Below are positions 1 through 64,000 of a stretch of 64,000 bases of DNA, one piece after another; position 1 is the stretch's first letter, and the number at the start of each line of letters is the position of its first letter. A model generated the notes under the pieces. It was given only the letters and a program-made list of their open reading frames with translations. It made no database searches and was not told where the DNA came from. The translations under genes and the position numbers were made by a program. The stretch spans positions 1-64,000 of the IMG/VR virus record IMGVR_UViG_3300037246_001555. One strand, 5' to 3'. The DNA is from a virus.

Positions 1-2
1 CG

Positions 3-446
3 CCTAGCTCTCTGATCAACGACTACGCAGCATTCATTGAACTGCCGGTTAAGACAATCGTGACTGTTCGTAATCCTCTTGACAACATTGCTTCGTGGCT
101 TAGGGGTAACAAGGCCCGGCGTATGTACCTTGATCGCGCTGATCGAGGTGAGAAGCTGATACGCCGATATCGCCGCTTCTACAAGAACGCCGTGGATATT
201 CTAGAGCAGGTAGACGACTATAAAGTGGTTCAGCACGAAAGGTTAGTTGATTCGCCGTCCGAGGTGATTCAGGAACTCGCCGACTGGTTAGGGCTACCTC
301 ACAACCGTCCGTGGCGCAGACAGTCGGCTAAGCGTATTTGGTCTGAGCCTAGGGAACGCCGCCACGAAGTCACCTATTCCGAAACCGAGCTGGATGAGAT
401 ACGTAGGATAATCAATACTATTCCATTGCTGGAGTACTATCGTTAG
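3..446 (+). CDS. Sulfotransferase-like protein, C-terminal part (cut by window start)
   Basis: The reading frame is already open at base 3, so the gene starts outside the window and the GTG at 60 is internal. The visible 147 residues contain the segment KTIVTVRNPLDNIASWLR, which matches the 3'-phosphate binding region of PAPS-dependent sulfotransferases (a beta strand, then R-x-P-x-D and a serine). The rest is a helical C-terminal half ending in LLEYYR. The N-terminal P-loop cannot be seen. It opens a plus-strand block of sugar-modifying genes that includes two more sulfotransferase-like proteins. The natural acceptor is unknown; a sugar is inferred from the neighbours. Confidence 0.7.
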   Translation, partial: PSSLINDYAAFIELPVKTIVTVRNPLDNIASWLRGNKARRMYLDRADRGEKLIRRYRRFYKNAVDILEQVDDYKVVQHERLVDSPSEVIQELADWLGLPHNRPWRRQSAKRIWSEPRERRHEVTYSETELDEIRRIINTIPLLEYYR

Positions 447-458
447 GGGGGTGAGTAA

Positions 459-1322
459 ATGGATGATTTGTATTTGCTACACCCCGTCGTCGGACTAGAG
501 AGCGCAGGATACTTGAGCGGCTCTAGGGAAGGCCCAGCTAAACTAGAAGACACTCGTCTTACTCTAGTTCACCCCTTTTACAACGAACGCGATAGATTCA
601 ACCGCCAGGTTAAGGTTTGGGCCGGATGGTCTGACTATGTGCGCTCCCGGGTGAAGATCGTCTTGGTAGACGACGGGTCTCCTGACCCGCTCCACACTTA
701 CATCACTCCTGAGGTAGAGAAGACCCTATCAGGCCTCAACTTTTCTATTCATAGGATTCGTAAGAATCTGAAGTGGAATACCCCAGGCGCGCTCAATTTA
801 GGGTTGACTGTGGCAACCACAGACTGGGTTCTGATTATGGATTCTGACTGCTCGTTTGATAACGACAATATGGAACGGCTACTTAAAGCTGATCCTGAAG
901 AGGGCGCTATTTACAAGTTTCCCAGACAGCAAGTAGGTATCAAGTCAGAGGACCTCTCCAACCAGAGGTACTTGACTTGTGCAATGCTGTTCCATAGATC
1001 TATATTTCTTGACGCCATTGGCGGGTTTGATGAGGATTTCACTGGGGAGTATTCTGGAGGTTATGCTTACTTCGATGTTGACCTTGATGATCGAGTACGT
1101 CGATCCCGCGCCATTCCGATATTCATCTGGAATCACGTAACCATCACGTATTGGATGCCCTCAATATGCGGGCTTGTAGCCCGCTCAGATGCCGACGAGC
1201 GTGTGAACCGTAAGTTGTTCTATGCCAAGCGAGAGGCACGAAGAGAAGAGCTTCAAGTACGGAATCCTACGGCAATTCTCAGGTTCAGGCACTGGAGGTC
1301 ATATCATCATGAGCGCACCTAG
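459..1322 (+). CDS. Family 2 glycosyltransferase (GT-A fold)
   Basis: A 287-aa protein with the GT2 layout. An early strand LTLVHPFYNE (about 34-43) is followed by VDDGS (70-74), the nucleotide-binding loop, and then by the metal-binding DSD at 128-130 in a WVLIMDSDCS context. Later segments GGFDEDFTGEYSGGYAYFDVDLDDR fit the acceptor-side ED motif region. The ATG at 459 follows a G-rich ribosome-binding site 12 nt after the preceding stop. The 3' end overlaps the methyltransferase gene by 14 nt, which suggests coupled translation. It probably transfers a sugar to a phage or host surface glycan; donor and acceptor cannot be read from the sequence. Confidence 0.85.
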   Translation: MDDLYLLHPVVGLESAGYLSGSREGPAKLEDTRLTLVHPFYNERDRFNRQVKVWAGWSDYVRSRVKIVLVDDGSPDPLHTYITPEVEKTLSGLNFSIHRIRKNLKWNTPGALNLGLTVATTDWVLIMDSDCSFDNDNMERLLKADPEEGAIYKFPRQQVGIKSEDLSNQRYLTCAMLFHRSIFLDAIGGFDEDFTGEYSGGYAYFDVDLDDRVRRSRAIPIFIWNHVTITYWMPSICGLVARSDADERVNRKLFYAKREARREELQVRNPTAILRFRHWRSYHHERT

Positions 1323-1947
1323 TATGACTCGCCTCGGGGAGCTGAACTACTCAGACCGGGTCGAGCATGGCTACACCTATCTCTATGACGAGATCTTTGC
1401 ACCATACAGATACAAGGACACTCGGGTCTTGGAGATCGGTTATGCTCGTGGGCGCGGGACGCGCATGCTGGCGGAGTTCTTTCCGCGGGGCACAGTCCAT
1501 TCGTTTGACATTGAGCCCAACATGCAGCACTACGGAAACCTGACCAAGGAGTTGAAGAAGCGTATCAAGCTGTATAAGGGCGACCAGAGTGACCCGGAGA
1601 GCATTCAAGCCGTACTTCAGCAGGTTTATGACGGACCTAAGAACGCGGCGAAGAGGGGTTATCGCCAATTTGATTTGATTATCGACGACGGTAGTCATAG
1701 GCCGGAACATCAGCAGATCTCATTTGAGAAGTTATGGCCGGAAGTAGTGGCGGGAGGTCTTTACATCATCGAGGACTTTCATCCGTTCTATAAGGAGGGC
1801 CAGCACAAGACGGTGAGTTGGCTTTTCGATATGGTCCACAAGTTGAACAAGTGGGGACATAAGACCGATAGTCCTGAACTGACTGATACGGACTGGATCA
1901 TGTTTTCATACAACCAGGCAATCCTGAGGAAGGCGCCCAGTGAATAA
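1309..1947 (+). CDS. SAM-dependent methyltransferase, MycE/TylE-like sugar O-methyltransferase type
   Basis: The ATG at 1309 is preferred because GGAGG lies just upstream; a longer frame from 1222 would run deep into the glycosyltransferase. The 212-aa protein has motif I VLEIGYARGRGTRMLAEFFP, the post-I acidic strand VHSFDIEPN, and LIIDDGSHRPEHQ followed by LWPEVVAGGLYIIEDFH. The DDGSH and GGLYxxED pair is typical of metal-dependent sugar O-methyltransferases of the macrocin/MycE group. Methylation of a sugar made by this cassette is the natural inference. It overlaps both neighbouring genes (14 nt upstream, 8 nt downstream). Confidence 0.8.
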   Translation: MSAPSMTRLGELNYSDRVEHGYTYLYDEIFAPYRYKDTRVLEIGYARGRGTRMLAEFFPRGTVHSFDIEPNMQHYGNLTKELKKRIKLYKGDQSDPESIQAVLQQVYDGPKNAAKRGYRQFDLIIDDGSHRPEHQQISFEKLWPEVVAGGLYIIEDFHPFYKEGQHKTVSWLFDMVHKLNKWGHKTDSPELTDTDWIMFSYNQAILRKAPSE

Positions 1948-2566
1948 GCATCTCTTGATCATGGGCTTCAGTCGTACAGGTACAACGTTTCTAGTATCGT
2001 TCTACCACCGTTTGGGTTTTGGCACTGGATTTGCGGACGAGTTCATTGACCGCATACAGCATGAAGATAACCAAAGTCATGGGGGCGTTGAGTTCTTTAG
2101 AGAACCAAATCTTCCTGCTGGAATGGATTTTGCTAAGGTTGAAGTGATTAAGCATCCTCTAGGCTACGGCGAGCCTCTTCCTTGGGATATCAAACGTTTC
2201 AACGAACAGTACGGCCGACCCGCAGACATCACCTTTTCACATCGGATATTGACTCGCCGAGACCCTGACTCCAGAACCAAGAGCAGTATCCGTAGAGTTA
2301 GGCTGAAGGAGCAACGCACCGGTCAGCGCGTTAAGTTACCTGCTCGTCTAGACTACGGCGCTCAATTGGAATTCTATGAGGAGAACAATTCCAAACTGAT
2401 TGAGTGGATGGGGGATTGTATTGAGGTGGAGTTTCCTAGAAGCGTACGAGATTTTGACTATCTGTGGCTCCGGTTGTATCCAACTCTCCACGGTAGGGTA
2501 TCTCGTGAGAAGGCTGAAGAGGTGTGGCGGGCTCTAGCCAACGATAACTACGTGACTTATGAGTAG
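1940..2566 (+). CDS. Sulfotransferase-like P-loop protein
   Basis: A 208-aa protein starting at GTG 1940 inside the end of the methyltransferase gene. The N-terminus LLIMGFSRTGTTFL carries the 5'-phosphosulfate loop of sulfotransferases (G9 to T16). The middle is rich in Arg and Lys (about 100-140), and the C-terminal half is helical, as in small phage and bacterial sulfotransferases. It is about 50-80 residues shorter than typical carbohydrate sulfotransferases. It overlaps the next gene by 8 nt. Sulfation of a sugar is inferred; a divergent P-loop kinase is the main alternative. Confidence 0.65.
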   Translation: MNKHLLIMGFSRTGTTFLVSFYHRLGFGTGFADEFIDRIQHEDNQSHGGVEFFREPNLPAGMDFAKVEVIKHPLGYGEPLPWDIKRFNEQYGRPADITFSHRILTRRDPDSRTKSSIRRVRLKEQRTGQRVKLPARLDYGAQLEFYEENNSKLIEWMGDCIEVEFPRSVRDFDYLWLRLYPTLHGRVSREKAEEVWRALANDNYVTYE

Positions 2567-3371
2567 TGTAGTGGGCGTGATGTGGTGTCGGAACGAGGGA
2601 GATCTCTTGCCTCACACCATCCCGGCAGCCCTAAAGAAGGTAGACTGTCTCATGATTGCAGACGATGACTCTACGGATAATAGCTGGGATGTGATCAAGT
2701 CGTTTGACCGTCAGTTGGAATACAAGGTCCGTAGGGCAGACAAGATCTCGGACACAGACTATACTCCAAGGGTCTTCTCCAGGCAGCACCTGCTTGATGA
2801 GGTTCGTCGTAGATTTGGTACGAAGGATGTCTGGGTGCAAATCATCGAGAGTGATACTGCGTTGCTGGACACTGATGTTCGAGAGGTCATTAGCAAGTAT
2901 GCAGTCGATGATATCTCTGTACGCTGGCATATGATCAATGCGTGTCGCCGTGTGTGGACTCCGGAATATGATGTGCCTCGAATTCCAGCCGGCATGCCGT
3001 TGCATGAATACTTTGATGCAGCTCACTGGATGGAGCAGATCAGTAGCTACACTTTCCGCCCTCTCCCTGAACTTCACTACACTGAACGCTTCGTGCCTTG
3101 GCCTCGGGGATGGAGTCACTATCTGAAGTCTGACCCTCCGTGGAAGTTGGTGAAGCATGATGACTCTCCGTTGATTGTTCACTACGGTTATCGAAGTCCT
3201 ACTTTCTATAGCGAGAAGATAGGGCCTTCTGGGGGCACTCCGAAGAAGAATGTGAGGAGTACTGTGCCGTTCTTTAACGGGGCCTACAACAACCACCCGG
3301 TTGACACGTTCTCACCTATCTCTCGTGAGGGATGGAAGGCGTGGCTCAAGGCGCGGGAGGAGGACAAATGA
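2559..3371 (+). CDS. Family 2-like glycosyltransferase
   Basis: A 270-aa protein starting at the ATG that overlaps the end of the previous gene. The N-terminus VVGVMWCRNEGDLLPHTI is the usual GT2 start (strand, then R/KNE), followed by MIADDDSTDNSWD (about 32-44), the DDxSTD nucleotide loop. The segment WVQIIESDTALL takes the place of the DxD motif as ESD. The C-terminal part has aromatic-rich blocks (WMEQISSYTFRPLPELHY) that fit a glycan-binding region. It belongs to the run of overlapping sugar genes, and its stop overlaps the next ATG. Confidence 0.75.
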   Translation: MSSVVGVMWCRNEGDLLPHTIPAALKKVDCLMIADDDSTDNSWDVIKSFDRQLEYKVRRADKISDTDYTPRVFSRQHLLDEVRRRFGTKDVWVQIIESDTALLDTDVREVISKYAVDDISVRWHMINACRRVWTPEYDVPRIPAGMPLHEYFDAAHWMEQISSYTFRPLPELHYTERFVPWPRGWSHYLKSDPPWKLVKHDDSPLIVHYGYRSPTFYSEKIGPSGGTPKKNVRSTVPFFNGAYNNHPVDTFSPISREGWKAWLKAREEDK

Positions 3372-3739
3372 GCAGGATACCTAATGTCAATACTCTTGCT
3401 GATCTGATTGATCGTTTGGTCGTGGAGGTCAATAAACTCTCTTTCTTCGAAAATCGAAAGCGTGAGGAGCAGGGTAAGGAGATGCCCAATGCAGATCTAG
3501 TGGCAGAGTACGATAACCTTAGTCGAGATTGTTGTGAGCTGAGGTCAGCTTTGAAGAACGAGATTAACGGCCTTGTTACAGAGATAGTGGAGAGCGGTGA
3601 GTACAAGGTAATGCGTGAGCCCAGAACGTTCCGTCCTTCTCCCACTAAGATTGCTGATGTGATAGCTGAGATGTGCATGGAGCGTGCCCGTAGTCTCCAC
3701 AATGGAGAGTTGGTGGCTGCGCTTGAGGGAGAGCTATGA
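3368..3739 (+). CDS. Small helical protein of unknown function in sugar cassette
   Basis: The ATG at 3368 follows GGGAGGAGG and overlaps the preceding stop (ATGA); a longer frame from 3332 is rejected. The 123-aa protein is mostly helical. It starts with NVNTLADLIDRLVVEVNKLSFFENRKREEQ, which resembles small helical proteins found beside phage and cell-wall glycosyltransferases. Cysteines occur in RDCCELR and EMCMER. There is no signal peptide or membrane segment. It may be a helper of the neighbouring transferases, but this rests on position only. It overlaps the next gene by 4 nt. Confidence 0.6.
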   Translation: MSRIPNVNTLADLIDRLVVEVNKLSFFENRKREEQGKEMPNADLVAEYDNLSRDCCELRSALKNEINGLVTEIVESGEYKVMREPRTFRPSPTKIADVIAEMCMERARSLHNGELVAALEGEL

Positions 3740-4557
3740 TAACTGAGGTAATCCAATTTTCCAATGAACTAGACTTGCTTGAGGCTCATCTAGAGCATCA
3801 TCGTCCTTGGGGCTGGAGGACCGTGATTGCTGAGTCGGACAGAACCGTCATGGGAACGCCTAAGGCTCTCTATTTCGAGGCGAACAAGGAGAGGTTTGAG
3901 CGGTTTGACGTGGAGTATCTTCAGATTCCGGGGGACATCTTTAAGCCCGCAGCAGGTTATAGGCAGTTCAGGGACAACGATTGGTTGAAGGAGAGGTGGA
4001 TGCACGAGAACTTCGATCCTAAGAATCCTTGGTTGATCTATGCAGACACAGATGAGATCATTACTGAGCAGCCCGCAGATTTTGAGGATGTGGACTACGT
4101 CAGCTTCGTAATAGATGAACGCACAGCCCAAGTGAATCGGCGTACTAGACACTGGCCTGAGGTTTACAGGCTTCATCGTTCTGATATAACGGTAGAACAG
4201 TTAGTGAATCCCAGATTACTGAGACGTAAGTGTCTTGGTCGAGGTTGGCATTTCATGAATTGCCCTTCGCGTCCGGAGGATATGCTCATCAAGGCCCAGT
4301 GCCGTCACTGGTATTTCAATGTACCGCGCCCTGAGGATGCCCCCGGCGTTGAGCACTTTAGATCCCTGTTCGGTCAGGACGTGGATTACATCACAGGCAA
4401 GAAGATAGAGAATTCACAGGTGGTGACTACCAGAGAGCTACCTAGGTGGATGCAGCAGAATCTTCATCTATTTCCGGTAGCTGCGAATCCAGTACCAGAT
4501 ACCGATATTCCGGGTAGGATCAAGAAGAACATTGAGTTGTTCGGACAGGAGGACTGA
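3736..4557 (+). CDS. GT17-like glycosyltransferase
   Basis: A 273-aa protein with family 17 features: an N-terminal FSNELDLLEAHLEHH, then TVIAESDRTVMGTPKALYFEANKERF, and the nucleotide/metal motif LIYADTDEIIT (D104, D106). Known GT17 enzymes have NELDLLEIRL, EANRTFTGKPKPL and ISDVDEIP in the same order, so the match covers the core of the fold. GT17 includes N-acetylglucosaminyltransferases and many bacterial and viral members of unknown acceptor. The start overlaps the preceding gene by 4 nt and the stop abuts the next ATG. Confidence 0.75.
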   Translation: MITEVIQFSNELDLLEAHLEHHRPWGWRTVIAESDRTVMGTPKALYFEANKERFERFDVEYLQIPGDIFKPAAGYRQFRDNDWLKERWMHENFDPKNPWLIYADTDEIITEQPADFEDVDYVSFVIDERTAQVNRRTRHWPEVYRLHRSDITVEQLVNPRLLRRKCLGRGWHFMNCPSRPEDMLIKAQCRHWYFNVPRPEDAPGVEHFRSLFGQDVDYITGKKIENSQVVTTRELPRWMQQNLHLFPVAANPVPDTDIPGRIKKNIELFGQED

Positions 4558-5310
4558 ATGAAGTTCGCCCACCGCCGCAAGGTTCTTGTTACGGGCCCCC
4601 CGTCGTCAGGCACGACAGCCATGACCCTTCTCCTTCACGCCTTGGGTATTGACGGAGGATTCAACGCAGACGAACTTTCCAGTAAGCAGATAGCGGTCAA
4701 GGGGAAGGGGCTTGAGTACATCACCGGGACGACCAGACGCCAACTCAGACAAGACAGAAACTCCGGACAGGACAATTCGCCTCGCTTAATAAAGAAGCCC
4801 ATTGTTCCCGTACATGAGAACAACGCTAGCAATGGAGCGATCCTTGGCGGTGCGACTACCGTTCTGGATAGAGTTCAGAACTTCGGATGGGAGATTGAGC
4901 ATGTGGTTGTGACGGTGAGGAAGTTCGAAGACTTTCTTGAGGCTGCACGACTACATGACACTCACACCCGAAGCCGGGTGAGGCTCAAGTTCGCAGATAC
5001 CAGGGAGACGGAGCGTTGGGTGGGGTACGGCTTCTATAGGACTATACAGCAGCTAGAGGCTGATGAGACTCCCTACTCAGTCGTAGAGTACCCGAAGTTC
5101 AGTGCAAACGCGAGGTATTGCTTTGATAAATTACAGCCTATGTTGACCTGTTCATTTGAAGAGTTCGAACGGGTACATTTTGAACTAATGAGTCCGGACA
5201 AGGCGCATGTAGTGGACGGCAAGGTTAACTCAGCAACGTGGTGGGCCGACGCATCGGGACTAAGCGCCCAGTATGGTCGAGACGGATTATCCAGTAAGGA
5301 AGGTGATTGA
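4558..5310 (+). CDS. Sulfotransferase-like P-loop protein
   Basis: A 250-aa protein starting directly after the preceding stop. RKVLVTGPPSSGTTAMTLLLHALG (about 7-30) contains a GxxSSGTT loop typical of sulfotransferases. Further on, IEHVVVTVRKFEDFLEAARLHD corresponds to the 3'-phosphate binding strand-helix unit, with R and later S/H residues. This is the third such protein in 5 kb. An alternative is a general P-loop nucleotide-binding protein. It ends one base before the epimerase start. Confidence 0.65.
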   Translation: MKFAHRRKVLVTGPPSSGTTAMTLLLHALGIDGGFNADELSSKQIAVKGKGLEYITGTTRRQLRQDRNSGQDNSPRLIKKPIVPVHENNASNGAILGGATTVLDRVQNFGWEIEHVVVTVRKFEDFLEAARLHDTHTRSRVRLKFADTRETERWVGYGFYRTIQQLEADETPYSVVEYPKFSANARYCFDKLQPMLTCSFEEFERVHFELMSPDKAHVVDGKVNSATWWADASGLSAQYGRDGLSSKEGD

Positions 5311-5311
5311 G

Positions 5312-6337
5312 ATGAAGGTACTTATTACTGGAGGCTGTGGCATGATAGGGTTCCATGCTGCGAAGTACTACATGGAACGAGGTCATCATGTTGATGTCAT
5401 GGACAACCTTGAGCGGTCGAAACTATTGGGGCATGAGGTGAGTATTCGTCGCGCTCATTTCAACAAGAATCTTTTGAATGATTGGGATGTGGGCGTCTCG
5501 GTCTATGATGTTTCCAAACGGGAGAGTTTTGACTGCTTGTCTGGTCATGATGTGATTATCCACATGGCAGGTCAATGCGGTGTGCCCACCAGCATCGAAA
5601 ATCCTCGTCGGGATTTTGAAGTGAACACTTTAGGCACCCTCAACGTGTTGGAGTATGCTAGGAAGTGTGGGGCTACGGTGGTGCTGGCCTCTACCAACAA
5701 GGTTTACCCGTTGCACGATGAGTTTAAGAAGGTTGGCGACCGATGGCAGTTCGACCAGACACCCTGGGCAGAGAACGGGTTCCCTGAGACTGCCTTCCTT
5801 ATAGGCGCGCGTACGCCTTACGGGAACAGTAAGTACATGGCCGATCTCCTATGCCAGGAGTACGCTCACACTTACGGTGTCCGAACGGGAGTATTCCGTA
5901 TGTCTTGCATATACGGCCCCAACCAGTTCGGCTTTGAGGAGCAAGGCTGGGCCACATGGTTCATCATTGCCACCTTGAAGGGCTGGCCGATTACGATCTA
6001 CGGCGATGGCGATCAGGTGAGGGATATGTTGTATGTAGAGGACGCCATTAAGGCGTATGACGCCTTTGTACAGTCAGATGTGTCTCATGGGGTGTGGAAC
6101 CTGGGCGGCGGCCCTAGTAACACCTTGACGTTGAAGGAGCATCTCGATTACGTAGAGGGGTTGACCGGAGCACGCTCTCCGGTGACGTACGAGGATTGGA
6201 GACCGCTGGACCAGAAATGTTACGTCAGCGACCTCTGGAGGATGGACCGCGATCTGAAATGGGCTCCCAAGGTAGACACCTTAGCAGGACTGAAGCTCAC
6301 TACAGACTGGGTATCTGAGAATCTGGATGTCTTCTGA
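5312..6337 (+). CDS. NAD-dependent sugar-nucleotide epimerase, CDP-paratose 2-epimerase-like
   Basis: The start at ATG 5312 gives the canonical N-terminus MKVLITGGCGMIG with the GxxGxxG NAD loop (G7 to G13). The extended SDR catalytic pair is Y170 and K174 (TPYGNSK), preceded by LASTNKVYP (S127-T128). The block NQFGFEEQGWATWFIIATLKGWPITIYGDGDQVRDMLYVED and the C-terminal DWRPLDQKCYVSD closely follow CDP-paratose/CDP-tyvelose 2-epimerases. The 341-aa length is normal. It should change the configuration of an activated sugar used by the adjacent transferases. The exact substrate is inferred, and 4,6-dehydratase activity is less likely. Confidence 0.85.
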   Translation: MKVLITGGCGMIGFHAAKYYMERGHHVDVMDNLERSKLLGHEVSIRRAHFNKNLLNDWDVGVSVYDVSKRESFDCLSGHDVIIHMAGQCGVPTSIENPRRDFEVNTLGTLNVLEYARKCGATVVLASTNKVYPLHDEFKKVGDRWQFDQTPWAENGFPETAFLIGARTPYGNSKYMADLLCQEYAHTYGVRTGVFRMSCIYGPNQFGFEEQGWATWFIIATLKGWPITIYGDGDQVRDMLYVEDAIKAYDAFVQSDVSHGVWNLGGGPSNTLTLKEHLDYVEGLTGARSPVTYEDWRPLDQKCYVSDLWRMDRDLKWAPKVDTLAGLKLTTDWVSENLDVF

Positions 6338-6927
6338 TGCGAGTAAGAGATGATGATGTATTTCTCATCGGTCATGGGTACGACACACCTGAGAAGGTAG
6401 TCGCTCGTTTCAAGGAAGTCCATATGGTCATTGCTGATGGGGGCGCTCTTCACGTCGCAGCTATTCTGTGCGGTACCCTCCCTCAGTACCCTACCGGGAT
6501 TGAGTTTTTGAAGGAAAGGATAGAGGCCGGTGAGTTGATTCCTGAGATTCACGGATGGGAGCACGTCAGTTATGGACCTCTGACGAAGCAGGAGATAGTG
6601 GATAACTTGAACCGGTGTATCACCACTATCAACGAGACATTCGATTATCAGCCCACGACGTTCTATACCCCGTGGGGTTCAGACAACGCTCACATCAGAG
6701 AAGCTGCGGATACAGTAGGACTGAAGATGGTAGACTGCTCAGAGGTGGTGTATCCGAAGCGGAAGTTCTTCGGGGGGAAGGCGTGGGAGGCCTATAGCCA
6801 CAACATCAGGCAAGAAACGAGTGAGCTGTTTATTCATTGGTGGGAGGATCGGTGGTTAAATCTAGATAGTCACAGCCTAGTTAAGACGTTGAGGACGGTG
6901 CGGGAGAACCGCAACGCTTTTATGTAA
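6337..6927 (+). CDS. Polysaccharide deacetylase (NodB-type) domain protein
   Basis: A 196-aa protein overlapping the previous stop by one base (TGATG). It has the three metal ligands expected of carbohydrate esterase family 4: an Asp in RDDD (5-7) and the HxxxH pair H72 and H76 (HGWEHVSYG). The segment TTFYTPWGSDNAHIREAADTVGLKMVD corresponds to the RxPxG region, with W where the family usually has P or Y. It is short for the family and has no signal peptide, so it acts in the cytoplasm. Removal of an acetyl group from an N-acetylated sugar intermediate is the likely role. Confidence 0.75.
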   Translation: MRVRDDDVFLIGHGYDTPEKVVARFKEVHMVIADGGALHVAAILCGTLPQYPTGIEFLKERIEAGELIPEIHGWEHVSYGPLTKQEIVDNLNRCITTINETFDYQPTTFYTPWGSDNAHIREAADTVGLKMVDCSEVVYPKRKFFGGKAWEAYSHNIRQETSELFIHWWEDRWLNLDSHSLVKTLRTVRENRNAFM

Positions 6928-6940
6928 GGGGGCGATTGAG

Positions 6941-7888
6941 ATGAAGGTACTCATTACAGGAGTTCTGGGGGTCATTGGGAGCAAACTTGAAGAGGTTTTG
7001 AAGGCTCGCGGGCATGATGTGTTCGGAGTTGATCTCTTCCACACGAACAGGCCCTACGGACATGGATTAGGCCTGGTGGATAATGAAGACTATTTCCGCT
7101 GCGATATCAGTGAGTACCGACAGATAGAGCGGGTCATTGAGCATGTAGAGCCTCATGTGGTCTATAATTGCGCCGCTGAGTTTGGACGCTGGAATGGTGA
7201 GCACTTCTACGAGAAGGTTTGGACTTCCAACGTGATCGGCATGAAGCACATAATCCGGCTTCAAGAAAAGCACGGGTTCAAGCTCGTACACTGCTCTTCT
7301 TCGGAGGTCTATGGTGACTATTCAAATGTGATGTATGAGGATGTGTTGGAGCAAACGCCCATCATACAGATGAGCGATTACGCGATGAGTAAGAGAGTCA
7401 ACGAGATGCAGATCCATAACTCTCAGGAGCAGTTCAACACCTATACTGTAGTGGTTAGGTTCTTCAACACTTACGGCCCGGGGGAATGGTATCATCCTTT
7501 CCGGAGCGTGAACTGTGTGTTCACTTACAATCTCTTACACGGAAGGCCCATCACGGTCTTTAACGGTCATACACGCACTAGCACATATGTCTACGATAGC
7601 GCGAGAACCCTTGCGAACATCTTGGACAATTTCATTAGTGGTGAGACGTACAACATCGCCTCTAATCAGACGCATACTATTGAAGATCTGGCTGCTCTTT
7701 TGGTTAAATACACCAAAGCAGACCCCTCGTTAGTGGCGTATAAGGATCATGGAGAGGTTCTTACGACAAAGCACAAGTATGTTGACGTGTCAAAGTCCAT
7801 CGCCGACTTAGGCCACGAGGACACTGTTTCTCTTGAAGAGGGCGTACTTGCCACGGTTAAGTGGATGAAAGAGTACTACGCATGCTAG
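6941..7888 (+). CDS. NAD-dependent epimerase/dehydratase (extended SDR)
   Basis: A 315-aa protein preceded by GGGGGCGATTGAG. The NAD loop is GVLGVIG (7-13) after MKVLIT, and the catalytic residues are S120-S121, Y147 and K151 (SSSEVYG and YAMSK). The segment RFFNTYGPGEWYHPFRSVNCVF is the usual substrate loop of sugar-nucleotide epimerases and 4,6-dehydratases. Its N-terminus resembles that of the epimerase at 5312, but the C-terminal halves differ. It is the last plus-strand gene of the cassette, and its stop overlaps the stop of the convergent minus-strand gene by 4 bp (CTAG). Confidence 0.85.
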   Translation: MKVLITGVLGVIGSKLEEVLKARGHDVFGVDLFHTNRPYGHGLGLVDNEDYFRCDISEYRQIERVIEHVEPHVVYNCAAEFGRWNGEHFYEKVWTSNVIGMKHIIRLQEKHGFKLVHCSSSEVYGDYSNVMYEDVLEQTPIIQMSDYAMSKRVNEMQIHNSQEQFNTYTVVVRFFNTYGPGEWYHPFRSVNCVFTYNLLHGRPITVFNGHTRTSTYVYDSARTLANILDNFISGETYNIASNQTHTIEDLAALLVKYTKADPSLVAYKDHGEVLTTKHKYVDVSKSIADLGHEDTVSLEEGVLATVKWMKEYYAC

Positions 7889-8610
7889 CAAGACTCAACG
7901 CCCATAATCAGCGTGGGCGAGATAGCTTTGGAGTCAATTTCGAAGAATTGTAGAACGTGGTCTAAATCTAGCCCTTTCTGAGGGTTTGATCTTTTGGAGC
8001 GGGGCAATCTTAGTGCATTAGCGATGTTCTTCTCATGAATTATCTGTACCCACTTAGGTTCCTCGGTGAAGATGGTGTGCTTTCGGAGATCTGATCTGCC
8101 GTGTAGGAAGTCTAGTATGGTGGTTTCGGGGTGCTTGATGATATTGAATGGCGCTATATCCCAGGTATAACCCGCCCAGAAATCGGTAAACACTCGATAC
8201 TTGATTCCATGAGAGAATGTTATCTCCCCACCAAAATCTACAGCCTTAGCCGACTCAATGAAGTCTTTTGAGATAGCATCATCAGTGTCCAGATTAACGG
8301 AGTCTACCCCCCGTATCGCGGCCTCAATATCCCAAACCGCGGGTTTGATTTCAACCTTATCTAGCTTACTTAGTTCATCAAGGAACCACTTCGGACTACG
8401 AGGGTGTACGATGTTTACCCATCGAAAATCCTGATCGGTCTGTGCGAGGACGCTAGGGTGTGTGAAGGTTTTGAATAGCTTCAGCCTGTTAGTAAGCCAT
8501 GAGTCGTAGAACCTATATCTCCACATTTTTCGTTCGTAGTCCTCTCGCCGATCAGTGCTCATATATCGAAGGCTATGCTGATGGCAATTCCAGCGGGAGT
8601 ATACTATCAC
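7885..8610 (-). CDS. Putative rhamnosyltransferase-like protein
   Basis: A GTG at 8610 overlaps the stop of the upstream methyltransferase (GTGA) and gives 241 aa; a longer frame from 8664 would run inside that gene. The sequence RLKLFKTFTHPSVLAQTDQDFRWVNIVHPRSP is the hallmark of the putative rhamnosyl transferase family (R..LF....PS...Q....F.W). A later VDSVNLDTDDAISKDF provides the DxDD metal site. The stop overlaps the convergent dehydratase gene by 4 bp. It is the distal gene of the terminase-containing operon and adds to the sugar programme. The start has only a weak ribosome-binding site. Confidence 0.65.
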   Translation of the reverse strand: MIVYSRWNCHQHSLRYMSTDRREDYERKMWRYRFYDSWLTNRLKLFKTFTHPSVLAQTDQDFRWVNIVHPRSPKWFLDELSKLDKVEIKPAVWDIEAAIRGVDSVNLDTDDAISKDFIESAKAVDFGGEITFSHGIKYRVFTDFWAGYTWDIAPFNIIKHPETTILDFLHGRSDLRKHTIFTEEPKWVQIIHEKNIANALRLPRSKRSNPQKGLDLDHVLQFFEIDSKAISPTLIMGVESC

Positions 8611-9227
8611 GGCTTTTGGAAAGTCCTGATACGGTCTACGTGAAATCCCGTCATCTCTTCCCACACGCCCGCCGCGGTCTCCTCAACGGCGCGGTGACTG
8701 AAGTCTTGGTTGGTATCGTGGAATGCGATCCACCCTCCCGATTTCACCATAGGTGCCCACGTATTGAAGTCCTTCTTTACGGCCTCGTAGGTGTGATCGG
8801 CGTCAATGAACACGAAGTTGAACTTGCGGTCCTCTAGTTTCTTAGCCCACGTATCTGTGCTGCCTGGGCATAGTTCGATCCACTTATCTACATTGAACTT
8901 GTCCATCTGGTAGTGAGCATCTCGCTGCTTGGCGTTCGTAGGGAATAGATCTACTGAGTAGATCTTGGCGTTGAGACCGTTTTCTCGCACACAATCAGCC
9001 ATCAAAATAGCTGACCCTCCCCGAGAATGGCCCAGATTGGCGTAGTCGCCGTCACCATGCAGCGCGGGGACGTCGTGAATGAAGCGCATCTCCGCATCAC
9101 TCAAAAGTGCTACATGCTTCAGCCGAGTCCAGATACGGTTCTTGGACTCGTTCTGGTAGTCTCCCCCTGTGGGGTGCCTTCTTGGATTCAGCTCATGGCT
9201 TCTATGTGATCTGTCTTCAGTAACCAT
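8607..9227 (-). CDS. Class I SAM-dependent methyltransferase (Methyltransf_24-like)
   Basis: A 206-aa protein whose start follows AGGGAGGTT. Motif I is YANLGHSRGGSAILMAD, the acidic strand is AKIYSVDLFP, and NFVFIDADHTYEAVKKDFNTWAPMVKSGGWIAFHDT is the signature of the Methyltransf_24/catechol-O-methyltransferase-like group (FIDADH and GGxxxxHD). Such proteins methylate sugars or small molecules. It overlaps the downstream rhamnosyltransferase-like gene by 4 nt and lies 10 nt after the terminase stop. Sugar methylation is inferred from the context. Confidence 0.8.
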   Translation of the reverse strand: MVTEDRSHRSHELNPRRHPTGGDYQNESKNRIWTRLKHVALLSDAEMRFIHDVPALHGDGDYANLGHSRGGSAILMADCVRENGLNAKIYSVDLFPTNAKQRDAHYQMDKFNVDKWIELCPGSTDTWAKKLEDRKFNFVFIDADHTYEAVKKDFNTWAPMVKSGGWIAFHDTNQDFSHRAVEETAAGVWEEMTGFHVDRIRTFQKP

Positions 9228-9237
9228 CGTAACCTCC

Positions 9238-11496
9238 CTATGCTTCGTTTCCGTAATGCCCTCGCCAGCCTGAACCCGGGACTCCTTGACTGTTCTTACC
9301 TCGTAGAACCTGCTGCCAGGCTTCCCTAGCGGACCCTGGCTCCCTTCTACTCAACCCCAATTCCTTCCTCTCACGATCTCTAAGAGCCGCTTCGAATTGC
9401 TCTTTCTCTAATGCCCAAGGGTCAGCAGCAGAGCGTGATGCACTTGACTTAGGTAGATTTACTTGCTGCGAGCAGATCATCCAAATTGCCAAGTACCAAG
9501 CGTCCAATACGTGATCCCCACGGAATGGGTCACTCACCAACCAGCCCTTTTTGTCTCCAGACTTGGACTCTCGTTCCCTATTCTCGGCCACGTCAAGGCA
9601 CTGTCGGACCTGATCATGGATCAGATATGAGCCCGGGGATTCATCTTCGGCCGTAAACGGAAAGTCCAGCAGATGGAAAAATAGATGGTTGTAGCGGGCC
9701 ATGTTGTTGATGAATTCCTGATTCTCTCGTCTCCAGTTCTCACCAAGCTTCGCCATGTTCTTGTGTCTTAGTTGGACGTCCATAGGCCAGGGCTGACCCT
9801 CATCAGCCAACTCTGTGAAGATTTGGTTTAGCATTGGAGCCTCGTCGGTGATGGTATACAGCCAACGATCCGGGTCCCCTCCCAAGGCTTCAATCCAGCG
9901 AGGAACCCGTGAGCGTAGAATGACCAAGTTCTTCTTCATAGTAGTGCGCTCATCGGAGTTGAAGTACTCCCACACAGTCACGATGTCATTGCCGTCGTAT
10001 GCTATGAGGCACCCGCCGAAGTTCCTTGGTCCCTGATCAATGCCTAGTATGAAGACGGCTCTGTCGAAGAAGTCGTCTTCAATCATGCGGAGGTGGTCAT
10101 CCCGTACTAGGCCGAACTTGGCGCCTTCCGCGGATACACCTATGCCCTCGAACTCCGAGGCGTACTCCTCGTCAGTAAGCTCCATCCGTGCCGCGTCCAA
10201 CTCGGACTTCACGAATTCAGGGTTGTCTTGGGGGTCTAGTCGAGTGACTAGCATGGAAACGTTCCAAGGGCATCCATTTGCAATCAGACGTTGATCCCGC
10301 TTCCAGCGAATCATCCTGCCCGTCTTAGGGTCGCGACCGTGCATGTTGGTCAGACGCCCTATGAATCCCGCTACGCCCTTAGGCGTACCTAGGGCGACGA
10401 TACGACCTAGACGCTCTGACATACGAGCACGAAGCTCCTCGTAGATGTCAGCAGGCAGCCATCCAGGCTCCGCGCACAGTGCGAATTCCAAGGCATGCCC
10501 GGTAATCGAGCCCTTGGATTTTGCTGACTTGACCCGGATCTCTGAGCCCCACTTCGTTGTCATGATCATTTCGCCGGTCTTCTTGTCGTGGACTACGTTG
10601 ACCATCTGCTTGTAGTAGGGGAAGAAGAGGGCGTTGAGGAAGTTCTTGATGTACTCTACCTCCTTGGAAGCCCGGTCGTAGGTCTCCGCTAGAATCCAGA
10701 TTTCAACCCCAGGCAAACAGATAGCCATAGTGGCTATCAGCCCGAGTAAGTAAGACTTACCAGCACGCGCGGCACCTTCGCCTACGACATGGCGTTCTGG
10801 CGCGCATAGAATACGAACTTGTCCTGCGTGGGGGGTACGGCGCGGATCGCACCGTTTGATGATTTCCATTTGACGGTCAAAGCGCCGCGGAATCTTTGTG
10901 GTGCCCTTGGTTGCGCCCGTCTTATCTCGCCAGTCGGCTAGCCTTGAGTTGCGAATGTCCGCAAGAGCGAAGGAGCTGTGGCAAGCCGGGCAGTGAGCCG
11001 TTTGATACCGCCAAGCCAGGTCGATCCACTTGTAGATCAGGTTCACGTCCTTGCCTGGATCGTGAAGCTTTTTGAGCATCTTGATGGCGTTGAAGCGGTC
11101 AGCAGCCTTGGCCTTGGGGTTGTCTCTTAGCTTCTCTAGAACTTTGAAGGCGTACTCTCGGAGATCTCCCTTGTGCATCTCTCCGAAGTCAACGCGCATT
11201 GACTCCTTGGCCTTCTCCTCAGCCAAAGCTCTATCAGTGTGTTTCTGTATCTCAGCCTTGATACGAGGTGCTCGGGCTAGATTCCTAGCATTATCGTTCT
11301 CTTTGGAGCCAGGCTCAGACGCCCAGCCGAGCGCTATCCTTGAAGCCTCGACGCCTCCCATGCCGGTGTCAGCAATCAGCTTAGCGAAGTGTATTTCTTT
11401 AGGGCTACAGCGCTTTCGGTACCCCGTGTTACCGGCCTTTATGGGGTCGGGCTTAGTCCCCTTCGGGGAGCCAGTACCCTGAGTCTTCTTGCTCAT
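9238..11496 (-). CDS. terL: Terminase large subunit with small-subunit-like N-terminal domain
   Basis: The ATG at 11496 follows AGGAGGAGGACG; a longer frame to 11553 lacks such a site. The product is 752 aa. Residues about 30-95 (CSPKEIHFAKLIADTG through RAPRIKAEIQKHTDRALAEE) resemble the helix-turn-helix DNA-binding unit of Terminase_2 small subunits. A CPAC pair is at 169-172. The packaging ATPase has Walker A GEGAARAGKS (239-248), an acidic Walker B position at E343 (FALCAEPG, where the usual DE is AE), and a coupling segment VALGTPKG. The nuclease has GIDQG (485-489) and a C-terminal HVLDAWYLAIWM. It cuts and packages DNA at the portal. No separate small subunit is recognisable in the window. 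Confidence 0.9.
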   Translation of the reverse strand: MSKKTQGTGSPKGTKPDPIKAGNTGYRKRCSPKEIHFAKLIADTGMGGVEASRIALGWASEPGSKENDNARNLARAPRIKAEIQKHTDRALAEEKAKESMRVDFGEMHKGDLREYAFKVLEKLRDNPKAKAADRFNAIKMLKKLHDPGKDVNLIYKWIDLAWRYQTAHCPACHSSFALADIRNSRLADWRDKTGATKGTTKIPRRFDRQMEIIKRCDPRRTPHAGQVRILCAPERHVVGEGAARAGKSYLLGLIATMAICLPGVEIWILAETYDRASKEVEYIKNFLNALFFPYYKQMVNVVHDKKTGEMIMTTKWGSEIRVKSAKSKGSITGHALEFALCAEPGWLPADIYEELRARMSERLGRIVALGTPKGVAGFIGRLTNMHGRDPKTGRMIRWKRDQRLIANGCPWNVSMLVTRLDPQDNPEFVKSELDAARMELTDEEYASEFEGIGVSAEGAKFGLVRDDHLRMIEDDFFDRAVFILGIDQGPRNFGGCLIAYDGNDIVTVWEYFNSDERTTMKKNLVILRSRVPRWIEALGGDPDRWLYTITDEAPMLNQIFTELADEGQPWPMDVQLRHKNMAKLGENWRRENQEFINNMARYNHLFFHLLDFPFTAEDESPGSYLIHDQVRQCLDVAENRERESKSGDKKGWLVSDPFRGDHVLDAWYLAIWMICSQQVNLPKSSASRSAADPWALEKEQFEAALRDRERKELGLSRREPGSAREAWQQVLRGKNSQGVPGSGWRGHYGNEA

Positions 11497-11656
11497 CGTC
11501 CTCCTCCTGTTTGTCCCAAGGGCATCCCGGCCGCTCCGGTGTAGTAGTCGCAAGGGCTTTTTCGAGCGCCTCGATTACTCGTTCGTCAGGGCTAGCGTCT
11601 TGCTTAGGGACCCAAGCGCTCAATTCTTGAAGTGCGCGGGATAGTTTATCACTCAA
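11453..11656 (-). CDS. Small acidic protein of unknown function upstream of terminase
   Basis: A 67-aa frame starting at TTG, whose bases overlap the stop of the gene upstream (TTGA), and overlapping the terminase start by 44 nt. It has a helical N-terminal half (DKLSRALQELSAWVPKQ, then ERVIEALEKALATT) and a very acidic tail (EEDDEQEDSGYWLPEGD). It contains the ribosome-binding site of the terminase gene. The length and position would fit a packaging or lysis accessory, but no family is recognised. The TTG start makes the call moderate. Confidence 0.5.
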   Translation of the reverse strand: MSDKLSRALQELSAWVPKQDASPDERVIEALEKALATTTPERPGCPWDKQEEDDEQEDSGYWLPEGD

Positions 11657-11955
11657 TTAACGAAGGCCGCCACCGCAATACCGGCAATGCTAACAGCCAG
11701 AGATACAGCTCCGGCCACAATTACCGCCGCCCGCTTCAAGCCCTTCAACTCTCCTTCACGCGCCGCTTCACGAATAAGAAGCGTGTCGATCTTTCCGTCT
11801 AGGACGGACACTTGATCGCTTAGCCGATCAAAATTAGCTTCGTCCTGCTCAGTATGATCGGTCAGCCGCTGACTCAGCACCGCAAGCCCGCTGTCTATGG
11901 CTGCCAGTCGATCCTCAGCAACCTCAACTTTTCTTTCAATCAGCTCTATTTCCAT
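11653..11955 (-). CDS. Coiled-coil plus membrane anchor protein (XhlA-like, candidate lysis accessory)
   Basis: A 100-aa protein. Residues 1-65 form a heptad-rich coiled coil (ERKVEVAEDRLAAIDSG through VLDGKIDTLL), followed by a basic stretch (KGLKRA) and one C-terminal membrane segment (AVIVAGAVSLAVSIAGIAVAAF). This coiled-coil-then-TM layout matches XhlA/hemolysin-type phage proteins that assist holins. It starts one base into the stop of the M15 peptidase gene (TAATG-type overlap at 11955), so it is coupled to a muralytic gene. A minor holin or membrane tether is likely; a tail-associated membrane protein is the alternative. Confidence 0.6.
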   Translation of the reverse strand: MEIELIERKVEVAEDRLAAIDSGLAVLSQRLTDHTEQDEANFDRLSDQVSVLDGKIDTLLIREAAREGELKGLKRAAVIVAGAVSLAVSIAGIAVAAFVN

Positions 11956-13442
11956 TATGCGGATTCCTTGTCTGGGAAGTATTTCTCAATCAGGCCAGCG
12001 TGTGCTCTGAGACCTCGGCGAGAAATGCTGCTGGTTTTTCCTGATACTTTGAGATGGTCAGCGAGGGACTCTTTGGTTTCTCTGTTGTCGCGCTCTATGT
12101 GTAGGTGAACATTATTCCCCGATCCGTGAAGAATGTATTCGAAATCGCCCTTTCGCCATAGCTTGCCTTTTTGGCCGTGGACCTTTACTTTGATGCCTTC
12201 CCCAGGCAGGCTATCTGTCAATTTCTTGATCGCTGAGGAGGAGGCGTTCTTCAAGCGAAAGTCTACGGCTTCTCCTATTTCATGCAAACTCCAGTCTCCT
12301 CTGTCCCTGCGCCCCGAGGTGATTTCTGGGGTGATGCCTGCTTCTCGTAGGATAGGTGCAATCTCTTCAATAGCAGGCCCCAGCTCAGCGCTTAGATTCT
12401 TCACGTCAATGTCTTTACCTTGGGCCACTTGAACGCCCGCACGCTCCATGAAATCCGTGAATACGGGCTCAGTAGCTTCAGCAACCTCATTAGGCTGCCG
12501 GCTCTGTCTAAATGCCTCAGCAGACATACGCATACGTGATTTATCTCGCGGGTTGAGGCCGCTCATAATCTCAGTGCCGGGCTCCTCCGGTGCGAAAGGG
12601 GAGTTTCCTCCTGCCAGTTGCTCCTTGGCATGAGAGACGGCTTTGTTCATGATAGACTGATGCTCTCGCGCGTCCCCTCCTTGCGCTAGATATGACACCT
12701 CATCCTCAGAAAGCGCGGGTACGATAGCGGGAACCAGTGTTTCCTCACCGTCAATCTCCACGCCCACGGAAACTTCAGACATCATACGGTCTGATCCGTC
12801 TTGCATGGGAATGAGACCTAGCCATCCCTCGCCTTTCTCAGTACCGTCCTCACGCCGGCCGTAGCCTTCTTGGCTGGGCGTAGCCGCAATCTCAGGCGCT
12901 AGTCCGCCAGTCAGGTACTGAGCCCACTCCGCGCCGCTTTCCCCCTTTTCGCGGGTATGGAAGCGGTCTCCGTGGTACTCGAAACCTTCTTGACCGGCCT
13001 TGCGTGCTTGGGTAAACGCCTGCTTGAAAGAGAGGGGTTTGCCTTCTTCTGGGGCCTGATCAATGATCTGCTCCCACTGCCTAGGGTCGGTGAAGACCTT
13101 CTTGCCTTCGGGTATGGGAGGGGCTACGCGGACTGGCGCTTGGGTGAGAACTTCGCTAGCTGCTCCCTCAACGGATAGCGCGATAGTTTCAGTACCCTCG
13201 TCGGAGCTGGCAAAGCGGCTCGCAAGGCTAGTAAGGGTGATGGGGTCTGGCTTCTGGCGCGTGGAGGCAAGAATAGACCCGTGGATGCGCTCACGCTCCT
13301 GCTGGGTGTCCGCCATCTCCAGATTCTGGAACTGGCGCCAAGTAGCCGTAACGGGGTTGCTAGGAGGGGCGGCTGCTACCGGGGCAGCTACCGGCTCCTC
13401 AGGGACGCTGTACTTGTCGAGGAACCATTCGGGGAGGGCCAA
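11955..13442 (-). CDS. Virion-type multidomain protein with C-terminal M15 peptidase domain
   Basis: A 495-aa protein. The N-terminal 200 residues carry segments known from podovirus virion proteins: FTQARKAGQEGFEYHGDRFHT, then a WLGLIPMQDGSDRMMSEVSVGVEI block with LVPAIVPALSEDEVSYL. The C-terminal domain has M15 D,D-carboxypeptidase zinc ligands: H387 and D394 (SLHEIGEAVD) and H446/H448 (HLHIE), after ITSGRRDRGDWS. It should cleave peptidoglycan stem peptides. The combination of virion-type and M15 parts suggests a particle-borne wall-opening enzyme, although a plain endolysin is possible because it is followed by a XhlA-like gene. The start lies about 25 nt after the preceding stop. Confidence 0.75.
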   Translation of the reverse strand: MALPEWFLDKYSVPEEPVAAPVAAAPPSNPVTATWRQFQNLEMADTQQERERIHGSILASTRQKPDPITLTSLASRFASSDEGTETIALSVEGAASEVLTQAPVRVAPPIPEGKKVFTDPRQWEQIIDQAPEEGKPLSFKQAFTQARKAGQEGFEYHGDRFHTREKGESGAEWAQYLTGGLAPEIAATPSQEGYGRREDGTEKGEGWLGLIPMQDGSDRMMSEVSVGVEIDGEETLVPAIVPALSEDEVSYLAQGGDAREHQSIMNKAVSHAKEQLAGGNSPFAPEEPGTEIMSGLNPRDKSRMRMSAEAFRQSRQPNEVAEATEPVFTDFMERAGVQVAQGKDIDVKNLSAELGPAIEEIAPILREAGITPEITSGRRDRGDWSLHEIGEAVDFRLKNASSSAIKKLTDSLPGEGIKVKVHGQKGKLWRKGDFEYILHGSGNNVHLHIERDNRETKESLADHLKVSGKTSSISRRGLRAHAGLIEKYFPDKESA

Positions 13443-13466
13443 ATTGTATCTCCAGTAGGTCGCAGT

Positions 13467-13829
13467 TCACACTGAAACTCGTTTCTTTGAGCACGCTTCC
13501 GCAAACTCAGGACAGTCTTTCGAGTCGGTATGCGTTTTGACCCTGTTGTCTTCCTTGCTTGTTACCCACCCCATTTGGTTTAGCACATCTTCAGGCACTA
13601 GCCAGTGGTTCTCGTGGTGACAGCATGGACAAGCCCCGAGAGTCAAAGCTTCGTTGAACATAGCCTCGAAGAACGTCTCGCTCTTTGAGGCCTCGTTTAG
13701 CTCATTGATGATTTGGAGTCGCACTGATTCTGAGGTAGACGGGTCCACCAACAGCTCTGCAAGCGCAGCAGCATTCTGCTCATCAAAATCTTCAATTAGG
13801 TTGTCGGACTTTTTGCTTGTCAAGTGCAT
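13467..13829 (-). CDS. Cys/His-rich small protein, possible zinc-binding
   Basis: A 120-aa protein with a helical, acidic first half and a C-terminal half holding ACPCCHHENHWLVPEDV, followed by KDCPEFAEAC. The CxxC and CxxxxxC pairs plus histidines suggest a zinc site. The function is unknown. The 19-bp promoter motif ends only 6 nt before the ATG, so a transcript from that promoter would be almost leaderless, with GGGAG directly before the start codon. Read-through from the integrase unit could also express it. It begins the unit that contains the M15 peptidase, the XhlA-like protein and the terminase. Confidence 0.6.
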   Translation of the reverse strand: MHLTSKKSDNLIEDFDEQNAAALAELLVDPSTSESVRLQIINELNEASKSETFFEAMFNEALTLGACPCCHHENHWLVPEDVLNQMGWVTSKEDNRVKTHTDSKDCPEFAEACSKKRVSV

Positions 13830-13834
13830 TCTCC

Positions 13835-13853
13835 CTAGTAAATAATACCGTTT
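13835..13853 (-). promoter_or_regulatory. Phage promoter motif (T7-type), minus strand
   Basis: Exact copy of the consensus AAACGGTATTATTTACTAG read on the minus strand, followed by GGAGAATG. If the first G after ACTA is +1, the leader before the ATG at 13829 is only 6 nt. It would drive the M15 peptidase, XhlA-like and terminase genes. Confidence 0.75.
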
Positions 13854-13878
13854 GGTCGAATGATGAAGCAGTTTGATT

Positions 13879-14697
13879 TTACTTGACGATACGTTTCACT
13901 TCTGGAAGGAAATCGAGCGCCACCACATCTTCAGACGTTAGGTTCCAGTAGATCTCTAGAGTGGTTACGACACTGCTGTGCCCTAGCCAGGAGGCAACCT
14001 GCTTTGGATTGACCCCGCTGGTCAGGGCTAGTGAGGCGAATGTGTGGCGCAGATCGTGGAATCGGATTGGCTGTATGTGGGCATATGAACATAGTCGTCG
14101 GAGCGCGGGGTTCGGGTCGAATTGTTCAAACACTTTCTCGGAGGGTTTACGTAGAAGGAAGTTTCTAGCTTCTGCAAGTGACCGGGATAGTTCTGCGCTC
14201 ATCGGAACGAGTCTGCTCCGTCCGCTTTTAGTGGGCCCGTCATACGAGTGAGAGATTTTGATCTTTCCTTGGAGCATGTCGATATCTCCACATCGAAGGC
14301 CGAAGATCTCCCCCCTACGTAGACCGGCGTGCATAGCCAGAAGCATTACAGGGTAGAATTTGGGGTTCAGCTTTCGGGTGACTTCCATTAGGCTGCCTGC
14401 CTGTTTGACGCTCAAGGACGTCACTTCCTTTTGCTGCTCGCTCCGGCTGAGCGCGCGTATGAATCTCTGAGTGTCCACCTTTGGTCCGCCCTTGAATTCT
14501 ATGTAACGTCCCAGCAAGCGGATCAGCGTCTTTAGCGTGTTCCTAGATAGCCCTTCTCCTTCCCATATAGTCAAAATACTCCGTGTGGCGTCATCATTCC
14601 ACCCATCCCAGGGAGTTCCAGCAATATGACGCCTGTACAGGCTCTGGTATGTTTTGATCGTGTTTGGTCGTCCGTAGAACGTGTCTTCAAAGTCCAT
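13879..14697 (-). CDS. int: Tyrosine-family site-specific integrase
   Basis: A 272-aa recombinase with all catalytic residues: R127 (HAGLRRGEIFGLR), K157 (PTKSGRSR), H214 and R217 (HDLRHTFAS), H240 (WLGHSS) and the nucleophile Y250 (EIYWNLT). Residues 1-85 form a short SAM-like core-binding domain (YQSLYRRHI, then SRNTLKTLIRLLGRYI). There is no extra arm-binding domain, so it is a compact enzyme. The start follows GAGGAGACACTACA, directly behind its own copy of the 19-bp promoter. It should join phage and host DNA at an att site; no tRNA-like attachment core is seen beside it. Confidence 0.92.
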   Translation of the reverse strand: MDFEDTFYGRPNTIKTYQSLYRRHIAGTPWDGWNDDATRSILTIWEGEGLSRNTLKTLIRLLGRYIEFKGGPKVDTQRFIRALSRSEQQKEVTSLSVKQAGSLMEVTRKLNPKFYPVMLLAMHAGLRRGEIFGLRCGDIDMLQGKIKISHSYDGPTKSGRSRLVPMSAELSRSLAEARNFLLRKPSEKVFEQFDPNPALRRLCSYAHIQPIRFHDLRHTFASLALTSGVNPKQVASWLGHSSVVTTLEIYWNLTSEDVVALDFLPEVKRIVK

Positions 14698-14710
14698 TGT
14701 AGTGTCTCCT

Positions 14711-14729
14711 CTAGTAAATAATGCCGTTT
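14711..14729 (-). promoter_or_regulatory. Phage promoter motif (T7-type), minus strand
   Basis: Minus-strand copy AAACGGCATTATTTACTAG followed by AGGAGACACTACA and the integrase ATG. The ribosome-binding site lies inside the first transcribed bases. It is back to back with the plus-strand copy at 14792, 62 bp apart. Confidence 0.75.
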
Positions 14730-14791
14730 ATCCTGAGTGAACAGCCGGATAAAGATAATTAAAGTAAGATAGATAGCTTAAACAAAGTGTA

Positions 14792-14810
14792 AAACGGTAT
14801 TATTTACTAG
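14792..14810 (+). promoter_or_regulatory. Phage promoter motif (T7-type), plus strand
   Basis: Exact consensus AAACGGTATTATTTACTAG followed by AGGGA. It precedes the large tail-fibre genes with a leader of about 120 nt and diverges from the integrase promoter. Confidence 0.8.
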
Positions 14811-14929
14811 AGGGATTTTCGATCCAACTAGGGATAGTTGAAGGGAATCTATTTATATGCGACTACCCGTCGTGCTTCCACTCAAGCTTCAGCAAGGCGA
14901 GCTTCATGATCTACGTTGAGGAGAGTTAA
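14811..14929 (+). other. Leader of the tail-fibre unit with hairpin and a possible 20-codon frame
   Basis: The leader carries the inverted repeat CAACTA-GGGA-TAGTTG (14825-14840) and, just before it, GGAT-tttcg-ATCC. A small frame at 14857-14919 (20 codons, weak GGGA site) ends 10 nt before the TTG start of the fibre gene. It might be a leader peptide or chance. Confidence 0.35.
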
Positions 14930-17900
14930 TTGTCCATAACGACGATTATTCAGTCTGATATAGAATCGCGGGATAATGACTATATAGGTCTTGCCTCAAA
15001 TAATACTGACGCTGAAGAAATAAATTTGGTGGTTGGTGACGTATTTTTAGGTATTCAATCGAGTTTCTTGTGTGGGTTCAATAACGCTGTTGTGCCTCCA
15101 AATTCGGAGATTACCTCTGCTGTTTGTGATTTCTTTACTGACCCGTTGTTTGGTCCTCCACAAACTGGGGCGATAACGTGCGATATTAAAGCACCTGACC
15201 GTGAGGCCGGCAGCGATGATGGTAGCCTCAAATATTTTCCGTTCTACGGCCGCGATACCGAGGTGGGTATAGGATGGCGATTTCACGGCAGCGATACATT
15301 TCATGTTCATGTTAAGTCAGATGTAGGAGGTACGATTGCTGATACTACAGGAGTTGCTACAACCAGATCTGACCCTGTAGCACAAACCTCCGGTATTAAT
15401 GAAGTAGCTCAGAAATTTACTGTAGGTACTAGCGTAACTTTAGGATCGGTAGATTTGACACTTGCTAGGGTAGGGACTGGCGGTGGAAATTGGCAAGCGT
15501 CCATAGTGGCTCCCCTATCGTCACCGTCTGACGGATCTATTCCTGGCAATCAGAACGCCACAGTATTTGTTAGGCCTAATTTAGCTATATCTGATGTTGT
15601 TGTAGGCTCTACTATTTCTACCTCTGAAACGGTTGTTACATTCAGCTTCAGCGGTGACGAGCAAGTAACTCTTCCAGCAGGCGACTATTATGTTAGGTTG
15701 TTCAAGAGTGACGGAGACGTTACTGACTCTTCTAACTATTTGAACACGTATCTTAACCGTACTTTTCTTGGCTCGGCAGGTATGAGGCATACTGCGAACG
15801 TGGTTGGATTGGGGAAATTCAACTACCCGGTTGACGCTGATATACTTGTCGCAGCTCGAACTTTTGAGCTTTCCACTAGCGTTGCTTGGGTGATGCCCGA
15901 CCCTATGAATCAGCTTACACGGCATTCAACTCCTAGCTTGGCCGTTCTCGTACAGGAAATCGTAGACGACCCGGGATATATTCAAGGTAATCACATTGCT
16001 TTAAACTTCACGGCTACAGGCGAGACCAATAAGAGATCGCTTATCGCATTTATAGCTGCGATACCTGCGCTTGGACCTAGACTTCACATAACCTATAAGC
16101 CCGCGCCCACGATTACCTTAAATCTAGGGTCAATCTCACAGGGCGTTACGGTTAACATGAACGGGTTCATATCTGCGGATAGTATTGAACCAGCACAAGA
16201 CGATGCAGACCTTGTGCTTGATGTTACGGGCGTAACTGCTGGACAATTTGAGTTGACTACAGACTCCGGCACGGCTATTACACAGTTTACGCAGGGCCAG
16301 ATTGATAGCAGCCTGGTTGTGTTTGTTCCTGATGGTACAAACGTAACGCCAGCATGGTCTGTGCAGGCCACCGACGACATTCCGCTGAAGTCGAATGTGA
16401 TACCTGCTATCGTGATTTTTACAGCCCTGGACCCATCGCTCGACGTCAATCAACTGACTCTCATTCGAGCTGCGACCGTCTCGATTACTGCTGCTGAGAT
16501 GCTGGCCTCTGACACAGGACAAGATGACGCTGATCTGATATTTACTGTATCATCTGTTACAGGAGGTCAGTTCGAACGAGTAAGTGCTTCGGGTATTGAG
16601 ATTACTACGTGGACACAGTCAGAGGTAACTGCCAATGACATAGTGTTCATTGATGACGGTAACGTGACCGCGCCGTCTTACGATCTGTCTGTAACGAATA
16701 ATGCTAGCTTGTTTGACGGCCCTGACGCTGCTACTATTACTTTTACGGCTCCACTGCCGGTAATCAGTACCAACCAACTAACGCTAGTCCGTGCTGAAAC
16801 AGTTCTGATTACTGCTGCTGAAATGCAGGCTAGTGATCTAGCTCAAAGCAACTCTACTCTGGTATTTACCGTTTCGAGTGTTTCCGGGGGGCAATTCGAA
16901 AGAGTTAGCGCCCCCAGTGTTGCGATCACTACGTGGAATCAATCCGAAGTCACGGCCAGCGACATCGTCTTTATTGACAATGATGATGCTACCGCTCCTT
17001 CGTATGACTTACTGATCACAAATGATGCCAGCCAAACTGACGGTCCTGATGCGGCTACGATTACTTTCACTACTGGACCGACCCTTGTAACCAATCAGCT
17101 AACGCTCACGCAAGGACAGACGGTTGGCCTTACGTCCAACGTTATGCGGGCGACGGCTACAGACGCAGATCAGGACGAAGGCGATCTGATCTTTACGATC
17201 TCATCGCTAACTAACGGACAGTTCCAGAGGCTGAGCGCGCCCGGCATTGTGATTACTACGTGGACACAGTCCGAGGTTACGGCCGGGGACATTGTGTTCA
17301 TTGACGATGATGATCGTATAGCACCTGCCTACGATCTGTCTGTTACGAATGACGAGAGCGTCTCAGACGGCCCGTTCGCGGCTACCATCACCTTCTCGTT
17401 TAGGCGTTGGACTGAGGTTGCAGGACCTTCTCGGGTAGATAAGTACGAATGGCGCCTACCCAACAACGATCAGTTGCATGTGGAACAGACTGTGGGTCCG
17501 GGTGACTTGTTGATCAAGCCTGAGGACATTTCCCTCAAGCCTACTAAGTCACCCAAACGCTCAGGCATACAGCACGGACAGGACGACTGGGACTTTGATC
17601 CCATACCGGTTACGAGATGGTATGTCGCATCCGAGACAGTAATGCCCGGTAGTTGGACGGATGTTGATGGGCCTACCAAGCTAGATAAGTACGAATGGCG
17701 ATTGCCAAACAACGGGGACCAGCACGGAGAACAGACAGTCGCCCCTGGAGATCTGCTGATCAAGCCAAGTCAGCTTGAGCTGGTACCAACTAAGTCGCCT
17801 AAACGCTCAGGCATACAGCACGGACAGGACGATTGGAACTTCAACACCGTACCTGATACCTCATGGTATACAGCCTCTGAACCTCTAGTAGGGGGTTGGA

Positions 17901-18139
17901 CCCGTTTTGAGGGCCCTGCAAAGGTAGACAAGTATGAGTGGCGCTTACCAGAGAACAAGGATGAGCACGTAGAACAGACAGTAGCCCCCGGCGATTTGCT
18001 CATTAAGCCTGAGGCTCTCGCTCTCAAGCCTACTAAGTCGCCTAAACGCTCAGGCATACAGCATGGCGCTGATGACTGGAATTTCACTAATGTACCCGAT
18101 ACTTCGTGGTATGCTTTCGGAATGATTGAGGATTTGTAG
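14930..18139 (+). CDS. Large tail fibre/adhesin with cadherin-like repeats and C-terminal triplicated module
   Basis: A 1069-aa protein with a TTG start behind GAGGAGAG. The N-terminal 390 residues are beta-rich with a possible receptor-binding jelly-roll region. Residues about 392-823 hold four repeats of about 105 aa resembling cadherin_3/CSPG-type repeats (F.RVSA....TTWTQSEVTA.DIVFIDD....PSYDLSVTN). Residues about 825-1064 are three copies of a 78-82 aa unit containing KYEWRLP, EQTV, PGDLLIKP and KSPKRSGIQHG with several tryptophans. No signal peptide is present, as expected for a virion protein. It is a likely host-recognition fibre. The triplicated C-terminus may trimerise or bind glycan. 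Confidence 0.8.
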   Translation: MSITTIIQSDIESRDNDYIGLASNNTDAEEINLVVGDVFLGIQSSFLCGFNNAVVPPNSEITSAVCDFFTDPLFGPPQTGAITCDIKAPDREAGSDDGSLKYFPFYGRDTEVGIGWRFHGSDTFHVHVKSDVGGTIADTTGVATTRSDPVAQTSGINEVAQKFTVGTSVTLGSVDLTLARVGTGGGNWQASIVAPLSSPSDGSIPGNQNATVFVRPNLAISDVVVGSTISTSETVVTFSFSGDEQVTLPAGDYYVRLFKSDGDVTDSSNYLNTYLNRTFLGSAGMRHTANVVGLGKFNYPVDADILVAARTFELSTSVAWVMPDPMNQLTRHSTPSLAVLVQEIVDDPGYIQGNHIALNFTATGETNKRSLIAFIAAIPALGPRLHITYKPAPTITLNLGSISQGVTVNMNGFISADSIEPAQDDADLVLDVTGVTAGQFELTTDSGTAITQFTQGQIDSSLVVFVPDGTNVTPAWSVQATDDIPLKSNVIPAIVIFTALDPSLDVNQLTLIRAATVSITAAEMLASDTGQDDADLIFTVSSVTGGQFERVSASGIEITTWTQSEVTANDIVFIDDGNVTAPSYDLSVTNNASLFDGPDAATITFTAPLPVISTNQLTLVRAETVLITAAEMQASDLAQSNSTLVFTVSSVSGGQFERVSAPSVAITTWNQSEVTASDIVFIDNDDATAPSYDLLITNDASQTDGPDAATITFTTGPTLVTNQLTLTQGQTVGLTSNVMRATATDADQDEGDLIFTISSLTNGQFQRLSAPGIVITTWTQSEVTAGDIVFIDDDDRIAPAYDLSVTNDESVSDGPFAATITFSFRRWTEVAGPSRVDKYEWRLPNNDQLHVEQTVGPGDLLIKPEDISLKPTKSPKRSGIQHGQDDWDFDPIPVTRWYVASETVMPGSWTDVDGPTKLDKYEWRLPNNGDQHGEQTVAPGDLLIKPSQLELVPTKSPKRSGIQHGQDDWNFNTVPDTSWYTASEPLVGGWTRFEGPAKVDKYEWRLPENKDEHVEQTVAPGDLLIKPEALALKPTKSPKRSGIQHGADDWNFTNVPDTSWYAFGMIEDL
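17405..18115 (+). repeat. Three tandem ~245-bp coding repeats at the 3' end of the fibre gene
   Basis: Three direct repeats encode the KYEWRLP...KSPKRSGIQHG unit. A 20-base core, AAACGCTCAGGCATACAGCA, recurs exactly at 17555, 17801 and 18044, giving periods of 246 and 243 bp. Between the cores the copies differ mainly at third codon positions. Confidence 0.9.
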
Positions 18140-20320
18140 ATGTCTATTAGAGAAGGAACCTTTTACGGCATTTGGCCCGTCCTTGACGGCAAGCCCCTCA
18201 ATTTGCAGTGGGGTGAGGTACGGTCAAACACCGCTGAGACCAAAGCTATTGTACGTAACTCGGTCCAAGAGCTTGAGACGGGCGTTGACGAACTCAACGC
18301 GCTTCGCGCTCTCTTGGGGCAGGCATATGGCGACCTATCCTTTCGTAACAAGTACCGCTTCTTCTATGATAGCGCAACTCAGGAGATGTGCTGTCAGAAG
18401 AATGACGGTACTGTGGATACTCCTGTGTGGACCGATGCTTGGTGCGTTCGATTCCACGACGGTCAGTTCCAAGCCGTAGGTCAAGGAGGCATACAGTCCA
18501 ACGCAGGATTCTATGGCCCCGGTCTACAGACAATTGAGGAGGTTGCTGAATCCGGTTCTTTGGCTGACAGTTCGGTTCTCAACCCCTCCAAGATCTTCTT
18601 CAGAGCATCTGACGGTCTTGAGGTAGAGAAGATTACTTCTGGAGCCAATAAAGGCCAGCCCGAGATTCGCTTCACTCAGCCTTTTGGCCGCGCTACTCAG
18701 TTCTTCAGATCAGGGAGCGTTTGGCAGGTATCCCATCTGTTTGGAGTTACCCCCGTTCTTGCTCAAGTCATGGACTCAGACGACAGAATCGTGATACCCG
18801 ATACGGCCGACGTATCTGATCCGAATACTGCGTGGTTCTACTTCAACGATACTTTTACCGGCTCTGTGTACATCGCCTCCGGCGGTGCAGGGGCGGCGGC
18901 TCTAGTCCCGCTTGATCCATTCTACCTTGTTGTCCGCACAGACGAACAGCCCACGGACGGTCATGTGCTTGATCCTAACGCGCACTTGATTTTTGATTCG
19001 CGGGATTTCTATGTGAATGTAGATCTGGACGACGCTCATGGGGGTGCGACCCCCACAGCTTTTCTTAGTCTGACGGACAACGCCCATAGCGGTGTGACCT
19101 TCACGGACGGCACTAACGAGTACATCGCCGCCCAGCTCCTAAACGTCAACGAGGACAGATTCTATCTCTCTTCAGACAAATCAGGGAAGCCAGTCCTCAA
19201 CAGTCAGTTCCGCGACACTACAGATTTCGGGGCGCATGTCCGGATGGATGATTCTCTGAATGTGGAGAACACCGTCACGGCCGAGGCGTTTTATCTGGCC
19301 CCGGGCTCCGGAGGAGAGATCAGTAAGAGAGGCAACGATCTTTTGATCAAGTCTCGTGACGGACAGGTAGTTATTGACGATGAGCTGCTTGTGGAAAATC
19401 AGGTGGTCGCCGAGGCCTTCTATGTGAAGAATGGGAATGAGCTGACCTCTCTACGGTTTAGAGAGAGCGACGGTAGCCCCTCTATTCAGAACGTACAGGA
19501 TGTCATTGTTCCTTCCAATACTTTGACTGATAACGGTGACGGTACCGTCACGCTAACAGCGGTAGCGGGCGCACTAGACATCAAGGACGAGAACAATGTG
19601 TATCTCGCGCCGAATGTCCTTACATTCGCGAACGCCTTCTTCTACTTGACCAATGATTCTAGTGGCGATCCGGTAGCGAATCTACAACCGGATGTAGCCG
19701 GCTCAGGCGCGCTAGACATCAAGGATGAGAACAATACATACACCGCTCCAAACGCTTTGACGTTTGCCAATGATTACTTTTACCTCACCAACGACTCGGT
19801 CGGTGACCCTGTGTGTAATCTACATTCCGGGTCGTTGTTTCCTCCGTCTATATTCACAGATGTAGGAACAGGAGCAAATCAGACAGTAACTGGCAGTGAG
19901 CTAGACATCGCTGATATGATAGGTTTTGAATTCCCATCCACCCCGGACGGGCATAAGACGTTTCAAATAGAGGCAATTATACCGTTCAATATGATCGCCT
20001 TCAGCGTTGGTGGAGGGGAGGCGACTGTAATTGTGACTATAAGATTGTATCTAGGGCCAAATGGAGATAAAGATGACACGGTTGTAGGCGGCCATCAGCG
20101 GTACGCTCAGGTTAACCTGGGGGGTCAAACCATCAATTCACGAGGAGAAGTAGTGTTCAACCGCCGACTGACTCCTTCTGCCGGCGATAAGTTTGGTTTC
20201 TCTGTTATAGACGACGGTGCAGTAGGTGCAGGAGGTAATAGTACTTCGTTTCTCCTCATTAAGAGTTCGTCTTCTGCCGGTATCCGCCCCTTCGTCACAG
20301 TCACTCAGACCTCGGAATAA
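18140..20320 (+). CDS. Tail fibre/spike-like virion protein
   Basis: A 726-aa protein starting immediately after the previous stop. The N-terminus (MSIREGTFYGIWPVLDGKPLNLQWG) is likely a virion-attachment part. The middle contains FFRSGSVWQVSHLFGVTPVLAQVMDSDDRIVIPD, a beta-rich fold common in phage fibre proteins. Two copies of a segment beginning GALDIKDENN, each about 45 residues, lie near residues 475-560. The C-terminal 160 residues (FTDVGTGANQTVTGSELDI onwards) are beta-rich and may form the receptor-binding tip. It is the second fibre in the unit from the promoter at 14792, and the receptor is unknown. Confidence 0.75.
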   Translation: MSIREGTFYGIWPVLDGKPLNLQWGEVRSNTAETKAIVRNSVQELETGVDELNALRALLGQAYGDLSFRNKYRFFYDSATQEMCCQKNDGTVDTPVWTDAWCVRFHDGQFQAVGQGGIQSNAGFYGPGLQTIEEVAESGSLADSSVLNPSKIFFRASDGLEVEKITSGANKGQPEIRFTQPFGRATQFFRSGSVWQVSHLFGVTPVLAQVMDSDDRIVIPDTADVSDPNTAWFYFNDTFTGSVYIASGGAGAAALVPLDPFYLVVRTDEQPTDGHVLDPNAHLIFDSRDFYVNVDLDDAHGGATPTAFLSLTDNAHSGVTFTDGTNEYIAAQLLNVNEDRFYLSSDKSGKPVLNSQFRDTTDFGAHVRMDDSLNVENTVTAEAFYLAPGSGGEISKRGNDLLIKSRDGQVVIDDELLVENQVVAEAFYVKNGNELTSLRFRESDGSPSIQNVQDVIVPSNTLTDNGDGTVTLTAVAGALDIKDENNVYLAPNVLTFANAFFYLTNDSSGDPVANLQPDVAGSGALDIKDENNTYTAPNALTFANDYFYLTNDSVGDPVCNLHSGSLFPPSIFTDVGTGANQTVTGSELDIADMIGFEFPSTPDGHKTFQIEAIIPFNMIAFSVGGGEATVIVTIRLYLGPNGDKDDTVVGGHQRYAQVNLGGQTINSRGEVVFNRRLTPSAGDKFGFSVIDDGAVGAGGNSTSFLLIKSSSSAGIRPFVTVTQTSE

Positions 20321-20356
20321 CGATTCGAGTTAATCAATTAGCTTGATCAAACAAAC

Positions 20357-20375
20357 GAACGGCATTATTTACTAG
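20357..20375 (+). promoter_or_regulatory. Phage promoter motif (T7-type), plus strand
   Basis: Copy GAACGGCATTATTTACTAG (first base differs from the consensus) followed by GGAAGGGAGC. It drives the 20.5-27.5 kb unit with the portal gene. The 181-bp gap around it shows no terminator after the fibre gene, only the short palindrome TTGATCAA. Confidence 0.75.
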
Positions 20376-20391
20376 GGAAGGGAGCATCTTC

Positions 20392-20439
20392 ATGCCGACA
20401 CGACCGGGCCCCTCCAAGGCTATGAGAACTATTGTTTAG
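20392..20439 (+). CDS. Possible 15-aa leader peptide
   Basis: A frame of 15 codons (MPTRPGPSKAMRTIV) begins 17 nt after the likely +1 of the promoter and has a reasonable GGAG site 7 nt before the ATG. It contains many proline and arginine codons. It could be a translated leader of the portal unit or chance; nothing else supports it. Confidence 0.25.
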   Translation: MPTRPGPSKAMRTIV

Positions 20440-20501
20440 TTTGACGAGTCTGCGCTTATTTTAGGCATATACGTTACGACTGACGCTTAGAGGAGTATTT
20501 C

Positions 20502-20804
20502 ATGCCTGCTTACGTAGGAACAAAGATTACTAGGGTACTTGGCAACGACAGTGCAGATACCCGTACCATCATACCCGCCGACCAGTCTGGTACTATCCTG
20601 GGCATTTATGTTGCTTGTGACGGCGTGCTTGATATTGTGCAAGTTCAGACTGCCGCTGGCGTCGCTCTCGGTACTATCGCCTGTGGCGTAGATAGCACTG
20701 AGCAGATTGAGGTGCCGTTTTTGGTAAGTAACGGTTTGCTGGTTGTGTCTGGTGCCGGAGTAGCCACTACCTTTATTACGGTGATCTTCCGGCCGGACAC
20801 GTAA
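20502..20804 (+). CDS. Small beta-rich virion protein (unknown)
   Basis: A 100-aa protein behind AGAGGAG. It is almost entirely hydrophobic/beta strands (TILGIYVACDGVLDIVQVQTA, VSNGLLVVSGAGVATTFITVIF) without signal or membrane segments. Small beta-sandwich proteins of this type are usually capsid decoration or fibre-tip proteins. It is the first clear gene after the promoter at 20357 and ends one base before the next start. The function is unproven. Confidence 0.65.
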   Translation: MPAYVGTKITRVLGNDSADTRTIIPADQSGTILGIYVACDGVLDIVQVQTAAGVALGTIACGVDSTEQIEVPFLVSNGLLVVSGAGVATTFITVIFRPDT

Positions 20805-20805
20805 G

Positions 20806-21453
20806 ATGGCTCAGACGCGCGGTGACCACGCCGTCAAAGGCGACTTCGTAGTAGGAGGCAATGGCAAGTTCGAGAAGGGTTTGGATTCCTCTTACCTTGA
20901 GATCGTTGATTCAAAGGCGTCGGGGGTGCCCGGAGGTACCTTTACGGGGCATGACCCCGGCGAAGCTGCTTGGCGAACGCGGGACTTGGTTGAGGTAATT
21001 CATGATGATTTCTCTGTTGATACGACCGTAAGCGATACGCCCGGAGCTGGTGGAGATATCACTCTGGGGAAGGGCGTTTACTACGCTGAGATTTCAACCC
21101 CGGCGTTCAATGTCAATGAGCACGTGGCTAGGTTGGCTGATGTTACCGATAATCCGGGCGCGCAAGCCAACACAGTCATTCTGGGAACTACGGAGTTCGC
21201 CGCCGATACAGCCCTATGGATTACCGGCACCGATGGCGACCAGACCGTAGGCCTACCTATCGTCGCCGGGTCGGGGCAAACACGCTCGCAGGTTACAGGC
21301 AGGTTTCAGTTGTTCTCTCAGAGGACCCTAGAGGTTCAACATCGCTGCGCCAACACCCAGGTCATTGATGGATTTGGCAGTGACGGCGCGTTCTATGAGA
21401 CCAACAATATTTTTACTATTGTGAAGATGTGGCAGGTGCGTGATGATATATAG
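20806..21453 (+). CDS. Beta-rich virion structural protein (unknown)
   Basis: A 215-aa protein. The first 70 residues include short glycine turns (KGDFVVGGNGKFEKGLDS), and the rest resembles a jelly-roll: GDITLGKGVYYAEISTPAFNVNEHVARLADVTDN, ADTALWITGTDGDQTVGLPIVAG and QRTLEVQHRCANTQVIDGFG. C1q/TNF-like or fibre-tip folds have this sort of strand spacing. It follows the previous gene by one base. It may be a head fibre or tail accessory. Confidence 0.65.
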   Translation: MAQTRGDHAVKGDFVVGGNGKFEKGLDSSYLEIVDSKASGVPGGTFTGHDPGEAAWRTRDLVEVIHDDFSVDTTVSDTPGAGGDITLGKGVYYAEISTPAFNVNEHVARLADVTDNPGAQANTVILGTTEFAADTALWITGTDGDQTVGLPIVAGSGQTRSQVTGRFQLFSQRTLEVQHRCANTQVIDGFGSDGAFYETNNIFTIVKMWQVRDDI

Positions 21454-21465
21454 GAGGAACGAGTA

Positions 21466-21747
21466 ATGAATGAACATGATACCCGGGGTGAGCTGCTCAT
21501 TCAGCGCGAAGAGCGGAAACATGAGAGATCTAAGGCGAAAGCCGTGGCTTTGGAAGAGACTATGAAAAAGACCATAGCCGCTCAGCTCAAGAATGTGGAC
21601 GTGAAGAGATCTCTTGCTCCTGATGTAATGGCGGCTACAAGCAATCCAAGTCGCCGAGACGAGCTGTTGGATAAGGCGATAGACGGCAAGTATCAGGATG
21701 ACGGGGAAGTCTTTACGGGCTGGGAGGATAAACCGTGGGAGCGGTAA
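21466..21747 (+). CDS. Small charged helical protein (unknown)
   Basis: A 93-aa protein behind GGAGGAACGAGTA. The N-terminal half is highly charged and helical (QREERKHERSKAKAVALEETMKK) and the C-terminal half is acidic with GWEDKPWER. There is no known domain. It lies between small structural genes and the portal in the same unit, so a minor assembly role is possible. Confidence 0.6.
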   Translation: MNEHDTRGELLIQREERKHERSKAKAVALEETMKKTIAAQLKNVDVKRSLAPDVMAATSNPSRRDELLDKAIDGKYQDDGEVFTGWEDKPWER

Positions 21748-21762
21748 CGCAGGAGGCAGCTA

Positions 21763-22167
21763 ATGTCGTGGGGAGATAGTAAGCGAGATCTGATTGTTGC
21801 AGAGAACGCAGCGGCGCAGCGCGAGATTGAACTATTGCGCGAGCAGATTACAGACCTCCGCACCGACCGGACGGAGCTGAAGCAGCAGCTAATGGCGACA
21901 CAGGAGGCCCTTATAGCTAAGGAATCGCCTGAAGCGTATCGAGATCAGAAGTACGCTGAGGATCAGGCTAACCAAGAAGAAGTACCGAACACCCAGAATG
22001 AGGCACTTAGATTGCAGGCTAAACGTGCTGATATCACTCAACAGTGGATGTCCGAAGTTGAGTCTCCTTTGTTCAAAGATGCTGATGACATGATTCAGAT
22101 GCTAATCCCCGCCCTAGGTGTGCCAATGGGGGAGTCTCCTTCCTTACACAATAATGACGAGTCCTAG
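21763..22167 (+). CDS. Coiled-coil protein upstream of the portal
   Basis: A 134-aa protein behind GGAGG. Residues 10-55 form a clear coiled coil (ENAAAQREIELLREQITDLRTDRTELKQQ); the rest is mixed, with a hydrophobic patch DDMIQMLIPALGVPMG. It lies 10 nt before the portal gene. The size and position would fit a separate DNA-recognition terminase protein or an assembly chaperone, but no helix-turn-helix is seen, so the function stays open. Confidence 0.6.
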   Translation: MSWGDSKRDLIVAENAAAQREIELLREQITDLRTDRTELKQQLMATQEALIAKESPEAYRDQKYAEDQANQEEVPNTQNEALRLQAKRADITQQWMSEVESPLFKDADDMIQMLIPALGVPMGESPSLHNNDES

Positions 22168-22177
22168 GGTATAGACG

Positions 22178-24391
22178 GTGAGTACAAGTATCGACTATCG
22201 TAAAAACATCAAGAAGGGTCAGCTCCATCAGATTGATGAGCTGGCTGCTGGTGACGATAAGCTTGGCGGTGCTATTAAAGAGTACGCCGACACTGTGAAC
22301 TCCAACAAGCAGAGCCTGCACTGGCAGCGCTCCGTCCGTTGGATTGAGAATATCTTCTTTACGGCAGGACGTCAGTATGTTGATGATATCCTTGTTTCGC
22401 GTCTAACGAATAACAGTGACTCCTCAGTAGGCGATCTGTCCGTTATTCAAGAAACGACTAAGAATATTCCGAAGCCTACAAACGATCTACTTGGGCGGTA
22501 CATCGAGACTAACATCGCTCTTTTGACTGAGAATCGACCGCGCCCTAGGGTGACTCCGAAGTCGGACAAGGATGAGGATCAAACCGCCGCGGAGCTGTCT
22601 GAGCTGGTGCTAGAGCATTTGTGGGAAGCACTTAAAATGCCCGCTAAGATGCGGGAGACAGCTCGAATGGTGCTGCATACCGGTGTTAGTCTGATTGAAG
22701 TGGCTTGGGACCCCACCGCTCCTAGGCGTATCCAAATCGGAAAAACAAAACAGGAGATTGAGGTAACCCTACCAGAAGGATCTCAGCCAGAAGCTATGGC
22801 TGTTGAGCGAGATGTACCCGTACTAGATGATGAGACGGGGCTGCAAGTCATGGAGGACGAGGTCGAATACGGAGACCTCAGGGCCAACATCGTGACCTCG
22901 TTCCAGTTCCACACCCCAGCGACTCACTTCTGGGAGGATTTGGGCTGGACTCTAAAGGAAGAGTTCGTTGCGATTGACAAGTTGCGTGACAAGTATCTGG
23001 CTCCTCCGAAGCAATCAGCAGGACTGACCAAGGAGAAGGGCTGGGATCTTAACGCGCTGGATAATCTGAAGGAAGAGAATGTCACCTCTCTGTCTCTGTG
23101 GTGGTGGGAGCGAATCTCAGAGTTGGTTGAGGGACCGGGTCCTAGTCTGTATATCGGTTCACCTGATTACTGGGAAGGTCATGTGATTGTCCGGACCTTT
23201 GACAGGGCGCCCTCGAAGATGTGGCCCAGAGGTCGTACCATAATCTCTATTGGAGATGCGGTTCTTTACGACTCCCCGAAGAAGATCGGGGCCAGGGCTT
23301 ACGATCCACGATGGCCTGACCGCTGGCATCCCTATGTACGGTACCGTTGGGAGGGCCAGACAGGCAGTATTCACGGGCGCAGTCTAGTATCGAAGCTGCT
23401 GCCGAAGATCAAGCGCGTTAACGCCATTGACACCACCTTGATTATGTGGCGTCACACGGTGCCCATCGCGACCTGGGTGGCTCCTAAGGGCTCGATGCCA
23501 GTGGAAGATCTATGGACAGGTCGCCCAGGCATGATTTGGGAGTACGATCCACGCCGGACCGCGGGCGCTGCACCGGAGCCTGTCTATCCGCCTCCGTATC
23601 CCACGGCTGCACTAACAGAGCGTGAGACTCAGATATCTGAGATGGAGGCCATTGCCGGCACGGAGCAGGTTCTACGTGGCGAGCGCCCGATCGGCGTAAA
23701 CAGTGCTGCCATGATTGACATTCTACGGAAGCAGGCGCTAGCTAGTCGTTCGGCCACGCTTCAAGAATGGGACGAGTCGCATCAGGAGCTTGGAGAGCTG
23801 ATGCTTCAGACCACTATTCGATACGTTAAGAAAGACCCTCGGTACCTTGAGCGCATTCGTATTCTGGCTCGCGAGAAGCACAGCCGGGTCTCGATTGAGC
23901 AATTCTCAGGCGAAGATCTGGCGGACAACGTTATGGTGCGGGTGGACACGGCTAGCTTGGCTTTGGTGTCCAAGGAAGCCCGCGAGGCTAAAATGATCGA
24001 GGTACTACAGTACCTCCCCAACATTCAGGCTATAGAGGATATTGGCCTACGCCAGGCCATCCTTGATGAGATTGGTCTGAAGAAGGCGCTCATGCCCAGT
24101 GGTCCTGATGTGAACAGAGCGAAGAAGATGGTCTCTCTAATTAAGCAGGGACGATTCGATAGAGTCACCTACATGCCAGAAGACGACCCGTATATTTTCA
24201 AGGCTTTGCTGGTAAACGAATCGAAGAGCGATGGCTTTATTGATCTGCCGCAAGATCAGCAGCAAGCGCTTACTCAGTCCATCGACCTCTATGACCGACA
24301 AATCAAGCTGCGTGAAATGCAACAGCAGCAAATGATGCTCGCCCAAATGGAAATGCAAGCCTCCATGCAAGGCGGCGGGCAACAGGAGTAG
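22178..24391 (+). CDS. Portal protein (head-to-tail connector)
   Basis: A 737-aa protein with a GTG start. Portal features are LHWQRSVRWIENIFFTAGRQYVDD near residues 45-70, NDLLGRYIETNIALLTENRPRPRVTPKS, a HTGVSLIEVAWDP strand, and a long helical stem with LLPKIKRVNAIDTTLIMWRHTVPIATW. The C-terminal IKLREMQQQQMMLAQMEMQ is a Gln/Met-rich helix resembling the barrel or tail of podovirus portals. Twelve copies should form the vertex through which the terminase at 9238 packages DNA. Its position upstream of scaffold and capsid genes supports the call. Confidence 0.85.
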   Translation: MSTSIDYRKNIKKGQLHQIDELAAGDDKLGGAIKEYADTVNSNKQSLHWQRSVRWIENIFFTAGRQYVDDILVSRLTNNSDSSVGDLSVIQETTKNIPKPTNDLLGRYIETNIALLTENRPRPRVTPKSDKDEDQTAAELSELVLEHLWEALKMPAKMRETARMVLHTGVSLIEVAWDPTAPRRIQIGKTKQEIEVTLPEGSQPEAMAVERDVPVLDDETGLQVMEDEVEYGDLRANIVTSFQFHTPATHFWEDLGWTLKEEFVAIDKLRDKYLAPPKQSAGLTKEKGWDLNALDNLKEENVTSLSLWWWERISELVEGPGPSLYIGSPDYWEGHVIVRTFDRAPSKMWPRGRTIISIGDAVLYDSPKKIGARAYDPRWPDRWHPYVRYRWEGQTGSIHGRSLVSKLLPKIKRVNAIDTTLIMWRHTVPIATWVAPKGSMPVEDLWTGRPGMIWEYDPRRTAGAAPEPVYPPPYPTAALTERETQISEMEAIAGTEQVLRGERPIGVNSAAMIDILRKQALASRSATLQEWDESHQELGELMLQTTIRYVKKDPRYLERIRILAREKHSRVSIEQFSGEDLADNVMVRVDTASLALVSKEAREAKMIEVLQYLPNIQAIEDIGLRQAILDEIGLKKALMPSGPDVNRAKKMVSLIKQGRFDRVTYMPEDDPYIFKALLVNESKSDGFIDLPQDQQQALTQSIDLYDRQIKLREMQQQQMMLAQMEMQASMQGGGQQE

Positions 24392-24394
24392 ACA

Positions 24395-25345
24395 ATGGCA
24401 ACAACAGCAGGACGATACGGTCGAGGCGAAGTAGCCAAAGCAAAGAAAAAGGGGCGTAGTGATACGGGCTCTGCTTACGAGTACGGCGGATCGCGAGCCG
24501 CGACTTCATATTTGCGAGGAGACGAAGGCAGTGCGTACCAGCAAGCGTTGGACGTACTGGGTTCTACCCCCTCGATGAAGAAGTCTGGGAAGCTTAGAAA
24601 AGGTGGCACTACCGCAATAAAGCATCAGGACGCTATCCAACGGGCGTCGCGACTTCGTGACGTGGCTTCGAATCGCGCACTGGGGGCGTTTGAAAGGGCT
24701 AGCACCCAGCATTCTAAACCTTGGCTTCAGCGAGCCTCTGAGGGGCTAATCAGTGGCCGCTCTGCGCGTCATTCTCTAGCGAACTTGCAGCAATTCGGAG
24801 GTGAGGGCGTTCGTCATACGGGTCGTACCTCCCGTCGCGCTGCGCTAATGGGCGAGCATGAGTTTGAAGGTCTTGGTATCGAACAAGCCCGCCAGACACG
24901 CGGAAAACTGCGCTCCCTGGCGCAGGGTAATTTTGATCCCTCCCTTATCGGCGACCCCGGTGTCAGGGAAGAAATAGCCCTAGGCAGACCCCAGGGTAGT
25001 ATAGGTATGGAGTACGGTCCGGGCCGTGCTGGCGGGCGAACCGCTGAGTGGCGCGGCGGCGCAGGCACCACGGATATATCTGATGCTGAACGGGCCTATT
25101 CTGGTCTTGCCGGAGGCGCACGGCAGGAGTACCAGTACGACGTCGCGCCGCCCCCTCCTGCAAGCGCGGCTAGGAACCGATGGGGCGGCGTCGGAAGTGG
25201 CTTTGTAGCCGCCCCCGAGAGCGTCAATTATGGGCGCGTGTCAGGTCTTTCAACTATGGATCGCTATGGTCGGACCCCGGAAGAGCAGGATATCTATGAG
25301 GCAGGTAAGAAAAAGAAGGGGAAGGGACCCTTCGGTCTCTTCTAA
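24395..25345 (+). CDS. Basic Gly/Arg-rich protein of unknown function
   Basis: A 316-aa protein with a good GGAG site overlapping the portal end. It is basic and low in hydrophobic core, with Ser/Arg/Gly-rich stretches (GGEGVRHTGRTSRRAALMGEH), a PPPPAS linker and a lysine tail (AGKKKKGKGPFG). Probably a DNA-associated or disordered virion protein. No known family is recognised. It is the first of a series of small basic genes between portal and scaffold. Confidence 0.6.
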   Translation: MATTAGRYGRGEVAKAKKKGRSDTGSAYEYGGSRAATSYLRGDEGSAYQQALDVLGSTPSMKKSGKLRKGGTTAIKHQDAIQRASRLRDVASNRALGAFERASTQHSKPWLQRASEGLISGRSARHSLANLQQFGGEGVRHTGRTSRRAALMGEHEFEGLGIEQARQTRGKLRSLAQGNFDPSLIGDPGVREEIALGRPQGSIGMEYGPGRAGGRTAEWRGGAGTTDISDAERAYSGLAGGARQEYQYDVAPPPPASAARNRWGGVGSGFVAAPESVNYGRVSGLSTMDRYGRTPEEQDIYEAGKKKKGKGPFGLF

Positions 25346-25355
25346 GGATTGAAGT

Positions 25356-25517
25356 ATGCCTGCTGTATCTCAAGCGCAGCACAGCTTCATGCAAATGTGT
25401 GCTTCACAGAAGAGCCGCGCTAAGGCACACGGTAAGTGTCCTCCGCGGCCTATAGCTAGGAAGTTTGCTAAGCTAAAGCTGTCGGCGAAGGCGAAAAGTA
25501 GGGCTTTTGATGCCTGA
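25356..25517 (+). CDS. 53-aa basic protein resembling DUF3008-type phage proteins
   Basis: A short gene, 53 aa, with an AAGGATTGAAGT site and a stop overlapping the next start by 8 nt. The pattern MPAVSQAQHSFMQMCASQK, then ARKFAKLKLSAKAKSRAF resembles the small DUF3008-like proteins (SKAQ...A......SKSM...A..FA) common next to phage structural genes. The C-terminus is lysine-rich. The molecular role is unknown. Confidence 0.6.
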   Translation: MPAVSQAQHSFMQMCASQKSRAKAHGKCPPRPIARKFAKLKLSAKAKSRAFDA

Positions 25518-26034
25518 CAAGAAAGTATCAACTAAGGGTCTATTGCTGGGTCTTGGAGCAGCAGGAACCGCAGCAGCCGGTACAGCGGCTCTCGAAGGGC
25601 GTCTTGCTGAAAGGGCTAGACGCGAAGCCGCGAAGTCTCAATCAAATACGGTTGTAAAGCGGCAGCTCGACCGCCGCACTCGCCAGAAGAAAGTAGCCTC
25701 GGAGTTTCGACTCTCTGAGACTAAGCTCAAAGAGCACCCCGGAAGGAAGTGGGCCACCAAGTCACTGAATGAGAATCCGAATGAGTTTCGAATCCAGACC
25801 CAAAATCAGAGGCTAGCCCGCCGCGCAGCAAAGGCAGCCGGTAGAAGCATGGGCGCTTTTGGGTTGATGGTTGGAGCTGCCGGAGCTGTTTCTGATATAC
25901 GCCGTATTGATCGAGAAGGAGGGCTTTGGGCCAATCGTTTTGGGAAGTTTGTGGAGAAGTTGACTGGCATGCCTCAAGGCTCTTCGGGCCGAGGAATGAC
26001 AGACGCGGAGAGTAGAGCTGCAAACTCATTGTAG
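25510..26034 (+). CDS. Protein with two Gly/Ala-rich hydrophobic segments (unknown)
   Basis: The ATG at 25510 is used, although a TTG lies one codon upstream. The 174-aa protein has two short hydrophobic stretches, LLLGLGAAGTAAAGTAAL (10-27) and GAFGLMVGAAGAVSD (about 115-130), separated by a basic helical region (ARREAAKSQSNTVVKRQLDRRTRQKK). Such proteins may be ejected or membrane-active, but this is a guess. It is part of the tightly spaced unit downstream of the portal. Confidence 0.6.
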   Translation: MPDKKVSTKGLLLGLGAAGTAAAGTAALEGRLAERARREAAKSQSNTVVKRQLDRRTRQKKVASEFRLSETKLKEHPGRKWATKSLNENPNEFRIQTQNQRLARRAAKAAGRSMGAFGLMVGAAGAVSDIRRIDREGGLWANRFGKFVEKLTGMPQGSSGRGMTDAESRAANSL

Positions 26035-26043
26035 GGAGGTAGA

Positions 26044-26427
26044 ATGAACGAAGATAAGATCATTGTGTTTCTGGACGACGACCCTAGTCGAGCGGCGCTT
26101 CAGTTTCAGCGAATGAACAAGCAAGATCAGGAACGAACTTTCTGGGTTAAGACAGTCCCCGAAATGCTGGATATGCTCAAGAACTACAGAGCACGGCTGG
26201 ACATTGTTTCGCTGGGCTATAACTTGAATGGCGGAGAATGTCCGGCCCATCCAGCTAGTGAGGACTGCGGGCTGGAAGTGGTAAGGTGGCTGGAAAAGCA
26301 ACCCTCAGAACTGTATTCTCACGTACGCTTTATTGTTCATACGTGGAACCCAGTAGCTGGCGTAAAGATGGCTACACGACTTAGGGGACAAGGTTACAAG
26401 GTGATCCGAGTACCGTTCGGATCGTAG
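26044..26427 (+). CDS. Receiver-like domain protein (cyclic-phosphate-processing receiver type), degenerate acidic site
   Basis: A 127-aa protein with the receiver-like order IIVFLDDDPSRA (D11-D13), a central RLDIVSLGYNLNGGE, then DCGLEVVRWLEK and VRFIVHTWNPVAGVKMATRL. The final HTWNPVG-like and central blocks match the cREC_REC family (HSxNPxGxxxM and DHDLxG). In that family the central motif is normally DHD; here it reads GYN (G58, N60), so two acidic residues are lost. It may be a binding or regulatory derivative. It has a strong GGGAGGT site and sits among structural genes. Confidence 0.65.
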   Translation: MNEDKIIVFLDDDPSRAALQFQRMNKQDQERTFWVKTVPEMLDMLKNYRARLDIVSLGYNLNGGECPAHPASEDCGLEVVRWLEKQPSELYSHVRFIVHTWNPVAGVKMATRLRGQGYKVIRVPFGS

Positions 26428-26436
26428 GAGAATATA

Positions 26437-26754
26437 ATGGCTGAGGCTGAAAAGAAGAAGCGGACGATTCTCATGTCTGAGGACCCGTCAGAGGTAACCC
26501 CTCCGTCGGTTAGGACTCGAACGCGAGAAATTGCCTCTTCCATGCGAAGGTATATTCGTCCTAGAGGGGTCGGTTTCGGAGGGACCATAGGCAAGCTCTC
26601 TCGTAAAAATGGGGGGGATATCAAGGCCAAATGGAAGGTCGGCATCATGAAGGGTTTGGCTAGTAAAGGTATTCGAGGCAACGCTAGAGGCCCTGGGGGC
26701 GGGCGCCTTCGTGGCAAGTCCGGTCCCGGATTCCGCTTTAAGATTAGTTTCTAA
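26437..26754 (+). CDS. Small basic protein (unknown)
   Basis: A 105-aa very basic protein behind TAGGAG. It has lysine-rich ends (EAEKKKRTILM, then SGPGFRFKISF) and a glycine-rich middle (IRGNARGPGGGRLRGK). No membrane segment or known domain. A nucleic-acid-binding or core virion protein is possible. It stands between the receiver-like gene and a 73-aa gene in the same transcription unit. Confidence 0.6.
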   Translation: MAEAEKKKRTILMSEDPSEVTPPSVRTRTREIASSMRRYIRPRGVGFGGTIGKLSRKNGGDIKAKWKVGIMKGLASKGIRGNARGPGGGRLRGKSGPGFRFKISF

Positions 26755-26768
26755 GGAGAGTCTAAACA

Positions 26769-26990
26769 ATGAACCCTATGGAAGTACTCGCGCCTAATTA
26801 CTTGGGCGACATGATGGAGAATCTTGGCGTGGGCGAGCTTGTCAGGAACCGAGGACTTGGAGTCGCTGAGGTAAGCCCTGATGCGATGAAAGATCGAGAG
26901 ATCCGTAACAACCCCGCTGTCGAACGAGACCGGATGCGGACCGCTAAGGCCCGTGAGTTTGGAATGACCAAAGAGACCGTAGGGTTCTAA
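26769..26990 (+). CDS. Small protein (unknown)
   Basis: A 73-aa protein behind AAGGAG, with a hydrophobic N-terminal half (MEVLAPNYLGDMMENLGVGEL) and a charged C-terminal half (KDREIRNNPAVERDRMRTAKAREFGM). No family is recognised. The strong ribosome-binding site and regular 10-15 nt spacing within the operon support that it is real. Confidence 0.6.
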   Translation: MNPMEVLAPNYLGDMMENLGVGELVRNRGLGVAEVSPDAMKDREIRNNPAVERDRMRTAKAREFGMTKETVGF

Positions 26991-27001
26991 AGGAGTTTGA
27001 C

Positions 27002-27256
27002 ATGTCTGATAAGAAAGCGTCGTTGAAGAGGAAAGCCTCCGTCCGGAGTCTATTCGACCTCAGCGACATCCCCACTGTGACGATCCAGCGTGAGCCTGTA
27101 CACGTATCTCCGGCTAAAGTAACCGAGCAGGTCATTAGGCTTGATCCTAAGATCAAGAACCGAGGCGGTACGATTGGCGCTGTCGTAGGTAAACCCAAGC
27201 CTCAACGCTATATGGGCCCCAACATAACTAGGTCCCGTAGAAGCACCGGCCGCTAA
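27002..27256 (+). CDS. Small basic protein (unknown)
   Basis: An 84-aa basic protein behind AAAGGAG. It has a helical charged start (KKASLKRKASVRSLFDLSD) and a Gly/Arg tail (NRGGTIGAVVGKPKPQRYMG). The function is unknown. It is the last member of the basic gene series before the lipoprotein-like gene. Confidence 0.6.
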   Translation: MSDKKASLKRKASVRSLFDLSDIPTVTIQREPVHVSPAKVTEQVIRLDPKIKNRGGTIGAVVGKPKPQRYMGPNITRSRRSTGR

Positions 27257-27289
27257 TTGTCTACTATTTTCAACAAAGGAGAAAACGTA

Positions 27290-27493
27290 ATGCGTTCCGC
27301 ATTTATCACTCTACTTCTAATGGTGAGCCTCAGCTTTGGCTGTGCGCTCTACCCCATGCTGCTTGACGTAGGGAAGGACGCTTGCGATTCTGCCCTTGAG
27401 GGCTCCAAGGCTTCCGCACTCTGCGATAAGATTGAGGAGCTGAAGGCAGAAGCCGAAGCCGATCTGGCCGCCAAAGAGGCAGAGTCCGAGTAA
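27290..27493 (+). CDS. Small exported protein, probable lipoprotein
   Basis: The ATG at 27290 follows AAAGGAG; the longer frame from 27257 lacks a good site and would bury the signal peptide. The 67-aa protein has a short basic n-region, a hydrophobic core (FITLLLMVSLSFGC) and Cys18 at a lipobox-like position (SFGC, imperfect at -3). The mature part is helical and Glu/Ala-rich (KIEELKAEAEADLAAKEAE). It could be an outer spanin, a superinfection-exclusion lipoprotein or a small envelope protein. It lies immediately before the terminator. Confidence 0.55.
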   Translation: MRSAFITLLLMVSLSFGCALYPMLLDVGKDACDSALEGSKASALCDKIEELKAEAEADLAAKEAESE

Positions 27494-27529
27494 GGGCCCC
27501 TGCACCCCCCTCCCGAGTGCGGCGGGCCT

Positions 27530-27564
27530 CCCCTGGAAAGCGTTCCTCCCCCGCTTTCCAGGGG
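27530..27564 (+). terminator. Strong hairpin terminator of the portal unit
   Basis: A perfect 13-bp stem CCCCTGGAAAGCG / CGCTTTCCAGGGG with a 9-nt loop, followed by CCCTCTTTCCCC. An alternative 9-bp pairing AGGGCCCCT (27493-27501) with AGGGGCCCT (27560-27568) shares the right arm. The U-tract is poor. Confidence 0.75.
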
Positions 27565-27616
27565 CCCTCTTTCCCCTGAATAATTAGGTTCAGTAAACCT
27601 GCCTGATTAAATAGGT

Positions 27617-27635
27617 AAACGGCATTATTTACTAG
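27617..27635 (+). promoter_or_regulatory. Phage promoter motif (T7-type), plus strand
   Basis: Copy AAACGGCATTATTTACTAG followed by AGGAAG, between the terminator at 27530 and the scaffold gene. It should drive scaffold and major capsid protein. Confidence 0.8.
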
Positions 27636-27723
27636 AGGAAGTAGTTCAACTGCCTATAAGGCCGCCCCTCTTCCTGGGCCGTAAATGTTGAATGTAACTC
27701 GCCCTGATTACTCCATGAGGGCG
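27636..27723 (+). other. Structured leader of the scaffold/capsid transcript
   Basis: Directly after the promoter, AGGAAG (27636-27641) can pair with CTTCCT (27670-27675), enclosing the small hairpin GCCT-ata-AGGC. A further stem CGCCCT/AGGGCG spans 27700-27723, 24 nt before the scaffold ATG. Confidence 0.4.
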
Positions 27724-27747
27724 TTAAACACCTAGGAGGTACAGGCA

Positions 27748-28701
27748 ATGCCTGATGCGAACGAAATCCAAGCAGCTCTAGAAGAGGTGCTGGACCCCAA
27801 AGTGGAATCGCAGCCCACGACCGAACCGAACCCGGATGTAGCCGATGCACTCCAGCAGGCACTCAAGACTGGAGACAAAGCGGAAGGCGCTTCTGACGAC
27901 GCGGTTGACAAGAGCACTGACGACACCAGTAAGGAATCGAAGACGGTTCCCTACGAGCGGTTGTCCAAGGTAGTGCAGCAGAAGAATGAGCTTTCCGAAC
28001 GCTATAAGAGCCTCGAAGAGCAGTTCAGTTCTGCCAATACGAGAGAACAAGAGCTTCGCGGACGAATCGGAGATCTAGAGCAAGACTCTCAGATCCTCGA
28101 TGCGATCAAGAACCTTGCTACGGATGAGCAGCTTCGCCCCCATGTGGTGGCGATTGACAAAGCTCTCCAGGGCATCACGGACGAGATCGAGACCGCGGAA
28201 GAGAAGGGCGACCAGCAGGCCGCATCGAACGCTGAGAAGCGATTCGAGCAGAAAGCGGCTGAGTTGGAAGAACTTCTCGATGATCAGCGAGCTGAGAACC
28301 TCTGGAGCGAGGCTGCTGGTTATGCCAAGGACATGCTCGAAAAACTACCTGATGGCTACACGGACGACGACAGAGCCGTCATAGGACAGCTCTGGAGTAA
28401 TCGTGTTGATTGGAACGGGATTGAGCAGGCTGGTAGTGATGCTATCCGCCCGGCTCTGAACGCTTCACTCGCCGAGGTGATCAAGGGGTATGGTATCCCG
28501 CGCGGTGCTCTGGTCGCTAATACGACCAAGGAAATCGAAGATCGGGTTCCCGAAGCCAGAATCGTATCCGCTGAGGATACGATCAAGAGCCTTACGGATA
28601 AGGACTGGGCCGAGACTGACGATAAGGACAACCTCGTTCATAGCGAGGCTGACTTTAGCGCTGGTTTGGCCGAGATGCTCCGAAAGACTCGCGGCGCCTA
28701 G
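27748..28701 (+). CDS. Capsid scaffold protein
   Basis: A 317-aa acidic, mainly coiled-coil protein (LSKVVQQKNELSERYKSLEEQF, RGRIGDLEQDSQILDAIKN) directly before the major capsid gene, which is the classic position and composition of a scaffold. The N-terminal 65 residues are acidic and probably disordered (AEGASDDAVDKSTDDTSK); the C-terminus is mixed charge. The start follows CTAGGAGGT. It should guide shell assembly and then leave or be degraded. No protease domain is seen. Confidence 0.8.
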   Translation: MPDANEIQAALEEVLDPKVESQPTTEPNPDVADALQQALKTGDKAEGASDDAVDKSTDDTSKESKTVPYERLSKVVQQKNELSERYKSLEEQFSSANTREQELRGRIGDLEQDSQILDAIKNLATDEQLRPHVVAIDKALQGITDEIETAEEKGDQQAASNAEKRFEQKAAELEELLDDQRAENLWSEAAGYAKDMLEKLPDGYTDDDRAVIGQLWSNRVDWNGIEQAGSDAIRPALNASLAEVIKGYGIPRGALVANTTKEIEDRVPEARIVSAEDTIKSLTDKDWAETDDKDNLVHSEADFSAGLAEMLRKTRGA

Positions 28702-28777
28702 GGAACCCTAACCAAGCCTTAGAGCCTCCACGCACAGTGCATGGTTGCACCTACGGTTTGATAAGGAGTTCCTAAAA

Positions 28778-29989
28778 ATGGAGACTTTTGCCACACTTGG
28801 CGATATGCTCCTACGTCGGTACGTCGTGGATTTCATCGGGCAGATGCAACAGCTTTCTTCCCCAGTCCACAGCCGACTCAAGGAGAATACGCGCTTCATC
28901 CCTTCGGGTGACGGTGCGTACTTTGCTGTCAGAATTGACGGCAATGAGTCGGGCGGCGGCTGGCGCGGCACTGACGACAACACCCTGCCCTCCGCGGGCA
29001 ACGAGCGCATCAAGCAGGCTCGCGTACGACCCAAGAAGTACTACCACACGGTTACCTTCTCTGGTCTCGCAGAGGCTGTTTCGAAGCGCGCAGGCGAAGA
29101 CGCCTTCGCCGCCGGTATCACGGACGCAATCAGTTCGGCTGTAAAGCGTGCGGGTGCCAACTTCGAGACCACGTTCCTGCGTGGCGACGGTACTGGCCGA
29201 CTCACTAACGTGAGTGGCTCCCAGGCCGCCGACACGACCATCGTGGTCGATGACTCTCGGACGATTCGTACGGGACAGGTTGTGGTGTTTCTGAACAACA
29301 CGACTGGTCTACGCCAGGCAGGCCCGGTGCAGATCACCTCGAACGACATCGCCAACGCCACGATTACGGTCAATGCGGCCGTGACCGTCACGGATAACGA
29401 CGGCGTTTACATCAGCGGTGAGCAGGATGAGGCTTCGGCCCCGTCTGAGCTGACGGCCCTCGGGCTCCCGGCGCTGGTGAACAACACCGGAACTATCTAC
29501 AACCTCTCCCGGACGACCTACCCCATCCTTCAGTCGAAGGTGATTGCGGCGGGTTCGACCAGTCTCGATGAGAGCATGCTGCGCAGACTGCGCAAGCAGC
29601 TCATGATCGAGACGGCCGTTGAGAGCCTTGAGGGCTTCGCGCTCATCTCGAATCACGATCAGTACGATCGTTACACTGAGATCGCGCTTCCCTTCCGGCG
29701 CTTCAACGACATGCGTCTGGAGCTGGGTGCTCAGCAGGAGCTGACGACCTTCGAAGGTCGCCCGTGGCTGGTCACTTGGGCCGCGCTGCCGGACGAGGTG
29801 TACTTCCTCAACCTGGGTGCCATCGAACGAGGTATCGTTCGACCTTTCGCGATTGACGAGAGGGTGAATATGGCATGGGTCCCCGGCCAGGACGCTTTCA
29901 CGGTTCTGATGAAGACCTACTGCGAGAACGTAGGCAGGTACCTCAACCAGAGTGCGAAAATCACCGGGTTGACTACGCCGACCTACTGA
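28778..29989 (+). CDS. Major capsid protein
   Basis: The ATG at 28778 follows AAGGAG; a longer frame from 28745 is not needed. The 403-aa protein has an HK97-type feel: a helical N-terminus (LGDMLLRRYVVDFIGQM), an E-loop-like strand region, HTVTFSGLAEAVSKRAGEDAFAAGI, an insertion rich in Thr/Val strands (NATITVNAAVTVTDNDGVYISG), and a C-terminal LISNHDQYDRYTEIALPFRRFNDM followed by TFEGRPWLVTWAALPDEVYFLNLGAIERG. Codon use here is noticeably richer in C and G at third positions than in neighbouring genes, fitting high expression. It follows the scaffold and is followed by a strong terminator. Confidence 0.85.
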   Translation: METFATLGDMLLRRYVVDFIGQMQQLSSPVHSRLKENTRFIPSGDGAYFAVRIDGNESGGGWRGTDDNTLPSAGNERIKQARVRPKKYYHTVTFSGLAEAVSKRAGEDAFAAGITDAISSAVKRAGANFETTFLRGDGTGRLTNVSGSQAADTTIVVDDSRTIRTGQVVVFLNNTTGLRQAGPVQITSNDIANATITVNAAVTVTDNDGVYISGEQDEASAPSELTALGLPALVNNTGTIYNLSRTTYPILQSKVIAAGSTSLDESMLRRLRKQLMIETAVESLEGFALISNHDQYDRYTEIALPFRRFNDMRLELGAQQELTTFEGRPWLVTWAALPDEVYFLNLGAIERGIVRPFAIDERVNMAWVPGQDAFTVLMKTYCENVGRYLNQSAKITGLTTPTY

Positions 29990-30019
29990 TCTTAGCGGAT
30001 CGGTGACAATCTAGGAATA

Positions 30020-30045
30020 GCCCCTGGGGTATCAGCCCCAGGGGC
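30020..30045 (+). terminator. Hairpin terminator after the capsid gene
   Basis: A perfect 10-bp stem GCCCCTGGGG / CCCCAGGGGC with a 6-nt loop, followed by ATTCTTATACT, 31 nt after the capsid stop. Confidence 0.85.
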
Positions 30046-30070
30046 ATTCTTATACTCGGGAGAGATTGTT

Positions 30071-30508
30071 ATGGAATGGAAGCCTCTACACGGGTTTAAA
30101 GGCCTGTACTCTGTATCTGACACGGGACTCGTTCGTGCTGAAGCTAAAGTCATCAAACGCCCAAGCTCCACCCGTGGAAAGCTTCAACACCGGAAGCAGA
30201 AGATGATGAGGACTCCAGCTAACGGTCACGGTTACGCTTCCTTCCCTGCCACCAAAGACGGTCAACGTAAGACTGTAGATGTCCACCGCGCAGTCTATGA
30301 GGCCCATGTTCGTCCTCTGGAATCTGGAGAGCACGTACACCACGTGAATGACTGTAAGTTGGACAACCAAGTTTCAAATCTTCAAGCCATGCCCGATCTT
30401 GAGCACAAGCGCCATACTCAGCAGCGCATAAAAGACAAGATCGCAGTGGCTGACTTTCTAACTCAGATCCTAATGACCAAAGGAGCCCTAAATGTCTCTA
30501 CTCTCTGA
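30071..30508 (+). CDS. HNH homing endonuclease with NUMOD4 motif
   Basis: A 145-aa protein. The N-terminus WKPLHGFKGLYSVSDTGLVRA is a NUMOD4 DNA-recognition motif, and VDVHRAVYEAHV followed by EHVHHVNDCKLDNQVSNLQAM is an HNH nuclease centre (HH...N). It should nick or cut intron-less alleles at a cognate site and spread by repair. It lies directly behind the capsid terminator with no promoter of its own and contains the ribosome-binding site of the next gene, which it overlaps by 17 nt. It looks like an inserted mobile gene. Confidence 0.85.
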   Translation: MEWKPLHGFKGLYSVSDTGLVRAEAKVIKRPSSTRGKLQHRKQKMMRTPANGHGYASFPATKDGQRKTVDVHRAVYEAHVRPLESGEHVHHVNDCKLDNQVSNLQAMPDLEHKRHTQQRIKDKIAVADFLTQILMTKGALNVSTL

Positions 30509-30779
30509 CCACAAGTTCGAGGCCTTCGGTCGCCCCTACGGCCTCGCCCGTGTGGAGTACACAGGCGCCGCAGCCACGTTCCTCGTGGATCAATCGGCTT
30601 CTGCCGTAGCCTCCATTGAGCCCTCGTCCAGCGCCCCCGCGGCCACCATTGCATCGGGCGACTCCAACTTCGAAAAGACGGTGACCCTCGCTGCTGGTTC
30701 TCCGGCCGCGGTCGTGACCGTAGCAATCGCCTACAGTGGCGGGACCATCTCCAGCTCCAAGCCCGCCTCGCGCGCCTAG
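30492..30779 (+). CDS. Small beta-rich head protein, paralogue of the 33405 gene
   Basis: A 95-aa protein behind AAAGGAG inside the HNH gene end. It shares F-x-VDQSA and the identical DSNFEKTVT block with the 93-aa protein at 33405, in the same order and spacing, so the two genes are paralogues. Strand-rich composition without signal peptide suggests a capsid decoration protein. Its last codons and stop lie inside the left copy of the 21-bp direct repeat. Strongly GC-biased third positions resemble the capsid gene. Confidence 0.7.
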   Translation: MSLLSDHKFEAFGRPYGLARVEYTGAAATFLVDQSASAVASIEPSSSAPAATIASGDSNFEKTVTLAAGSPAAVVTVAIAYSGGTISSSKPASRA

Positions 30780-30788
30780 TAGCGCCTA
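30768..30788 (+). repeat. 21-bp direct repeat, left copy
   Basis: Exact 21-base match to 32799-32819 (both begin TCGCGCGCCTAG and end TAGCGCCTA), and after one mismatch both continue AAGG. It covers the stop of the decoration-like gene and flanks a 2.0-kb three-gene segment. Confidence 0.9.
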
Positions 30789-30792
30789 TAAG

Positions 30793-30984
30793 GTGTTCAA
30801 TCGTAGAGTAATCGCTAAACTGAATGCTAAGATTGATGAGCTTAGTGATCAACTGCTCGAAATGAGTAATAGGCTCTCAAAAAACGACAGCAAGCTCAAC
30901 AGTGCGCTAGCCGAGATACGCGGTGTACTGGCCGAGCTAGAAGATGTACGTAGCGGTAGAATTCTAAGTAACCGTAAAGGCTAA
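30793..30984 (+). CDS. Coiled-coil protein in putative inserted segment
   Basis: About 63 aa from a GTG at 30793, immediately right of the direct repeat. It forms a continuous coiled coil (LNAKIDELSDQLLEMSNRLSKNDSKLNSALAEIRGVLAELEDV). An upstream GTG at 30736 would overlap the previous gene by 44 nt and add a Pro-rich tail, so the later start is chosen. No clear ribosome-binding site is present, because the repeat junction lies where it should be. The function is unknown. Confidence 0.5.
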   Translation: MFNRRVIAKLNAKIDELSDQLLEMSNRLSKNDSKLNSALAEIRGVLAELEDVRSGRILSNRKG

Positions 30985-30987
30985 ACA

Positions 30988-31278
30988 GTGAACTACAGAG
31001 CGTCAGTCGTAACAAGGGTTACTTTAGACGCGGATAGGCAGATAGCGTCCGGCGACAGTATTGTAGTGTTCGGAATTGTTTTTTCAAACAGCACCACTCT
31101 ACCCGCAGAAATTGATGTTCTTGATGGCGCCGGCACTAAGCATATAACTGTCACGGTCCCTCCTGAAGATACTCGTATAGTTGATTTCGAGTTCATAGCA
31201 GACAGCGGACTCACGATTGACAGCCTAGGCAATGCTAACGTAGTGGCTACCGTGTTCCATAGTCAGGGCGGAAGCTAG
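30988..31278 (+). CDS. Small beta-rich protein in putative inserted segment
   Basis: A 96-aa protein with a GTG start three bases after the previous stop and a one-base overlap with the next gene. It is strand-rich (SIVVFGIVFSNSTTLPAEIDVLDGAGTKHITVTVPPEDT) and has no membrane segment. It is probably a virion surface protein. It uses more A/T-ending codons than the capsid gene, like its two neighbours inside the 30.8-32.8 kb segment. Confidence 0.6.
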   Translation: MNYRASVVTRVTLDADRQIASGDSIVVFGIVFSNSTTLPAEIDVLDGAGTKHITVTVPPEDTRIVDFEFIADSGLTIDSLGNANVVATVFHSQGGS

Positions 31279-32783
31279 TGAGCCGGTTTCTTACAACGGA
31301 CAAATCCAGTATTGGAGCCTTCGGGGATTTAAGAACCGCCGCTTTAACTCAAGAGGTCGCTATAGACTTCTCTCTTCCTCCTTCTGAGGCCTTTGTTAAT
31401 ATTGCTGCAAACAACTTAGGCTCTGTTTCTCAAGACACCACAAATAAGCTCCTTCAAGTTCAAAGTGGTGCTAGCGCGAATTCTGCTGCTTATCTTGGCA
31501 CTCGAAGGCCGGTGCAGCACTTTCCCGGCCAGGGAGGGCTCGTACGATTTTCAGGCATCTTCACCGCCGGAGTCGTTGGAAACGTACAACTGATTGGATT
31601 AGGCAACGAGTCAGACGGGCTTTTCTTCAGTTATAACGGGGTTGATTTTGGAGTGCTTCGTAGGACTGGTGGGAGTTTTGAGGTCCAACAACTCGTAGTC
31701 TCCAACGGCGCGGATAACAATGCAGGTACACTTACTATCACGCTGAATGGCAATGCTAAAGAAGTAGAAGTAGAGAATGCAGATACCGCTAGAGAAGTAG
31801 CCGAAGCCATCGCCGCTACAGACTTCAGTGACGTTGGAGATGGGTGGTTAACGTCCATATTTGATGAGACAGTAGAGTTCATCTCGTACAATTCTGAAGT
31901 TAAGGGAGGGGCCTTTTCTTTTGCGGACACCGACTCTACAGCCTCAGCCGCCTCGTTTTCTCAGGCCGTGGCCGGAGTAGCCCCGACAGAAGAGTTTATT
32001 GCTCAAGCCTCGTGGTCTGACGACGCGATGGATGGAGCGGGGGCGACTGCTATGACCCTCGATCCTACAAAAGGAAACGTGTTCGAAATACAGTACCAGT
32101 GGCTGGGTTTCGGAATGATCAAGTTCTTTATTGAAGAACAGAACACTGGCGACTTTGCTTTGGTTCATAAGATTAGCTACGCGAACCAGAATACGGCGCC
32201 TAGTCTTTCTAATCCGACACTACCTTTGTGTGTTTCTTCTGTGAACACTTCTAACACCTCAAACGTGACAGTTAAATCAGGCTCTATGGCGGGATTTACG
32301 GAGGGCATAGACCGCGGAGCTGCAAACGCATTTTTCGCAGCCCAAGGAGCAAAGAACGTTACTTCTGCTTCTGAGGCCCCTATACTTACTCTTAGCTCTA
32401 AGTTGATATTCCAAGGCAGCGTTAACCCTGTAGTAAGCATACCCCAAAATGTGAATTTCTCAGCGTCTGGCTTGAGTAATAAGCAGATTTGTGAGTTCAG
32501 GATATATAGGGGGGCTTCTCTGACCGGACCTGTTGCGTATACCGACGTAAATACTAATTTCTCTGTAACTCGCTTTGACACAGCAGCTACAGGATTCTCC
32601 GGCGGCCTGTTTCTCTTGGCTACGGAGGTGGCAAACAATGTTTCGGTGAATGTAGACCTTGCAACCTTATTTGGAGCTAGCTGGTTCAGGGGAGAAAGCA
32701 TCACGATCACTACTACTATTGTAGGCGGCGGTGCTATAGATATGGAAGCAGCAGTCTCTTTTACGTGGGTAGAAAGCTTCTAA
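31278..32783 (+). CDS. Large beta-rich virion protein in putative inserted segment
   Basis: A 501-aa protein with a GTG start overlapping the preceding stop. It contains a block known from scattered phage structural proteins: LIGLGNESDGLFFSYNGVDFGVLRRTGG, then TLTITLNGNAKEVEVENADTAREVAEAI and NVFEIQYQWLGFGMIKFFIEEQNTGDF. A lectin-like (LamG-type) core with an inserted domain fits this pattern. It may be a head fibre or capsid surface adhesin. It ends 16 nt before the right copy of the 21-bp repeat. Confidence 0.65.
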   Translation: MSRFLTTDKSSIGAFGDLRTAALTQEVAIDFSLPPSEAFVNIAANNLGSVSQDTTNKLLQVQSGASANSAAYLGTRRPVQHFPGQGGLVRFSGIFTAGVVGNVQLIGLGNESDGLFFSYNGVDFGVLRRTGGSFEVQQLVVSNGADNNAGTLTITLNGNAKEVEVENADTAREVAEAIAATDFSDVGDGWLTSIFDETVEFISYNSEVKGGAFSFADTDSTASAASFSQAVAGVAPTEEFIAQASWSDDAMDGAGATAMTLDPTKGNVFEIQYQWLGFGMIKFFIEEQNTGDFALVHKISYANQNTAPSLSNPTLPLCVSSVNTSNTSNVTVKSGSMAGFTEGIDRGAANAFFAAQGAKNVTSASEAPILTLSSKLIFQGSVNPVVSIPQNVNFSASGLSNKQICEFRIYRGASLTGPVAYTDVNTNFSVTRFDTAATGFSGGLFLLATEVANNVSVNVDLATLFGASWFRGESITITTTIVGGGAIDMEAAVSFTWVESF

Positions 32784-32798
32784 ATTCCTAAACCGTTT

Positions 32799-32819
32799 TC
32801 GCGCGCCTAGTAGCGCCTA
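32799..32819 (+). repeat. 21-bp direct repeat, right copy
   Basis: Right partner of the repeat at 30768. Here it is non-coding and is followed by GAAGGAGTCAACC, which supplies the ribosome-binding site of the gene at 32833. The two copies are 2031 bp apart. Confidence 0.9.
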
Positions 32820-32832
32820 GAAGGAGTCAACC

Positions 32833-33105
32833 TTGTCCCAAATCCTATCGCAAAAGATTCAATCGGTGCGCCGAGGGAGTAGCTCTGTGGCCGCCACAGT
32901 AGTCAAGCTTACCACGCGGTCCGATTCCGTAGAAGTGCCGAGAATGGCTGCAACTGCGAACACCGCCGCGCAACTCCGACGCCCCGGTGACAACGTTGTC
33001 ACGGTGAGTATCACTGACATTGATACTGTTGCTTTGACGGGAAATGTCGGTGATGAGGTCCTACTCGTCACCCTTCATGATGACCCCGTTCCGGAGCTGA
33101 GGTAA
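32833..33105 (+). CDS. Small beta-rich head protein, similar to the 34662 gene
   Basis: A 90-aa protein with a TTG start behind AAGGAG. It shares RSDSVEVP, NVVTVS and GDEVLLVTLH with SSDTVTVP, NVVTVA and GSEVVLFTLH in the 110-aa protein at 34662, so the two look paralogous. The content is beta strands. It is one of a run of small decoration-like proteins downstream of the capsid gene and is separated from the 30492 gene only by the putative insertion. Confidence 0.65.
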   Translation: MSQILSQKIQSVRRGSSSVAATVVKLTTRSDSVEVPRMAATANTAAQLRRPGDNVVTVSITDIDTVALTGNVGDEVLLVTLHDDPVPELR

Positions 33106-33108
33106 GTC

Positions 33109-33399
33109 GTGGCCCCCAAGATTTCTGACGGCACAGAGGTCAGAATTCAGGTTTCCAATAGGCTTACCCTACGGGTTCGTGAGCTGTATCCGGTAACCGA
33201 CAACGACTTTGTTTCAACCACAGCCGGAGGCCTACGTCAGGACCAGGGCGTTCTAGCCACCAAGTCTACGGTTGGCATTGCTGAGAGCGAGTTCTACACT
33301 GGAGTCTCTCGCGTCAAGGGCGCAGCTCCCGGTAGCAACCTCTATGTCAAGAATGCTGCTGGCACTCGGGCAATCGTGGTCCAGCTCGAAGACAACTAA
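33109..33399 (+). CDS. Small virion protein (unknown)
   Basis: A 96-aa protein with a GTG start three bases after the previous stop. Strand-rich, with a middle segment (DNDFVSTTAGGLRQDQGVLATKSTVGIAESEFYTGVSRV) and a C-terminal NLYVKNAAGTRAIVVQLE. It is probably a capsid decoration or stabilising protein by position. No family is recognised. Confidence 0.6.
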   Translation: MAPKISDGTEVRIQVSNRLTLRVRELYPVTDNDFVSTTAGGLRQDQGVLATKSTVGIAESEFYTGVSRVKGAAPGSNLYVKNAAGTRAIVVQLEDN

Positions 33400-33404
33400 G
33401 TCTG

Positions 33405-33686
33405 GTGGCTGAACTATTGCCTACATCTGAGAAGAACTACGAGTTCCGTTCGAAGATCTACAAGTTCTCAGAGTTCGCCTACGCTGGTACGGAAATCACC
33501 TTCAAGGTTGATCAATCCGCTGTATCGTCGGTGGCGGTACTCCCCGCCTCAGGGGCGCCTACCGTGACTCTGGGATCGTCTGACTCGAATTTCGAGAAGA
33601 CGGTAACGATAGCCTTAGGCAGCGCATCGGCCACTGTTGTAATTGTCACTGCCCACGGTAAAACCGCGGCGGGAGTTAAACCGTAA
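33405..33686 (+). CDS. Small beta-rich head protein, paralogue of the 30492 gene
   Basis: A 93-aa protein with a GTG start. It contains FKVDQSAVSSVAVLPASGAP and DSNFEKTVTIALGSASATVV, matching the 30492 product block by block. The duplication and the strand-rich composition suggest an outer capsid protein present in many copies. The stop overlaps the next ATG by one base. Confidence 0.7.
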   Translation: MAELLPTSEKNYEFRSKIYKFSEFAYAGTEITFKVDQSAVSSVAVLPASGAPTVTLGSSDSNFEKTVTIALGSASATVVIVTAHGKTAAGVKP

Positions 33687-34453
33687 TGCCCTCTGCATAC
33701 GATACATCCGGACGCCTGAAGAAGAACGCGCTCCTTGGAACCTCCCTTGCGGTAGACCCCGACCAGGCGGTTCAGAAGGGTCAGTTCGAGGAGCTTCACG
33801 CTGAGGCCAAAGGAGTCGCTGGTCAGGGCCGTGAGCCCATGCTCGGCAGGCTACAGGGCCGCTGGCAGGAGTTCGGTCAGCAACAGCAGCATAGGCTTCA
33901 GACTATAGCCGAACGTAAAGGGTCGCTTGAGACTCAGTACTCTGGTCTGGGTGACTCTAAGATGGAGGCAGGCTTCGCCGCCAATAAGCGGTACTCTCAA
34001 GGTGAGGGCTATAATGCGAAGTCAACTTCGGCCCTAGCTAAGGCCGGAATGCCTACGGACTTCTTGAACGAGGCTAGGGAGAGCTTCTACAAGGAGTTCT
34101 ACCATGAGCTGCGATCCGCGGCGAAGAAAAAGAGCAAGGGTGGCTTTCTTGGGAAGATGCTCCCGTCTAAGCTTTCAAAGAAGATGGGCAAAATAATCCC
34201 AAGCAAGATCTCTAGAGTCCTGGGTCTCCCAAGCGGAAGCAAGCACAGCTCCGAAGCAGCGCTCGCCAAGTACGCAAAGAACATGTGGGAGGCGCGTTAC
34301 GGTGACCCGGTGGAGCAGCAGTATCGCGAACGAATTAGTGCTGAGGTCGATACACTCAACCAGCAGTATATCCCGCTGCAAGAAGAAGAGCTTGACCGTC
34401 AGGAGCGTCTGGCGGATCGGGCTGAACTCTATAACATGTTCCTTGGAGAATAA
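33686..34453 (+). CDS. Helical protein with a basic centre (unknown, possible core protein)
   Basis: A 255-aa protein, helical and Gln/Glu/Lys-rich. The centre is very basic (HELRSAAKKKSKGGFLGKMLPSKLSKKMGKIIPSKISRVLG), while the C-terminal 60 residues are a charged coiled coil (YIPLQEEELDRQERLADRAEL). This would suit a DNA-contacting internal head protein. No known family. It overlaps the preceding stop by one base and is followed three bases later by another helical gene. Confidence 0.6.
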   Translation: MPSAYDTSGRLKKNALLGTSLAVDPDQAVQKGQFEELHAEAKGVAGQGREPMLGRLQGRWQEFGQQQQHRLQTIAERKGSLETQYSGLGDSKMEAGFAANKRYSQGEGYNAKSTSALAKAGMPTDFLNEARESFYKEFYHELRSAAKKKSKGGFLGKMLPSKLSKKMGKIIPSKISRVLGLPSGSKHSSEAALAKYAKNMWEARYGDPVEQQYRERISAEVDTLNQQYIPLQEEELDRQERLADRAELYNMFLGE

Positions 34454-34456
34454 TCA

Positions 34457-34660
34457 ATGAATTGGCTTCGTTCGACTCTGTTGAAGATAGCACGTAACGC
34501 AATCGACCAGCTCATTCAGGAGGCTATGGATTCGGCGATCAAGGAACTTAACGAAGAGATCGACGCGGCGTTCGAGGACGAACGTGAGCGGGCGGCTCTC
34601 AAATCTGGAATCGTGATGCTCCGACAGCGCGTAGCTTTGGCGATTAGAGAGAGGCTATAA
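34457..34660 (+). CDS. Small helical protein (unknown)
   Basis: A 67-aa amphipathic helical protein (LRSTLLKIARNAIDQLIQEAMDSAIKELNEEIDAAFEDERERAAL) ending in a basic helix. No membrane segment. It follows the basic helical gene by three bases and may act with it. The function is unknown. Confidence 0.6.
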   Translation: MNWLRSTLLKIARNAIDQLIQEAMDSAIKELNEEIDAAFEDERERAALKSGIVMLRQRVALAIRERL

Positions 34661-34661
34661 C

Positions 34662-34994
34662 ATGCCCAGTCTTGATAACAGCTATAATGCCGCTTCCGTG
34701 TTTGTAGATGTCCCCGGACGCCCCGATCAGGTAGCTCGTGTGTGGCGCCTAAGAATGCAGTCCAGCTCTGATACTGTAACGGTGCCTGAGTTGCTGACTC
34801 GTTCTGGGTCGAATGATCAAAGCTCCGTACGGGTACTCGACCCGGCCACTGGCGTGACGACTAACGCAGCGGCCACCACTTCGAACAACGAGAATGTGGT
34901 GACAGTTGCGAGTTCCTCGGCCGGTAGTGAGGTTGTGCTTTTCACGCTTCATCCCCGAAATGCCCGAGGTACCGTGGCCCCTGACCCCTCGTAA
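34662..34994 (+). CDS. Beta-rich head protein, similar to the 32833 gene
   Basis: A 110-aa protein with conserved strands SSDTVTVP and NVVTVASSSAGSEVVLFTLH shared with the 32833 gene, plus an insertion of about 20 residues between them (RSGSNDQSSVRVLDPATGV). It is probably a capsid decoration protein. It is the last gene before the promoter at 35016. Confidence 0.65.
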   Translation: MPSLDNSYNAASVFVDVPGRPDQVARVWRLRMQSSSDTVTVPELLTRSGSNDQSSVRVLDPATGVTTNAAATTSNNENVVTVASSSAGSEVVLFTLHPRNARGTVAPDPS

Positions 34995-35015
34995 TACCGG
35001 CCTAAACAAAGCCTT

Positions 35016-35034
35016 AGACGGTATTATTTACTAG
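35016..35034 (+). promoter_or_regulatory. Phage promoter motif (T7-type), plus strand
   Basis: Copy AGACGGTATTATTTACTAG (second base differs) followed by ACGACTAAGGG, the least purine-rich start of the set. It leads to the 35141 gene through a leader of about 106 nt. Confidence 0.7.
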
Positions 35035-35036
35035 AC

Positions 35037-35078
35037 GACTAAGGGTGTGGTGAACATCCTAGTTGTTTCACTAAACAA
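35037..35078 (+). other. Leader hairpins after the 35016 promoter
   Basis: CTA(A)GGGTG near 35039-35047 can pair with CATCCTAG at 35055-35062 (one bulge, one G-U). It is followed directly by TTGTTT-cact-AAACAA at 35063-35078. Both lie between the promoter and the 35141 gene and could stabilise or process the transcript. Confidence 0.4.
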
Positions 35079-35140
35079 AACAATTGGAGATTGCTGACCC
35101 CCGTTGGAGGGAAGGACTCTTCGCTGAGAAGGAGAATCCA

Positions 35141-35524
35141 ATGGCGCATGACGTTAAGATTCGTTTCAAGTCGTTCCTGCCGGGTGGCGGGTACGACAGT
35201 TCCGGAAACCCCGTGCAGGGTAAGACGCGCGTAGTCGGCATCGTTGATGTGACTTCGTATGACGGCGAAGAGGGTGATCAGTTCGACGCCCGCTCCGTTG
35301 GTCTCACCAACATCGACGCCTTGACCCTTCGTGTCCGGGACCAGATGGACGGATCGTTCCCTGGTGCAAAGAATCGTGACTGCCTGTACTCGCAGAGTAC
35401 CGGTCACTTCTACCTGCTCACTCGCGTTGCCACTGGCGTGGCTCTGGGTGTGGTTGCAGGAAGCACCGAGACGCTGGAGTTCGACGCTTTCGGCGACAGT
35501 GTTGCGGACGTGGAGCTGACCTAG
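35141..35524 (+). CDS. Abundant small virion protein (probable capsid decoration)
   Basis: The ATG at 35141 follows AAGGAGA; the frame upstream to 35084 has no site. The 127-aa protein is strand-rich (KTRVVGIVDVTSYDGEEGDQF, IDALTLRVRDQMDGSFPGAK, HFYLLTRVATGVALGVVAGSTE). It stands alone between its own promoter and a strong terminator and has C/G-ending codons like the capsid gene, so high-level expression is likely. This suggests a major decoration or tail protein. Confidence 0.7.
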   Translation: MAHDVKIRFKSFLPGGGYDSSGNPVQGKTRVVGIVDVTSYDGEEGDQFDARSVGLTNIDALTLRVRDQMDGSFPGAKNRDCLYSQSTGHFYLLTRVATGVALGVVAGSTETLEFDAFGDSVADVELT

Positions 35525-35553
35525 CACCAAGTCAGGACAGCCCTGAACCAGAT

Positions 35554-35584
35554 AGAGGAGGTCCGTATCCTACGGGCCTCCTCT
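35554..35584 (+). terminator. Strong hairpin terminator
   Basis: A 14-bp stem (AGAGGAGGTCCGTA pairing with TACGGGCCTCCTCT, one G-U) with a 3-nt loop TCC, followed by TTCT, 30 nt after the stop of the 35141 gene. Confidence 0.85.
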
Positions 35585-35612
35585 TTCTACTTAAATCACT
35601 TGAGAGGTCTCT

Positions 35613-35798
35613 ATGTCAAGTTACGAAGCCCCGTTGAGATGTCAGCAATGCGGGATGGTTATTCGGAAAAAGCCCAAGGCTAAAACCCCGAAGTACTGCC
35701 CTCAATGCCGTGAAACAAAGCAGCAGGCTTGGAAGAAGGCAAACCTCTCACCAGCCGCCCAACGCAAATCGCGTTTTCAGGCGATACCTAACAAGTAA
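35613..35798 (+). CDS. Zinc-ribbon small protein
   Basis: A 61-aa protein behind GAGAGG with two knuckles, RCQQCG (Cys about 9 and 12) and YCPQCRE (Cys about 29 and 32), spaced 17 residues apart, a typical zinc ribbon. Between and after them it is rich in lysine and arginine. It may bind nucleic acid or a protein partner. It lies between the terminator and another small structural gene, and no promoter motif is seen in front of it. Confidence 0.6.
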   Translation: MSSYEAPLRCQQCGMVIRKKPKAKTPKYCPQCRETKQQAWKKANLSPAAQRKSRFQAIPNK

Positions 35799-35810
35799 GG
35801 AGAAATTCAA

Positions 35811-36065
35811 ATGGCTACTGTTGCCAAGCGCTATATTCTGCCCCTCGGCCCCGTGAAGATTGAGGTGATTAACATCACTGCAATCACGGATGCCGATACA
35901 GTCACAAGTAGCATTCAACGCCCCGACTTCGGCTTGTTTGTTCAGGGTGAAGATGCTGGAAATACCCAGCTCGCGACCAATGTTTCGATCTCTGGTCGAA
36001 CGGTCACTCTGAACAATGGGAACTTCTCAAGTTCCACTGGAGTCCTGCTTCTGTTCGGCTTCTAG
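35811..36065 (+). CDS. Small beta-rich virion protein
   Basis: An 84-aa protein behind AAGGAG, almost all beta strands (YILPLGPVKIEVINITAITDADTV, NVSISGRTVTLNNGNFSSSTGVLLLFGF). No signal peptide. It resembles in size and composition the other small head proteins of the 30-36 kb region, but no clear sequence identity is visible. A decoration role is inferred. Confidence 0.6.
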   Translation: MATVAKRYILPLGPVKIEVINITAITDADTVTSSIQRPDFGLFVQGEDAGNTQLATNVSISGRTVTLNNGNFSSSTGVLLLFGF

Positions 36066-36097
36066 GCGTGAAAAACTCGTAGGGGAGGAGGTACGTT

Positions 36098-36793
36098 ATG
36101 GTAGTTGATCTGCCTAAATGTGGGCGTCCGTTGGATGTTCGATATCATCAATGTGAGCTTGGAGTGGACCTACCGTCCGCGTTCATGCACGATTTGTGGT
36201 CTATAGATAGCCACCTGTATCCTATTTTCCATCCGTATCGAATTCTTTGGGACGATTTGGTCAATAGCTACACCGGGGCAACTCAGGACGAGCGCTATCC
36301 CATTACTGAGAACAGCCATCGTGTTGGCGAGCTGGTTATGGGCCACGTTCTCTCCAACGGGCAGGGAGTACCTACTCCTGACGGTTCTTGGCATATTTGG
36401 CGTTGGTGCGAGCCCGCTCGCGCGTGGGCTCACATCATTCCTGTAGAGTCCAAGGATCGGACTTACTTGAGACTCTTGGTTGAACGCCTCTGGCTTCAGG
36501 CTAAGTACAATGACAGGTACGGCCACCGGGGCTATCAGAAGATGATGGAAGAGGCAGACGTTGATCAGAGACAGAAGATTGCCGATGATAAGAATGATCT
36601 CATGGGCGAGATTCACAAGGCTAATTCAGGGATGATGAAACGCATCATATCTAACTATGAGCGTGGGGTGGTTGATTCCACCAATCCACAGAAGGAATCT
36701 GTGATTTCATATACCGGGCAGACGAATAAGAGTAGGACTGTGCGCCCTCTTGAAGACCGCGAAGGTGGTTTGATCCTCCCCGACGATATGTAG
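36098..36793 (+). CDS. Conserved-looking virion protein of unknown role
   Basis: A 231-aa protein behind GGGGAGGAGGT. It is rich in aromatic residues in its first half (WSIDSHLYPIFHPYRILWDDLVNSYTG, SWHIWRWCEPARAWAHIIPVES) and helical in the second (QKIADDKNDLMGEIHKANSGMMKRIISNYERG). It lies immediately before a fibre-like gene and the adaptor gene, so a neck or connector role is possible. No family is named with confidence. Confidence 0.55.
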   Translation: MVVDLPKCGRPLDVRYHQCELGVDLPSAFMHDLWSIDSHLYPIFHPYRILWDDLVNSYTGATQDERYPITENSHRVGELVMGHVLSNGQGVPTPDGSWHIWRWCEPARAWAHIIPVESKDRTYLRLLVERLWLQAKYNDRYGHRGYQKMMEEADVDQRQKIADDKNDLMGEIHKANSGMMKRIISNYERGVVDSTNPQKESVISYTGQTNKSRTVRPLEDREGGLILPDDM

Positions 36794-36801
36794 GAGCGTG
36801 C

Positions 36802-38127
36802 GTGGCAACCTCAGCTAAAAGGTACGGTCTTGAAGTTACCAACGATCTTGAGTTGGAGCTAAGACTTAGGCGCATTGAAGGTGAAATTGACAAGCGTCCG
36901 GTGTCTAGCGACTTCGCAGACTCCGACGCAGTGCAGCGCGTAGACACCATTCCTCAAGTCACTGGGCTTCGTGTGAAGGGTAAGACCGCCGGTGCAGTTA
37001 CTGTGGCTTGGAATCAAGTACGGATTTCTGATCTTCGGCGATACGAGCTGACTATAGCTGAAGACTTGGCCTTTTCTATCAATGTCCAGACCTTCAATGT
37101 TGCTGGTACAGAGTTTCAGTTCAGCACGGTAGCTGAGGAAGGAGGCGGTGGAGACACTACGATCTTTGCTAAGGTGCGGGCCCGGAATAGGGCGGGCACA
37201 CCGGGCCCCTTCTCGGCGGTGCTCAACACCGAGACAGGTCAGGCCCAGTCCGCGGACATTGCTGACGGCGCTGTTACGGCTGAGAAGGTCGATCCTGATG
37301 ACCCGATTCAGTTCTCCGGGCTAGATGATGCTGATGTTGGTGCTAAGCTGGCTTTGAGCGGCTTTATCAACAATCTGAGGTTGTCAAACAACAGCGATGA
37401 TTCCGATCATGATATAGATATTGCTGTTGGTGTTGCTAGGGATTCGACTAACGCTTTGTCTATTTCGCTCACAAGCGGATTTTTAAAGCGAATTGATGCA
37501 CCGTGGACCGCCGGAAGTGGCGGCGGGGGGTTGCCTTCCACGGTAACTTTGTCGGCGGATACCCCGTATTTTGTGTTCTTGGTGTCTAACTCCTCAGGTA
37601 CATCAACAGACGCGGGGTTCGATGATGATCCGGCTGCCGTTAATCTATTAGCGGTAACTGGAGGTTTTACTCGATTCAGACGTATAGGGTGTGTAGTCAC
37701 AGACTCTAGTTCGAACATTCTACCGTTTCTTCAGTACGGAGACTACTTCCAGCTAGGCGATCCGCAACAGGATATTGATATTACGGACCCGGGTACTTCT
37801 GTGCTTACACACACGTTGACTCATATACCTGTAGGTATTGAATGTCTAGTGAATTGCACTTTGAACTGGTGTCCGAATTCGGACGACAACTGGAGCGGTG
37901 TTGTGAAATACGGCCCAGCCGGCGCTTCCTTTTTACCCGCCGTTGACTTCACCAGCTTTGATGGCCGCTCCCGTGGCGACGCTCGGAGTATACAGCACTC
38001 GCCTCAAATCCTAGTAACGTCTTCCGGCACGTTCAAAACTGATGCTTCAGCTAGTCGAGTCAATCTGCATTTTGTGGTTATGATTCACGGATGGACTGAC
38101 CTTAGAGGTAAAGACGGTACGGCATAA
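36802..38127 (+). CDS. Fibre-like virion protein with fibronectin type III domain
   Basis: A 441-aa protein with a GTG start. After a helical N-terminus (DLELELRLRRIEGEIDKR), residues about 52-148 form an FnIII domain (VTGLRVKGKTAGAVTVAWNQV, RRYELTIAED, FAKVRARNRAGTPGPFS). A short linker, QSADIADGAVTAEKVDPDD, is of the kind seen in phage fibre shafts. The C-terminal 280 residues are beta-rich and may form a tip domain. It likely binds sugars or proteins on the host surface, or decorates the head-tail junction. Confidence 0.7.
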   Translation: MATSAKRYGLEVTNDLELELRLRRIEGEIDKRPVSSDFADSDAVQRVDTIPQVTGLRVKGKTAGAVTVAWNQVRISDLRRYELTIAEDLAFSINVQTFNVAGTEFQFSTVAEEGGGGDTTIFAKVRARNRAGTPGPFSAVLNTETGQAQSADIADGAVTAEKVDPDDPIQFSGLDDADVGAKLALSGFINNLRLSNNSDDSDHDIDIAVGVARDSTNALSISLTSGFLKRIDAPWTAGSGGGGLPSTVTLSADTPYFVFLVSNSSGTSTDAGFDDDPAAVNLLAVTGGFTRFRRIGCVVTDSSSNILPFLQYGDYFQLGDPQQDIDITDPGTSVLTHTLTHIPVGIECLVNCTLNWCPNSDDNWSGVVKYGPAGASFLPAVDFTSFDGRSRGDARSIQHSPQILVTSSGTFKTDASASRVNLHFVVMIHGWTDLRGKDGTA

Positions 38128-38142
38128 CTAAGGAGAAGATGA

Positions 38143-38835
38143 ATGGCAACCATTGATGACAATTTGTCCGGGCTAAGAGACCGCACTAGGCGGTGGCTCC
38201 ACGAGCTAGCTCCCGGTAACTCCTTTTGGAGTAACACGTTTATTGACCAGCAAATCAACGTCTCCTATAGGCGCCGCTGTGCAAATCTCGTGATGGCCTT
38301 TGAGGGTTACTTCACGAACGTCGCGACTAGAGATCTCGTCGCAGATCAGGAGAGGTACGCTTGGCCTCCCGGCTTTGAGCGTTGTGAGAAGATGGAGCTG
38401 GTTAGAACAGACGGTACCACGGTGCCGCTTGAGGCGCAACGCCGTCACTACAGCGTCAATTTCACCGAAGTGAACAACACCCAAGACTCCTACGTCCCCA
38501 CATATCGCCCCATTGGCGGAGGCTTTGTACTAGAGCCCGCGCCGGGCGAGACCACTGCGAACGGTATCCGAATGGAGTACCACGGCCTCCCCACGCTGAT
38601 GCAGGCTGATGGCGACTCCATGCACGCGGACTTCCCTCGTAGTTTTGACGAGCTGGTGGTGCTGGACTCGGTAATCGCTTGCATGGACTCAGAGAACCTG
38701 ATGGAGACCGGAGCCATGCGTACCGCCCTCCGCCAGCGCAGCGACTGGGAACAAGACTGGGAAAGGTACATTGACGGTAAGATCATCGGTACCAACAAGA
38801 TTCAACCCTTTGTCCCTCACTACGCGGACGCCTAA
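38143..38835 (+). CDS. Head-tail adaptor protein (gp4-like)
   Basis: A 230-aa protein behind AAGGAGAAG. The start LRDRTRRWLHELAPGNSFWSNTFIDQQINVSYRRRCANLV has the pattern of podovirus adaptor/tail-completion proteins (W followed by hDxxINxxYR). Helical bundles continue at the C-terminus (FDELVVLDSVIACMDSENL and WEQDWERYIDGK). It would form the ring below the portal. It precedes the nozzle gene, the order seen in P22-like tails. Confidence 0.7.
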   Translation: MATIDDNLSGLRDRTRRWLHELAPGNSFWSNTFIDQQINVSYRRRCANLVMAFEGYFTNVATRDLVADQERYAWPPGFERCEKMELVRTDGTTVPLEAQRRHYSVNFTEVNNTQDSYVPTYRPIGGGFVLEPAPGETTANGIRMEYHGLPTLMQADGDSMHADFPRSFDELVVLDSVIACMDSENLMETGAMRTALRQRSDWEQDWERYIDGKIIGTNKIQPFVPHYADA

Positions 38836-38863
38836 TAACTACAACCAACACAGGAGTTTTATC

Positions 38864-39013
38864 ATGATGGATTACGGAAACAGCAACGAAAGAAGCATGC
38901 GGCATCATCCCAAGTCTAAGGGAGCACACAAGAAGTACATGGCAGATATGAAAAAGAAGGACAAGGCGAAGGACAAGCTGAAGGACAAGGCGAAGGAGAG
39001 AGGCTTCAAGTAA
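38864..39013 (+). CDS. Small lysine-rich protein
   Basis: A 49-aa protein from ATG 38864 (an adjacent ATG is at 38867), behind AGGAG. Its second half is nearly all Lys/Asp/Ala (MADMKKKDKAKDKLKDKAKERGFK). It would be a highly charged helix. The stop is directly followed by the nozzle start. The function is unknown; a DNA-binding or assembly peptide is possible. Confidence 0.55.
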   Translation: MMDYGNSNERSMRHHPKSKGAHKKYMADMKKKDKAKDKLKDKAKERGFK

Positions 39014-41566
39014 ATGAGCGCCAGACAGAAGATGCCCTCTGTTGACATCCTCAACTTTGAGGGCCTCTTCACCAAGCAGAACCCCGAGACACTCAACGTT
39101 ACTCAGCTCCGTGAGTGCAAGAACGCTGACTTCTTTCGTGAGTACGGCTCGTTGTCGAAGCTGCGCGGGAATACCCGCGTCCTCAACGATCAGTACTCAG
39201 AAAGTAGCGTTACAAAGGGTATCTATTGGGGGACTAACTACAAGGCCCAAGATCTCTCCGGCGCTATAGATCGGCAAGTTCTCATAGGTGCGGGTACTAC
39301 TATTCGTACGATCAATTCTGACGGCTCGACTACTGAGCTATTGGACGGCGAACCCGATTCTCTCTTTCGGACTTCGGGCCAATTGGATCGGTTCCTGTTC
39401 TTCACCAGCCAGGACCCCTTCGATGTAGGCAAACGAGGCCAGATGTCGAAGTATGATGGAACGCGCATAACTAAATGGGGCGTTGACTCCCCCGGTAATC
39501 AGGTAATCAAGTTCACAATTGGCGGGGCCGTTGAATCCGATATTGATGTCCCGATTGAGGGATTTGATGATGTTTCCCTATTCACACCCACCAACGCGAC
39601 GGTTTCAGAATCATCCCAGCCTGCTTGGCGCTCTACCTCGGCGAAGATGACTAAGGGTACGGCGTCTACTAAGGCTAGTATTGAGCGCCTCGGCACAGAC
39701 GTCGTTGCGCCCGCCCCCTTTGCAATCAACACCATTATCGAAGATCGCGCACAAATGCAGGTATTCATTCCACGGGAAGACTACCGTAAGTTGGTTACTA
39801 GCGGTGCGGCAATATCTGTGTATATTGGCTCTTCTGCTACCCTGGTTAGCAACTATTTCCGCTACGACTTTCAGATCGGCAGACTATTTGAGGGTTGGAA
39901 CACTCTGGTGTTCGACTTTTCGACTTTCCCCAGTGGCGACTTCGGCACCACGGTGGGCATACCGGATGACGATCAGCTTACTAGCTATCGCTTTGAGGTC
40001 ACCACCAACAACGCATCGGACATTCTGTCGGTGTATTGGGATTTCTTCACCTCATTCGATCAAGGAGCGCCCGTTCCTACCTTTGCTTCCGCTGGTGGTA
40101 CTGTGTTCAATCAGGCCCCCACTGCCATTTGGAAGTACAAGGTTACTTTCGTTGACGATGCGGGTTTTGAATCCAACGCCGGGCCAGAATCAGTTGATGC
40201 GGACAATACGTCCGGTTCGACAAATTTCGGTCAGATAGACTTGACGGACCTGCCCGTCTCCAAGACCGGCGCTATAGTTAAGCGAAATATTTACCGCACA
40301 GTAGCAGCCGGCTCGACGTTCCTATTTCTTGCTACCGTCAATGACAATGTAGCTACGACTTATGAGGATACGACTTCGGACGTGTCTTTGGGTACAGTTA
40401 CCCCTCCTATTCTCGGCGATCTGATCTTCGATAACAGCCTCCCTCCCAGTGGCGGGATTATGCTCATCTGGAAGCGGACTGCTTTCGTGGCGGGGGACCC
40501 CCTTAACCCCACCATTCTGTCGTTTAGCCGCTTTGATTTGCCTGAGGCTATGCCACTAAATAACGCGATAGAGTTCGATGAGCGCGTTACCGGTTTGTTT
40601 AAGACCTATCTCGGCGTTGTGGTTACCACCGAAACCTCCTACTGGAGGATCATCGGTGATAATCCCGACTACACTGTAGATAAGGTCATCGAAGGCTTTG
40701 GCGGTGTAGGCCCCCGCGGTGTGGGGACCGGTCGAGAGATCGGCTGGGCTGTGGATCGCGACGGCCTTCGACTCTATGATCTTCGTGACACCATCAAGGT
40801 ATCCGAAGTGATCCGTGATCGAGTTGATGCTTTCAACAAATCGAGTCTGGAGGACACCCACACAGTCCACAGCAGAAAGGACAATGCGCTTATTTGGTTG
40901 AACAAAGATACATCGGGGGTGTATTCGGACATTTACATGTACCAGTACATGATTGATGAGGTGCGTCAGGGCTGGTACACACAGGTAACCCCGAACCCTT
41001 CTTCCTTCAACATGCAGCATCTGTGGGAGATAGAGGACTCCAACGGCGATTTTAGGCTGTACGCCTCTACTGATGGGGGCATGGTCCACAATATGATGTC
41101 TGACTCCTCCCTCAACTGGCTGAATGACTCGGGCCAGTCGAGAGCTATCACAATGGACGTTCAGACGGCCTATATGCGCCTAGGAGTCACGGAGGAGGCT
41201 GTGGCGCTGGCTGGGGCCTCTGGCCGTATTACGGTTCGCTACGTCGAGCTGAGGATCAAGGAGAACACTGGTGCTGCCCACACGTGGACGGTTACCGTGG
41301 ACACGAGCGACTCCGCCAGCGAGAACGCAACTGTCCGCGATACTCAAGACCTCACATTTGATTTTAAGGCGGGACAATCGCTTCTACGTCTACCCACACA
41401 GGACCTCACACCCGCGGAGTACGCTAGGCTTCGTTTGGTGAATTCAGAGAAGGACAAGGATTTGTCTATTATGGGCATCAAGATCTACTACCACGTGAGG
41501 TCAGGCCAGTTCGCGGTCACCGGCGAATCCGGTGGTGGCGTCGCCGGAGGCGGCGGACAGAATTAG
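39014..41566 (+). CDS. Tail nozzle/DNA-stabilisation protein (P22 gp10-like)
   Basis: An 850-aa protein. The opening DILNFEGLFTKQNPETLNVTQLRECKNADFFREYGSLSKLRG is the typical beginning of gp10-like proteins (a short list of sequences that join the beta-propeller), and repeated short strands such as GGIMLIWKRTAFVAGDP and DGGMVHNM fit a propeller. A central domain (about 170-330) and a C-terminal strand domain are inserted or appended. The very end is Gly-rich (GESGGGVAGGGGQN). It should form the tail tube that closes the packaged head. The adaptor upstream supports the assignment. Confidence 0.7.
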   Translation: MSARQKMPSVDILNFEGLFTKQNPETLNVTQLRECKNADFFREYGSLSKLRGNTRVLNDQYSESSVTKGIYWGTNYKAQDLSGAIDRQVLIGAGTTIRTINSDGSTTELLDGEPDSLFRTSGQLDRFLFFTSQDPFDVGKRGQMSKYDGTRITKWGVDSPGNQVIKFTIGGAVESDIDVPIEGFDDVSLFTPTNATVSESSQPAWRSTSAKMTKGTASTKASIERLGTDVVAPAPFAINTIIEDRAQMQVFIPREDYRKLVTSGAAISVYIGSSATLVSNYFRYDFQIGRLFEGWNTLVFDFSTFPSGDFGTTVGIPDDDQLTSYRFEVTTNNASDILSVYWDFFTSFDQGAPVPTFASAGGTVFNQAPTAIWKYKVTFVDDAGFESNAGPESVDADNTSGSTNFGQIDLTDLPVSKTGAIVKRNIYRTVAAGSTFLFLATVNDNVATTYEDTTSDVSLGTVTPPILGDLIFDNSLPPSGGIMLIWKRTAFVAGDPLNPTILSFSRFDLPEAMPLNNAIEFDERVTGLFKTYLGVVVTTETSYWRIIGDNPDYTVDKVIEGFGGVGPRGVGTGREIGWAVDRDGLRLYDLRDTIKVSEVIRDRVDAFNKSSLEDTHTVHSRKDNALIWLNKDTSGVYSDIYMYQYMIDEVRQGWYTQVTPNPSSFNMQHLWEIEDSNGDFRLYASTDGGMVHNMMSDSSLNWLNDSGQSRAITMDVQTAYMRLGVTEEAVALAGASGRITVRYVELRIKENTGAAHTWTVTVDTSDSASENATVRDTQDLTFDFKAGQSLLRLPTQDLTPAEYARLRLVNSEKDKDLSIMGIKIYYHVRSGQFAVTGESGGGVAGGGGQN

Positions 41567-41599
41567 TCAGATCAAATAAATATGCTTGTAGAATGATCT

Positions 41600-41618
41600 A
41601 AACGGTATTATTTACTAG
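41600..41618 (+). promoter_or_regulatory. Phage promoter motif (T7-type), plus strand
   Basis: Exact consensus AAACGGTATTATTTACTAG followed by GGAGGAGTGTATCT and an ATG at 41633. The ribosome-binding site lies within the first transcribed bases. It drives the GNAT and ejection-protein genes. Confidence 0.8.
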
Positions 41619-41632
41619 GGAGGAGTGTATCT

Positions 41633-42151
41633 ATGCCTGAATTGAAGAAGATACGTATTAGAGAGGCCCAGCCCCGGGATGTTGGTTTGTTCAAGAAGCT
41701 GTGGATGAAGCTACTTGAGTCGCAGCATGAAGCTGGAAGTCCTATTCTGCCGAATGAGCACAACCTAGAGGTGGCGGTAGGATTGTTCAATATGTACGTT
41801 GACGCCGATAGGCCAGACGAGTTTCGGAAAGACGGCGTGGTATTGTTCGTTAGTGACGCGGCCGTCTTGATGTGGGGGGACATGTGTTTACCGTATCAAG
41901 TCTCCATAGGCGATAAGGTCGCTTACGGCTGGGGTCACTACGTTGATCCGGAATATCGAGGCAAGGGCATAATGGACAAAATGCTAGATGAAACTCTTGA
42001 ACGACTCAAGTCTATGGGGTTTGACGCCATTCTCGGTAGCACTATGGACGGCGATGACCACGCAGACGAAGCTCTGCGTCGGGGAATTAAACAACGAGGC
42101 GATATTCATCTAACCGGTGAGCGCCCTTGCTACGTGCTGTTTAAGGAGTAG
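41633..42151 (+). CDS. GNAT-fold acetyltransferase-like protein at head of ejection operon
   Basis: A 172-aa protein with GNAT motif A: GHYVDPEYRGKGIMDKMLDETLERLKSMGFD (about 102-133), where YRGKGI is the acetyl-CoA pyrophosphate loop. The N-terminus IRIREAQPRDVGLFKKLW is the usual GNAT start. In T7-type podoviruses a small GNAT-like gene also sits just before the internal virion proteins, so this could be a structural homologue rather than an enzyme. It stands directly behind its own promoter. Confidence 0.75.
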   Translation: MPELKKIRIREAQPRDVGLFKKLWMKLLESQHEAGSPILPNEHNLEVAVGLFNMYVDADRPDEFRKDGVVLFVSDAAVLMWGDMCLPYQVSIGDKVAYGWGHYVDPEYRGKGIMDKMLDETLERLKSMGFDAILGSTMDGDDHADEALRRGIKQRGDIHLTGERPCYVLFKE

Positions 42152-42154
42152 TTA

Positions 42155-43237
42155 ATGGCTGGTCTTGCCGGAGGCGCCCTGAGCGCAGTAGGCGGTATTG
42201 TCACTGGTGCAATGCAGGCCGCCGCCCAGAAGAAAATCGCGAAGCAACAGATCAAGTCTCAGGAGCGTATTCACGAGTCTGGGGCCGCGGAGCGTGAGAA
42301 GCTGAGTCAGATGACTCGCGCCGATCAGGATATCGCCCGCCAGAATCTTTTGGCCTCAGAGCAGGCCCGCCTCAATGTCATGTCTTCTCTCGGAACCCCC
42401 GGTACCTACGGTAGCGTGGGTTCTCGTTCTGGGCCGATCTCTTTGGGGGTCCTCAAGCCTATTGGGCTGGCAGGCCTGAACCGGAGCGGAGGAGACACTC
42501 TAACAGCTTCGGGCGAGCTAACGAAGACCGGTCGAGTAACAGCCGAGGACGTTCAGCTAGGGAAGAAGGCTAGATGGAAGGGGATGCGCGAGTGGAATGT
42601 GACGGGCGCCAATCTGGACCCCGACGCTATGGCTAGCGCTGTTGAGGGCACCGCGGGCTTCCGTACCGTATCCCGCATGGTTGCCGAAGCAGAGCAGCTC
42701 ATGAATCGTGAAGGCCCGCTTTGGGATCAACTGAACAATTCAGTTGTTGGTGGGATCTACGAGTCCAACGCCGCATTCCAGCGTCAGGCTATGGAGGAGG
42801 TGTCTCGTATGATGGCCCGAGGAGGCACCGCTCGCAGGGTCGGGCTTCAGATGGCCCAAGCGTTTCAGGTTCAGGAGCAGGTGAACCGGACCCGCACAGG
42901 CCAGCTATGGCAGGCGAAGATGGGTTTGGAGAAGTTCCGCACCGATTACAGTCAGCAGGTAACCTCCTACTCGCAGGCGTGGGTGAGTAATCAAGCTGGT
43001 ATCCGCGACTCCTTTACAAACGCACTCCAGAATCTCCAGCTATATTGGTCTAGTACGATGGCCCCCACTCTCGTGGGTGCGTCGGTGGGCGCACAGCAAT
43101 CCACTCAGCAGGGTGTTTTGAGCGCCGGTCGAGGACTAATGGATGCGGCTAATACACAGGGTCAGGCCATCAGTGGAGCTACTCAGGGAATGATTGGTGC
43201 GATTAAAACCATTGACTGGTCTGGCGACGGCGGTTAA
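42155..43237 (+). CDS. Internal virion (ejection) protein A
   Basis: A 360-aa protein behind AAGGAG. The N-terminal 27 residues are Gly/Ala-rich and hydrophobic (GLAGGALSAVGGIVTGAMQAAAQ), followed by a helix (KKIAKQQIKSQERIHESGAAEREKLSQ), as in T7 gp14-type proteins that enter the outer membrane on ejection. The rest is helical and Gln-rich. It is the first of three consecutive ejection genes, the typical podovirus order. Confidence 0.7.
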   Translation: MAGLAGGALSAVGGIVTGAMQAAAQKKIAKQQIKSQERIHESGAAEREKLSQMTRADQDIARQNLLASEQARLNVMSSLGTPGTYGSVGSRSGPISLGVLKPIGLAGLNRSGGDTLTASGELTKTGRVTAEDVQLGKKARWKGMREWNVTGANLDPDAMASAVEGTAGFRTVSRMVAEAEQLMNREGPLWDQLNNSVVGGIYESNAAFQRQAMEEVSRMMARGGTARRVGLQMAQAFQVQEQVNRTRTGQLWQAKMGLEKFRTDYSQQVTSYSQAWVSNQAGIRDSFTNALQNLQLYWSSTMAPTLVGASVGAQQSTQQGVLSAGRGLMDAANTQGQAISGATQGMIGAIKTIDWSGDGG

Positions 43238-43248
43238 GGAAGCATAGT

Positions 43249-45384
43249 ATGGCGAACGGATTTCAAGGAGCTGTTTCTTCCGGTACGCAACGTCGTATGG
43301 CGGGTGCTATGGAATCTGAAATGGGCTTTGGGGCGATGTGGTCCGCAGGAGCATCTCCGCAAGTCCAGCAAGCTCAGATGGCCTCCGCGCGGGATCGTGG
43401 AGCTATGGCCGCGCAGAATATTCGTAACCGCTACTTCAAGAAGGAGTGGGAGCAGATCCAAGAAATCGAAGTCCAGCAGCACTTGGATCGTCTTTCCGCC
43501 GCTGAAGATACGAGGCGTAATACACTACTGACAACCACCATGCCAGTAAAGCGTATGGTAAGTCCCGAAGAGCAGTCCTCTCGCGGCCTCGGCATTGCTG
43601 CGGAGCAGCACGCAGCCGGTCACGGTCAGGTCCAAAGTATACCCGGCGCACCCGGCAGAGACGGCAAGCCTACTCAGTCAACAATTGATCAGCCTCCGCC
43701 CCCGCCGCCCAATACGATGGGCGACCAGGAGATAGGTGCTGTGGAAGCCGAAGATATGCTAGCACTAATGGACCCTGTTAGTGGGACTCCCATTGCTGTT
43801 TCGTCCGACCGAGGTATCTCTCTCATTAAAAATGCGAACTCAGCCTATTGGGGTACGTACGGCGAAGTAATGCAGAACATGATGTCTATCGGCGTAAAGT
43901 ACGCGGGTAATCCCTATGCCGATAAGTTCATGTCGGAAGTTCTCGGACAGGTAGAGAAGCAGGCTAGCATGTCTGCCACCGGTCAGACCGACCCGCAAGC
44001 AGCTCAGGAATGGATGGAGGGCCGGCAGCAGTGGGAAGCTGAGCAGTCTATCCGTAATCAGAATGTAGACCGTGGACGGCTTGCTCTTGAGACCAATGAA
44101 GCCGATCTTCAGGTAGCCGTACGAGACGCTGACCGCCTGGCTGGGACCGACGCCGCTTTCCGTGACCTCGTTGGTGACAAGATCGTGGGCAAGTTTGAAA
44201 GCGGCGAGCAGCTCACTCGTAGCGAGTCGCTTGAAGCGTCTAGCGCCGTGGCTAAGCACCGCTCACTTCAGGAGAAGGCGATTCTACAGCGAGTCAACCA
44301 GAGGGTTTTCACTATCTCGACGGCCAATCTTCCGAATCCCTCCAACTGGCTTCCTGAGATGTCTACCGGCGATCCAACGTTCAAGCTGTATTACAATCAA
44401 GCATTTCAGGAAGCGGTGGCGAATAAGCTTCCCGAATTTAGAGATATGGACCCGGAATTTGCGGGTGAGAAGCTTCTCGCTTTGGGAGCTAATCCGACTG
44501 AGGTGCAGTTGTTCATGGCCGGCGGAGGAGCCGGGCCGACGGTTATTGAGGCTATTCAAACGGAGCTGTCTCAGACCGGAGAGGTTCAGAAAGCCTACGA
44601 TCAAGCGTTCTTGAGGCGGCTCCCGCAGTTGGAGAAGCAGCAGCCGGAACTCGCGGGCCTCATCGACCAGTCTATTGAGCAGACGATTCAAGAGATGAGG
44701 AATCTAGGCTACAATCCGAATGAAGAACTCCTTAGAACTGATCGGTACCGGACCTTCTTCGAATCGACCTATCAGCGCCGCGCCCCTGACTACCATGATC
44801 CGGACACTTTCTACCGTTTGGCCCGCACAAAGGACCGTCAGGTAGCCGAAGCAGATGACCGACGCCGTGAGGCTGAAGCGCGCGAAACGGCTCTGCTGGA
44901 GAAGCAGGCGGCCCTTCATAGTCTCGGCGTTTACCCGGAAGGCGGAACTACCAGGCCCACGGGACCGCTTGCAAAGCCGGCTCCTCCGGTAGAGGTACAA
45001 GCGCCCGCTCAGCCCGCCGCCACTGAGACGACCACTACAGGCGAGTCAAGTGAGTGGGATCGAGTATATGGTCCAGGTGCGACGCCCTCGGAACTCCTAG
45101 TTAAGGGCGCCCTCGGAGCAGTCCAGGGCGTAGCTAGATTCTCTCGCCGGGCGTTTGGTGATTACCAACCCTTACTGGTGCGTGAGCCCACTAGAGCCGT
45201 TAGCTACAACATACAAGGTCAGCCGCTAGACGAGGACGGCCAGCCGTTGGAATCGAGTAACCCCTACGTGAACCTGCCGAGGAATATCCTACAGCAGCTC
45301 ATCTCCACAACGCCCTCTGACTCTCAAGCATTTGAGTTGCTTGAGGAGGCCCTCGCCGCTTACTCGGCAGCCGCAACGGAGTAG
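43249..45384 (+). CDS. Internal virion (ejection) protein B
   Basis: A 711-aa, mainly helical protein with few hydrophobic stretches. It includes a proline linker (QPPPPPPN), a helical mid-region (QSIRNQNVDRGRLALETNEADLQVAVRDADRL) and a C-terminal Pro/Ala/Thr stretch (PAPPVEVQAPAQPAATETTT). Size, position and composition fit a T7 gp15-like ejection protein that forms a channel with the neighbours. No enzymatic motif is seen. Confidence 0.65.
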   Translation: MANGFQGAVSSGTQRRMAGAMESEMGFGAMWSAGASPQVQQAQMASARDRGAMAAQNIRNRYFKKEWEQIQEIEVQQHLDRLSAAEDTRRNTLLTTTMPVKRMVSPEEQSSRGLGIAAEQHAAGHGQVQSIPGAPGRDGKPTQSTIDQPPPPPPNTMGDQEIGAVEAEDMLALMDPVSGTPIAVSSDRGISLIKNANSAYWGTYGEVMQNMMSIGVKYAGNPYADKFMSEVLGQVEKQASMSATGQTDPQAAQEWMEGRQQWEAEQSIRNQNVDRGRLALETNEADLQVAVRDADRLAGTDAAFRDLVGDKIVGKFESGEQLTRSESLEASSAVAKHRSLQEKAILQRVNQRVFTISTANLPNPSNWLPEMSTGDPTFKLYYNQAFQEAVANKLPEFRDMDPEFAGEKLLALGANPTEVQLFMAGGGAGPTVIEAIQTELSQTGEVQKAYDQAFLRRLPQLEKQQPELAGLIDQSIEQTIQEMRNLGYNPNEELLRTDRYRTFFESTYQRRAPDYHDPDTFYRLARTKDRQVAEADDRRREAEARETALLEKQAALHSLGVYPEGGTTRPTGPLAKPAPPVEVQAPAQPAATETTTTGESSEWDRVYGPGATPSELLVKGALGAVQGVARFSRRAFGDYQPLLVREPTRAVSYNIQGQPLDEDGQPLESSNPYVNLPRNILQQLISTTPSDSQAFELLEEALAAYSAAATE

Positions 45385-45388
45385 ATAA

Positions 45389-48300
45389 ATGCCCGAATTC
45401 GGTCTCGGAATTTACGACCCGGAGAGGGAAGCTCGTGCGCGTGAGACTGTTTACGGTGACAAGCCCCCCCGCCTCACTCCGGCTCCCCCCACCGGACCGC
45501 TCGCTAAGGCCTCCAAGAAGGACCGCGAGCACGCCGAGATGTCTACCCTCGCCCGAGGAATGATCTCCAAGCACGACGCCGCGACCCGAGAGCGCGAACT
45601 CATTCGTGATTCTAGCTATATGGCTACTGTCGGTCTGGGCACCGTCAACCCGAATGCGAATTACGAGTTCGAGCAGTCCCGCGATTCCGAGGCCGAATAC
45701 CGCCGACAAGACTTCCGTCAGAACGACCCGCATGCCGCTTTCCTCCAGCCCGACAACTCGCTCATAGATCCTAATGAGGAGCCGGGAGATTCTGGGAACG
45801 CCTTCCGTAGTACCTTGAATTTCATCTTCAGTGATGAGATGGGCATGCTAGGTATGAAGTGGGACGATGAGGCCTTCTCGTGGAACAAGGATAACTTCAT
45901 CAATCAGATCACTGAGCACCCCTACTCGACAGCATTCACTCTAGCTAGCTATATCGTACCCGTCGGCCTCGCATGGCAGAAGGGGTCACGAATTGCTCAG
46001 CGCGGGGCTAAACTTGCCGCGGCTACTGGTGCTGATGCCGCTGCTGTCACGGGTAGTGGGATTCTTGGCTCTAAGGTGGGCTGGCGCTTCGATGATCATG
46101 CCAAGCTTGTTCAGACACTTGCGAAGCCCGAAGCAAATGACGGCCGCCGATTCTTCAGTGATAGCACTGCTGACGCGCTAAAGAAGGCTACCTCGCCTGA
46201 CGAGATCAAGGACATCGTATCTCCTACTGAGCTGAACAAGATGCTGATCAACGACTGGCATCAGGAACGGTACTTCGAACTGCGTCAACTTGCTAAGCAG
46301 GGCAAGCTGGAGACCATCCAGCAGAAGGCTGCTTGGACGATGTGGCGTCGCTTCGGTAACAAGTACTTTGAGAAGCTTCAGGACATCGACAAGGTCATGA
46401 TTCAGAGCATGGACGACTTCTTTGTGAAATCTCAGATCGGGAGATTCCTTGCTCAGGCGCCGGGCCGACTCGGAGAAGAGAGCAACCAGGCTATCTTTAA
46501 GTATTGGCAAGCCGGTACGGGCAATCGCAATACGGCTGAATTGGCAAAGAAGGTCGGTGCTGAGAATGCTGACTGGGCTGAGCGGATCGTAGGTAAGTGG
46601 GAGAATCTATTCGTTGAGCAATATGATGAGGGGTTCATCGACTACGCTACTGTGTCTATGTTCACAGATCCGGATAAGGTACCTGCGGGTTTCCATCTTC
46701 CTGCCATCCTAAAGGGTACGCCGGGGTTTGAGGAGCTAGGAGGTAAGTTTCTGACCGTGGAGGCTGGCTCTCAGTACGGCTCGCTCGTTGAGCGGAGAGG
46801 TCTGGACATAGGGAAGGCTCTGACCGGCCCCACCACTAAGCATCGCGGTAAGTTCACCACAAGCCAAGCAGTACTCGATAACTTGGATGAGTTGGAGACG
46901 AATCCTGCTAAGCTTACTATCGGGGGCTTCATTAAGGACAACATACTCTTTCAGATACACAGGAACTTCCGCGATATCATCGTGGATGCCACCGAAGGTA
47001 GTACTAGGTGGAGCCAAATGATAGCGTCGCGTGAGGCGTATGAGTCTATGCCTAAGTACGCTAAGCAGAATTGGATTAGTTTCGAAGATCTTGACAGCGT
47101 GGTACCCGGACTCTCTGAACGCATGGAGCGTATGGTTCAATCCAAAGTCACTAAGGAGGGCCTCGACTCGGCCAAATATACTTCTATGCCTGTCATTGAT
47201 CGGGAGGTTGTGAAGAAGTTTTTCGGGCGCGAGGGCTCCGCCAGACAGGTTGGAGGCACTTTCGGGAAGTTCTTTGAGCTGTTGACTGCTGTCCATAAGA
47301 CGTCACGCACGGCGCTTAATGCTCCCACACATATGTCTAACATCACCGGTAATATGATGTTCCTGGCAATGGCGGGGATGAATCCATTCGGCAAGCAGGC
47401 GCTGAATGACGGTCGTATGTTTGCTAAGGCCTTCCATAGTCTTGCTAAGTCCGCAGGCAGTCGAGGCGAAGATACTATCGACTCTTTGATGACCAAGGAT
47501 AACCTTGCGAAGCTCTTTGGTGATGACCGATATGCGACTGACAAGCTGGGTAACAAGGTCGATTTTGCTGAGCTGTTCTCTGACTCTATCATGAAGGATT
47601 TGACCGAAGCTCAAGCATTTGATGAGGTGGAAGGTCTGAAGAATGTTGATCGACTCCTCGCCCAGCTCGAAAGGCTGGAGACTGACGGTTGGGGCGACAA
47701 AGCTTTGGAAGCCACAGCTCGCGCCATTGCAGGCGTGGGTGAGGTTCCCGGAATCAAACAGACTTTGCATGCGGCGTCCTCGGCGTATTTGGCTGAGGAC
47801 ATGATTCCGAAGATGATGTATGCTGCGAATCTTGCTAGGAAGGGCTGGGGCAAGGACGCGATTATACGTGAAGTGGGCCGCCGCCTTCCTCAATACCGCA
47901 CTGTAGGCTCCATGCAGCAGGCTGCACGCCGTGTTGTACTGCCTTGGATTACGTTCCCGGCTGAGGCCACTCGAATCATGAAGAACAACATGATGGACCG
48001 GCCCGTTCAGATGATGGCGTGGATGCAGGCCCCACAGATCGCGCAGAGTATAGTTAGCGGGTCAGGCCAGGGCCCGGACTTCAGTGAGTACGAGGATGCG
48101 ATTAACGCTGCCCCTCCCTGGGCTGTACGGTACCAAACAGTCATGGTGGACGGTAACGACGCCCCGGAGCTGTTGGGGGCTGTAGGAGGTGCTGGAGTCG
48201 CCGGTACGGTGGGTGCTGCGGTTGGCGGAGCCAGGGGTGCGGCTATTGGAGCTGTCGCTGGCGGTGTCGCAGGCGCAGCCCTCGGGGCGACGTTCGGCCA

Positions 48301-49396
48301 GGAACAGGCGGAGATTAAGGACTTCAACCGGGCTTGGGTAATGGATTTCCTACCCCAATCGGCCCTGTTCCCTTCTAGCCTTCACCCCTCTCAGTGGGAG
48401 AAGGTGATCCCTTCTGGTATGGGCGGAGCCCCAGTACTCGGTCGTGAGTCGGCTATGACTGCTAAGGACTTGTTTCCTGTGGAGCCCTTTGCCGTGTTCA
48501 CTCCGCTATTGGAGCTGTACGCGGGCCGCGGGTCTTTTGGGCGTGAAATCAATGACGCTAAGAGCGGGATAGACTACGCTGGTAAGATGGCGTTGGGCTT
48601 GCTGGGTCACCTTTCGCCGCCGATCATGCAGAAGTACGGTATGAAGTTGGACGACTCTAACGGGAACCCTATAGAGATGGCGGAGATATTTGAAAGCAAC
48701 GGCGGGCAGTCCACGCTGCCTAGGGCTATTACTGCTACCTTTGGCGGTCTTGCTCTGGGGGGCCTGTCCTTCTTGGGGGCTAAGAGCGGTCTAGGCGTAG
48801 CGGCGAAAACGGCCGCGGGATCGGCAGCCCTTGCTGGCGCTATTGGTGCCGGAGCAGGCCACTCTATCAACATGAGTCGTCTCATGGAGGATCTAGGGCT
48901 CAACCCAAATCCCAGAACCGGCCAGATGGGGGATATGACTCTTGACTTTGTGGCTAACAGCTTCTTTGGGCTGAACAAGTCATGGAGGTCAGACCCCCTT
49001 CAAGCCGAGTACCAGCAAACGCTGAGGAACAAGCAGACGGCTGAGCTGCGGGCGTCTTCCGTGAAGCAGTTCCGAGATGCGATCACCAACGGACGAGCTA
49101 GCTCAGCAGCCGCCATCTTGGCTGAGATCAAGAAGACTTATATCTACCAGTATGGCGATACTAAGATAGCTGATGTTGAGTTCATTGAATGGTCTCAGAG
49201 GATGATGAGGGACATCGGCAGCCTGCCCATCTATGGTGGGGTCTCTGAGAAGGAGCTGGTTATGCGAATCAACGCCCTCAGAGCGGCCAACGCAGAGAAG
49301 TACAAGATGCAGCGCGCTCGATTGGCAGAGAACCGCGCGGAGTTTCTACGACGTCAGCTCAAGAAGGCAAACGGACTGAAAGTGATGGTGGAGTAA
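45389..49396 (+). CDS. Internal virion (ejection) protein C, very large
   Basis: A 1335-aa protein, the largest gene here. It is mostly helical. Near residue 920-970 it carries a Gly/Ala/Val membrane-like stretch (GAVGGAGVAGTVGAAVGGARGAAIGAVAG), and a second one lies near 1110-1155 (FGGLALGGLSFLGAKSG onward). It has no recognisable lytic transglycosylase motif, unlike T7 gp16; the wall-cutting role may be taken by the M15 protein at 11955. It should be ejected into the envelope before DNA. It ends the plus-strand virion block apart from a small membrane protein. Confidence 0.7.
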   Translation: MPEFGLGIYDPEREARARETVYGDKPPRLTPAPPTGPLAKASKKDREHAEMSTLARGMISKHDAATRERELIRDSSYMATVGLGTVNPNANYEFEQSRDSEAEYRRQDFRQNDPHAAFLQPDNSLIDPNEEPGDSGNAFRSTLNFIFSDEMGMLGMKWDDEAFSWNKDNFINQITEHPYSTAFTLASYIVPVGLAWQKGSRIAQRGAKLAAATGADAAAVTGSGILGSKVGWRFDDHAKLVQTLAKPEANDGRRFFSDSTADALKKATSPDEIKDIVSPTELNKMLINDWHQERYFELRQLAKQGKLETIQQKAAWTMWRRFGNKYFEKLQDIDKVMIQSMDDFFVKSQIGRFLAQAPGRLGEESNQAIFKYWQAGTGNRNTAELAKKVGAENADWAERIVGKWENLFVEQYDEGFIDYATVSMFTDPDKVPAGFHLPAILKGTPGFEELGGKFLTVEAGSQYGSLVERRGLDIGKALTGPTTKHRGKFTTSQAVLDNLDELETNPAKLTIGGFIKDNILFQIHRNFRDIIVDATEGSTRWSQMIASREAYESMPKYAKQNWISFEDLDSVVPGLSERMERMVQSKVTKEGLDSAKYTSMPVIDREVVKKFFGREGSARQVGGTFGKFFELLTAVHKTSRTALNAPTHMSNITGNMMFLAMAGMNPFGKQALNDGRMFAKAFHSLAKSAGSRGEDTIDSLMTKDNLAKLFGDDRYATDKLGNKVDFAELFSDSIMKDLTEAQAFDEVEGLKNVDRLLAQLERLETDGWGDKALEATARAIAGVGEVPGIKQTLHAASSAYLAEDMIPKMMYAANLARKGWGKDAIIREVGRRLPQYRTVGSMQQAARRVVLPWITFPAEATRIMKNNMMDRPVQMMAWMQAPQIAQSIVSGSGQGPDFSEYEDAINAAPPWAVRYQTVMVDGNDAPELLGAVGGAGVAGTVGAAVGGARGAAIGAVAGGVAGAALGATFGQEQAEIKDFNRAWVMDFLPQSALFPSSLHPSQWEKVIPSGMGGAPVLGRESAMTAKDLFPVEPFAVFTPLLELYAGRGSFGREINDAKSGIDYAGKMALGLLGHLSPPIMQKYGMKLDDSNGNPIEMAEIFESNGGQSTLPRAITATFGGLALGGLSFLGAKSGLGVAAKTAAGSAALAGAIGAGAGHSINMSRLMEDLGLNPNPRTGQMGDMTLDFVANSFFGLNKSWRSDPLQAEYQQTLRNKQTAELRASSVKQFRDAITNGRASSAAAILAEIKKTYIYQYGDTKIADVEFIEWSQRMMRDIGSLPIYGGVSEKELVMRINALRAANAEKYKMQRARLAENRAEFLRRQLKKANGLKVMVE

Positions 49397-49656
49397 TGCG
49401 TCGGGGTTGGCTGATAGCCGCCCTATTGCTGCTCTTGGTGACGATAGGTGCAGAACATGCACATCATAGAAGTGGACATCAGTACGACAGGTGGCGTGAA
49501 TATCGGGGTATAATCGACTGCGTTGACCTCGACTGGGTTATCTTTGTCTTCGAGGAGCGTGTGAACGGCGACGAGTACGACAGTCTAACTATACAAATAC
49601 ACCAGAAGCTCGATAAACTTCGGGAGCTTAGGCGCGGTCTTTGTCGGGACGTCTAA
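49396..49656 (+). CDS. Small membrane-anchored protein (candidate spanin-like)
   Basis: An 86-aa protein overlapping the previous stop by one base. Residues 1-20 (MRRGWLIAALLLLLVTIGAE) form a signal-anchor, followed by a His-rich stretch and a helical C-terminus (DSLTIQIHQKLDKLRELRRG) with two cysteines. One N-terminal TM followed by a periplasmic helix is also the layout of inner-membrane spanins, but the coiled coil is short. The stop overlaps the convergent gene by 4 bp (CTAA). Confidence 0.5.
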   Translation: MRRGWLIAALLLLLVTIGAEHAHHRSGHQYDRWREYRGIIDCVDLDWVIFVFEERVNGDEYDSLTIQIHQKLDKLRELRRGLCRDV

Positions 49657-50390
49657 CCCCAGAGCGCCTCTAGTGCCGGGCACACAGGGAAGTCTTCAAT
49701 CCGCTCGCGCAATGCGGGCAACTCCTTCAACAAATCCAGATCAATCAGTTCGCCGGGGTGGTAGGAGCGCTTAGCCTTCCTGCTGATGCGCCGAGTTGCG
49801 TCCTCCTCCTTGGGGGAGCGTAGGGCGTTGTGCATGTGCCAGCAGGTGATATCAGGGAACCATAGCTCCGACTTCTCGTTCTGTTTGTAACCGGACCGCT
49901 CGCCCGGATGAGTGCCCGACCAGAAGGCATCTCGGGTATACAGGCGGTGGTGGCTGCGACGCCGGTCGTATTGCTTCGTTAGAGCCTCGTTCACCTCCAC
50001 CCGCTTGAATACTCCAAACTTGTACGTCTCCTCCACCATCATGTAGTGATGTTGAAGATCATCGGCGGCACCACTTATCTTGCCTAGATCCTCGGGAGTA
50101 TAAAGCTCATCACCGTCGAGAATGAAGTAGATGTCCCTGCGGCCTTCGGCGATCATGCTGTTCCGGAACGCCCCCTGGACCTCCGGCTCCACGTGAGGCA
50201 TCTTCCGAACGAACAAGTCGGCCTTCCCGTCCATGCGAGCTGTAAACCAGTCGATGATGTCGCGAGTGTTATCTGTGCTTCCAACGTCGTAGATAACGTA
50301 GGAGTCGAAGAAGCCCTCAGTCTGCTTTAGAACATAGGGCAGAAAATACTCCTCGTTTTTCACGAGTACCATTACGCTAGGGTTGCTCAT
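49653..50390 (-). CDS. Family 2 glycosyltransferase
   Basis: A 245-aa GT-A protein. VMVLVKNEEYFLPYVLKQTEGFFDSYVIYDVGSTDNTRDI is the classic GT2 N-terminus (KNE, then STDNT), and YFILDGDELY supplies the DxD-type site (DGDE). Later HHRLYTRDAFWSGTHPGER and WHMHNA resemble the C-terminal part of waaE/kdtX-type transferases. The start overlaps the previous stop (ATGA). It is the last gene of the right-hand minus block. Confidence 0.8.
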   Translation of the reverse strand: MSNPSVMVLVKNEEYFLPYVLKQTEGFFDSYVIYDVGSTDNTRDIIDWFTARMDGKADLFVRKMPHVEPEVQGAFRNSMIAEGRRDIYFILDGDELYTPEDLGKISGAADDLQHHYMMVEETYKFGVFKRVEVNEALTKQYDRRRSHHRLYTRDAFWSGTHPGERSGYKQNEKSELWFPDITCWHMHNALRSPKEEDATRRISRKAKRSYHPGELIDLDLLKELPALRERIEDFPVCPALEALWG

Positions 50391-50728
50391 AGATGTCTCA
50401 CGTCAACGGGGATGCCGTCATCTGCGAAGTCACAGACGATATCTATATCGTTTTTAACGGAGGGTGAATTAGACCATAGGATGAGTGCGCGGTCGATCTT
50501 AGACCCTTCGACATGAAACTTGACACTAAGATCGACAACCTCCCAACCCAGCTCCCGGGCGATAGTGACCGCTGCGGCTTCAACTCCTTGGTGTCCGCTG
50601 TGGAGTAGGGTGTGAGAGGGAGGATTCGCTGCGGTTCCTATCATTCTATACCCTCGGATCAGGTGTTGCAGTTTATCGAACTCTTTCCCGGTCACCCAGT
50701 CGGGCGGGCCTGTTACGTAAAGTCTCAT
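50387..50728 (-). CDS. SLOG/YspA-like (DUF2493-type) protein
   Basis: A 113-aa Rossmann-like protein. MRLYVTGPPDWVTGKEFDKLQHLI, HTLLHSGHQGVEAAAVTIARELGWEV and RALILWSNSP follow the SLOG pattern (a GxR/P loop, hHSGxxGVE, and a final strand-turn). Such domains bind nucleotide-derived ligands and occur widely in phages. The usual GxxGxD step is changed to GHQGVE. It overlaps both neighbours by 4 nt and is sandwiched between two glycosyltransferases, so a link to nucleotide sugars is possible but unproven. Confidence 0.6.
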   Translation of the reverse strand: MRLYVTGPPDWVTGKEFDKLQHLIRGYRMIGTAANPPSHTLLHSGHQGVEAAAVTIARELGWEVVDLSVKFHVEGSKIDRALILWSNSPSVKNDIDIVCDFADDGIPVDVRHL

Positions 50729-51621
50729 GATTGTACGACCTCCAAGATTTGATCAACTCGATTTTCCACTAGGTGGTGTTGCTTTACCTCAAGGTAAGCG
50801 CTCGCCGCAATCACGTTAGCTGCGTTGGGATTATCCATTACCCACCGCATTGCCACTTCAAGTCCCGCGTGGGAATACGCATGATAAGGGATGAAATGCA
50901 CTCCCGGCCGGAATAGCTTTTCCGTGCCGGAGCGGGCATCTATGTCATTTATCAGCGGCTTCATCATGAGCATTGACTCCACTACCCTGAGATTGGGGCC
51001 ATCGTGCTTCTGACAGTGATTAAAGAGGTGCCGGCACTGAGCCATAGCTTCTGCTGTCTGCGGCCAACGATGTTTGATCCCGGGACCCACTTGTCGTGCT
51101 TCGACCGTCCAACCGTTGTTTTTGGCTATCTCAACCATTGGATTTGCCCTTGAGAGCCCGCCTTTTGAGCCGAAAAAACCGAAGTCGAACGCCTCTTTTT
51201 CGCATGTTTCCGCGTATTGCTTCCCATCGAACCATTTCAGGTCCGTGAAGTTGGGACACCAATGAGCACTGGAATGTCCCGCGAACAAGTCCCTCTTGTC
51301 CCAGACCGCGTAGAATACATGGTCGTAGTTCTTGCCTACTCGATGGTGTACCGTAGGCCAGCCATGCGAGTCGATGAACATCACGGCGCTGGGAACAGGC
51401 AGCTTCCCCTCCTGAGCTTGCCACAGCAGCTCCCCCTTCTCGTTACGGCCACAGTCGATGTCGAGCACTAAGTCAACTCCGTCGTAGTTGGCTTCAATAC
51501 TCTTGGGGGCGTCCACCACCTCATGGCCCTTCTCGCGGAGGACTCGCACAATAGACCCCGAGTAGGTGTCCACCCGTTTGTTTGATCTAGTTATCCAGTT
51601 CCGCGTGACCATGATGTTCAT
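50725..51621 (-). CDS. GT-B type glycosyltransferase (CgeB/GT4-like)
   Basis: A 298-aa protein. The C-terminal half shows the GT-B donor site: AQCRHLFNHCQKHDGPNLRVVESMLMMKPLINDIDARSGTEKLFRPGVHFIPY followed by AMRWVMDNPNAANVIAASAYLEVKQHHLVENRV. This is the GT4/CgeB arrangement with E (VVES) and a final stabilising helix. The N-terminal half is the acceptor domain (VDLVLDIDCGRN). The start overlaps the coiled-coil gene stop (ATGA). Confidence 0.75.
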   Translation of the reverse strand: MNIMVTRNWITRSNKRVDTYSGSIVRVLREKGHEVVDAPKSIEANYDGVDLVLDIDCGRNEKGELLWQAQEGKLPVPSAVMFIDSHGWPTVHHRVGKNYDHVFYAVWDKRDLFAGHSSAHWCPNFTDLKWFDGKQYAETCEKEAFDFGFFGSKGGLSRANPMVEIAKNNGWTVEARQVGPGIKHRWPQTAEAMAQCRHLFNHCQKHDGPNLRVVESMLMMKPLINDIDARSGTEKLFRPGVHFIPYHAYSHAGLEVAMRWVMDNPNAANVIAASAYLEVKQHHLVENRVDQILEVVQS

Positions 51622-51989
51622 TGCTGGCTCTTCGCCTTCTTTCTGAGTGCTGCGACGGCGGCTCTTTCCCTACCTAGTTGGTTCCAGTTGATATAGCCGC
51701 TTTCAGTCATCATCGCTCCAATCGACCGCCTCTTCAAACGGAGAATTTTGTCGTATTCACGTATGATTTTGCTTCCTACTAGATCAACCCTGGCGATTTC
51801 TTTCTTTAGTTTGGCTTGTGTGTTTTCTAGGTCCTTCTCCATTACTGAAAGCCGGTTACGCTCCTTGCGCTCTAGTTTTAGCTGTGCGCGTAGGTTAGCG
51901 AGTTCCTCCTTGAAGTCCTTGCGAACCGCCTTTTTGGCCTCCTTGAAGACGCTTGCCATGATCATATCAGAACCTGTTGTCGTTGCCAT
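51618..51989 (-). CDS. Coiled-coil protein of unknown function
   Basis: A 123-aa, strongly charged coiled-coil protein (FKEELANLRAQLKLERKERNRLSVMEKDLENTQAKLKKEIARVDL), then a basic segment (KILRLKRRSIGAMMTESGYINWNQLGRERAAV). Its start overlaps the stop of the deformylase gene (TAATG) and its stop overlaps the GT-B start. It may serve as a scaffold or adaptor for its neighbours; no family is recognised. Confidence 0.6.
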   Translation of the reverse strand: MATTTGSDMIMASVFKEAKKAVRKDFKEELANLRAQLKLERKERNRLSVMEKDLENTQAKLKKEIARVDLVGSKIIREYDKILRLKRRSIGAMMTESGYINWNQLGRERAAVAALRKKAKSQQ

Positions 51990-52684
51990 TACTTGCTCCC
52001 TTCTCTAAATCCTTGTTCGAACGCTTGTGCTCTTTTGAGGGCGTACTCTGGCGTCCTCGTAGCGTGTTTGAGCTTTGCTAGTGCTCCCTTATATCCCTTC
52101 CTGTACCTACGTCGTACCTTTCTAGCCCGACGAAGTGCCATGCCCCGCTTCAGGCTGGAAAGGCGGTCAATGAAGCAGAACCCCATCAGGTGATCCATTT
52201 CGTGCTGAATCACAATCGCCTCATAGCCTTCGAACCACTCGTGGTGTGCTTCACCTTCGAAATCCAACCACTCCAGCTCCAGCTTATCCAGCCGCCGTAC
52301 GGGGTTCCGGTAACCGTAGGGGAAGGACAGGCAACCCTCGCCCGGCCACTGGAGCTGTTGGGCTCCCTGACCAATGTCAGTGATCCTCGGATTGAGAAAC
52401 ACGCGGGGCGTCTTTGAGGCGTCCTCTTCCGTCCACTTGGTATCCATGACAAAGATCTGGAAGGGGATGCCTGTTTGTTGTGCTGCAAGGCCGACACCGT
52501 GGTGCTTGTACATTGCCTGGATCATGGCTTCGGCCGTATCACGAACCAGCTCGGTGCCCAGGCCCTCCTCAGGGAATGGCGCAACCGGCATCTTCAGGGT
52601 CTCGTCAGGCCAGATAACCAGCCTCAGCTCAGGCTTCTCTTCTTCCGCCTCAGGTGCGGGAGTGTTAGGGTCAGGTTCAGTCAT
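51989..52684 (-). CDS. def: Peptide deformylase
   Basis: A 231-aa enzyme with all three deformylase motifs: GVGLAAQQ (63-70), EGCLS (116-120, zinc ligand C118) and QHEMDHLMG (H161, E162, H165). It removes the N-formyl group from new proteins, acting at the ribosome exit. The C-terminal 45 residues are very basic and helical (KRGMALRRARKVRRRYRKGYKGALAKLKHATRTPEYALKRAQ), which could give the ribosome tether missing from many phage deformylases. It overlaps the upstream HNH gene and the downstream coiled-coil gene by 1-4 nt. Confidence 0.93.
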   Translation of the reverse strand: MTEPDPNTPAPEAEEEKPELRLVIWPDETLKMPVAPFPEEGLGTELVRDTAEAMIQAMYKHHGVGLAAQQTGIPFQIFVMDTKWTEEDASKTPRVFLNPRITDIGQGAQQLQWPGEGCLSFPYGYRNPVRRLDKLELEWLDFEGEAHHEWFEGYEAIVIQHEMDHLMGFCFIDRLSSLKRGMALRRARKVRRRYRKGYKGALAKLKHATRTPEYALKRAQAFEQGFREGSK

Positions 52685-53256
52685 TTACTTTTCTCCGGCA
52701 AGTCATTGATGCTGGCGAACTCTCCGAAGTACTCCACCGCTGCTTTGTCATAGGCGGCAGCCGCATCCTCTTCTACGTAGTACGTCCCCAAGTTGATATG
52801 CCTGTGCTCCTGCGTGATCGTGGCCCGCCAGCACTTCTTGCGTCCATCCGTGATCTTAGACACTCCCTTGTAACTAGAGGATGGTTTTCCCCCGGCTTGT
52901 GTGCGCCGCTTCCTCTTGTTGGCCTCGTTATCGCTACGGGTAGCGAGGCGTAGATTTGCGCGACGGTTGTCCAGCTTATCCCCGTTTATGTGGTCGATTA
53001 GGAATCCACGCGGCAGCGGTGCCCCGAGCATACGCTCCCACACCTCGTTGTGCAGGTAGTACTCCCCGCTTGCCCTACCGGCCTTCCACCTACGGATTGC
53101 GTAGTAGTGAGGGAACTCCTTGGAGCCGGCCGTCTTTAGACGCCAATCCCCACTCAGAAGCTCCTCGTCCTCCTCATCAATCCAGCTAATCAGGCCCGAA
53201 TCGCCCAGAGGTACTTCGATGATGCCGTCGTCCTCTTCTTCGTACTCTTCTGTCAT
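52681..53256 (-). CDS. HNH homing endonuclease with AP2 DNA-binding domain
   Basis: A 191-aa protein. An acidic N-terminus leads to an HNH_3 domain (FLIDHINGDKLDNRRANLRLATRSDNEANK) and a C-terminal AP2 domain (SSYKGVSKITDGRKKCWRATIT, then HINLGTYYVEEDAAAAYDKAAVEYFGEFASIN). The combination is typical of mobile phage HNH-AP2 endonucleases. It is embedded in the operon by ATGA overlaps on both sides, directly before the deformylase gene. Confidence 0.9.
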   Translation of the reverse strand: MTEEYEEEDDGIIEVPLGDSGLISWIDEEDEELLSGDWRLKTAGSKEFPHYYAIRRWKAGRASGEYYLHNEVWERMLGAPLPRGFLIDHINGDKLDNRRANLRLATRSDNEANKRKRRTQAGGKPSSSYKGVSKITDGRKKCWRATITQEHRHINLGTYYVEEDAAAAYDKAAVEYFGEFASINDLPEKSK

Positions 53257-53471
53257 TGTCCGAAGATCGCCTTAGCCATCAACATCACTACGTAGATGAA
53301 TCCGAGAGTTGCGCCTATTGAAAGTGCGGAAATTCCAACCCAGACAGCGATCATCAGGCCCGCCGCGTGCTTTACGGTTTTCTCTGATGCCTTCAACAGA
53401 GACTCTAGTGCTTCATCGTCTTCAAAGAAGTCCTTACCAAAGTCGTCAAAGTTCGTTTGAGATTCTCTCAT
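53253..53471 (-). CDS. Small membrane protein (candidate holin)
   Basis: A 72-aa protein behind AGGGAGAACAAC. The acidic N-terminus (FDDFGKDFFEDDEALESLL) precedes a 35-residue hydrophobic stretch (HAAGLMIAVWVGISALSIGATLGFIYVVMLMAKAIF) that is long enough for two membrane passes with a short turn at Ala-Leu-Ser. Small size and the two-helix form suit a holin, but it is far from the M15 and XhlA-like genes. It overlaps the HNH start by 4 nt. Confidence 0.55.
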   Translation of the reverse strand: MRESQTNFDDFGKDFFEDDEALESLLKASEKTVKHAAGLMIAVWVGISALSIGATLGFIYVVMLMAKAIFGQ

Positions 53472-53481
53472 GTTGTTCTCC

Positions 53482-54246
53482 CTATTCTAGTACCAGATCG
53501 CAGTACGTGTACTCTTTGCGCTGAAGCTCTTTCAGCACTTGCCGGTTACGGCGGAGTTGATCCGATACGTCTATCTCCCATCGCCCCCCCTCGGTGTCCC
53601 CGAGCTGAACGATCTTGTCTCGGGCTTCCTTGATGTCCACCCACCGGGCTGGGTGGTTTATCAAGCCTGATCTGGCGACGCGGTTGCTCCACTCTCCGTG
53701 GGCGTAGCCCGCTCCCCGGAATAGAGGGTTGAAGGCTCCCACGGTCTGCACGACAGTCGAGGTTAGGAAGGTTAAATCCCCCCTGGGACTTGGCCCATAA
53801 ATTGGTGTGAGGGACGCTTCTGCCATGTAGGCCGAAAACGCCGGCACCTCCTCAGGTATCTCCTTGTCCTGCACGCGGCAAAAGTGATGGATACCGGATA
53901 GTATGGCCGCTGCTTCGTATGCCTCAAACCAGCCCCGCTCTGTAGGCTTCAAATCGTCCTCTAGGATGCACAAGAGATGACAGTCCTGTAGTGCCCACAG
54001 AGCGCGGTTCTTGTTGGCTGCCACGCCTTTGTTCGGGCCTTGGAGTAGGAGCACGTCTTGGCGCCTGGCTATCTGACTAACTGTTTCACCATGACCGTCA
54101 TATGCTTGGGAAGCCGCTTCATCTGACCCATCATCGCAAATCACGACGCGAGTACCGGCTGGGGCCGTGCGCTTGACCGCCTTAACGATCTCCTCAAGAC
54201 GGTCCAGTCGGTTGTAGTGACAGACGGCAACTCCGCGCTTGATCAT
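53482..54246 (-). CDS. Family 2-like glycosyltransferase
   Basis: The ATG at 54246 overlaps the upstream stop (ATGA), giving 254 aa. The start RGVAVCHYNRLDRLEEIVKAVKRTAPAGTRVVICDDGSDE has the GT2 nucleotide loop (CDDGSDE), and CHLLCILEDDLKPTERGWFEAY is the DxD region as EDD. GAGYAHGEWSNRV fits the catalytic-base region. It is one of several transferases in the right arm and probably acts on the same glycan. Confidence 0.75.
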   Translation of the reverse strand: MIKRGVAVCHYNRLDRLEEIVKAVKRTAPAGTRVVICDDGSDEAASQAYDGHGETVSQIARRQDVLLLQGPNKGVAANKNRALWALQDCHLLCILEDDLKPTERGWFEAYEAAAILSGIHHFCRVQDKEIPEEVPAFSAYMAEASLTPIYGPSPRGDLTFLTSTVVQTVGAFNPLFRGAGYAHGEWSNRVARSGLINHPARWVDIKEARDKIVQLGDTEGGRWEIDVSDQLRRNRQVLKELQRKEYTYCDLVLE

Positions 54247-54461
54247 TCTGAGTCCTCGAACTGAAACCATCCTGGGCTAATGAGCATCTTCGTGGCCTCT
54301 CGGAGAGTTTCTACCGCGGGTCCGGTTTCCTCGTACACAAATGCCTTCTCCACGGCCATCCTCAGAGCGGTAGGCAGGGTGGTGTGCCTTAGCATCGCCT
54401 CCACTACTCCGTCGTCTTGTGTGATGTGTCTGATGGCGTCAATAAGTTCGGTCTTGGTCAC
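54243..54461 (-). CDS. Small helical protein (unknown)
   Basis: A 72-aa protein with a GTG start 1 nt after the release-factor-like gene. Mainly helical (TELIDAIRHITQDDGVVEAMLRH, TALRMAVEKAFVYEETGPAVETLREATKML). It overlaps the next gene by 4 nt. The function is unknown. Confidence 0.55.
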   Translation of the reverse strand: MTKTELIDAIRHITQDDGVVEAMLRHTTLPTALRMAVEKAFVYEETGPAVETLREATKMLISPGWFQFEDSE

Positions 54462-54462
54462 G

Positions 54463-54861
54463 TTAGATTTCTCCCACTATGTTGTCTTCGATTATGTCAT
54501 CGAGGGCGTCACTATTTAAGACGGAGGTGTAGCTGTACTTTTTGCCGGTTCTATGATCCGTGACTCGTTGCTTGGGCTCGTTATACGATCTTACTCTATC
54601 GGAGACTGAACGACCCTTAGGCTGAACGCCCCGTGCAAGATCTTTCATGATCGGCACCAACTTCGCAGCCAACCGCCGAAATGCCTCTTTGCGGTTTTGA
54701 GGCTGTTTCTTGTGGTCTTCACACTGCGACGTGATGCCAGTAGGCAAGTGAGTCATCCGGCAGGCTGAATCTGTCTTGTTTCGGTGCTGTCCTCCCGCGC
54801 CGCTTCCTCGGTAGTAGTCGATTCTCAAATCGCTTTTACGGACCGTCTGGGGCCAAGCCAT
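54463..54861 (-). CDS. Miniature class I release-factor domain protein (GGQ)
   Basis: A 132-aa protein behind AAGGAG. It contains the peptidyl-tRNA hydrolysis motif in YRGSGAGGQHRNKTDSACRMTHLPTG (GGQ at 23-25), followed by a basic helix, and then VRSYNEPKQRVTDHRTG (90-106), which matches the RTYNFPQ...VTDHR segment that follows the GGQ domain in RF1/RF2. The N-terminal domain and the first half of domain 2, with the codon-reading tripeptide, are absent. It is therefore likely to release peptides from stalled ribosomes or to act with another factor, rather than read normal stop codons. Confidence 0.85.
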   Translation of the reverse strand: MAWPQTVRKSDLRIDYYRGSGAGGQHRNKTDSACRMTHLPTGITSQCEDHKKQPQNRKEAFRRLAAKLVPIMKDLARGVQPKGRSVSDRVRSYNEPKQRVTDHRTGKKYSYTSVLNSDALDDIIEDNIVGEI

Positions 54862-54864
54862 GAC

Positions 54865-57800
54865 TTACTCCTTCTCCGCAAGAACGGTGTTAATCACCTG
54901 ATTGAGCTTGTTCCGAAACCTGATCGGGCTGGCTGCTTCCGAAGCCGTTTTGTGCCCGCCAACCACTAGCTTAGTGAACAGTGCCTCGTCCTCAACCAGT
55001 TCCGTAACCAGCTCTCCGCCACGTTGAGCGTCCCCCACAGGATAGAGCAGGCAGTTCTCCCTATCCTTCAGGAACTCAGCGCCTGTGTCGGTGGTAACAA
55101 CCGCAACCCCAGCACTCATCGCCTCCAAGGATAGTCGGCCTAGGCCCTCAGTATGGCTAGCCCCGAACCAGACGGTTAGCTGCTTGAGGACGAAAGCCAT
55201 GTCTTTCCGTGAGGCGCTCCTAATGTACTGCATGTGCCAGGGCACCCGCGCCTTCATCTCACCAAAGCCAACAGCTTGGAAATTAGCCTCGTACTTCTTC
55301 TTCAGCGCGTCTATCACAGCCATTGCTTCTGGCGTCCCCTTGAGGGGGTGGTCATGAACCAAAGTGCCGAGACGGAACCCTGCTTCGCCGCTGCCGTAGG
55401 TGCGGTTGGTGGGAGGCATATTGAACATCTCGTGTCCATAGTGGTACCACCCAACCACGGTGACCTTGTCCTCCGGCCAAGCCTTATGGTCCCAGTCATC
55501 TACCGGATTGATACACGCACCGCGAAGCCACTCGGTGCTCGTCATGATGTGGTCCCAAGGCAGATTCAGGTTATCGTTCTCGGTCTTCTTGAACCTAGCG
55601 TTGTGACTCAACTTGTACATGATGAACTTCTTGTTGGGGAAGTCCGTCATGAGCTTCTCGGCAAACGGGTTGTCCGAGTTGATGATCACGACCTCTACGT
55701 CTTCCGGCACCTCTTCCCACGCGGTACGAACATTGATCCTCTTCGCCATGTTCAGAACCTCAGGGTTCCAGTCGGTGTAAATAGTGGACAGCTCCACATT
55801 GTGTCCTAGCGCCTGGATCTGCTTGGCGGCCGAGATGATAGTGGTCGGTCCGCCGTGCTTGCGTAGATGCGGAGTGACCACCTCGATGCGGGTCTTGTTC
55901 ACTTCAGGCTCAGGCGGAAACACGAAGTTGATGAAGCGCTTCACTGTCTCGTGGCGGTTAACTGATTTATGCAGAAGCGCTCTTCTTACCCCCTTCTTTT
56001 CTTTCCATGAGAGGGCGAGATTTGCCGCCCTTCCCGGCCTGTCCTGTACCGTGACGCGCGTATCCCAAGCCTCCTCGTACTCGTGGATACCCTTGTTCTC
56101 TCGGGTGATAACGCGGCACCCCGAGACTAGCGCCTCCAGTCCAGGCATCCCGTAGGAGTGGATCTCGGAGGGGTCTACGAACACGTCCACCTCACTGCCT
56201 AGAAGCGCCGCCATCTTTGCTTGTGAGAGGTTGCCGACACAAGTGACGCCTCGCCGCCCCGGCAGCGCCTTGGGGCCGATTGCTAGCACGCGAATGTCGG
56301 GTCTTTTTTCCGGCTTTAAAGCGTCAAGAAACTCAAAGGCCCAGTCCTTTCCCTTGAATGGGTAGATATCGTTGATCAAAATAGCGATGGTGTATCGCTC
56401 ATCTCCGTCTTCACGATTGCGCATGTGGAACAAGTCCATATTTACCCCAGGCAAAATAACCCCAGGCACAGCAGCCCCGATGTTCCGAAGCTCTTTAGCG
56501 ATCCAGTTGGAGGCGCAGATGTTAGGTAGCCTCTTGTACGACTCCAGAAAAGCCGGGATCAAGTCCTCTCTACCCGTGCTAGTAGCTAGGGCAACGTCGT
56601 AGCTTTGGACGAAGTTAAGGCCCTCGATACCCTTATAGCTTTGATCAATGTCCCACACCAGAGGGGTTAACTCAGTTACGGCGGCAAATACCTTACCGTT
56701 CATGAAGACTCGTTGGGTGAAGGTAGAGGTGAACTCGTCATGGCTTTTGAACAGAATCGGGGCTGTCCGAAGGTTGCTGACCACTTGAAGGTTGAGGGGT
56801 TTTTCCTCATCATAGCTCTCTAGCACTACGCAGACCTTAGCGTTGTACCCGTTCTCGATTAGTTCATTTACGATATCAGCGATGAAGTTCATGCCCCCGC
56901 ACGTCCCTGCGGACTTAACTACGAAGGCAATGTTACCCCGGTAGATTTTCTTGAAGGCCTCTTTTGGCAGCTTGGACCTAAGGTGATCCACGCACCCCTT
57001 GGCGTCAAAGCCGTTCTGCCACGACCCAAAGTCCGGATGAAGCTCATTGAATCTGGAGCTGCCACTCTTGCGCAGCCCCATATGCTCTCCTTCGCCGAGC
57101 TGGCTGAAGCTGGTTCCTCGCTCGTGGAAGACGTAGGCGTTGTCCGCGATTACCCCGCGGTTCCGTAGAATGATCCCCCTCTCGTCCGTTTGCTTGATGG
57201 CTTTGAACCAGAAATCCGTCTCCTCGCCATACGAGATGTATGCTTCATCGAACGGTCCGACTTCCTCCCAAGTGCTTCGGCGCGTAGTGAAGCAGAAGCC
57301 AGTCGGCATGATCTCGTTGTACGTGAGGGCGTTCGGTGCTTTAGCCACCGCGTCCGCCATGTCGATATAGCTGCACCCGTTGTACATGGATACGTTCACC
57401 AACGCTGTATTGTTGGTTACTGGATTCACGATTACGTTCCGCTCGTCTGCTTCCAGGGCCATGAGCTGCCTCACCAGCCAGCCCTTAGTCACGATGGTGT
57501 CGCTGTTCAAGATGCAGACGTATGGGTTACTGCCTTCGGCCACGCCACGATTAGCCGTCGGCGCGAATCCTCGATTCTTTCGGTTGTAGAGGACGGTGAT
57601 AGACGGGTGAGCCTTGTCCTTGACTACCGATTCGAGGTACTTCCGTACAGCAGGATCGGGAGAGCAATCGTCTACAATGATTAGATTGTAGTCCCACTCG
57701 GTTCTCTTGGCGATACTCTCCAGACAAGGCTTCAGAACGTGCAGGCCTCCGTAGACGGGGACCACGATATCCACCGGACCCTTCAGCTTCCCAATCGTGT

Positions 57801-57972
57801 TGAACACGTCCGGTCTAGCTGACGGCGTCTCAGTGGGTAGATTGGCCGCGATAGCTTGAATCATCTCTGGCGTGGGCGCGATCTCAGTCCGTTTGGACAT
57901 GAGCTGATCGGTGAATGCCGCGTGGTCCGTCTCGTTGGGTTGGCCCCAGATCCCGTTTCTATCAAAGGGCAT
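54865..57972 (-). CDS. Three-module glycosyltransferase (GT2 + two GT-B domains)
   Basis: A 1035-aa protein. Residues about 65-310 form a GT2 module (DIVVPVYGGLHVLKPCLESIAKRTEWDYNLIIVDDCSPD, ILNSDTIV, GPFDEAYISYGEETDFWFKA). Residues about 340-690 are a first GT-B module (FVVKSAGTCGGMNFIADIV, GVNMDLFHMRN, VDVFVDPSEIHSYGMPGLEALVSGCRVI). Residues about 700-1030 are a second GT-B module (VVTPHLRKHGGPTTIISAAKQI, VWFGASHTEGLGRLSLEAMSAGVAVVTTD). Each GT-B module has the E-x7-E type donor loop. One chain may thus add several sugars in sequence. It starts right after the 57975 gene. Confidence 0.85.
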   Translation of the reverse strand: MPFDRNGIWGQPNETDHAAFTDQLMSKRTEIAPTPEMIQAIAANLPTETPSARPDVFNTIGKLKGPVDIVVPVYGGLHVLKPCLESIAKRTEWDYNLIIVDDCSPDPAVRKYLESVVKDKAHPSITVLYNRKNRGFAPTANRGVAEGSNPYVCILNSDTIVTKGWLVRQLMALEADERNVIVNPVTNNTALVNVSMYNGCSYIDMADAVAKAPNALTYNEIMPTGFCFTTRRSTWEEVGPFDEAYISYGEETDFWFKAIKQTDERGIILRNRGVIADNAYVFHERGTSFSQLGEGEHMGLRKSGSSRFNELHPDFGSWQNGFDAKGCVDHLRSKLPKEAFKKIYRGNIAFVVKSAGTCGGMNFIADIVNELIENGYNAKVCVVLESYDEEKPLNLQVVSNLRTAPILFKSHDEFTSTFTQRVFMNGKVFAAVTELTPLVWDIDQSYKGIEGLNFVQSYDVALATSTGREDLIPAFLESYKRLPNICASNWIAKELRNIGAAVPGVILPGVNMDLFHMRNREDGDERYTIAILINDIYPFKGKDWAFEFLDALKPEKRPDIRVLAIGPKALPGRRGVTCVGNLSQAKMAALLGSEVDVFVDPSEIHSYGMPGLEALVSGCRVITRENKGIHEYEEAWDTRVTVQDRPGRAANLALSWKEKKGVRRALLHKSVNRHETVKRFINFVFPPEPEVNKTRIEVVTPHLRKHGGPTTIISAAKQIQALGHNVELSTIYTDWNPEVLNMAKRINVRTAWEEVPEDVEVVIINSDNPFAEKLMTDFPNKKFIMYKLSHNARFKKTENDNLNLPWDHIMTSTEWLRGACINPVDDWDHKAWPEDKVTVVGWYHYGHEMFNMPPTNRTYGSGEAGFRLGTLVHDHPLKGTPEAMAVIDALKKKYEANFQAVGFGEMKARVPWHMQYIRSASRKDMAFVLKQLTVWFGASHTEGLGRLSLEAMSAGVAVVTTDTGAEFLKDRENCLLYPVGDAQRGGELVTELVEDEALFTKLVVGGHKTASEAASPIRFRNKLNQVINTVLAEKE

Positions 57973-57974
57973 TA

Positions 57975-58211
57975 CTAATCTCCCACCACAAAGACTTCTA
58001 TTTCCGTTTCGTCTTCATTAGCATTGTCAAGTCCATACCATTCATATAGGTCTCCGTTTTCGGGATTTCCTATTACGCCTACTTTGGCACGAGTAACCCA
58101 ATAAATAGGAAAGTACTCATGATCTCCGCCCGAACTAACTACACGTAAATCGTCGGGTACGTTTTCGAGCGCCTTGCGAAGATCCTTAACTGTCACTACT
58201 CGCGTTGCCAT
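57975..58211 (-). CDS. Small protein, related to the 59458 gene
   Basis: A 78-aa acidic protein behind GAAGGAG. The start VTVKDLRKALENVPDDLRVVSSGGDHEYFPIYW follows a widespread phage pattern of small proteins (T.xxLxxxLxxxPxDxxVVx) also seen in the 59458 product (TVDDLREKLEGIDGSLEIVV). Both end in acidic strands (ETEIEVFVVGD here). The function is unknown. The stop is followed by the three-module transferase. Confidence 0.6.
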   Translation of the reverse strand: MATRVVTVKDLRKALENVPDDLRVVSSGGDHEYFPIYWVTRAKVGVIGNPENGDLYEWYGLDNANEDETEIEVFVVGD

Positions 58212-58787
58212 TTACTTCTCCTTCCCTAGCAGTATCCGTTTGACGAATTCGTTTCGCACGTCCTCGCCTTCAGTCTGCGGCACCTCGATGACGGGCAAAT
58301 CCCAGCGAATGCAGTACCCAGCGATGAGGGCGTCGATCTGGCTTTGCCAGCTCATGAGGTTTTGACGGACGCCGTCGCTTTCCCCTTCCCAGTAGCCCCA
58401 GGGGAAATAGAAGATGTGGCTGTAGGTAGAGAGCATTGAGGCGCGAACCTTCTCTTCGAACTCAAGGTATGTGTTGTCCGGCATGAAACCACCGCAGTAG
58501 GCCAGGCAGTAGCAGTAGTGATCGAGTATTGTCCTGTCCGCTACATAGCTGAAATTTTGATCTTGCCTGAACTTCTCATCGAAGATTCTGGTTTGGAGCG
58601 ATAGTTTTCCGTTGTCCGGTAGGGCCAACACTGAATTTTCGGTTAGATCTTCCGACTCGTAGATGATCCTCGCGGCGCTCTTGAGCAGGGGAAGGTCCAG
58701 CTCTCTAGCGAGGAACTCGGCTGTGGTGGTTTTGCCAACTCCTCCAGCACCCGTGAAAGCGATTCTTGTACCTTGACGAATTGACAT
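58212..58787 (-). CDS. P-loop NTPase/kinase-like protein (NadR/AAA_28 type)
   Basis: The ATG at 58787 is used because GGGAGG lies 10 nt upstream; a TTG three codons earlier is too close to it. The 191-aa protein has Walker A TGAGGVGKTT (12-21) and a lid/DR region SYVADRTILDHYCYCLAY, as in NadR-like and deoxynucleoside-kinase-like P-loop enzymes. A W-rich loop (IFYFPWGYWEGESDG) follows. It may phosphorylate a nucleoside or nicotinamide riboside, fitting the ThyX and ribonucleotide reductase genes nearby. The substrate cannot be read from the sequence. Confidence 0.7.
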   Translation of the reverse strand: MSIRQGTRIAFTGAGGVGKTTTAEFLARELDLPLLKSAARIIYESEDLTENSVLALPDNGKLSLQTRIFDEKFRQDQNFSYVADRTILDHYCYCLAYCGGFMPDNTYLEFEEKVRASMLSTYSHIFYFPWGYWEGESDGVRQNLMSWQSQIDALIAGYCIRWDLPVIEVPQTEGEDVRNEFVKRILLGKEK

Positions 58788-58815
58788 ATTGATCAAACCT
58801 CCCGAAGGTGAAAGT

Positions 58816-58856
58816 GGGGGGACCCCTCCGTCCCCCCTAGTCGCGGCCCGCGACTA
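58816..58856 (-). terminator. Double hairpin at the end of the exported-protein gene
   Basis: Read on the minus strand, TAGTCGCG-ggc-CGCGACTA (58838-58856) includes the stop codon of the exported-protein gene and is followed directly by GGGGGGAC / GTCCCCCC with a 6-nt loop (58816-58837). No U-tract follows, so either a terminator or an mRNA-end stabiliser. Confidence 0.6.
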
Positions 58857-59363
58857 AAAGATGCGACCGATCAGCGGGATCGCCTGGAAGAAGCGGCGAA
58901 CCACGTTGTTCCGCCACCGCAGCGTATCGTCAACCCGCTTGAGAGTGCGGTCACCGGCTTCGGTGTCTCCCTGCTCATAGTACATCTGGGCGAGGGTGAA
59001 GAGTAGACACACCTCGTCCGGTCCGCCCATCGAGCCTCCGCCCATCTGAGTATTGGCGGTGAGGCCAGCCTGGCAGGTACCCAGGATCAGGGTGCTGGGG
59101 CTGGAGGCCGAGTTCTCGGCGTCTTCGAACACGACGTTCGAGCTGGAATCGACCTGGGCGCTACCGGCAGTGGCAGAGCTGTTGCCGGAGCCGAACACGC
59201 CAGCACCGGCTGCCGCACCGGCAAAGGCCGTCGAAGAGGCGGCTGCCTCGGAGGTGGAGCCGCCGCCGCAGTTGCCCTTGCAGCTAGACTTGTCCTTGCT
59301 GGCGAAGGCTGGCCCCGCAAACAGGATGGCAGTCAAAGCCGCCAGAATCGTGAAATATCGCAT
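58854..59363 (-). CDS. Exported (periplasmic) protein under its own promoter
   Basis: A 169-aa protein. Residues 1-21 are a classic Sec signal (MRYFTILAALTAILFAGPAFA|SK). The mature part starts with a Cys pair (SSCKGNCGGG), continues as an Ala/Ser/Gly-rich low-complexity region to about residue 90, and ends in a helical domain with Cys residues (ILGTCQAGLTANT, EVCLLFTLAQMYYEQGDTEAGDRTLKRVDDTLRWRNNVVRRF). Four cysteines could form disulfides in the periplasm. It sits alone between the promoter at 59410 and a hairpin pair. A role in envelope modification or superinfection control is a guess. Confidence 0.7.
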   Translation of the reverse strand: MRYFTILAALTAILFAGPAFASKDKSSCKGNCGGGSTSEAAASSTAFAGAAAGAGVFGSGNSSATAGSAQVDSSSNVVFEDAENSASSPSTLILGTCQAGLTANTQMGGGSMGGPDEVCLLFTLAQMYYEQGDTEAGDRTLKRVDDTLRWRNNVVRRFFQAIPLIGRIF

Positions 59364-59390
59364 ATTGAGTTTCTCCCTAAAATGAGGTGT

Positions 59391-59410
59391 GAGAGATCAA
59401 TTCGTCTCTC
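59391..59410 (-). other. 5'-terminal hairpin of the exported-protein transcript
   Basis: Read on the minus strand from the likely +1, the RNA begins GAGAGA-cgaattga-TCTCTC, a 6-bp stem with an 8-nt loop, before a 40-nt stretch to the ATG with AGGGAG. Confidence 0.45.
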
Positions 59411-59428
59411 TAGTAAATAATGCCGTTT
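59410..59428 (-). promoter_or_regulatory. Phage promoter motif (T7-type), minus strand
   Basis: Minus-strand copy AAACGGCATTATTTACTAG followed by AGAGACG. It precedes the exported-protein gene and is the only clear copy in the right-hand minus block. Confidence 0.75.
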
Positions 59429-59457
59429 CGTGCTAGTCGGTGGCCGAACTTTCTCGT

Positions 59458-59682
59458 TTAATCTGGGGCGTCGCCGATACTGGTGTAGGGTATTACAAAG
59501 GCGTCCTCGGGCTCGCTGTCACAAATCTCCCTCCAGTCCCAGTAAGAGTCACCGACCGACAGGCTATTGACCCTCCAATCCCAAGAATTGACTCTTAGGC
59601 CCTCTCCGAAATGACCCTTCACTACGATCTCTAGAGAGCCGTCAATACCTTCGAGTTTCTCGCGTAGATCGTCAACTGTCAC
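59458..59682 (-). CDS. Small protein, related to the 57975 gene
   Basis: A 74-aa protein with a GTG start overlapping the ThyX stop (GTGA). TVDDLREKLEGIDGSLEIVVKGHFGEGLRVNSW resembles the start of the 57975 product. The C-terminus is acidic with tryptophans (SYWDWREICDSEPEDAFVIPY). The function is unknown; two related copies within 1.5 kb suggest duplication. Confidence 0.6.
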   Translation of the reverse strand: MTVDDLREKLEGIDGSLEIVVKGHFGEGLRVNSWDWRVNSLSVGDSYWDWREICDSEPEDAFVIPYTSIGDAPD

Positions 59683-60308
59683 GGCGTCACCCCGTACCCA
59701 AAACTCTCCAGTGATAGGTCGAAATCTCCCGTCCCCCTAACTAGCTCCAGCATCTCAGCCGCTATCTCTTGGATCTCCAGTTGAGCGTCCGGCTTGTTCC
59801 TAAGTCCTTGGAAGTGCATGAAGGATCGGAAGTTGAAGCTGACGTCCATGACTGTTTGATTAGCGTAAGGCAGCATGAATCTGGCCGACTCCTTGGCTCT
59901 CTTGCGGGAGAGACCGGACAGCCCTAGCCGCGTGAGCAACAGGTGATAGTCCTTGTACCGTTCTTCCATCTCGCTTTGGAATTGCTCCTTGATATCCTCA
60001 GGCCAGTCCTCAGGAACGAGCCACTTGTCCCCCTTCAGCTCCTTGTACCTAGCCGACTCGGCGTTTATGCTCACTCCGATACGGTGTTTGATCAAATGGA
60101 TGTGGCTGGCGGTATCGCAAGTCACGAGAAAGTGCAGCATGCTCTTTTCGAACGGGGTGTGGTGTCCCGCCCTAGCTAGCGTCCCCAGGAAGCTCCCTAT
60201 TCTTGCCCTCTTATCTGGAGTCAGTTCTCTCTCTGTTGAGGACCAACCACTTAGCGCGTGGGTAAGATCGCCGCCGTAATGGCCTAGTAGCTCTACTTTG
60301 TTGTCCAT
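59679..60308 (-). CDS. thyX: Flavin-dependent thymidylate synthase
   Basis: The ATG at 60308 follows AGAGGT; a frame extending to 60377 would overlap the upstream gene. The 209-aa protein carries the ThyX signature as KHRIGVSINAESARYKEL (74-91), the phage-type form of RHRxxSxNxxSxRY. It is flanked by GHHTPFEKSMLHFLVTC (the HxPFEK/H segment) and a C-terminal FRSFMHFQGLRNKPDAQLEIQEIAAEML (RSxxHFxxLR...AQxEI). It makes dTMP from dUMP using FAD and methylenetetrahydrofolate. It pairs with the ribonucleotide reductase upstream. Confidence 0.93.
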   Translation of the reverse strand: MDNKVELLGHYGGDLTHALSGWSSTERELTPDKRARIGSFLGTLARAGHHTPFEKSMLHFLVTCDTASHIHLIKHRIGVSINAESARYKELKGDKWLVPEDWPEDIKEQFQSEMEERYKDYHLLLTRLGLSGLSRKRAKESARFMLPYANQTVMDVSFNFRSFMHFQGLRNKPDAQLEIQEIAAEMLELVRGTGDFDLSLESFGYGVTP

Positions 60309-60312
60309 ACCT

Positions 60313-60462
60313 CTACCCCATCCCCCAGATTGTGCGGTGCCTGATTTCACCCCAAGAATGTTTCTGGCACCGCTCAAGCTTCTCGGGACTTATAGCAGTG
60401 CAGTGGCAACTGAATAAGTGATGATACTCCTCAGGTTTCTCAGGCTTGGACTTTAGTCTCAT
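60313..60462 (-). CDS. 49-aa Cys/His-containing protein
   Basis: The ATG at 60462 sits behind GGGAGA and overlaps the stop of the 42-aa membrane-protein frame (ATGA). The product contains HHLFSCHCTA, then ERCQKHSW, three Cys and several His that could bind zinc. No known family. It ends 4 nt before the ThyX start, so the genes are probably co-translated. Confidence 0.5.
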   Translation of the reverse strand: MRLKSKPEKPEEYHHLFSCHCTAISPEKLERCQKHSWGEIRHRTIWGMG

Positions 60463-60587
60463 GGTGTTCTCCCTAGTAAATAGTCTACGAGGCTGTATTC
60501 GGTCGGAAAGAGTAGCGTGCACACAACCCCGAGTGCCGCCACTGCCCAGAAGATATGGATCAGGCTCAGATTAGATCCCCGCTTCAT
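60459..60587 (-). CDS. 42-aa single-span membrane protein
   Basis: A small frame, 42 aa, overlapping the HNH gene by 17 nt and the next gene by 4 nt (ATGA). It has a basic start (MKRGSN), one membrane segment (LSLIHIFWAVAALGVVCTLLF) and a short tail. No strong ribosome-binding site. The codons near its end contain the sequence TTTACTAGGGAGA, which resembles the right half of the promoter motif. It fills what would otherwise be a gap in the operon. Confidence 0.45.
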   Translation of the reverse strand: MKRGSNLSLIHIFWAVAALGVVCTLLFPTEYSLVDYLLGRTP

Positions 60588-60987
60588 CGCGAGCTTTTAG
60601 CGCTTCTTCAATAGTGGTGTAGGTCCCTATATTTCCAGCCGCCCTTGATTTTACTTGCCACCTTTCTCGATTACGGTAGATATGGTGCATGGGGTTATTC
60701 CTACGACAGCAATGATTACGGAGGTTCTCTCTGTGGGTTACCGTACGTAGATTTTCTCGTCGATTGTCCAACGTGTCCCCGTTTATGTGATCCACCTCTA
60801 AGCCCTTAGGCTCGTTCATTAGAACTCGATGTAGGTACGTGAATTGTCTTGTCTTATGGCAACGCCTTGCCGCATAGATTTTTCCGTGTCCGCTGTCGTG
60901 AGCATACCACTTAAAGCTACCTACCAACTTTTCATCTTCGTTGTCAATAAGCGCAGTCAGCCCTTTAGATAACGCAACTGTCGCCAT
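60571..60987 (-). CDS. HNH homing endonuclease
   Basis: A 138-aa protein (a GTG lies one codon upstream of the chosen ATG 60987). It has YLHRVLMNEPKGLEVDHINGDTLDNRRENLRTVTHRENLRNH, an HNH nuclease centre, followed by a C-terminal DNA-contact segment with W-Q-V and GTYTTIEEALKARDEA, an AP2-like remnant. It overlaps the end of the ribonucleotide reductase gene by 23 nt. Placement next to nucleotide-metabolism genes is typical for homing genes. Confidence 0.85.
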   Translation of the reverse strand: MATVALSKGLTALIDNEDEKLVGSFKWYAHDSGHGKIYAARRCHKTRQFTYLHRVLMNEPKGLEVDHINGDTLDNRRENLRTVTHRENLRNHCCRRNNPMHHIYRNRERWQVKSRAAGNIGTYTTIEEALKARDEAGI

Positions 60988-62938
60988 CACACCCTCGCTC
61001 TTCTATCCTATCTTCTGGACCGATTACGTCGTAGCGAACCTTCTTTATCTTGCTAGACTGTTCTTCGTACTGCTCCTTGGTGATCTTCTCGTACGGCGCT
61101 TGCTTGTAGAGCTTGTCCCCGCGGAGCGGCAAGAAGGACACGGCCTTGAGCCTCTTCTCGTACATCGTCAAGGCATGAGCCAGGTCCGCCTCATCCTCCT
61201 TGCGCACGGTGATCGTCACGCTGACTTGGTTGTCCGACCATTTCGCCTGCATGGCAGCAGATAGTTCAAACTGCTCCCAGACGGAGATCTGATCCTTGGA
61301 CCGTTCGAAGTGCGGCTCATGGACGGGGAATTCTACCACCATAGTGTGCTCTTGTTCGTATGCGTCCGGCACCACGTTGTAACCGGCCTCCTTCATGATC
61401 CCCACCAGCTCGCTGTTCTTGTTCACTCGGACCCTCCGAATGTAGTACTCGGAGTGGGGGAAGTGAATACCCGGCGTAACCCCAGGCAGGAGGCTAACGG
61501 TGCCAGAAGGCTTGACCGTGGTCACCTTCCGCGAGCGAGGGATGCACAGCCAGTCAGAGTAAACAACGTCCCACTTCTTGACTGTCTGGTAGCCGTCTTC
61601 GCACCAGTTGAGATGCTCTCGGAAGCCTACCTTGTTGATTTGTTCAATGATCCCGCTCTGGCTGAGCCCGATACGGCGGTTTCGAAACATCACCGCGTTC
61701 GTCCGCGGATCGTGAGTAGAGATTAGAGTCACGGTTTTGGCGTACATATAAGCGTACTTTAGAGTGCGCGTGTAGTCCTCCAGGGTGGTGTGCCTAGAGG
61801 GGAATGTCTCCACGAGATTGCACAGCTCAAACGATTCCAAGCTCTGCTCTCCGCAGGGGTTACAGCCCTTTACTCGGTGGTCTTTATGCGTCTTGCCGTC
61901 ACACGTACGCCCATATGCCCTAGCGTTGTCCAACCAAAAGATCCCCGGTTCGCCATTCTTGATTGCACGAGCGGCGATCTCATCGTAGTTCATTCCGATG
62001 TGGCCTATGATGCTGTTATTGGACGCCCATCGGGCCTTCTCCGGGTTGTTGATGTTCTCCTCACTCTTCAGATCCAGAAACTCCTCATCATCGGGGCTGC
62101 CGAAAGCGATCTCTGCTGTGCGTCGGATGCCTCCCGCAACTACCGCCTCTCCGGCGTAGTTCATCAAGTCCACGATAAGAGTGGAGTCCACACGAAGATC
62201 CGGCCCAGCATAAGTGTCGCACAGTTTGATCGTACGCTCAATCAGTTTCTTTAGCGGGTCCGGGCCGGGGGCGATTCCGCCAAAGCCCTTTATCGGGCTG
62301 CCTGCCCCTCGAATCTCGCTGAAGTCAAACTCCGAAGGTAGGGTGTCCCGTCCCGAGTATGAATCCAACACCCGCTTGAATGCCGCTGTCCAGCCCTCTC
62401 TGCTATCCTCTACTACGTGCTTCTCCTTGGTGATACGAGGAACTCTCAACTCTACGTCAAGCTGTGACCCGTCAGTATCGAACCCTACTCCCACGCCTAG
62501 AAGAGACATGTCCATCAACCACACAAAGGGGGCTGAGAATTCTCTGTTGATCTCGTCCGTGGACACAAATCCGCAGTTGTTAAGGCAAGCGCCCCCTCTT
62601 TCGAACATGAAAGGCGTGCCCATCGACCACAGACCCCTCCCGGGAGGGAGGAACTCCATGTCAAAGATCAGCCGGTACATCTCCTGAGCAGAGTGCTGCG
62701 CGCGGCGCTCGTTCCACGGCAACTTCCAATCATGACAGTGGATTTTCTGCACGAGGAAGCAGCCCTCAACTACACGTTGAGTTGTCTGCCACCACTCCTC
62801 GGTCTTACTACCTACGGTTGGGCGCGCGTACGTTCGCTTATAGCTGAAGTAGCCTAGTGGGCCCCACAGAACGGTTTTACGCTTATACTTCTTTAGGAAG
62901 TTATCTGTGAGTCTGAACTCAATCTCACGATGAATCAC
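60965..62938 (-). CDS. nrdJ: Adenosylcobalamin-dependent (class II) ribonucleoside-triphosphate reductase
   Basis: A 657-aa monomeric-type enzyme with a GTG start overlapping the preceding stop (GTGA). The active site has NPCGEQ (360-365; thiyl Cys362, Glu364) and the redox pair C118 or C122 with C373, 11 residues after the thiyl Cys, as in the Lactobacillus RTPR. The C-terminal swinging cysteines are C650 and C655 (GCDGDSCVI). It converts NTPs to dNTPs using coenzyme B12, so the host must supply cobalamin. It is followed by an HNH gene and ThyX. Confidence 0.93.
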   Translation of the reverse strand: MIHREIEFRLTDNFLKKYKRKTVLWGPLGYFSYKRTYARPTVGSKTEEWWQTTQRVVEGCFLVQKIHCHDWKLPWNERRAQHSAQEMYRLIFDMEFLPPGRGLWSMGTPFMFERGGACLNNCGFVSTDEINREFSAPFVWLMDMSLLGVGVGFDTDGSQLDVELRVPRITKEKHVVEDSREGWTAAFKRVLDSYSGRDTLPSEFDFSEIRGAGSPIKGFGGIAPGPDPLKKLIERTIKLCDTYAGPDLRVDSTLIVDLMNYAGEAVVAGGIRRTAEIAFGSPDDEEFLDLKSEENINNPEKARWASNNSIIGHIGMNYDEIAARAIKNGEPGIFWLDNARAYGRTCDGKTHKDHRVKGCNPCGEQSLESFELCNLVETFPSRHTTLEDYTRTLKYAYMYAKTVTLISTHDPRTNAVMFRNRRIGLSQSGIIEQINKVGFREHLNWCEDGYQTVKKWDVVYSDWLCIPRSRKVTTVKPSGTVSLLPGVTPGIHFPHSEYYIRRVRVNKNSELVGIMKEAGYNVVPDAYEQEHTMVVEFPVHEPHFERSKDQISVWEQFELSAAMQAKWSDNQVSVTITVRKEDEADLAHALTMYEKRLKAVSFLPLRGDKLYKQAPYEKITKEQYEEQSSKIKKVRYDVIGPEDRIEERGCDGDSCVI

Positions 62939-63225
62939 TTCCGAATCTCCTTGTTACCGGGAGTCCAGTCCCAGTCTGGTTTCTCCTCTCTAATCTTTGT
63001 TGCTACTTTGTCCATACACTGTTCAGTCATATGGGAGTAGTCACTTCCTACCAGTATATGAGCTTCGTCCTTCTGCATGAATTTCCCGCACCCCGCGCAT
63101 CTTCGGTGTTTAGACGAGATGATTGGAGCAGGGTTCTCAGCGGCGCTCGCCATAACCTCCGCGGTGTGGTTCCTAAATTGAGCTGTCCACGCCCGTATCT
63201 GCTCGGCCGTCATACCCCAGAACAT
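62935..63225 (-). CDS. Small protein with Cys-pair ribbon
   Basis: The ATG at 63225 overlaps the previous stop (TAATG), giving 96 aa; a GTG at 63237 is possible. The N-terminal half is helical (MTAEQIRAWTAQFRNHTAEVMASA) and the C-terminal half has RRCAGCGKFMQKDEAHILVGSDYSHMTEQC, with CxxC plus H/C that could hold zinc. It overlaps the ribonucleotide reductase start by 4 nt. The function is unknown. Confidence 0.6.
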   Translation of the reverse strand: MFWGMTAEQIRAWTAQFRNHTAEVMASAAENPAPIISSKHRRCAGCGKFMQKDEAHILVGSDYSHMTEQCMDKVATKIREEKPDWDWTPGNKEIRK

Positions 63226-63713
63226 TACGTCAACCACACCATCTTCGGAAAGAGGCGCCCCTCGATAGTGAAATCTCTACCGAACACTTCAACGTGCTGG
63301 CGTTCGTACTCGGACGCTCTAATCCAGCCGTCTTTAGTCATGAAGCCCCAATCCTTCAAGTGCTTAAAGGCAATGAACAAAGTCCAGCACGAACCCGGCT
63401 CATCCCCATCAATCAGCTCCAGACGATGAAACTCCTTGGCGCTGCGGAAGATAATGTCCCCCGCTTTTCTATCCAGATATGTGCCGTCCATGAAGTGCTC
63501 GCGGTATCTCCCCTTCAGGATGATACTGATATTCCACCAGGGATGGCAATGCAAATCATCCGGGTCATTAGCCCACAGCCTATGCAGATATGTGCGGCCC
63601 TGCTTGGACCTCCAAAGGAAGTACCGCTCAAGGTAGTCTGCCTCGTTGCGCTTAATCATACGCCAAGAGCCCCGCCGCTTCAACCCCTCTAAGATGAGAT
63701 TAGTTACTGACAT
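63225..63713 (-). CDS. Cupin-fold protein
   Basis: The ATG at 63713 follows GGAGG; a GTG at 63728 is less likely. The 162-aa protein shows a cupin barrel: DDLHCHPWWNISIILKGRYREHFMDGTYLDRKAGDIIFRSAKEFHRLEL (HxH-type first motif, G..., H in the second). The metal site may be H54/H56 and H in EFHRLE. Small cupins are widespread in phages with unknown substrates. It overlaps the metallophosphoesterase end by 14 nt and the next gene by 1 nt. Confidence 0.7.
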   Translation of the reverse strand: MSVTNLILEGLKRRGSWRMIKRNEADYLERYFLWRSKQGRTYLHRLWANDPDDLHCHPWWNISIILKGRYREHFMDGTYLDRKAGDIIFRSAKEFHRLELIDGDEPGSCWTLFIAFKHLKDWGFMTKDGWIRASEYERQHVEVFGRDFTIEGRLFPKMVWLT

Positions 63714-64000
63714 TGTACCTCCAATCACCCCAAAGGATGTGAACGAGTTGACGCTTACCGTTGGGCGCGATAATGCAATGGGTGTTCATCCAGCTAGAAG
63801 CGCCGGACGTATAGTCCAATCTCAGCTCAGAGCTGGTTCCCACCCGGGTAGCTCCCTTGAAGATTTCCGGGCTGTGAAGATGGGCGGTTACAGTCTTAGC
63901 TCCAATCCTGGCGAACGCCTGTATGTTGCCTCTGGCCCCGTCTGACCCCCGATGACCGTGATAACCCAGATAGTTGTCCTTGACTATGAACGGGTAATCC
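63700..64000 (-). CDS. Metallophosphoesterase, C-terminal part (cut by window end)
   Basis: The frame is open to the window edge and runs from base 63999 to the TAA at 63700. The visible 99 residues start DYPFIVKDNYLGYHGHRGSDGARGNIQ and contain AKTVTAHLHSPEIFKGATRVGTSSELRLDYTSGASSWMNTHCIIAPNGKRQLVHILWGDWR. The GHxHxxG... and TAHLHSP (HxH) blocks are typical of the C-terminal half of calcineurin-like phage phosphoesterases. The N-terminal metal ligands lie outside. It precedes the cupin gene in the same operon. Confidence 0.75.
   Translation of the reverse strand, partial: DYPFIVKDNYLGYHGHRGSDGARGNIQAFARIGAKTVTAHLHSPEIFKGATRVGTSSELRLDYTSGASSWMNTHCIIAPNGKRQLVHILWGDWRYNVSN

Follow-up and report, generated by a model that had tools for sequence, protein, structure and literature searches.

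The locus lies in the late operon of a phage of the podovirus type (short-tailed), and was studied within a window of 64,000 nucleotides, the first part of an 87,489-bp metagenomic virus record. Along the forward strand the order is the major capsid protein (MCP) gene, a terminator-like hairpin, an HNH homing-endonuclease gene, decA, the three genes cc, g96 and g501, and then g90, a gene for a 96-aa protein, decB and further small genes (Table 1). The gaps between genes in this cluster range from -1 to 13 bp with one exception: 49 bp separate g501 from g90, where the three-gene segment ends on the right. An earlier note on this DNA, made from the letters alone, described the segment as a block bounded by a direct repeat but left out the HNH gene upstream of it. 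Both HNH_3 and NUMOD4 score above their cut-offs in that gene, which lies outside introns and beside an essential gene, as a free-standing HNH endonuclease does. The decA protein has a C-terminal tail extended by the residues ASRA, the last three of which (SRA) the repeat encodes; the tail is disordered in the model, and it is unusual since other members of the family end at or near K-P. A fold search with decA gave no significant match, and the label of decoration protein is therefore a putative one. For cc, the most likely start of the frame is the GTG at 30793 rather than the position 30736.

Table 1. Features of the locus and sites of an 18-bp motif, in window coordinates
Feature	Position	Strand	Remarks
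AACGGYATTATTTACTAG sites	13835, 14711, 59410	-	Same strand as, and upstream of, the following gene
AACGGYATTATTTACTAG sites	14793, 20358, 27618, 35017, 41601	+	Same strand as, and upstream of, the following gene
MCP gene	28745..29989	+	Left anchor of the exchange site
Terminator-like hairpin 3′ of MCP	30020..30045	+	-31.8 kcal/mol, z -5.4
Free-standing HNH homing-endonuclease gene	30071..30508	+	NUMOD4 + HNH_3; overlaps the start of decA by 17 bp
decA, 95-aa small beta protein	30492..30779	+	Relative of decB (43%)
Left repeat copy TCGCGCGCCTAGTAGCGCCTA	30768..30788	+	Last codons of decA (S-R-A-stop), then spacer up to AAGG
cc, predicted 63-aa coiled-coil protein	30793..30984	+	GTG start, uncertain
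g96, 96-aa small virion-type protein	30988..31278	+	Relatives in L002-L006, L123 and L061
g501, 501-aa predicted virion structural protein	31278..32783	+	phrog_1645 family; confident all-beta model
Right repeat copy TCGCGCGCCTAGTAGCGCCTA	32799..32819	+	Followed by GAAGGAG, the ribosome-binding site of g90
g90, small virion-operon gene	32833..33105	+	Right flank; directly 3′ of the MCP hairpin in L001 and L023

The 21-bp sequence TCGCGCGCCTAGTAGCGCCTA occurs exactly twice in the 87,489-bp record, with the copies 2,031 bp apart, and no third site within 3 mismatches of it was found in the whole record. Past the 21 identical bases there is one mismatch (T/G) and then AAGG in both copies, so that overall 27 of 29 bp match; this agrees with the earlier description of the repeat, which had however placed the end of the decoration-like gene outside the left copy, whereas that copy encodes the last codons of decA. 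The chance level was estimated by Markov simulations of the window. Repeats of at least 21 bp appeared in 0 of 150 runs (order 2; order 5), and the same order-2 and order-5 windows held no repeats of at least 18 bp spaced within 2.5 kb, while a smaller set of order 3 gave a repeat as long as 20 bp in one of its 60 runs. The TCGCGCGCCTAGTAGCGCCTA pair thus exceeds chance expectation. It may be noted that a lone repeat would be unremarkable here, because the window has further long repeats (32-bp ones within a tail-protein gene, and promoter-like motifs of 21 bp); it is the position of the copies, exactly at the two limits of a three-gene block that differs in composition, that is extraordinary. 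Similarity does not extend significantly upstream past the 21 bp, where it stays at background level (as many as 61 of 400 randomly chosen places do equally well), and downstream of the core it is weakly above chance (12/400), as expected for a ribosome-binding site.

On joining the flanks across the repeat, we obtain intact decA and g90 genes separated by a 22-bp spacer that contains GAAGGAG. The predicted empty junction reads decA...AAGCCCGCC-TCGCGCGCCTAGTAGCGCCTA-GAAGGAGTCAACC-g90, and therefore an excised form or a form preceding insertion would spare both flanking genes.

The GC fraction of the segment (0.44-0.49) differs from that of its surroundings. For synonymous G+C at the third position the segment gives z = -5.4 against +7.0 for MCP and +4.1 for decA, which bears out the earlier remark that the enclosed genes are richer than their neighbours in codons ending in A or T. 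The G/C-ending bias of MCP and decA is of a kind that highly expressed genes may show. The codon bias is not diagnostic, because one tail-protein gene (14930-18139) goes further in the same direction (z = -7.1, the lowest synonymous G+C among the late genes tested). The codon usage of the segment agrees with a foreign origin and serves as supporting evidence only.

Relatives of the phage were collected from viral contigs through the MCP, giving 27 records, many of which are fragments. The closest two, L001 and L023, have MCP proteins 93-94% identical to ours (85% and 76% at the level of MCP DNA), and in both of them g90 comes directly after the MCP hairpin, without HNH, decA, cc, g96 or g501. 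None of these 27 records, among which fragments are frequent, has a phrog_1645 protein, and a search of them for the 21-bp repeat gave nothing beyond chance-level matches. Relatives that had the segment in every case but no repeat would have spoken against an insertion; what is observed is the reverse. The segment outlined in the earlier note is indeed absent from the relatives, but the missing block is larger than that note had it and includes HNH and decA. Since these two genes are also absent from the nearest relatives, the insertion may have happened as a single larger event or in several steps. A scan for decA relatives, aimed at an empty site with decA directly before g90, returned none, and as no relative with that arrangement was found the state before insertion is not seen. 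Searching the phage collection at the DNA level also turned up no relatives of the region.

The MCP hairpin is kept in 10 of 10 relatives examined and everything past it varies. Among 22 relatives whose records extend 500 bp or more past the MCP, 8 have a homing nuclease just 3′ of it (L002, L008, L009, L012, L017, L019, L020 and L025, with L019 and L020 being near duplicates that are both counted). In 7 of these 8 the nuclease is the first gene and is of the type HNH_3 + NUMOD4, HNH_3 alone, or zinc-type HNH/HNH_5; in the remaining one (L017) two short frames come before a GIY-YIG gene. Therefore the region 3′ of MCP is a recurrent landing or exchange site, and the three-gene cassette sits in the late operon within the larger variable block that follows the hairpin. 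Homing-endonuclease genes (HEGs) at exchange boundaries have been described generally, and the site here is in line with that survey (PMC10448857). Small virion genes elsewhere in the operon also expand and contract, as seen from the gene at 35084-35524, which has two or three tandem paralogs in several relatives (L009, L012). Also, a 119,592-bp contig (L120) in a Deltaproteobacteria metagenome-assembled genome carries a relative of the MCP at 77%, and the phage contigs L020 and L025 are of about 119.5 kb; this contig is probably a phage genome binned with the bacterial one, and gives a weak hint at the host.

Within the segment, g501 is the most informative gene. It matches the PHROG profile phrog_1645 with E = 5e-33 in two stretches (31299-31664 and 31980-32663) that together take in most of the protein, which places it in that family. 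A single-sequence scan for relatives of g501 found none; an alignment-based scan recovered them in more than 420 viral contigs. An alignment of the family has 39 members. One relative, in an uncultured phage of 485 kb, has 37% identity, and those in Kyanoviridae lie between the small and large terminase genes and are 26-27% identical in the alignment. The AlphaFold2 model of g501 is all-beta (pLDDT 89.8, pTM 0.85). Over the full length its fold is matched by uncharacterised proteins from tailed phages and haloarchaeal tailed viruses, as well as by a protein of Bodo saltans virus (26% identity, TM 0.88 by the query, full length) and by one of Mimivirus (AB-566-O17; 22%, TM 0.81, full length). 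These last two suggest that the beta protein family spans phages and giant viruses. Against the PDB only partial matches to lectin-like domains were obtained, with TM to the target of at most 0.53 and an rmsd of at least 11 Å. A fold match to a protein of Haloferax tailed virus 1 had suggested a capsid turret, an idea that was dropped because the published turret proteins of that virus are a base protein and a deacetylase-like head protein.

Elsewhere, g96 has relatives in three kinds of place. In L002-L006 they precede the portal gene; on the contig of L023 one closes the virion operon (L123:2992-3273, about 18 kb from the MCP gene); and in L061 two tandem g96-like copies directly precede a relative of g501. 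Since g96-like genes stand before that g501 relative and at other positions also, the genes appear to be mobile, and g96 and g501 seem, from their neighbourhoods, to travel as a pair at least sometimes. The small gene that precedes the Kyanoviridae relatives of g501 was considered as a homolog of g96 and rejected when the sequences were read and found dissimilar. For cc, no homologs or only chance-level ones were found among phages, at g501 loci and in nine relatives. Judging by family annotation and similarity of fold, g501 and g96 are probably displayed on the particle, and g501 may perhaps bind glycans of the host surface.

We think it reasonably probable that cc-g96-g501 is a virion cassette acquired horizontally and inserted by recombination at the decA/g90 junction, where it left a footprint of 21 bp. 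The segment has the marks of an insertion between short direct repeats, namely identical repeats at its ends, absence in relatives and an intact predicted empty site, and g501 looks imported because it is found beside g96 relatives in an unrelated phage. The main part of the proposal in the earlier note, insertion by recombination between short repeats, is supported by the absence from relatives, the presence of the family elsewhere, the 49-bp gap on the right and the intact decA-g90 junction obtained on joining the flanks. In such a course of events, breaks and their repair at the locus, or recombination at short homologies, would admit foreign DNA; HNH homing nucleases could start the breaks, and the recombination proteins encoded by the phage (UvsX-like, SbcC-like, SbcD-like, SSB and a helicase) would repair them. 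Functions of these kinds are used in T4 homing and repair (PMC2988022). The cassette would then join at the decA/g90 junction with junction sequence left on both sides, the footprint being made up of decA's final codons together with the spacer that leads to the ribosome-binding site of g90. Once in place, g501, as a lectin-like beta protein, would probably be carried on the particle with g96, and might bind host glycans, while the repeat would expose the block to exact deletion, by which it would be lost passively rather than switched under regulation. That the HNH gene lies outside the repeat-bounded segment counts against this account. A wider reading, by which the site downstream of MCP is a docking site driven by homing nucleases where head-protein cassettes are exchanged and can be dropped cleanly, with mixed surface coats being kept, is in our opinion decidedly doubtful.

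As to how the repeat arose, the strongest competing explanation is the replacement of a gene body, in which a second dec gene once stood before g90 and the right copy is its surviving tail, the 21 bp being shared by tandem paralogs. Read in the frame of decA, the bases leading into the right copy give K-P-F-S-R-A-stop against K-P-A-S-R-A-stop in decA itself; decB ends in K-P too, with the codons AAA CCG that are identical to those at the right copy, K-P occurs at a given in-frame position in only 0.16% of positions, and the paralogs decA and decB already coexist in the operon. Yet the K-P match at the right copy was noticed after the fact, the nucleotide similarity upstream of the 21 bp is at background, and an old paralog tail should have scattered changes, not 21 perfect bases beside a 4/9 match. 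We regard this origin as unlikely. The two copies could also be a re-used translation-signal element (stop, spacer and ribosome-binding site), copied or converged and unrelated to the arrival of the segment, given that both end a reading frame and lead into AAGG before a start codon, with the downstream similarity weakly above chance. But 21 exact bases including three codons of decA go far beyond the needs of a ribosome-binding site, and no other junction has a third copy of the 21-mer, which makes this very unlikely. An artefact, with the block wrongly joined at a shared 21-mer during metagenome assembly, would suit a metagenomic record whose arrangement was found in no second genome among the viral contigs and whose repeat length of 21 is a common assembler k-mer size; as the assembler would need both joins to be present in the reads, and as the spacing and orientation of the block fit the operon, we give it hardly any credence. 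A transposon or insertion sequence with target-site duplication was rejected, as the segment has only cc, g96 and g501, no transposase match was found and the 21-bp copies are direct.

The earlier note had gone on to suggest, as an alternative, that looping out of the segment could turn a surface protein on and off. For such regulated excision or phase variation, with the repeats as recombination sites and the segment removed and restored, it may be said that the repeats are perfect, that the excision product preserves the frames, and that a tyrosine integrase gene exists elsewhere in the genome (13879-14697). But no recombinase gene lies in or adjoining the segment. The integrase is 16 kb off and on the other strand, and an integrase-site explanation was discarded since the 21-mer is absent near that gene and elsewhere within 3 mismatches. 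Also the repeats are direct and not inverted, so that looping out of a packaged phage genome would be a loss and not a switch; no inversion site was found at the segment. No excised or circular form was present in the viral contigs searched, and an exact scan of 2.9 million viral contigs with the central 19 bases of the repeat gave no match. With no linked recombinase, no excised form in the collections and a deletion that would be irreversible, the switching idea is unsupported and we consider it highly improbable. A one-way loss, by deletion between the repeats during phage recombination that restores a clean decA-g90 junction, is plausible, and so are rare deletants, given that genes for UvsX, SbcCD-like, SSB and helicase proteins are present in the phage.

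Some other elements of the record were noted. The 18-bp motif AACGGYATTATTTACTAG has 8 occurrences in the window, against 0 expected, and 2 more in the rest of the record, with variants at matching places in L023, L014, L010 and L009. It is a candidate for a phage-specific promoter, judged by its placement; the segment has none of its own. The tail-type protein gene at 14930-18139 has 32-bp direct repeats at a spacing of about 245 bp near its 3′ end (17436-18064). Two more HNH genes are present in the phage record (52681-53256 and L119:10931-11539), one of them with a weak AP2 match.

On comparing the locus with known systems, the family of g501 has full-length relatives in Kyanoviridae, where it is annotated as a virion structural protein, and in many environmental phages; here it is only about 27-45% identical to these, and its gene follows MCP in a genome of the podovirus type, with unrelated small virion genes on either side. 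As in HEG islands (PMC10448857) and with the free-standing HEGs of T4 (PMC2988022), an HNH/NUMOD4 HEG lies beside MCP, several HEG types occupy the same place in relatives, and recombination genes of the T4 kind are present. The island here differs from those of the survey (PMC10448857) in having one predicted HEG, on one side only, and in its size of about 2.8 kb as against more than 10 kb. The PeSL cassettes of T4-type phages, as they are cited in PMC4503421 (Arbiol 2010), represent modular gene exchange bounded by short sequences. They resemble our locus, as far as that citation describes them, in that gene content changes just downstream of a conserved hairpin; they differ, on the same description, in that no early promoter is seen at the boundary here, which instead has a hairpin and a 21-bp repeat of coding and spacer sequence. 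In cyanophage S-PM2 the spontaneous loss of an accessory block has been ascribed to mispackaging, with no repeats (PMC4503421). Both cases have an accessory block that can be lost as one piece, but here the loss is only predicted and repeats are present.

Taken as a whole, the locus is a case of ordinary phage mosaicism, in which a genuine and well-defined insertion footprint lies beside a homing-nuclease hot spot. Mosaic gene exchange is well known already as a principle. If our reading is right, the locus would be a clear small example of the gain of surface-protein genes beside a homing-nuclease hot spot, with boundaries that can be read at the level of single bases.
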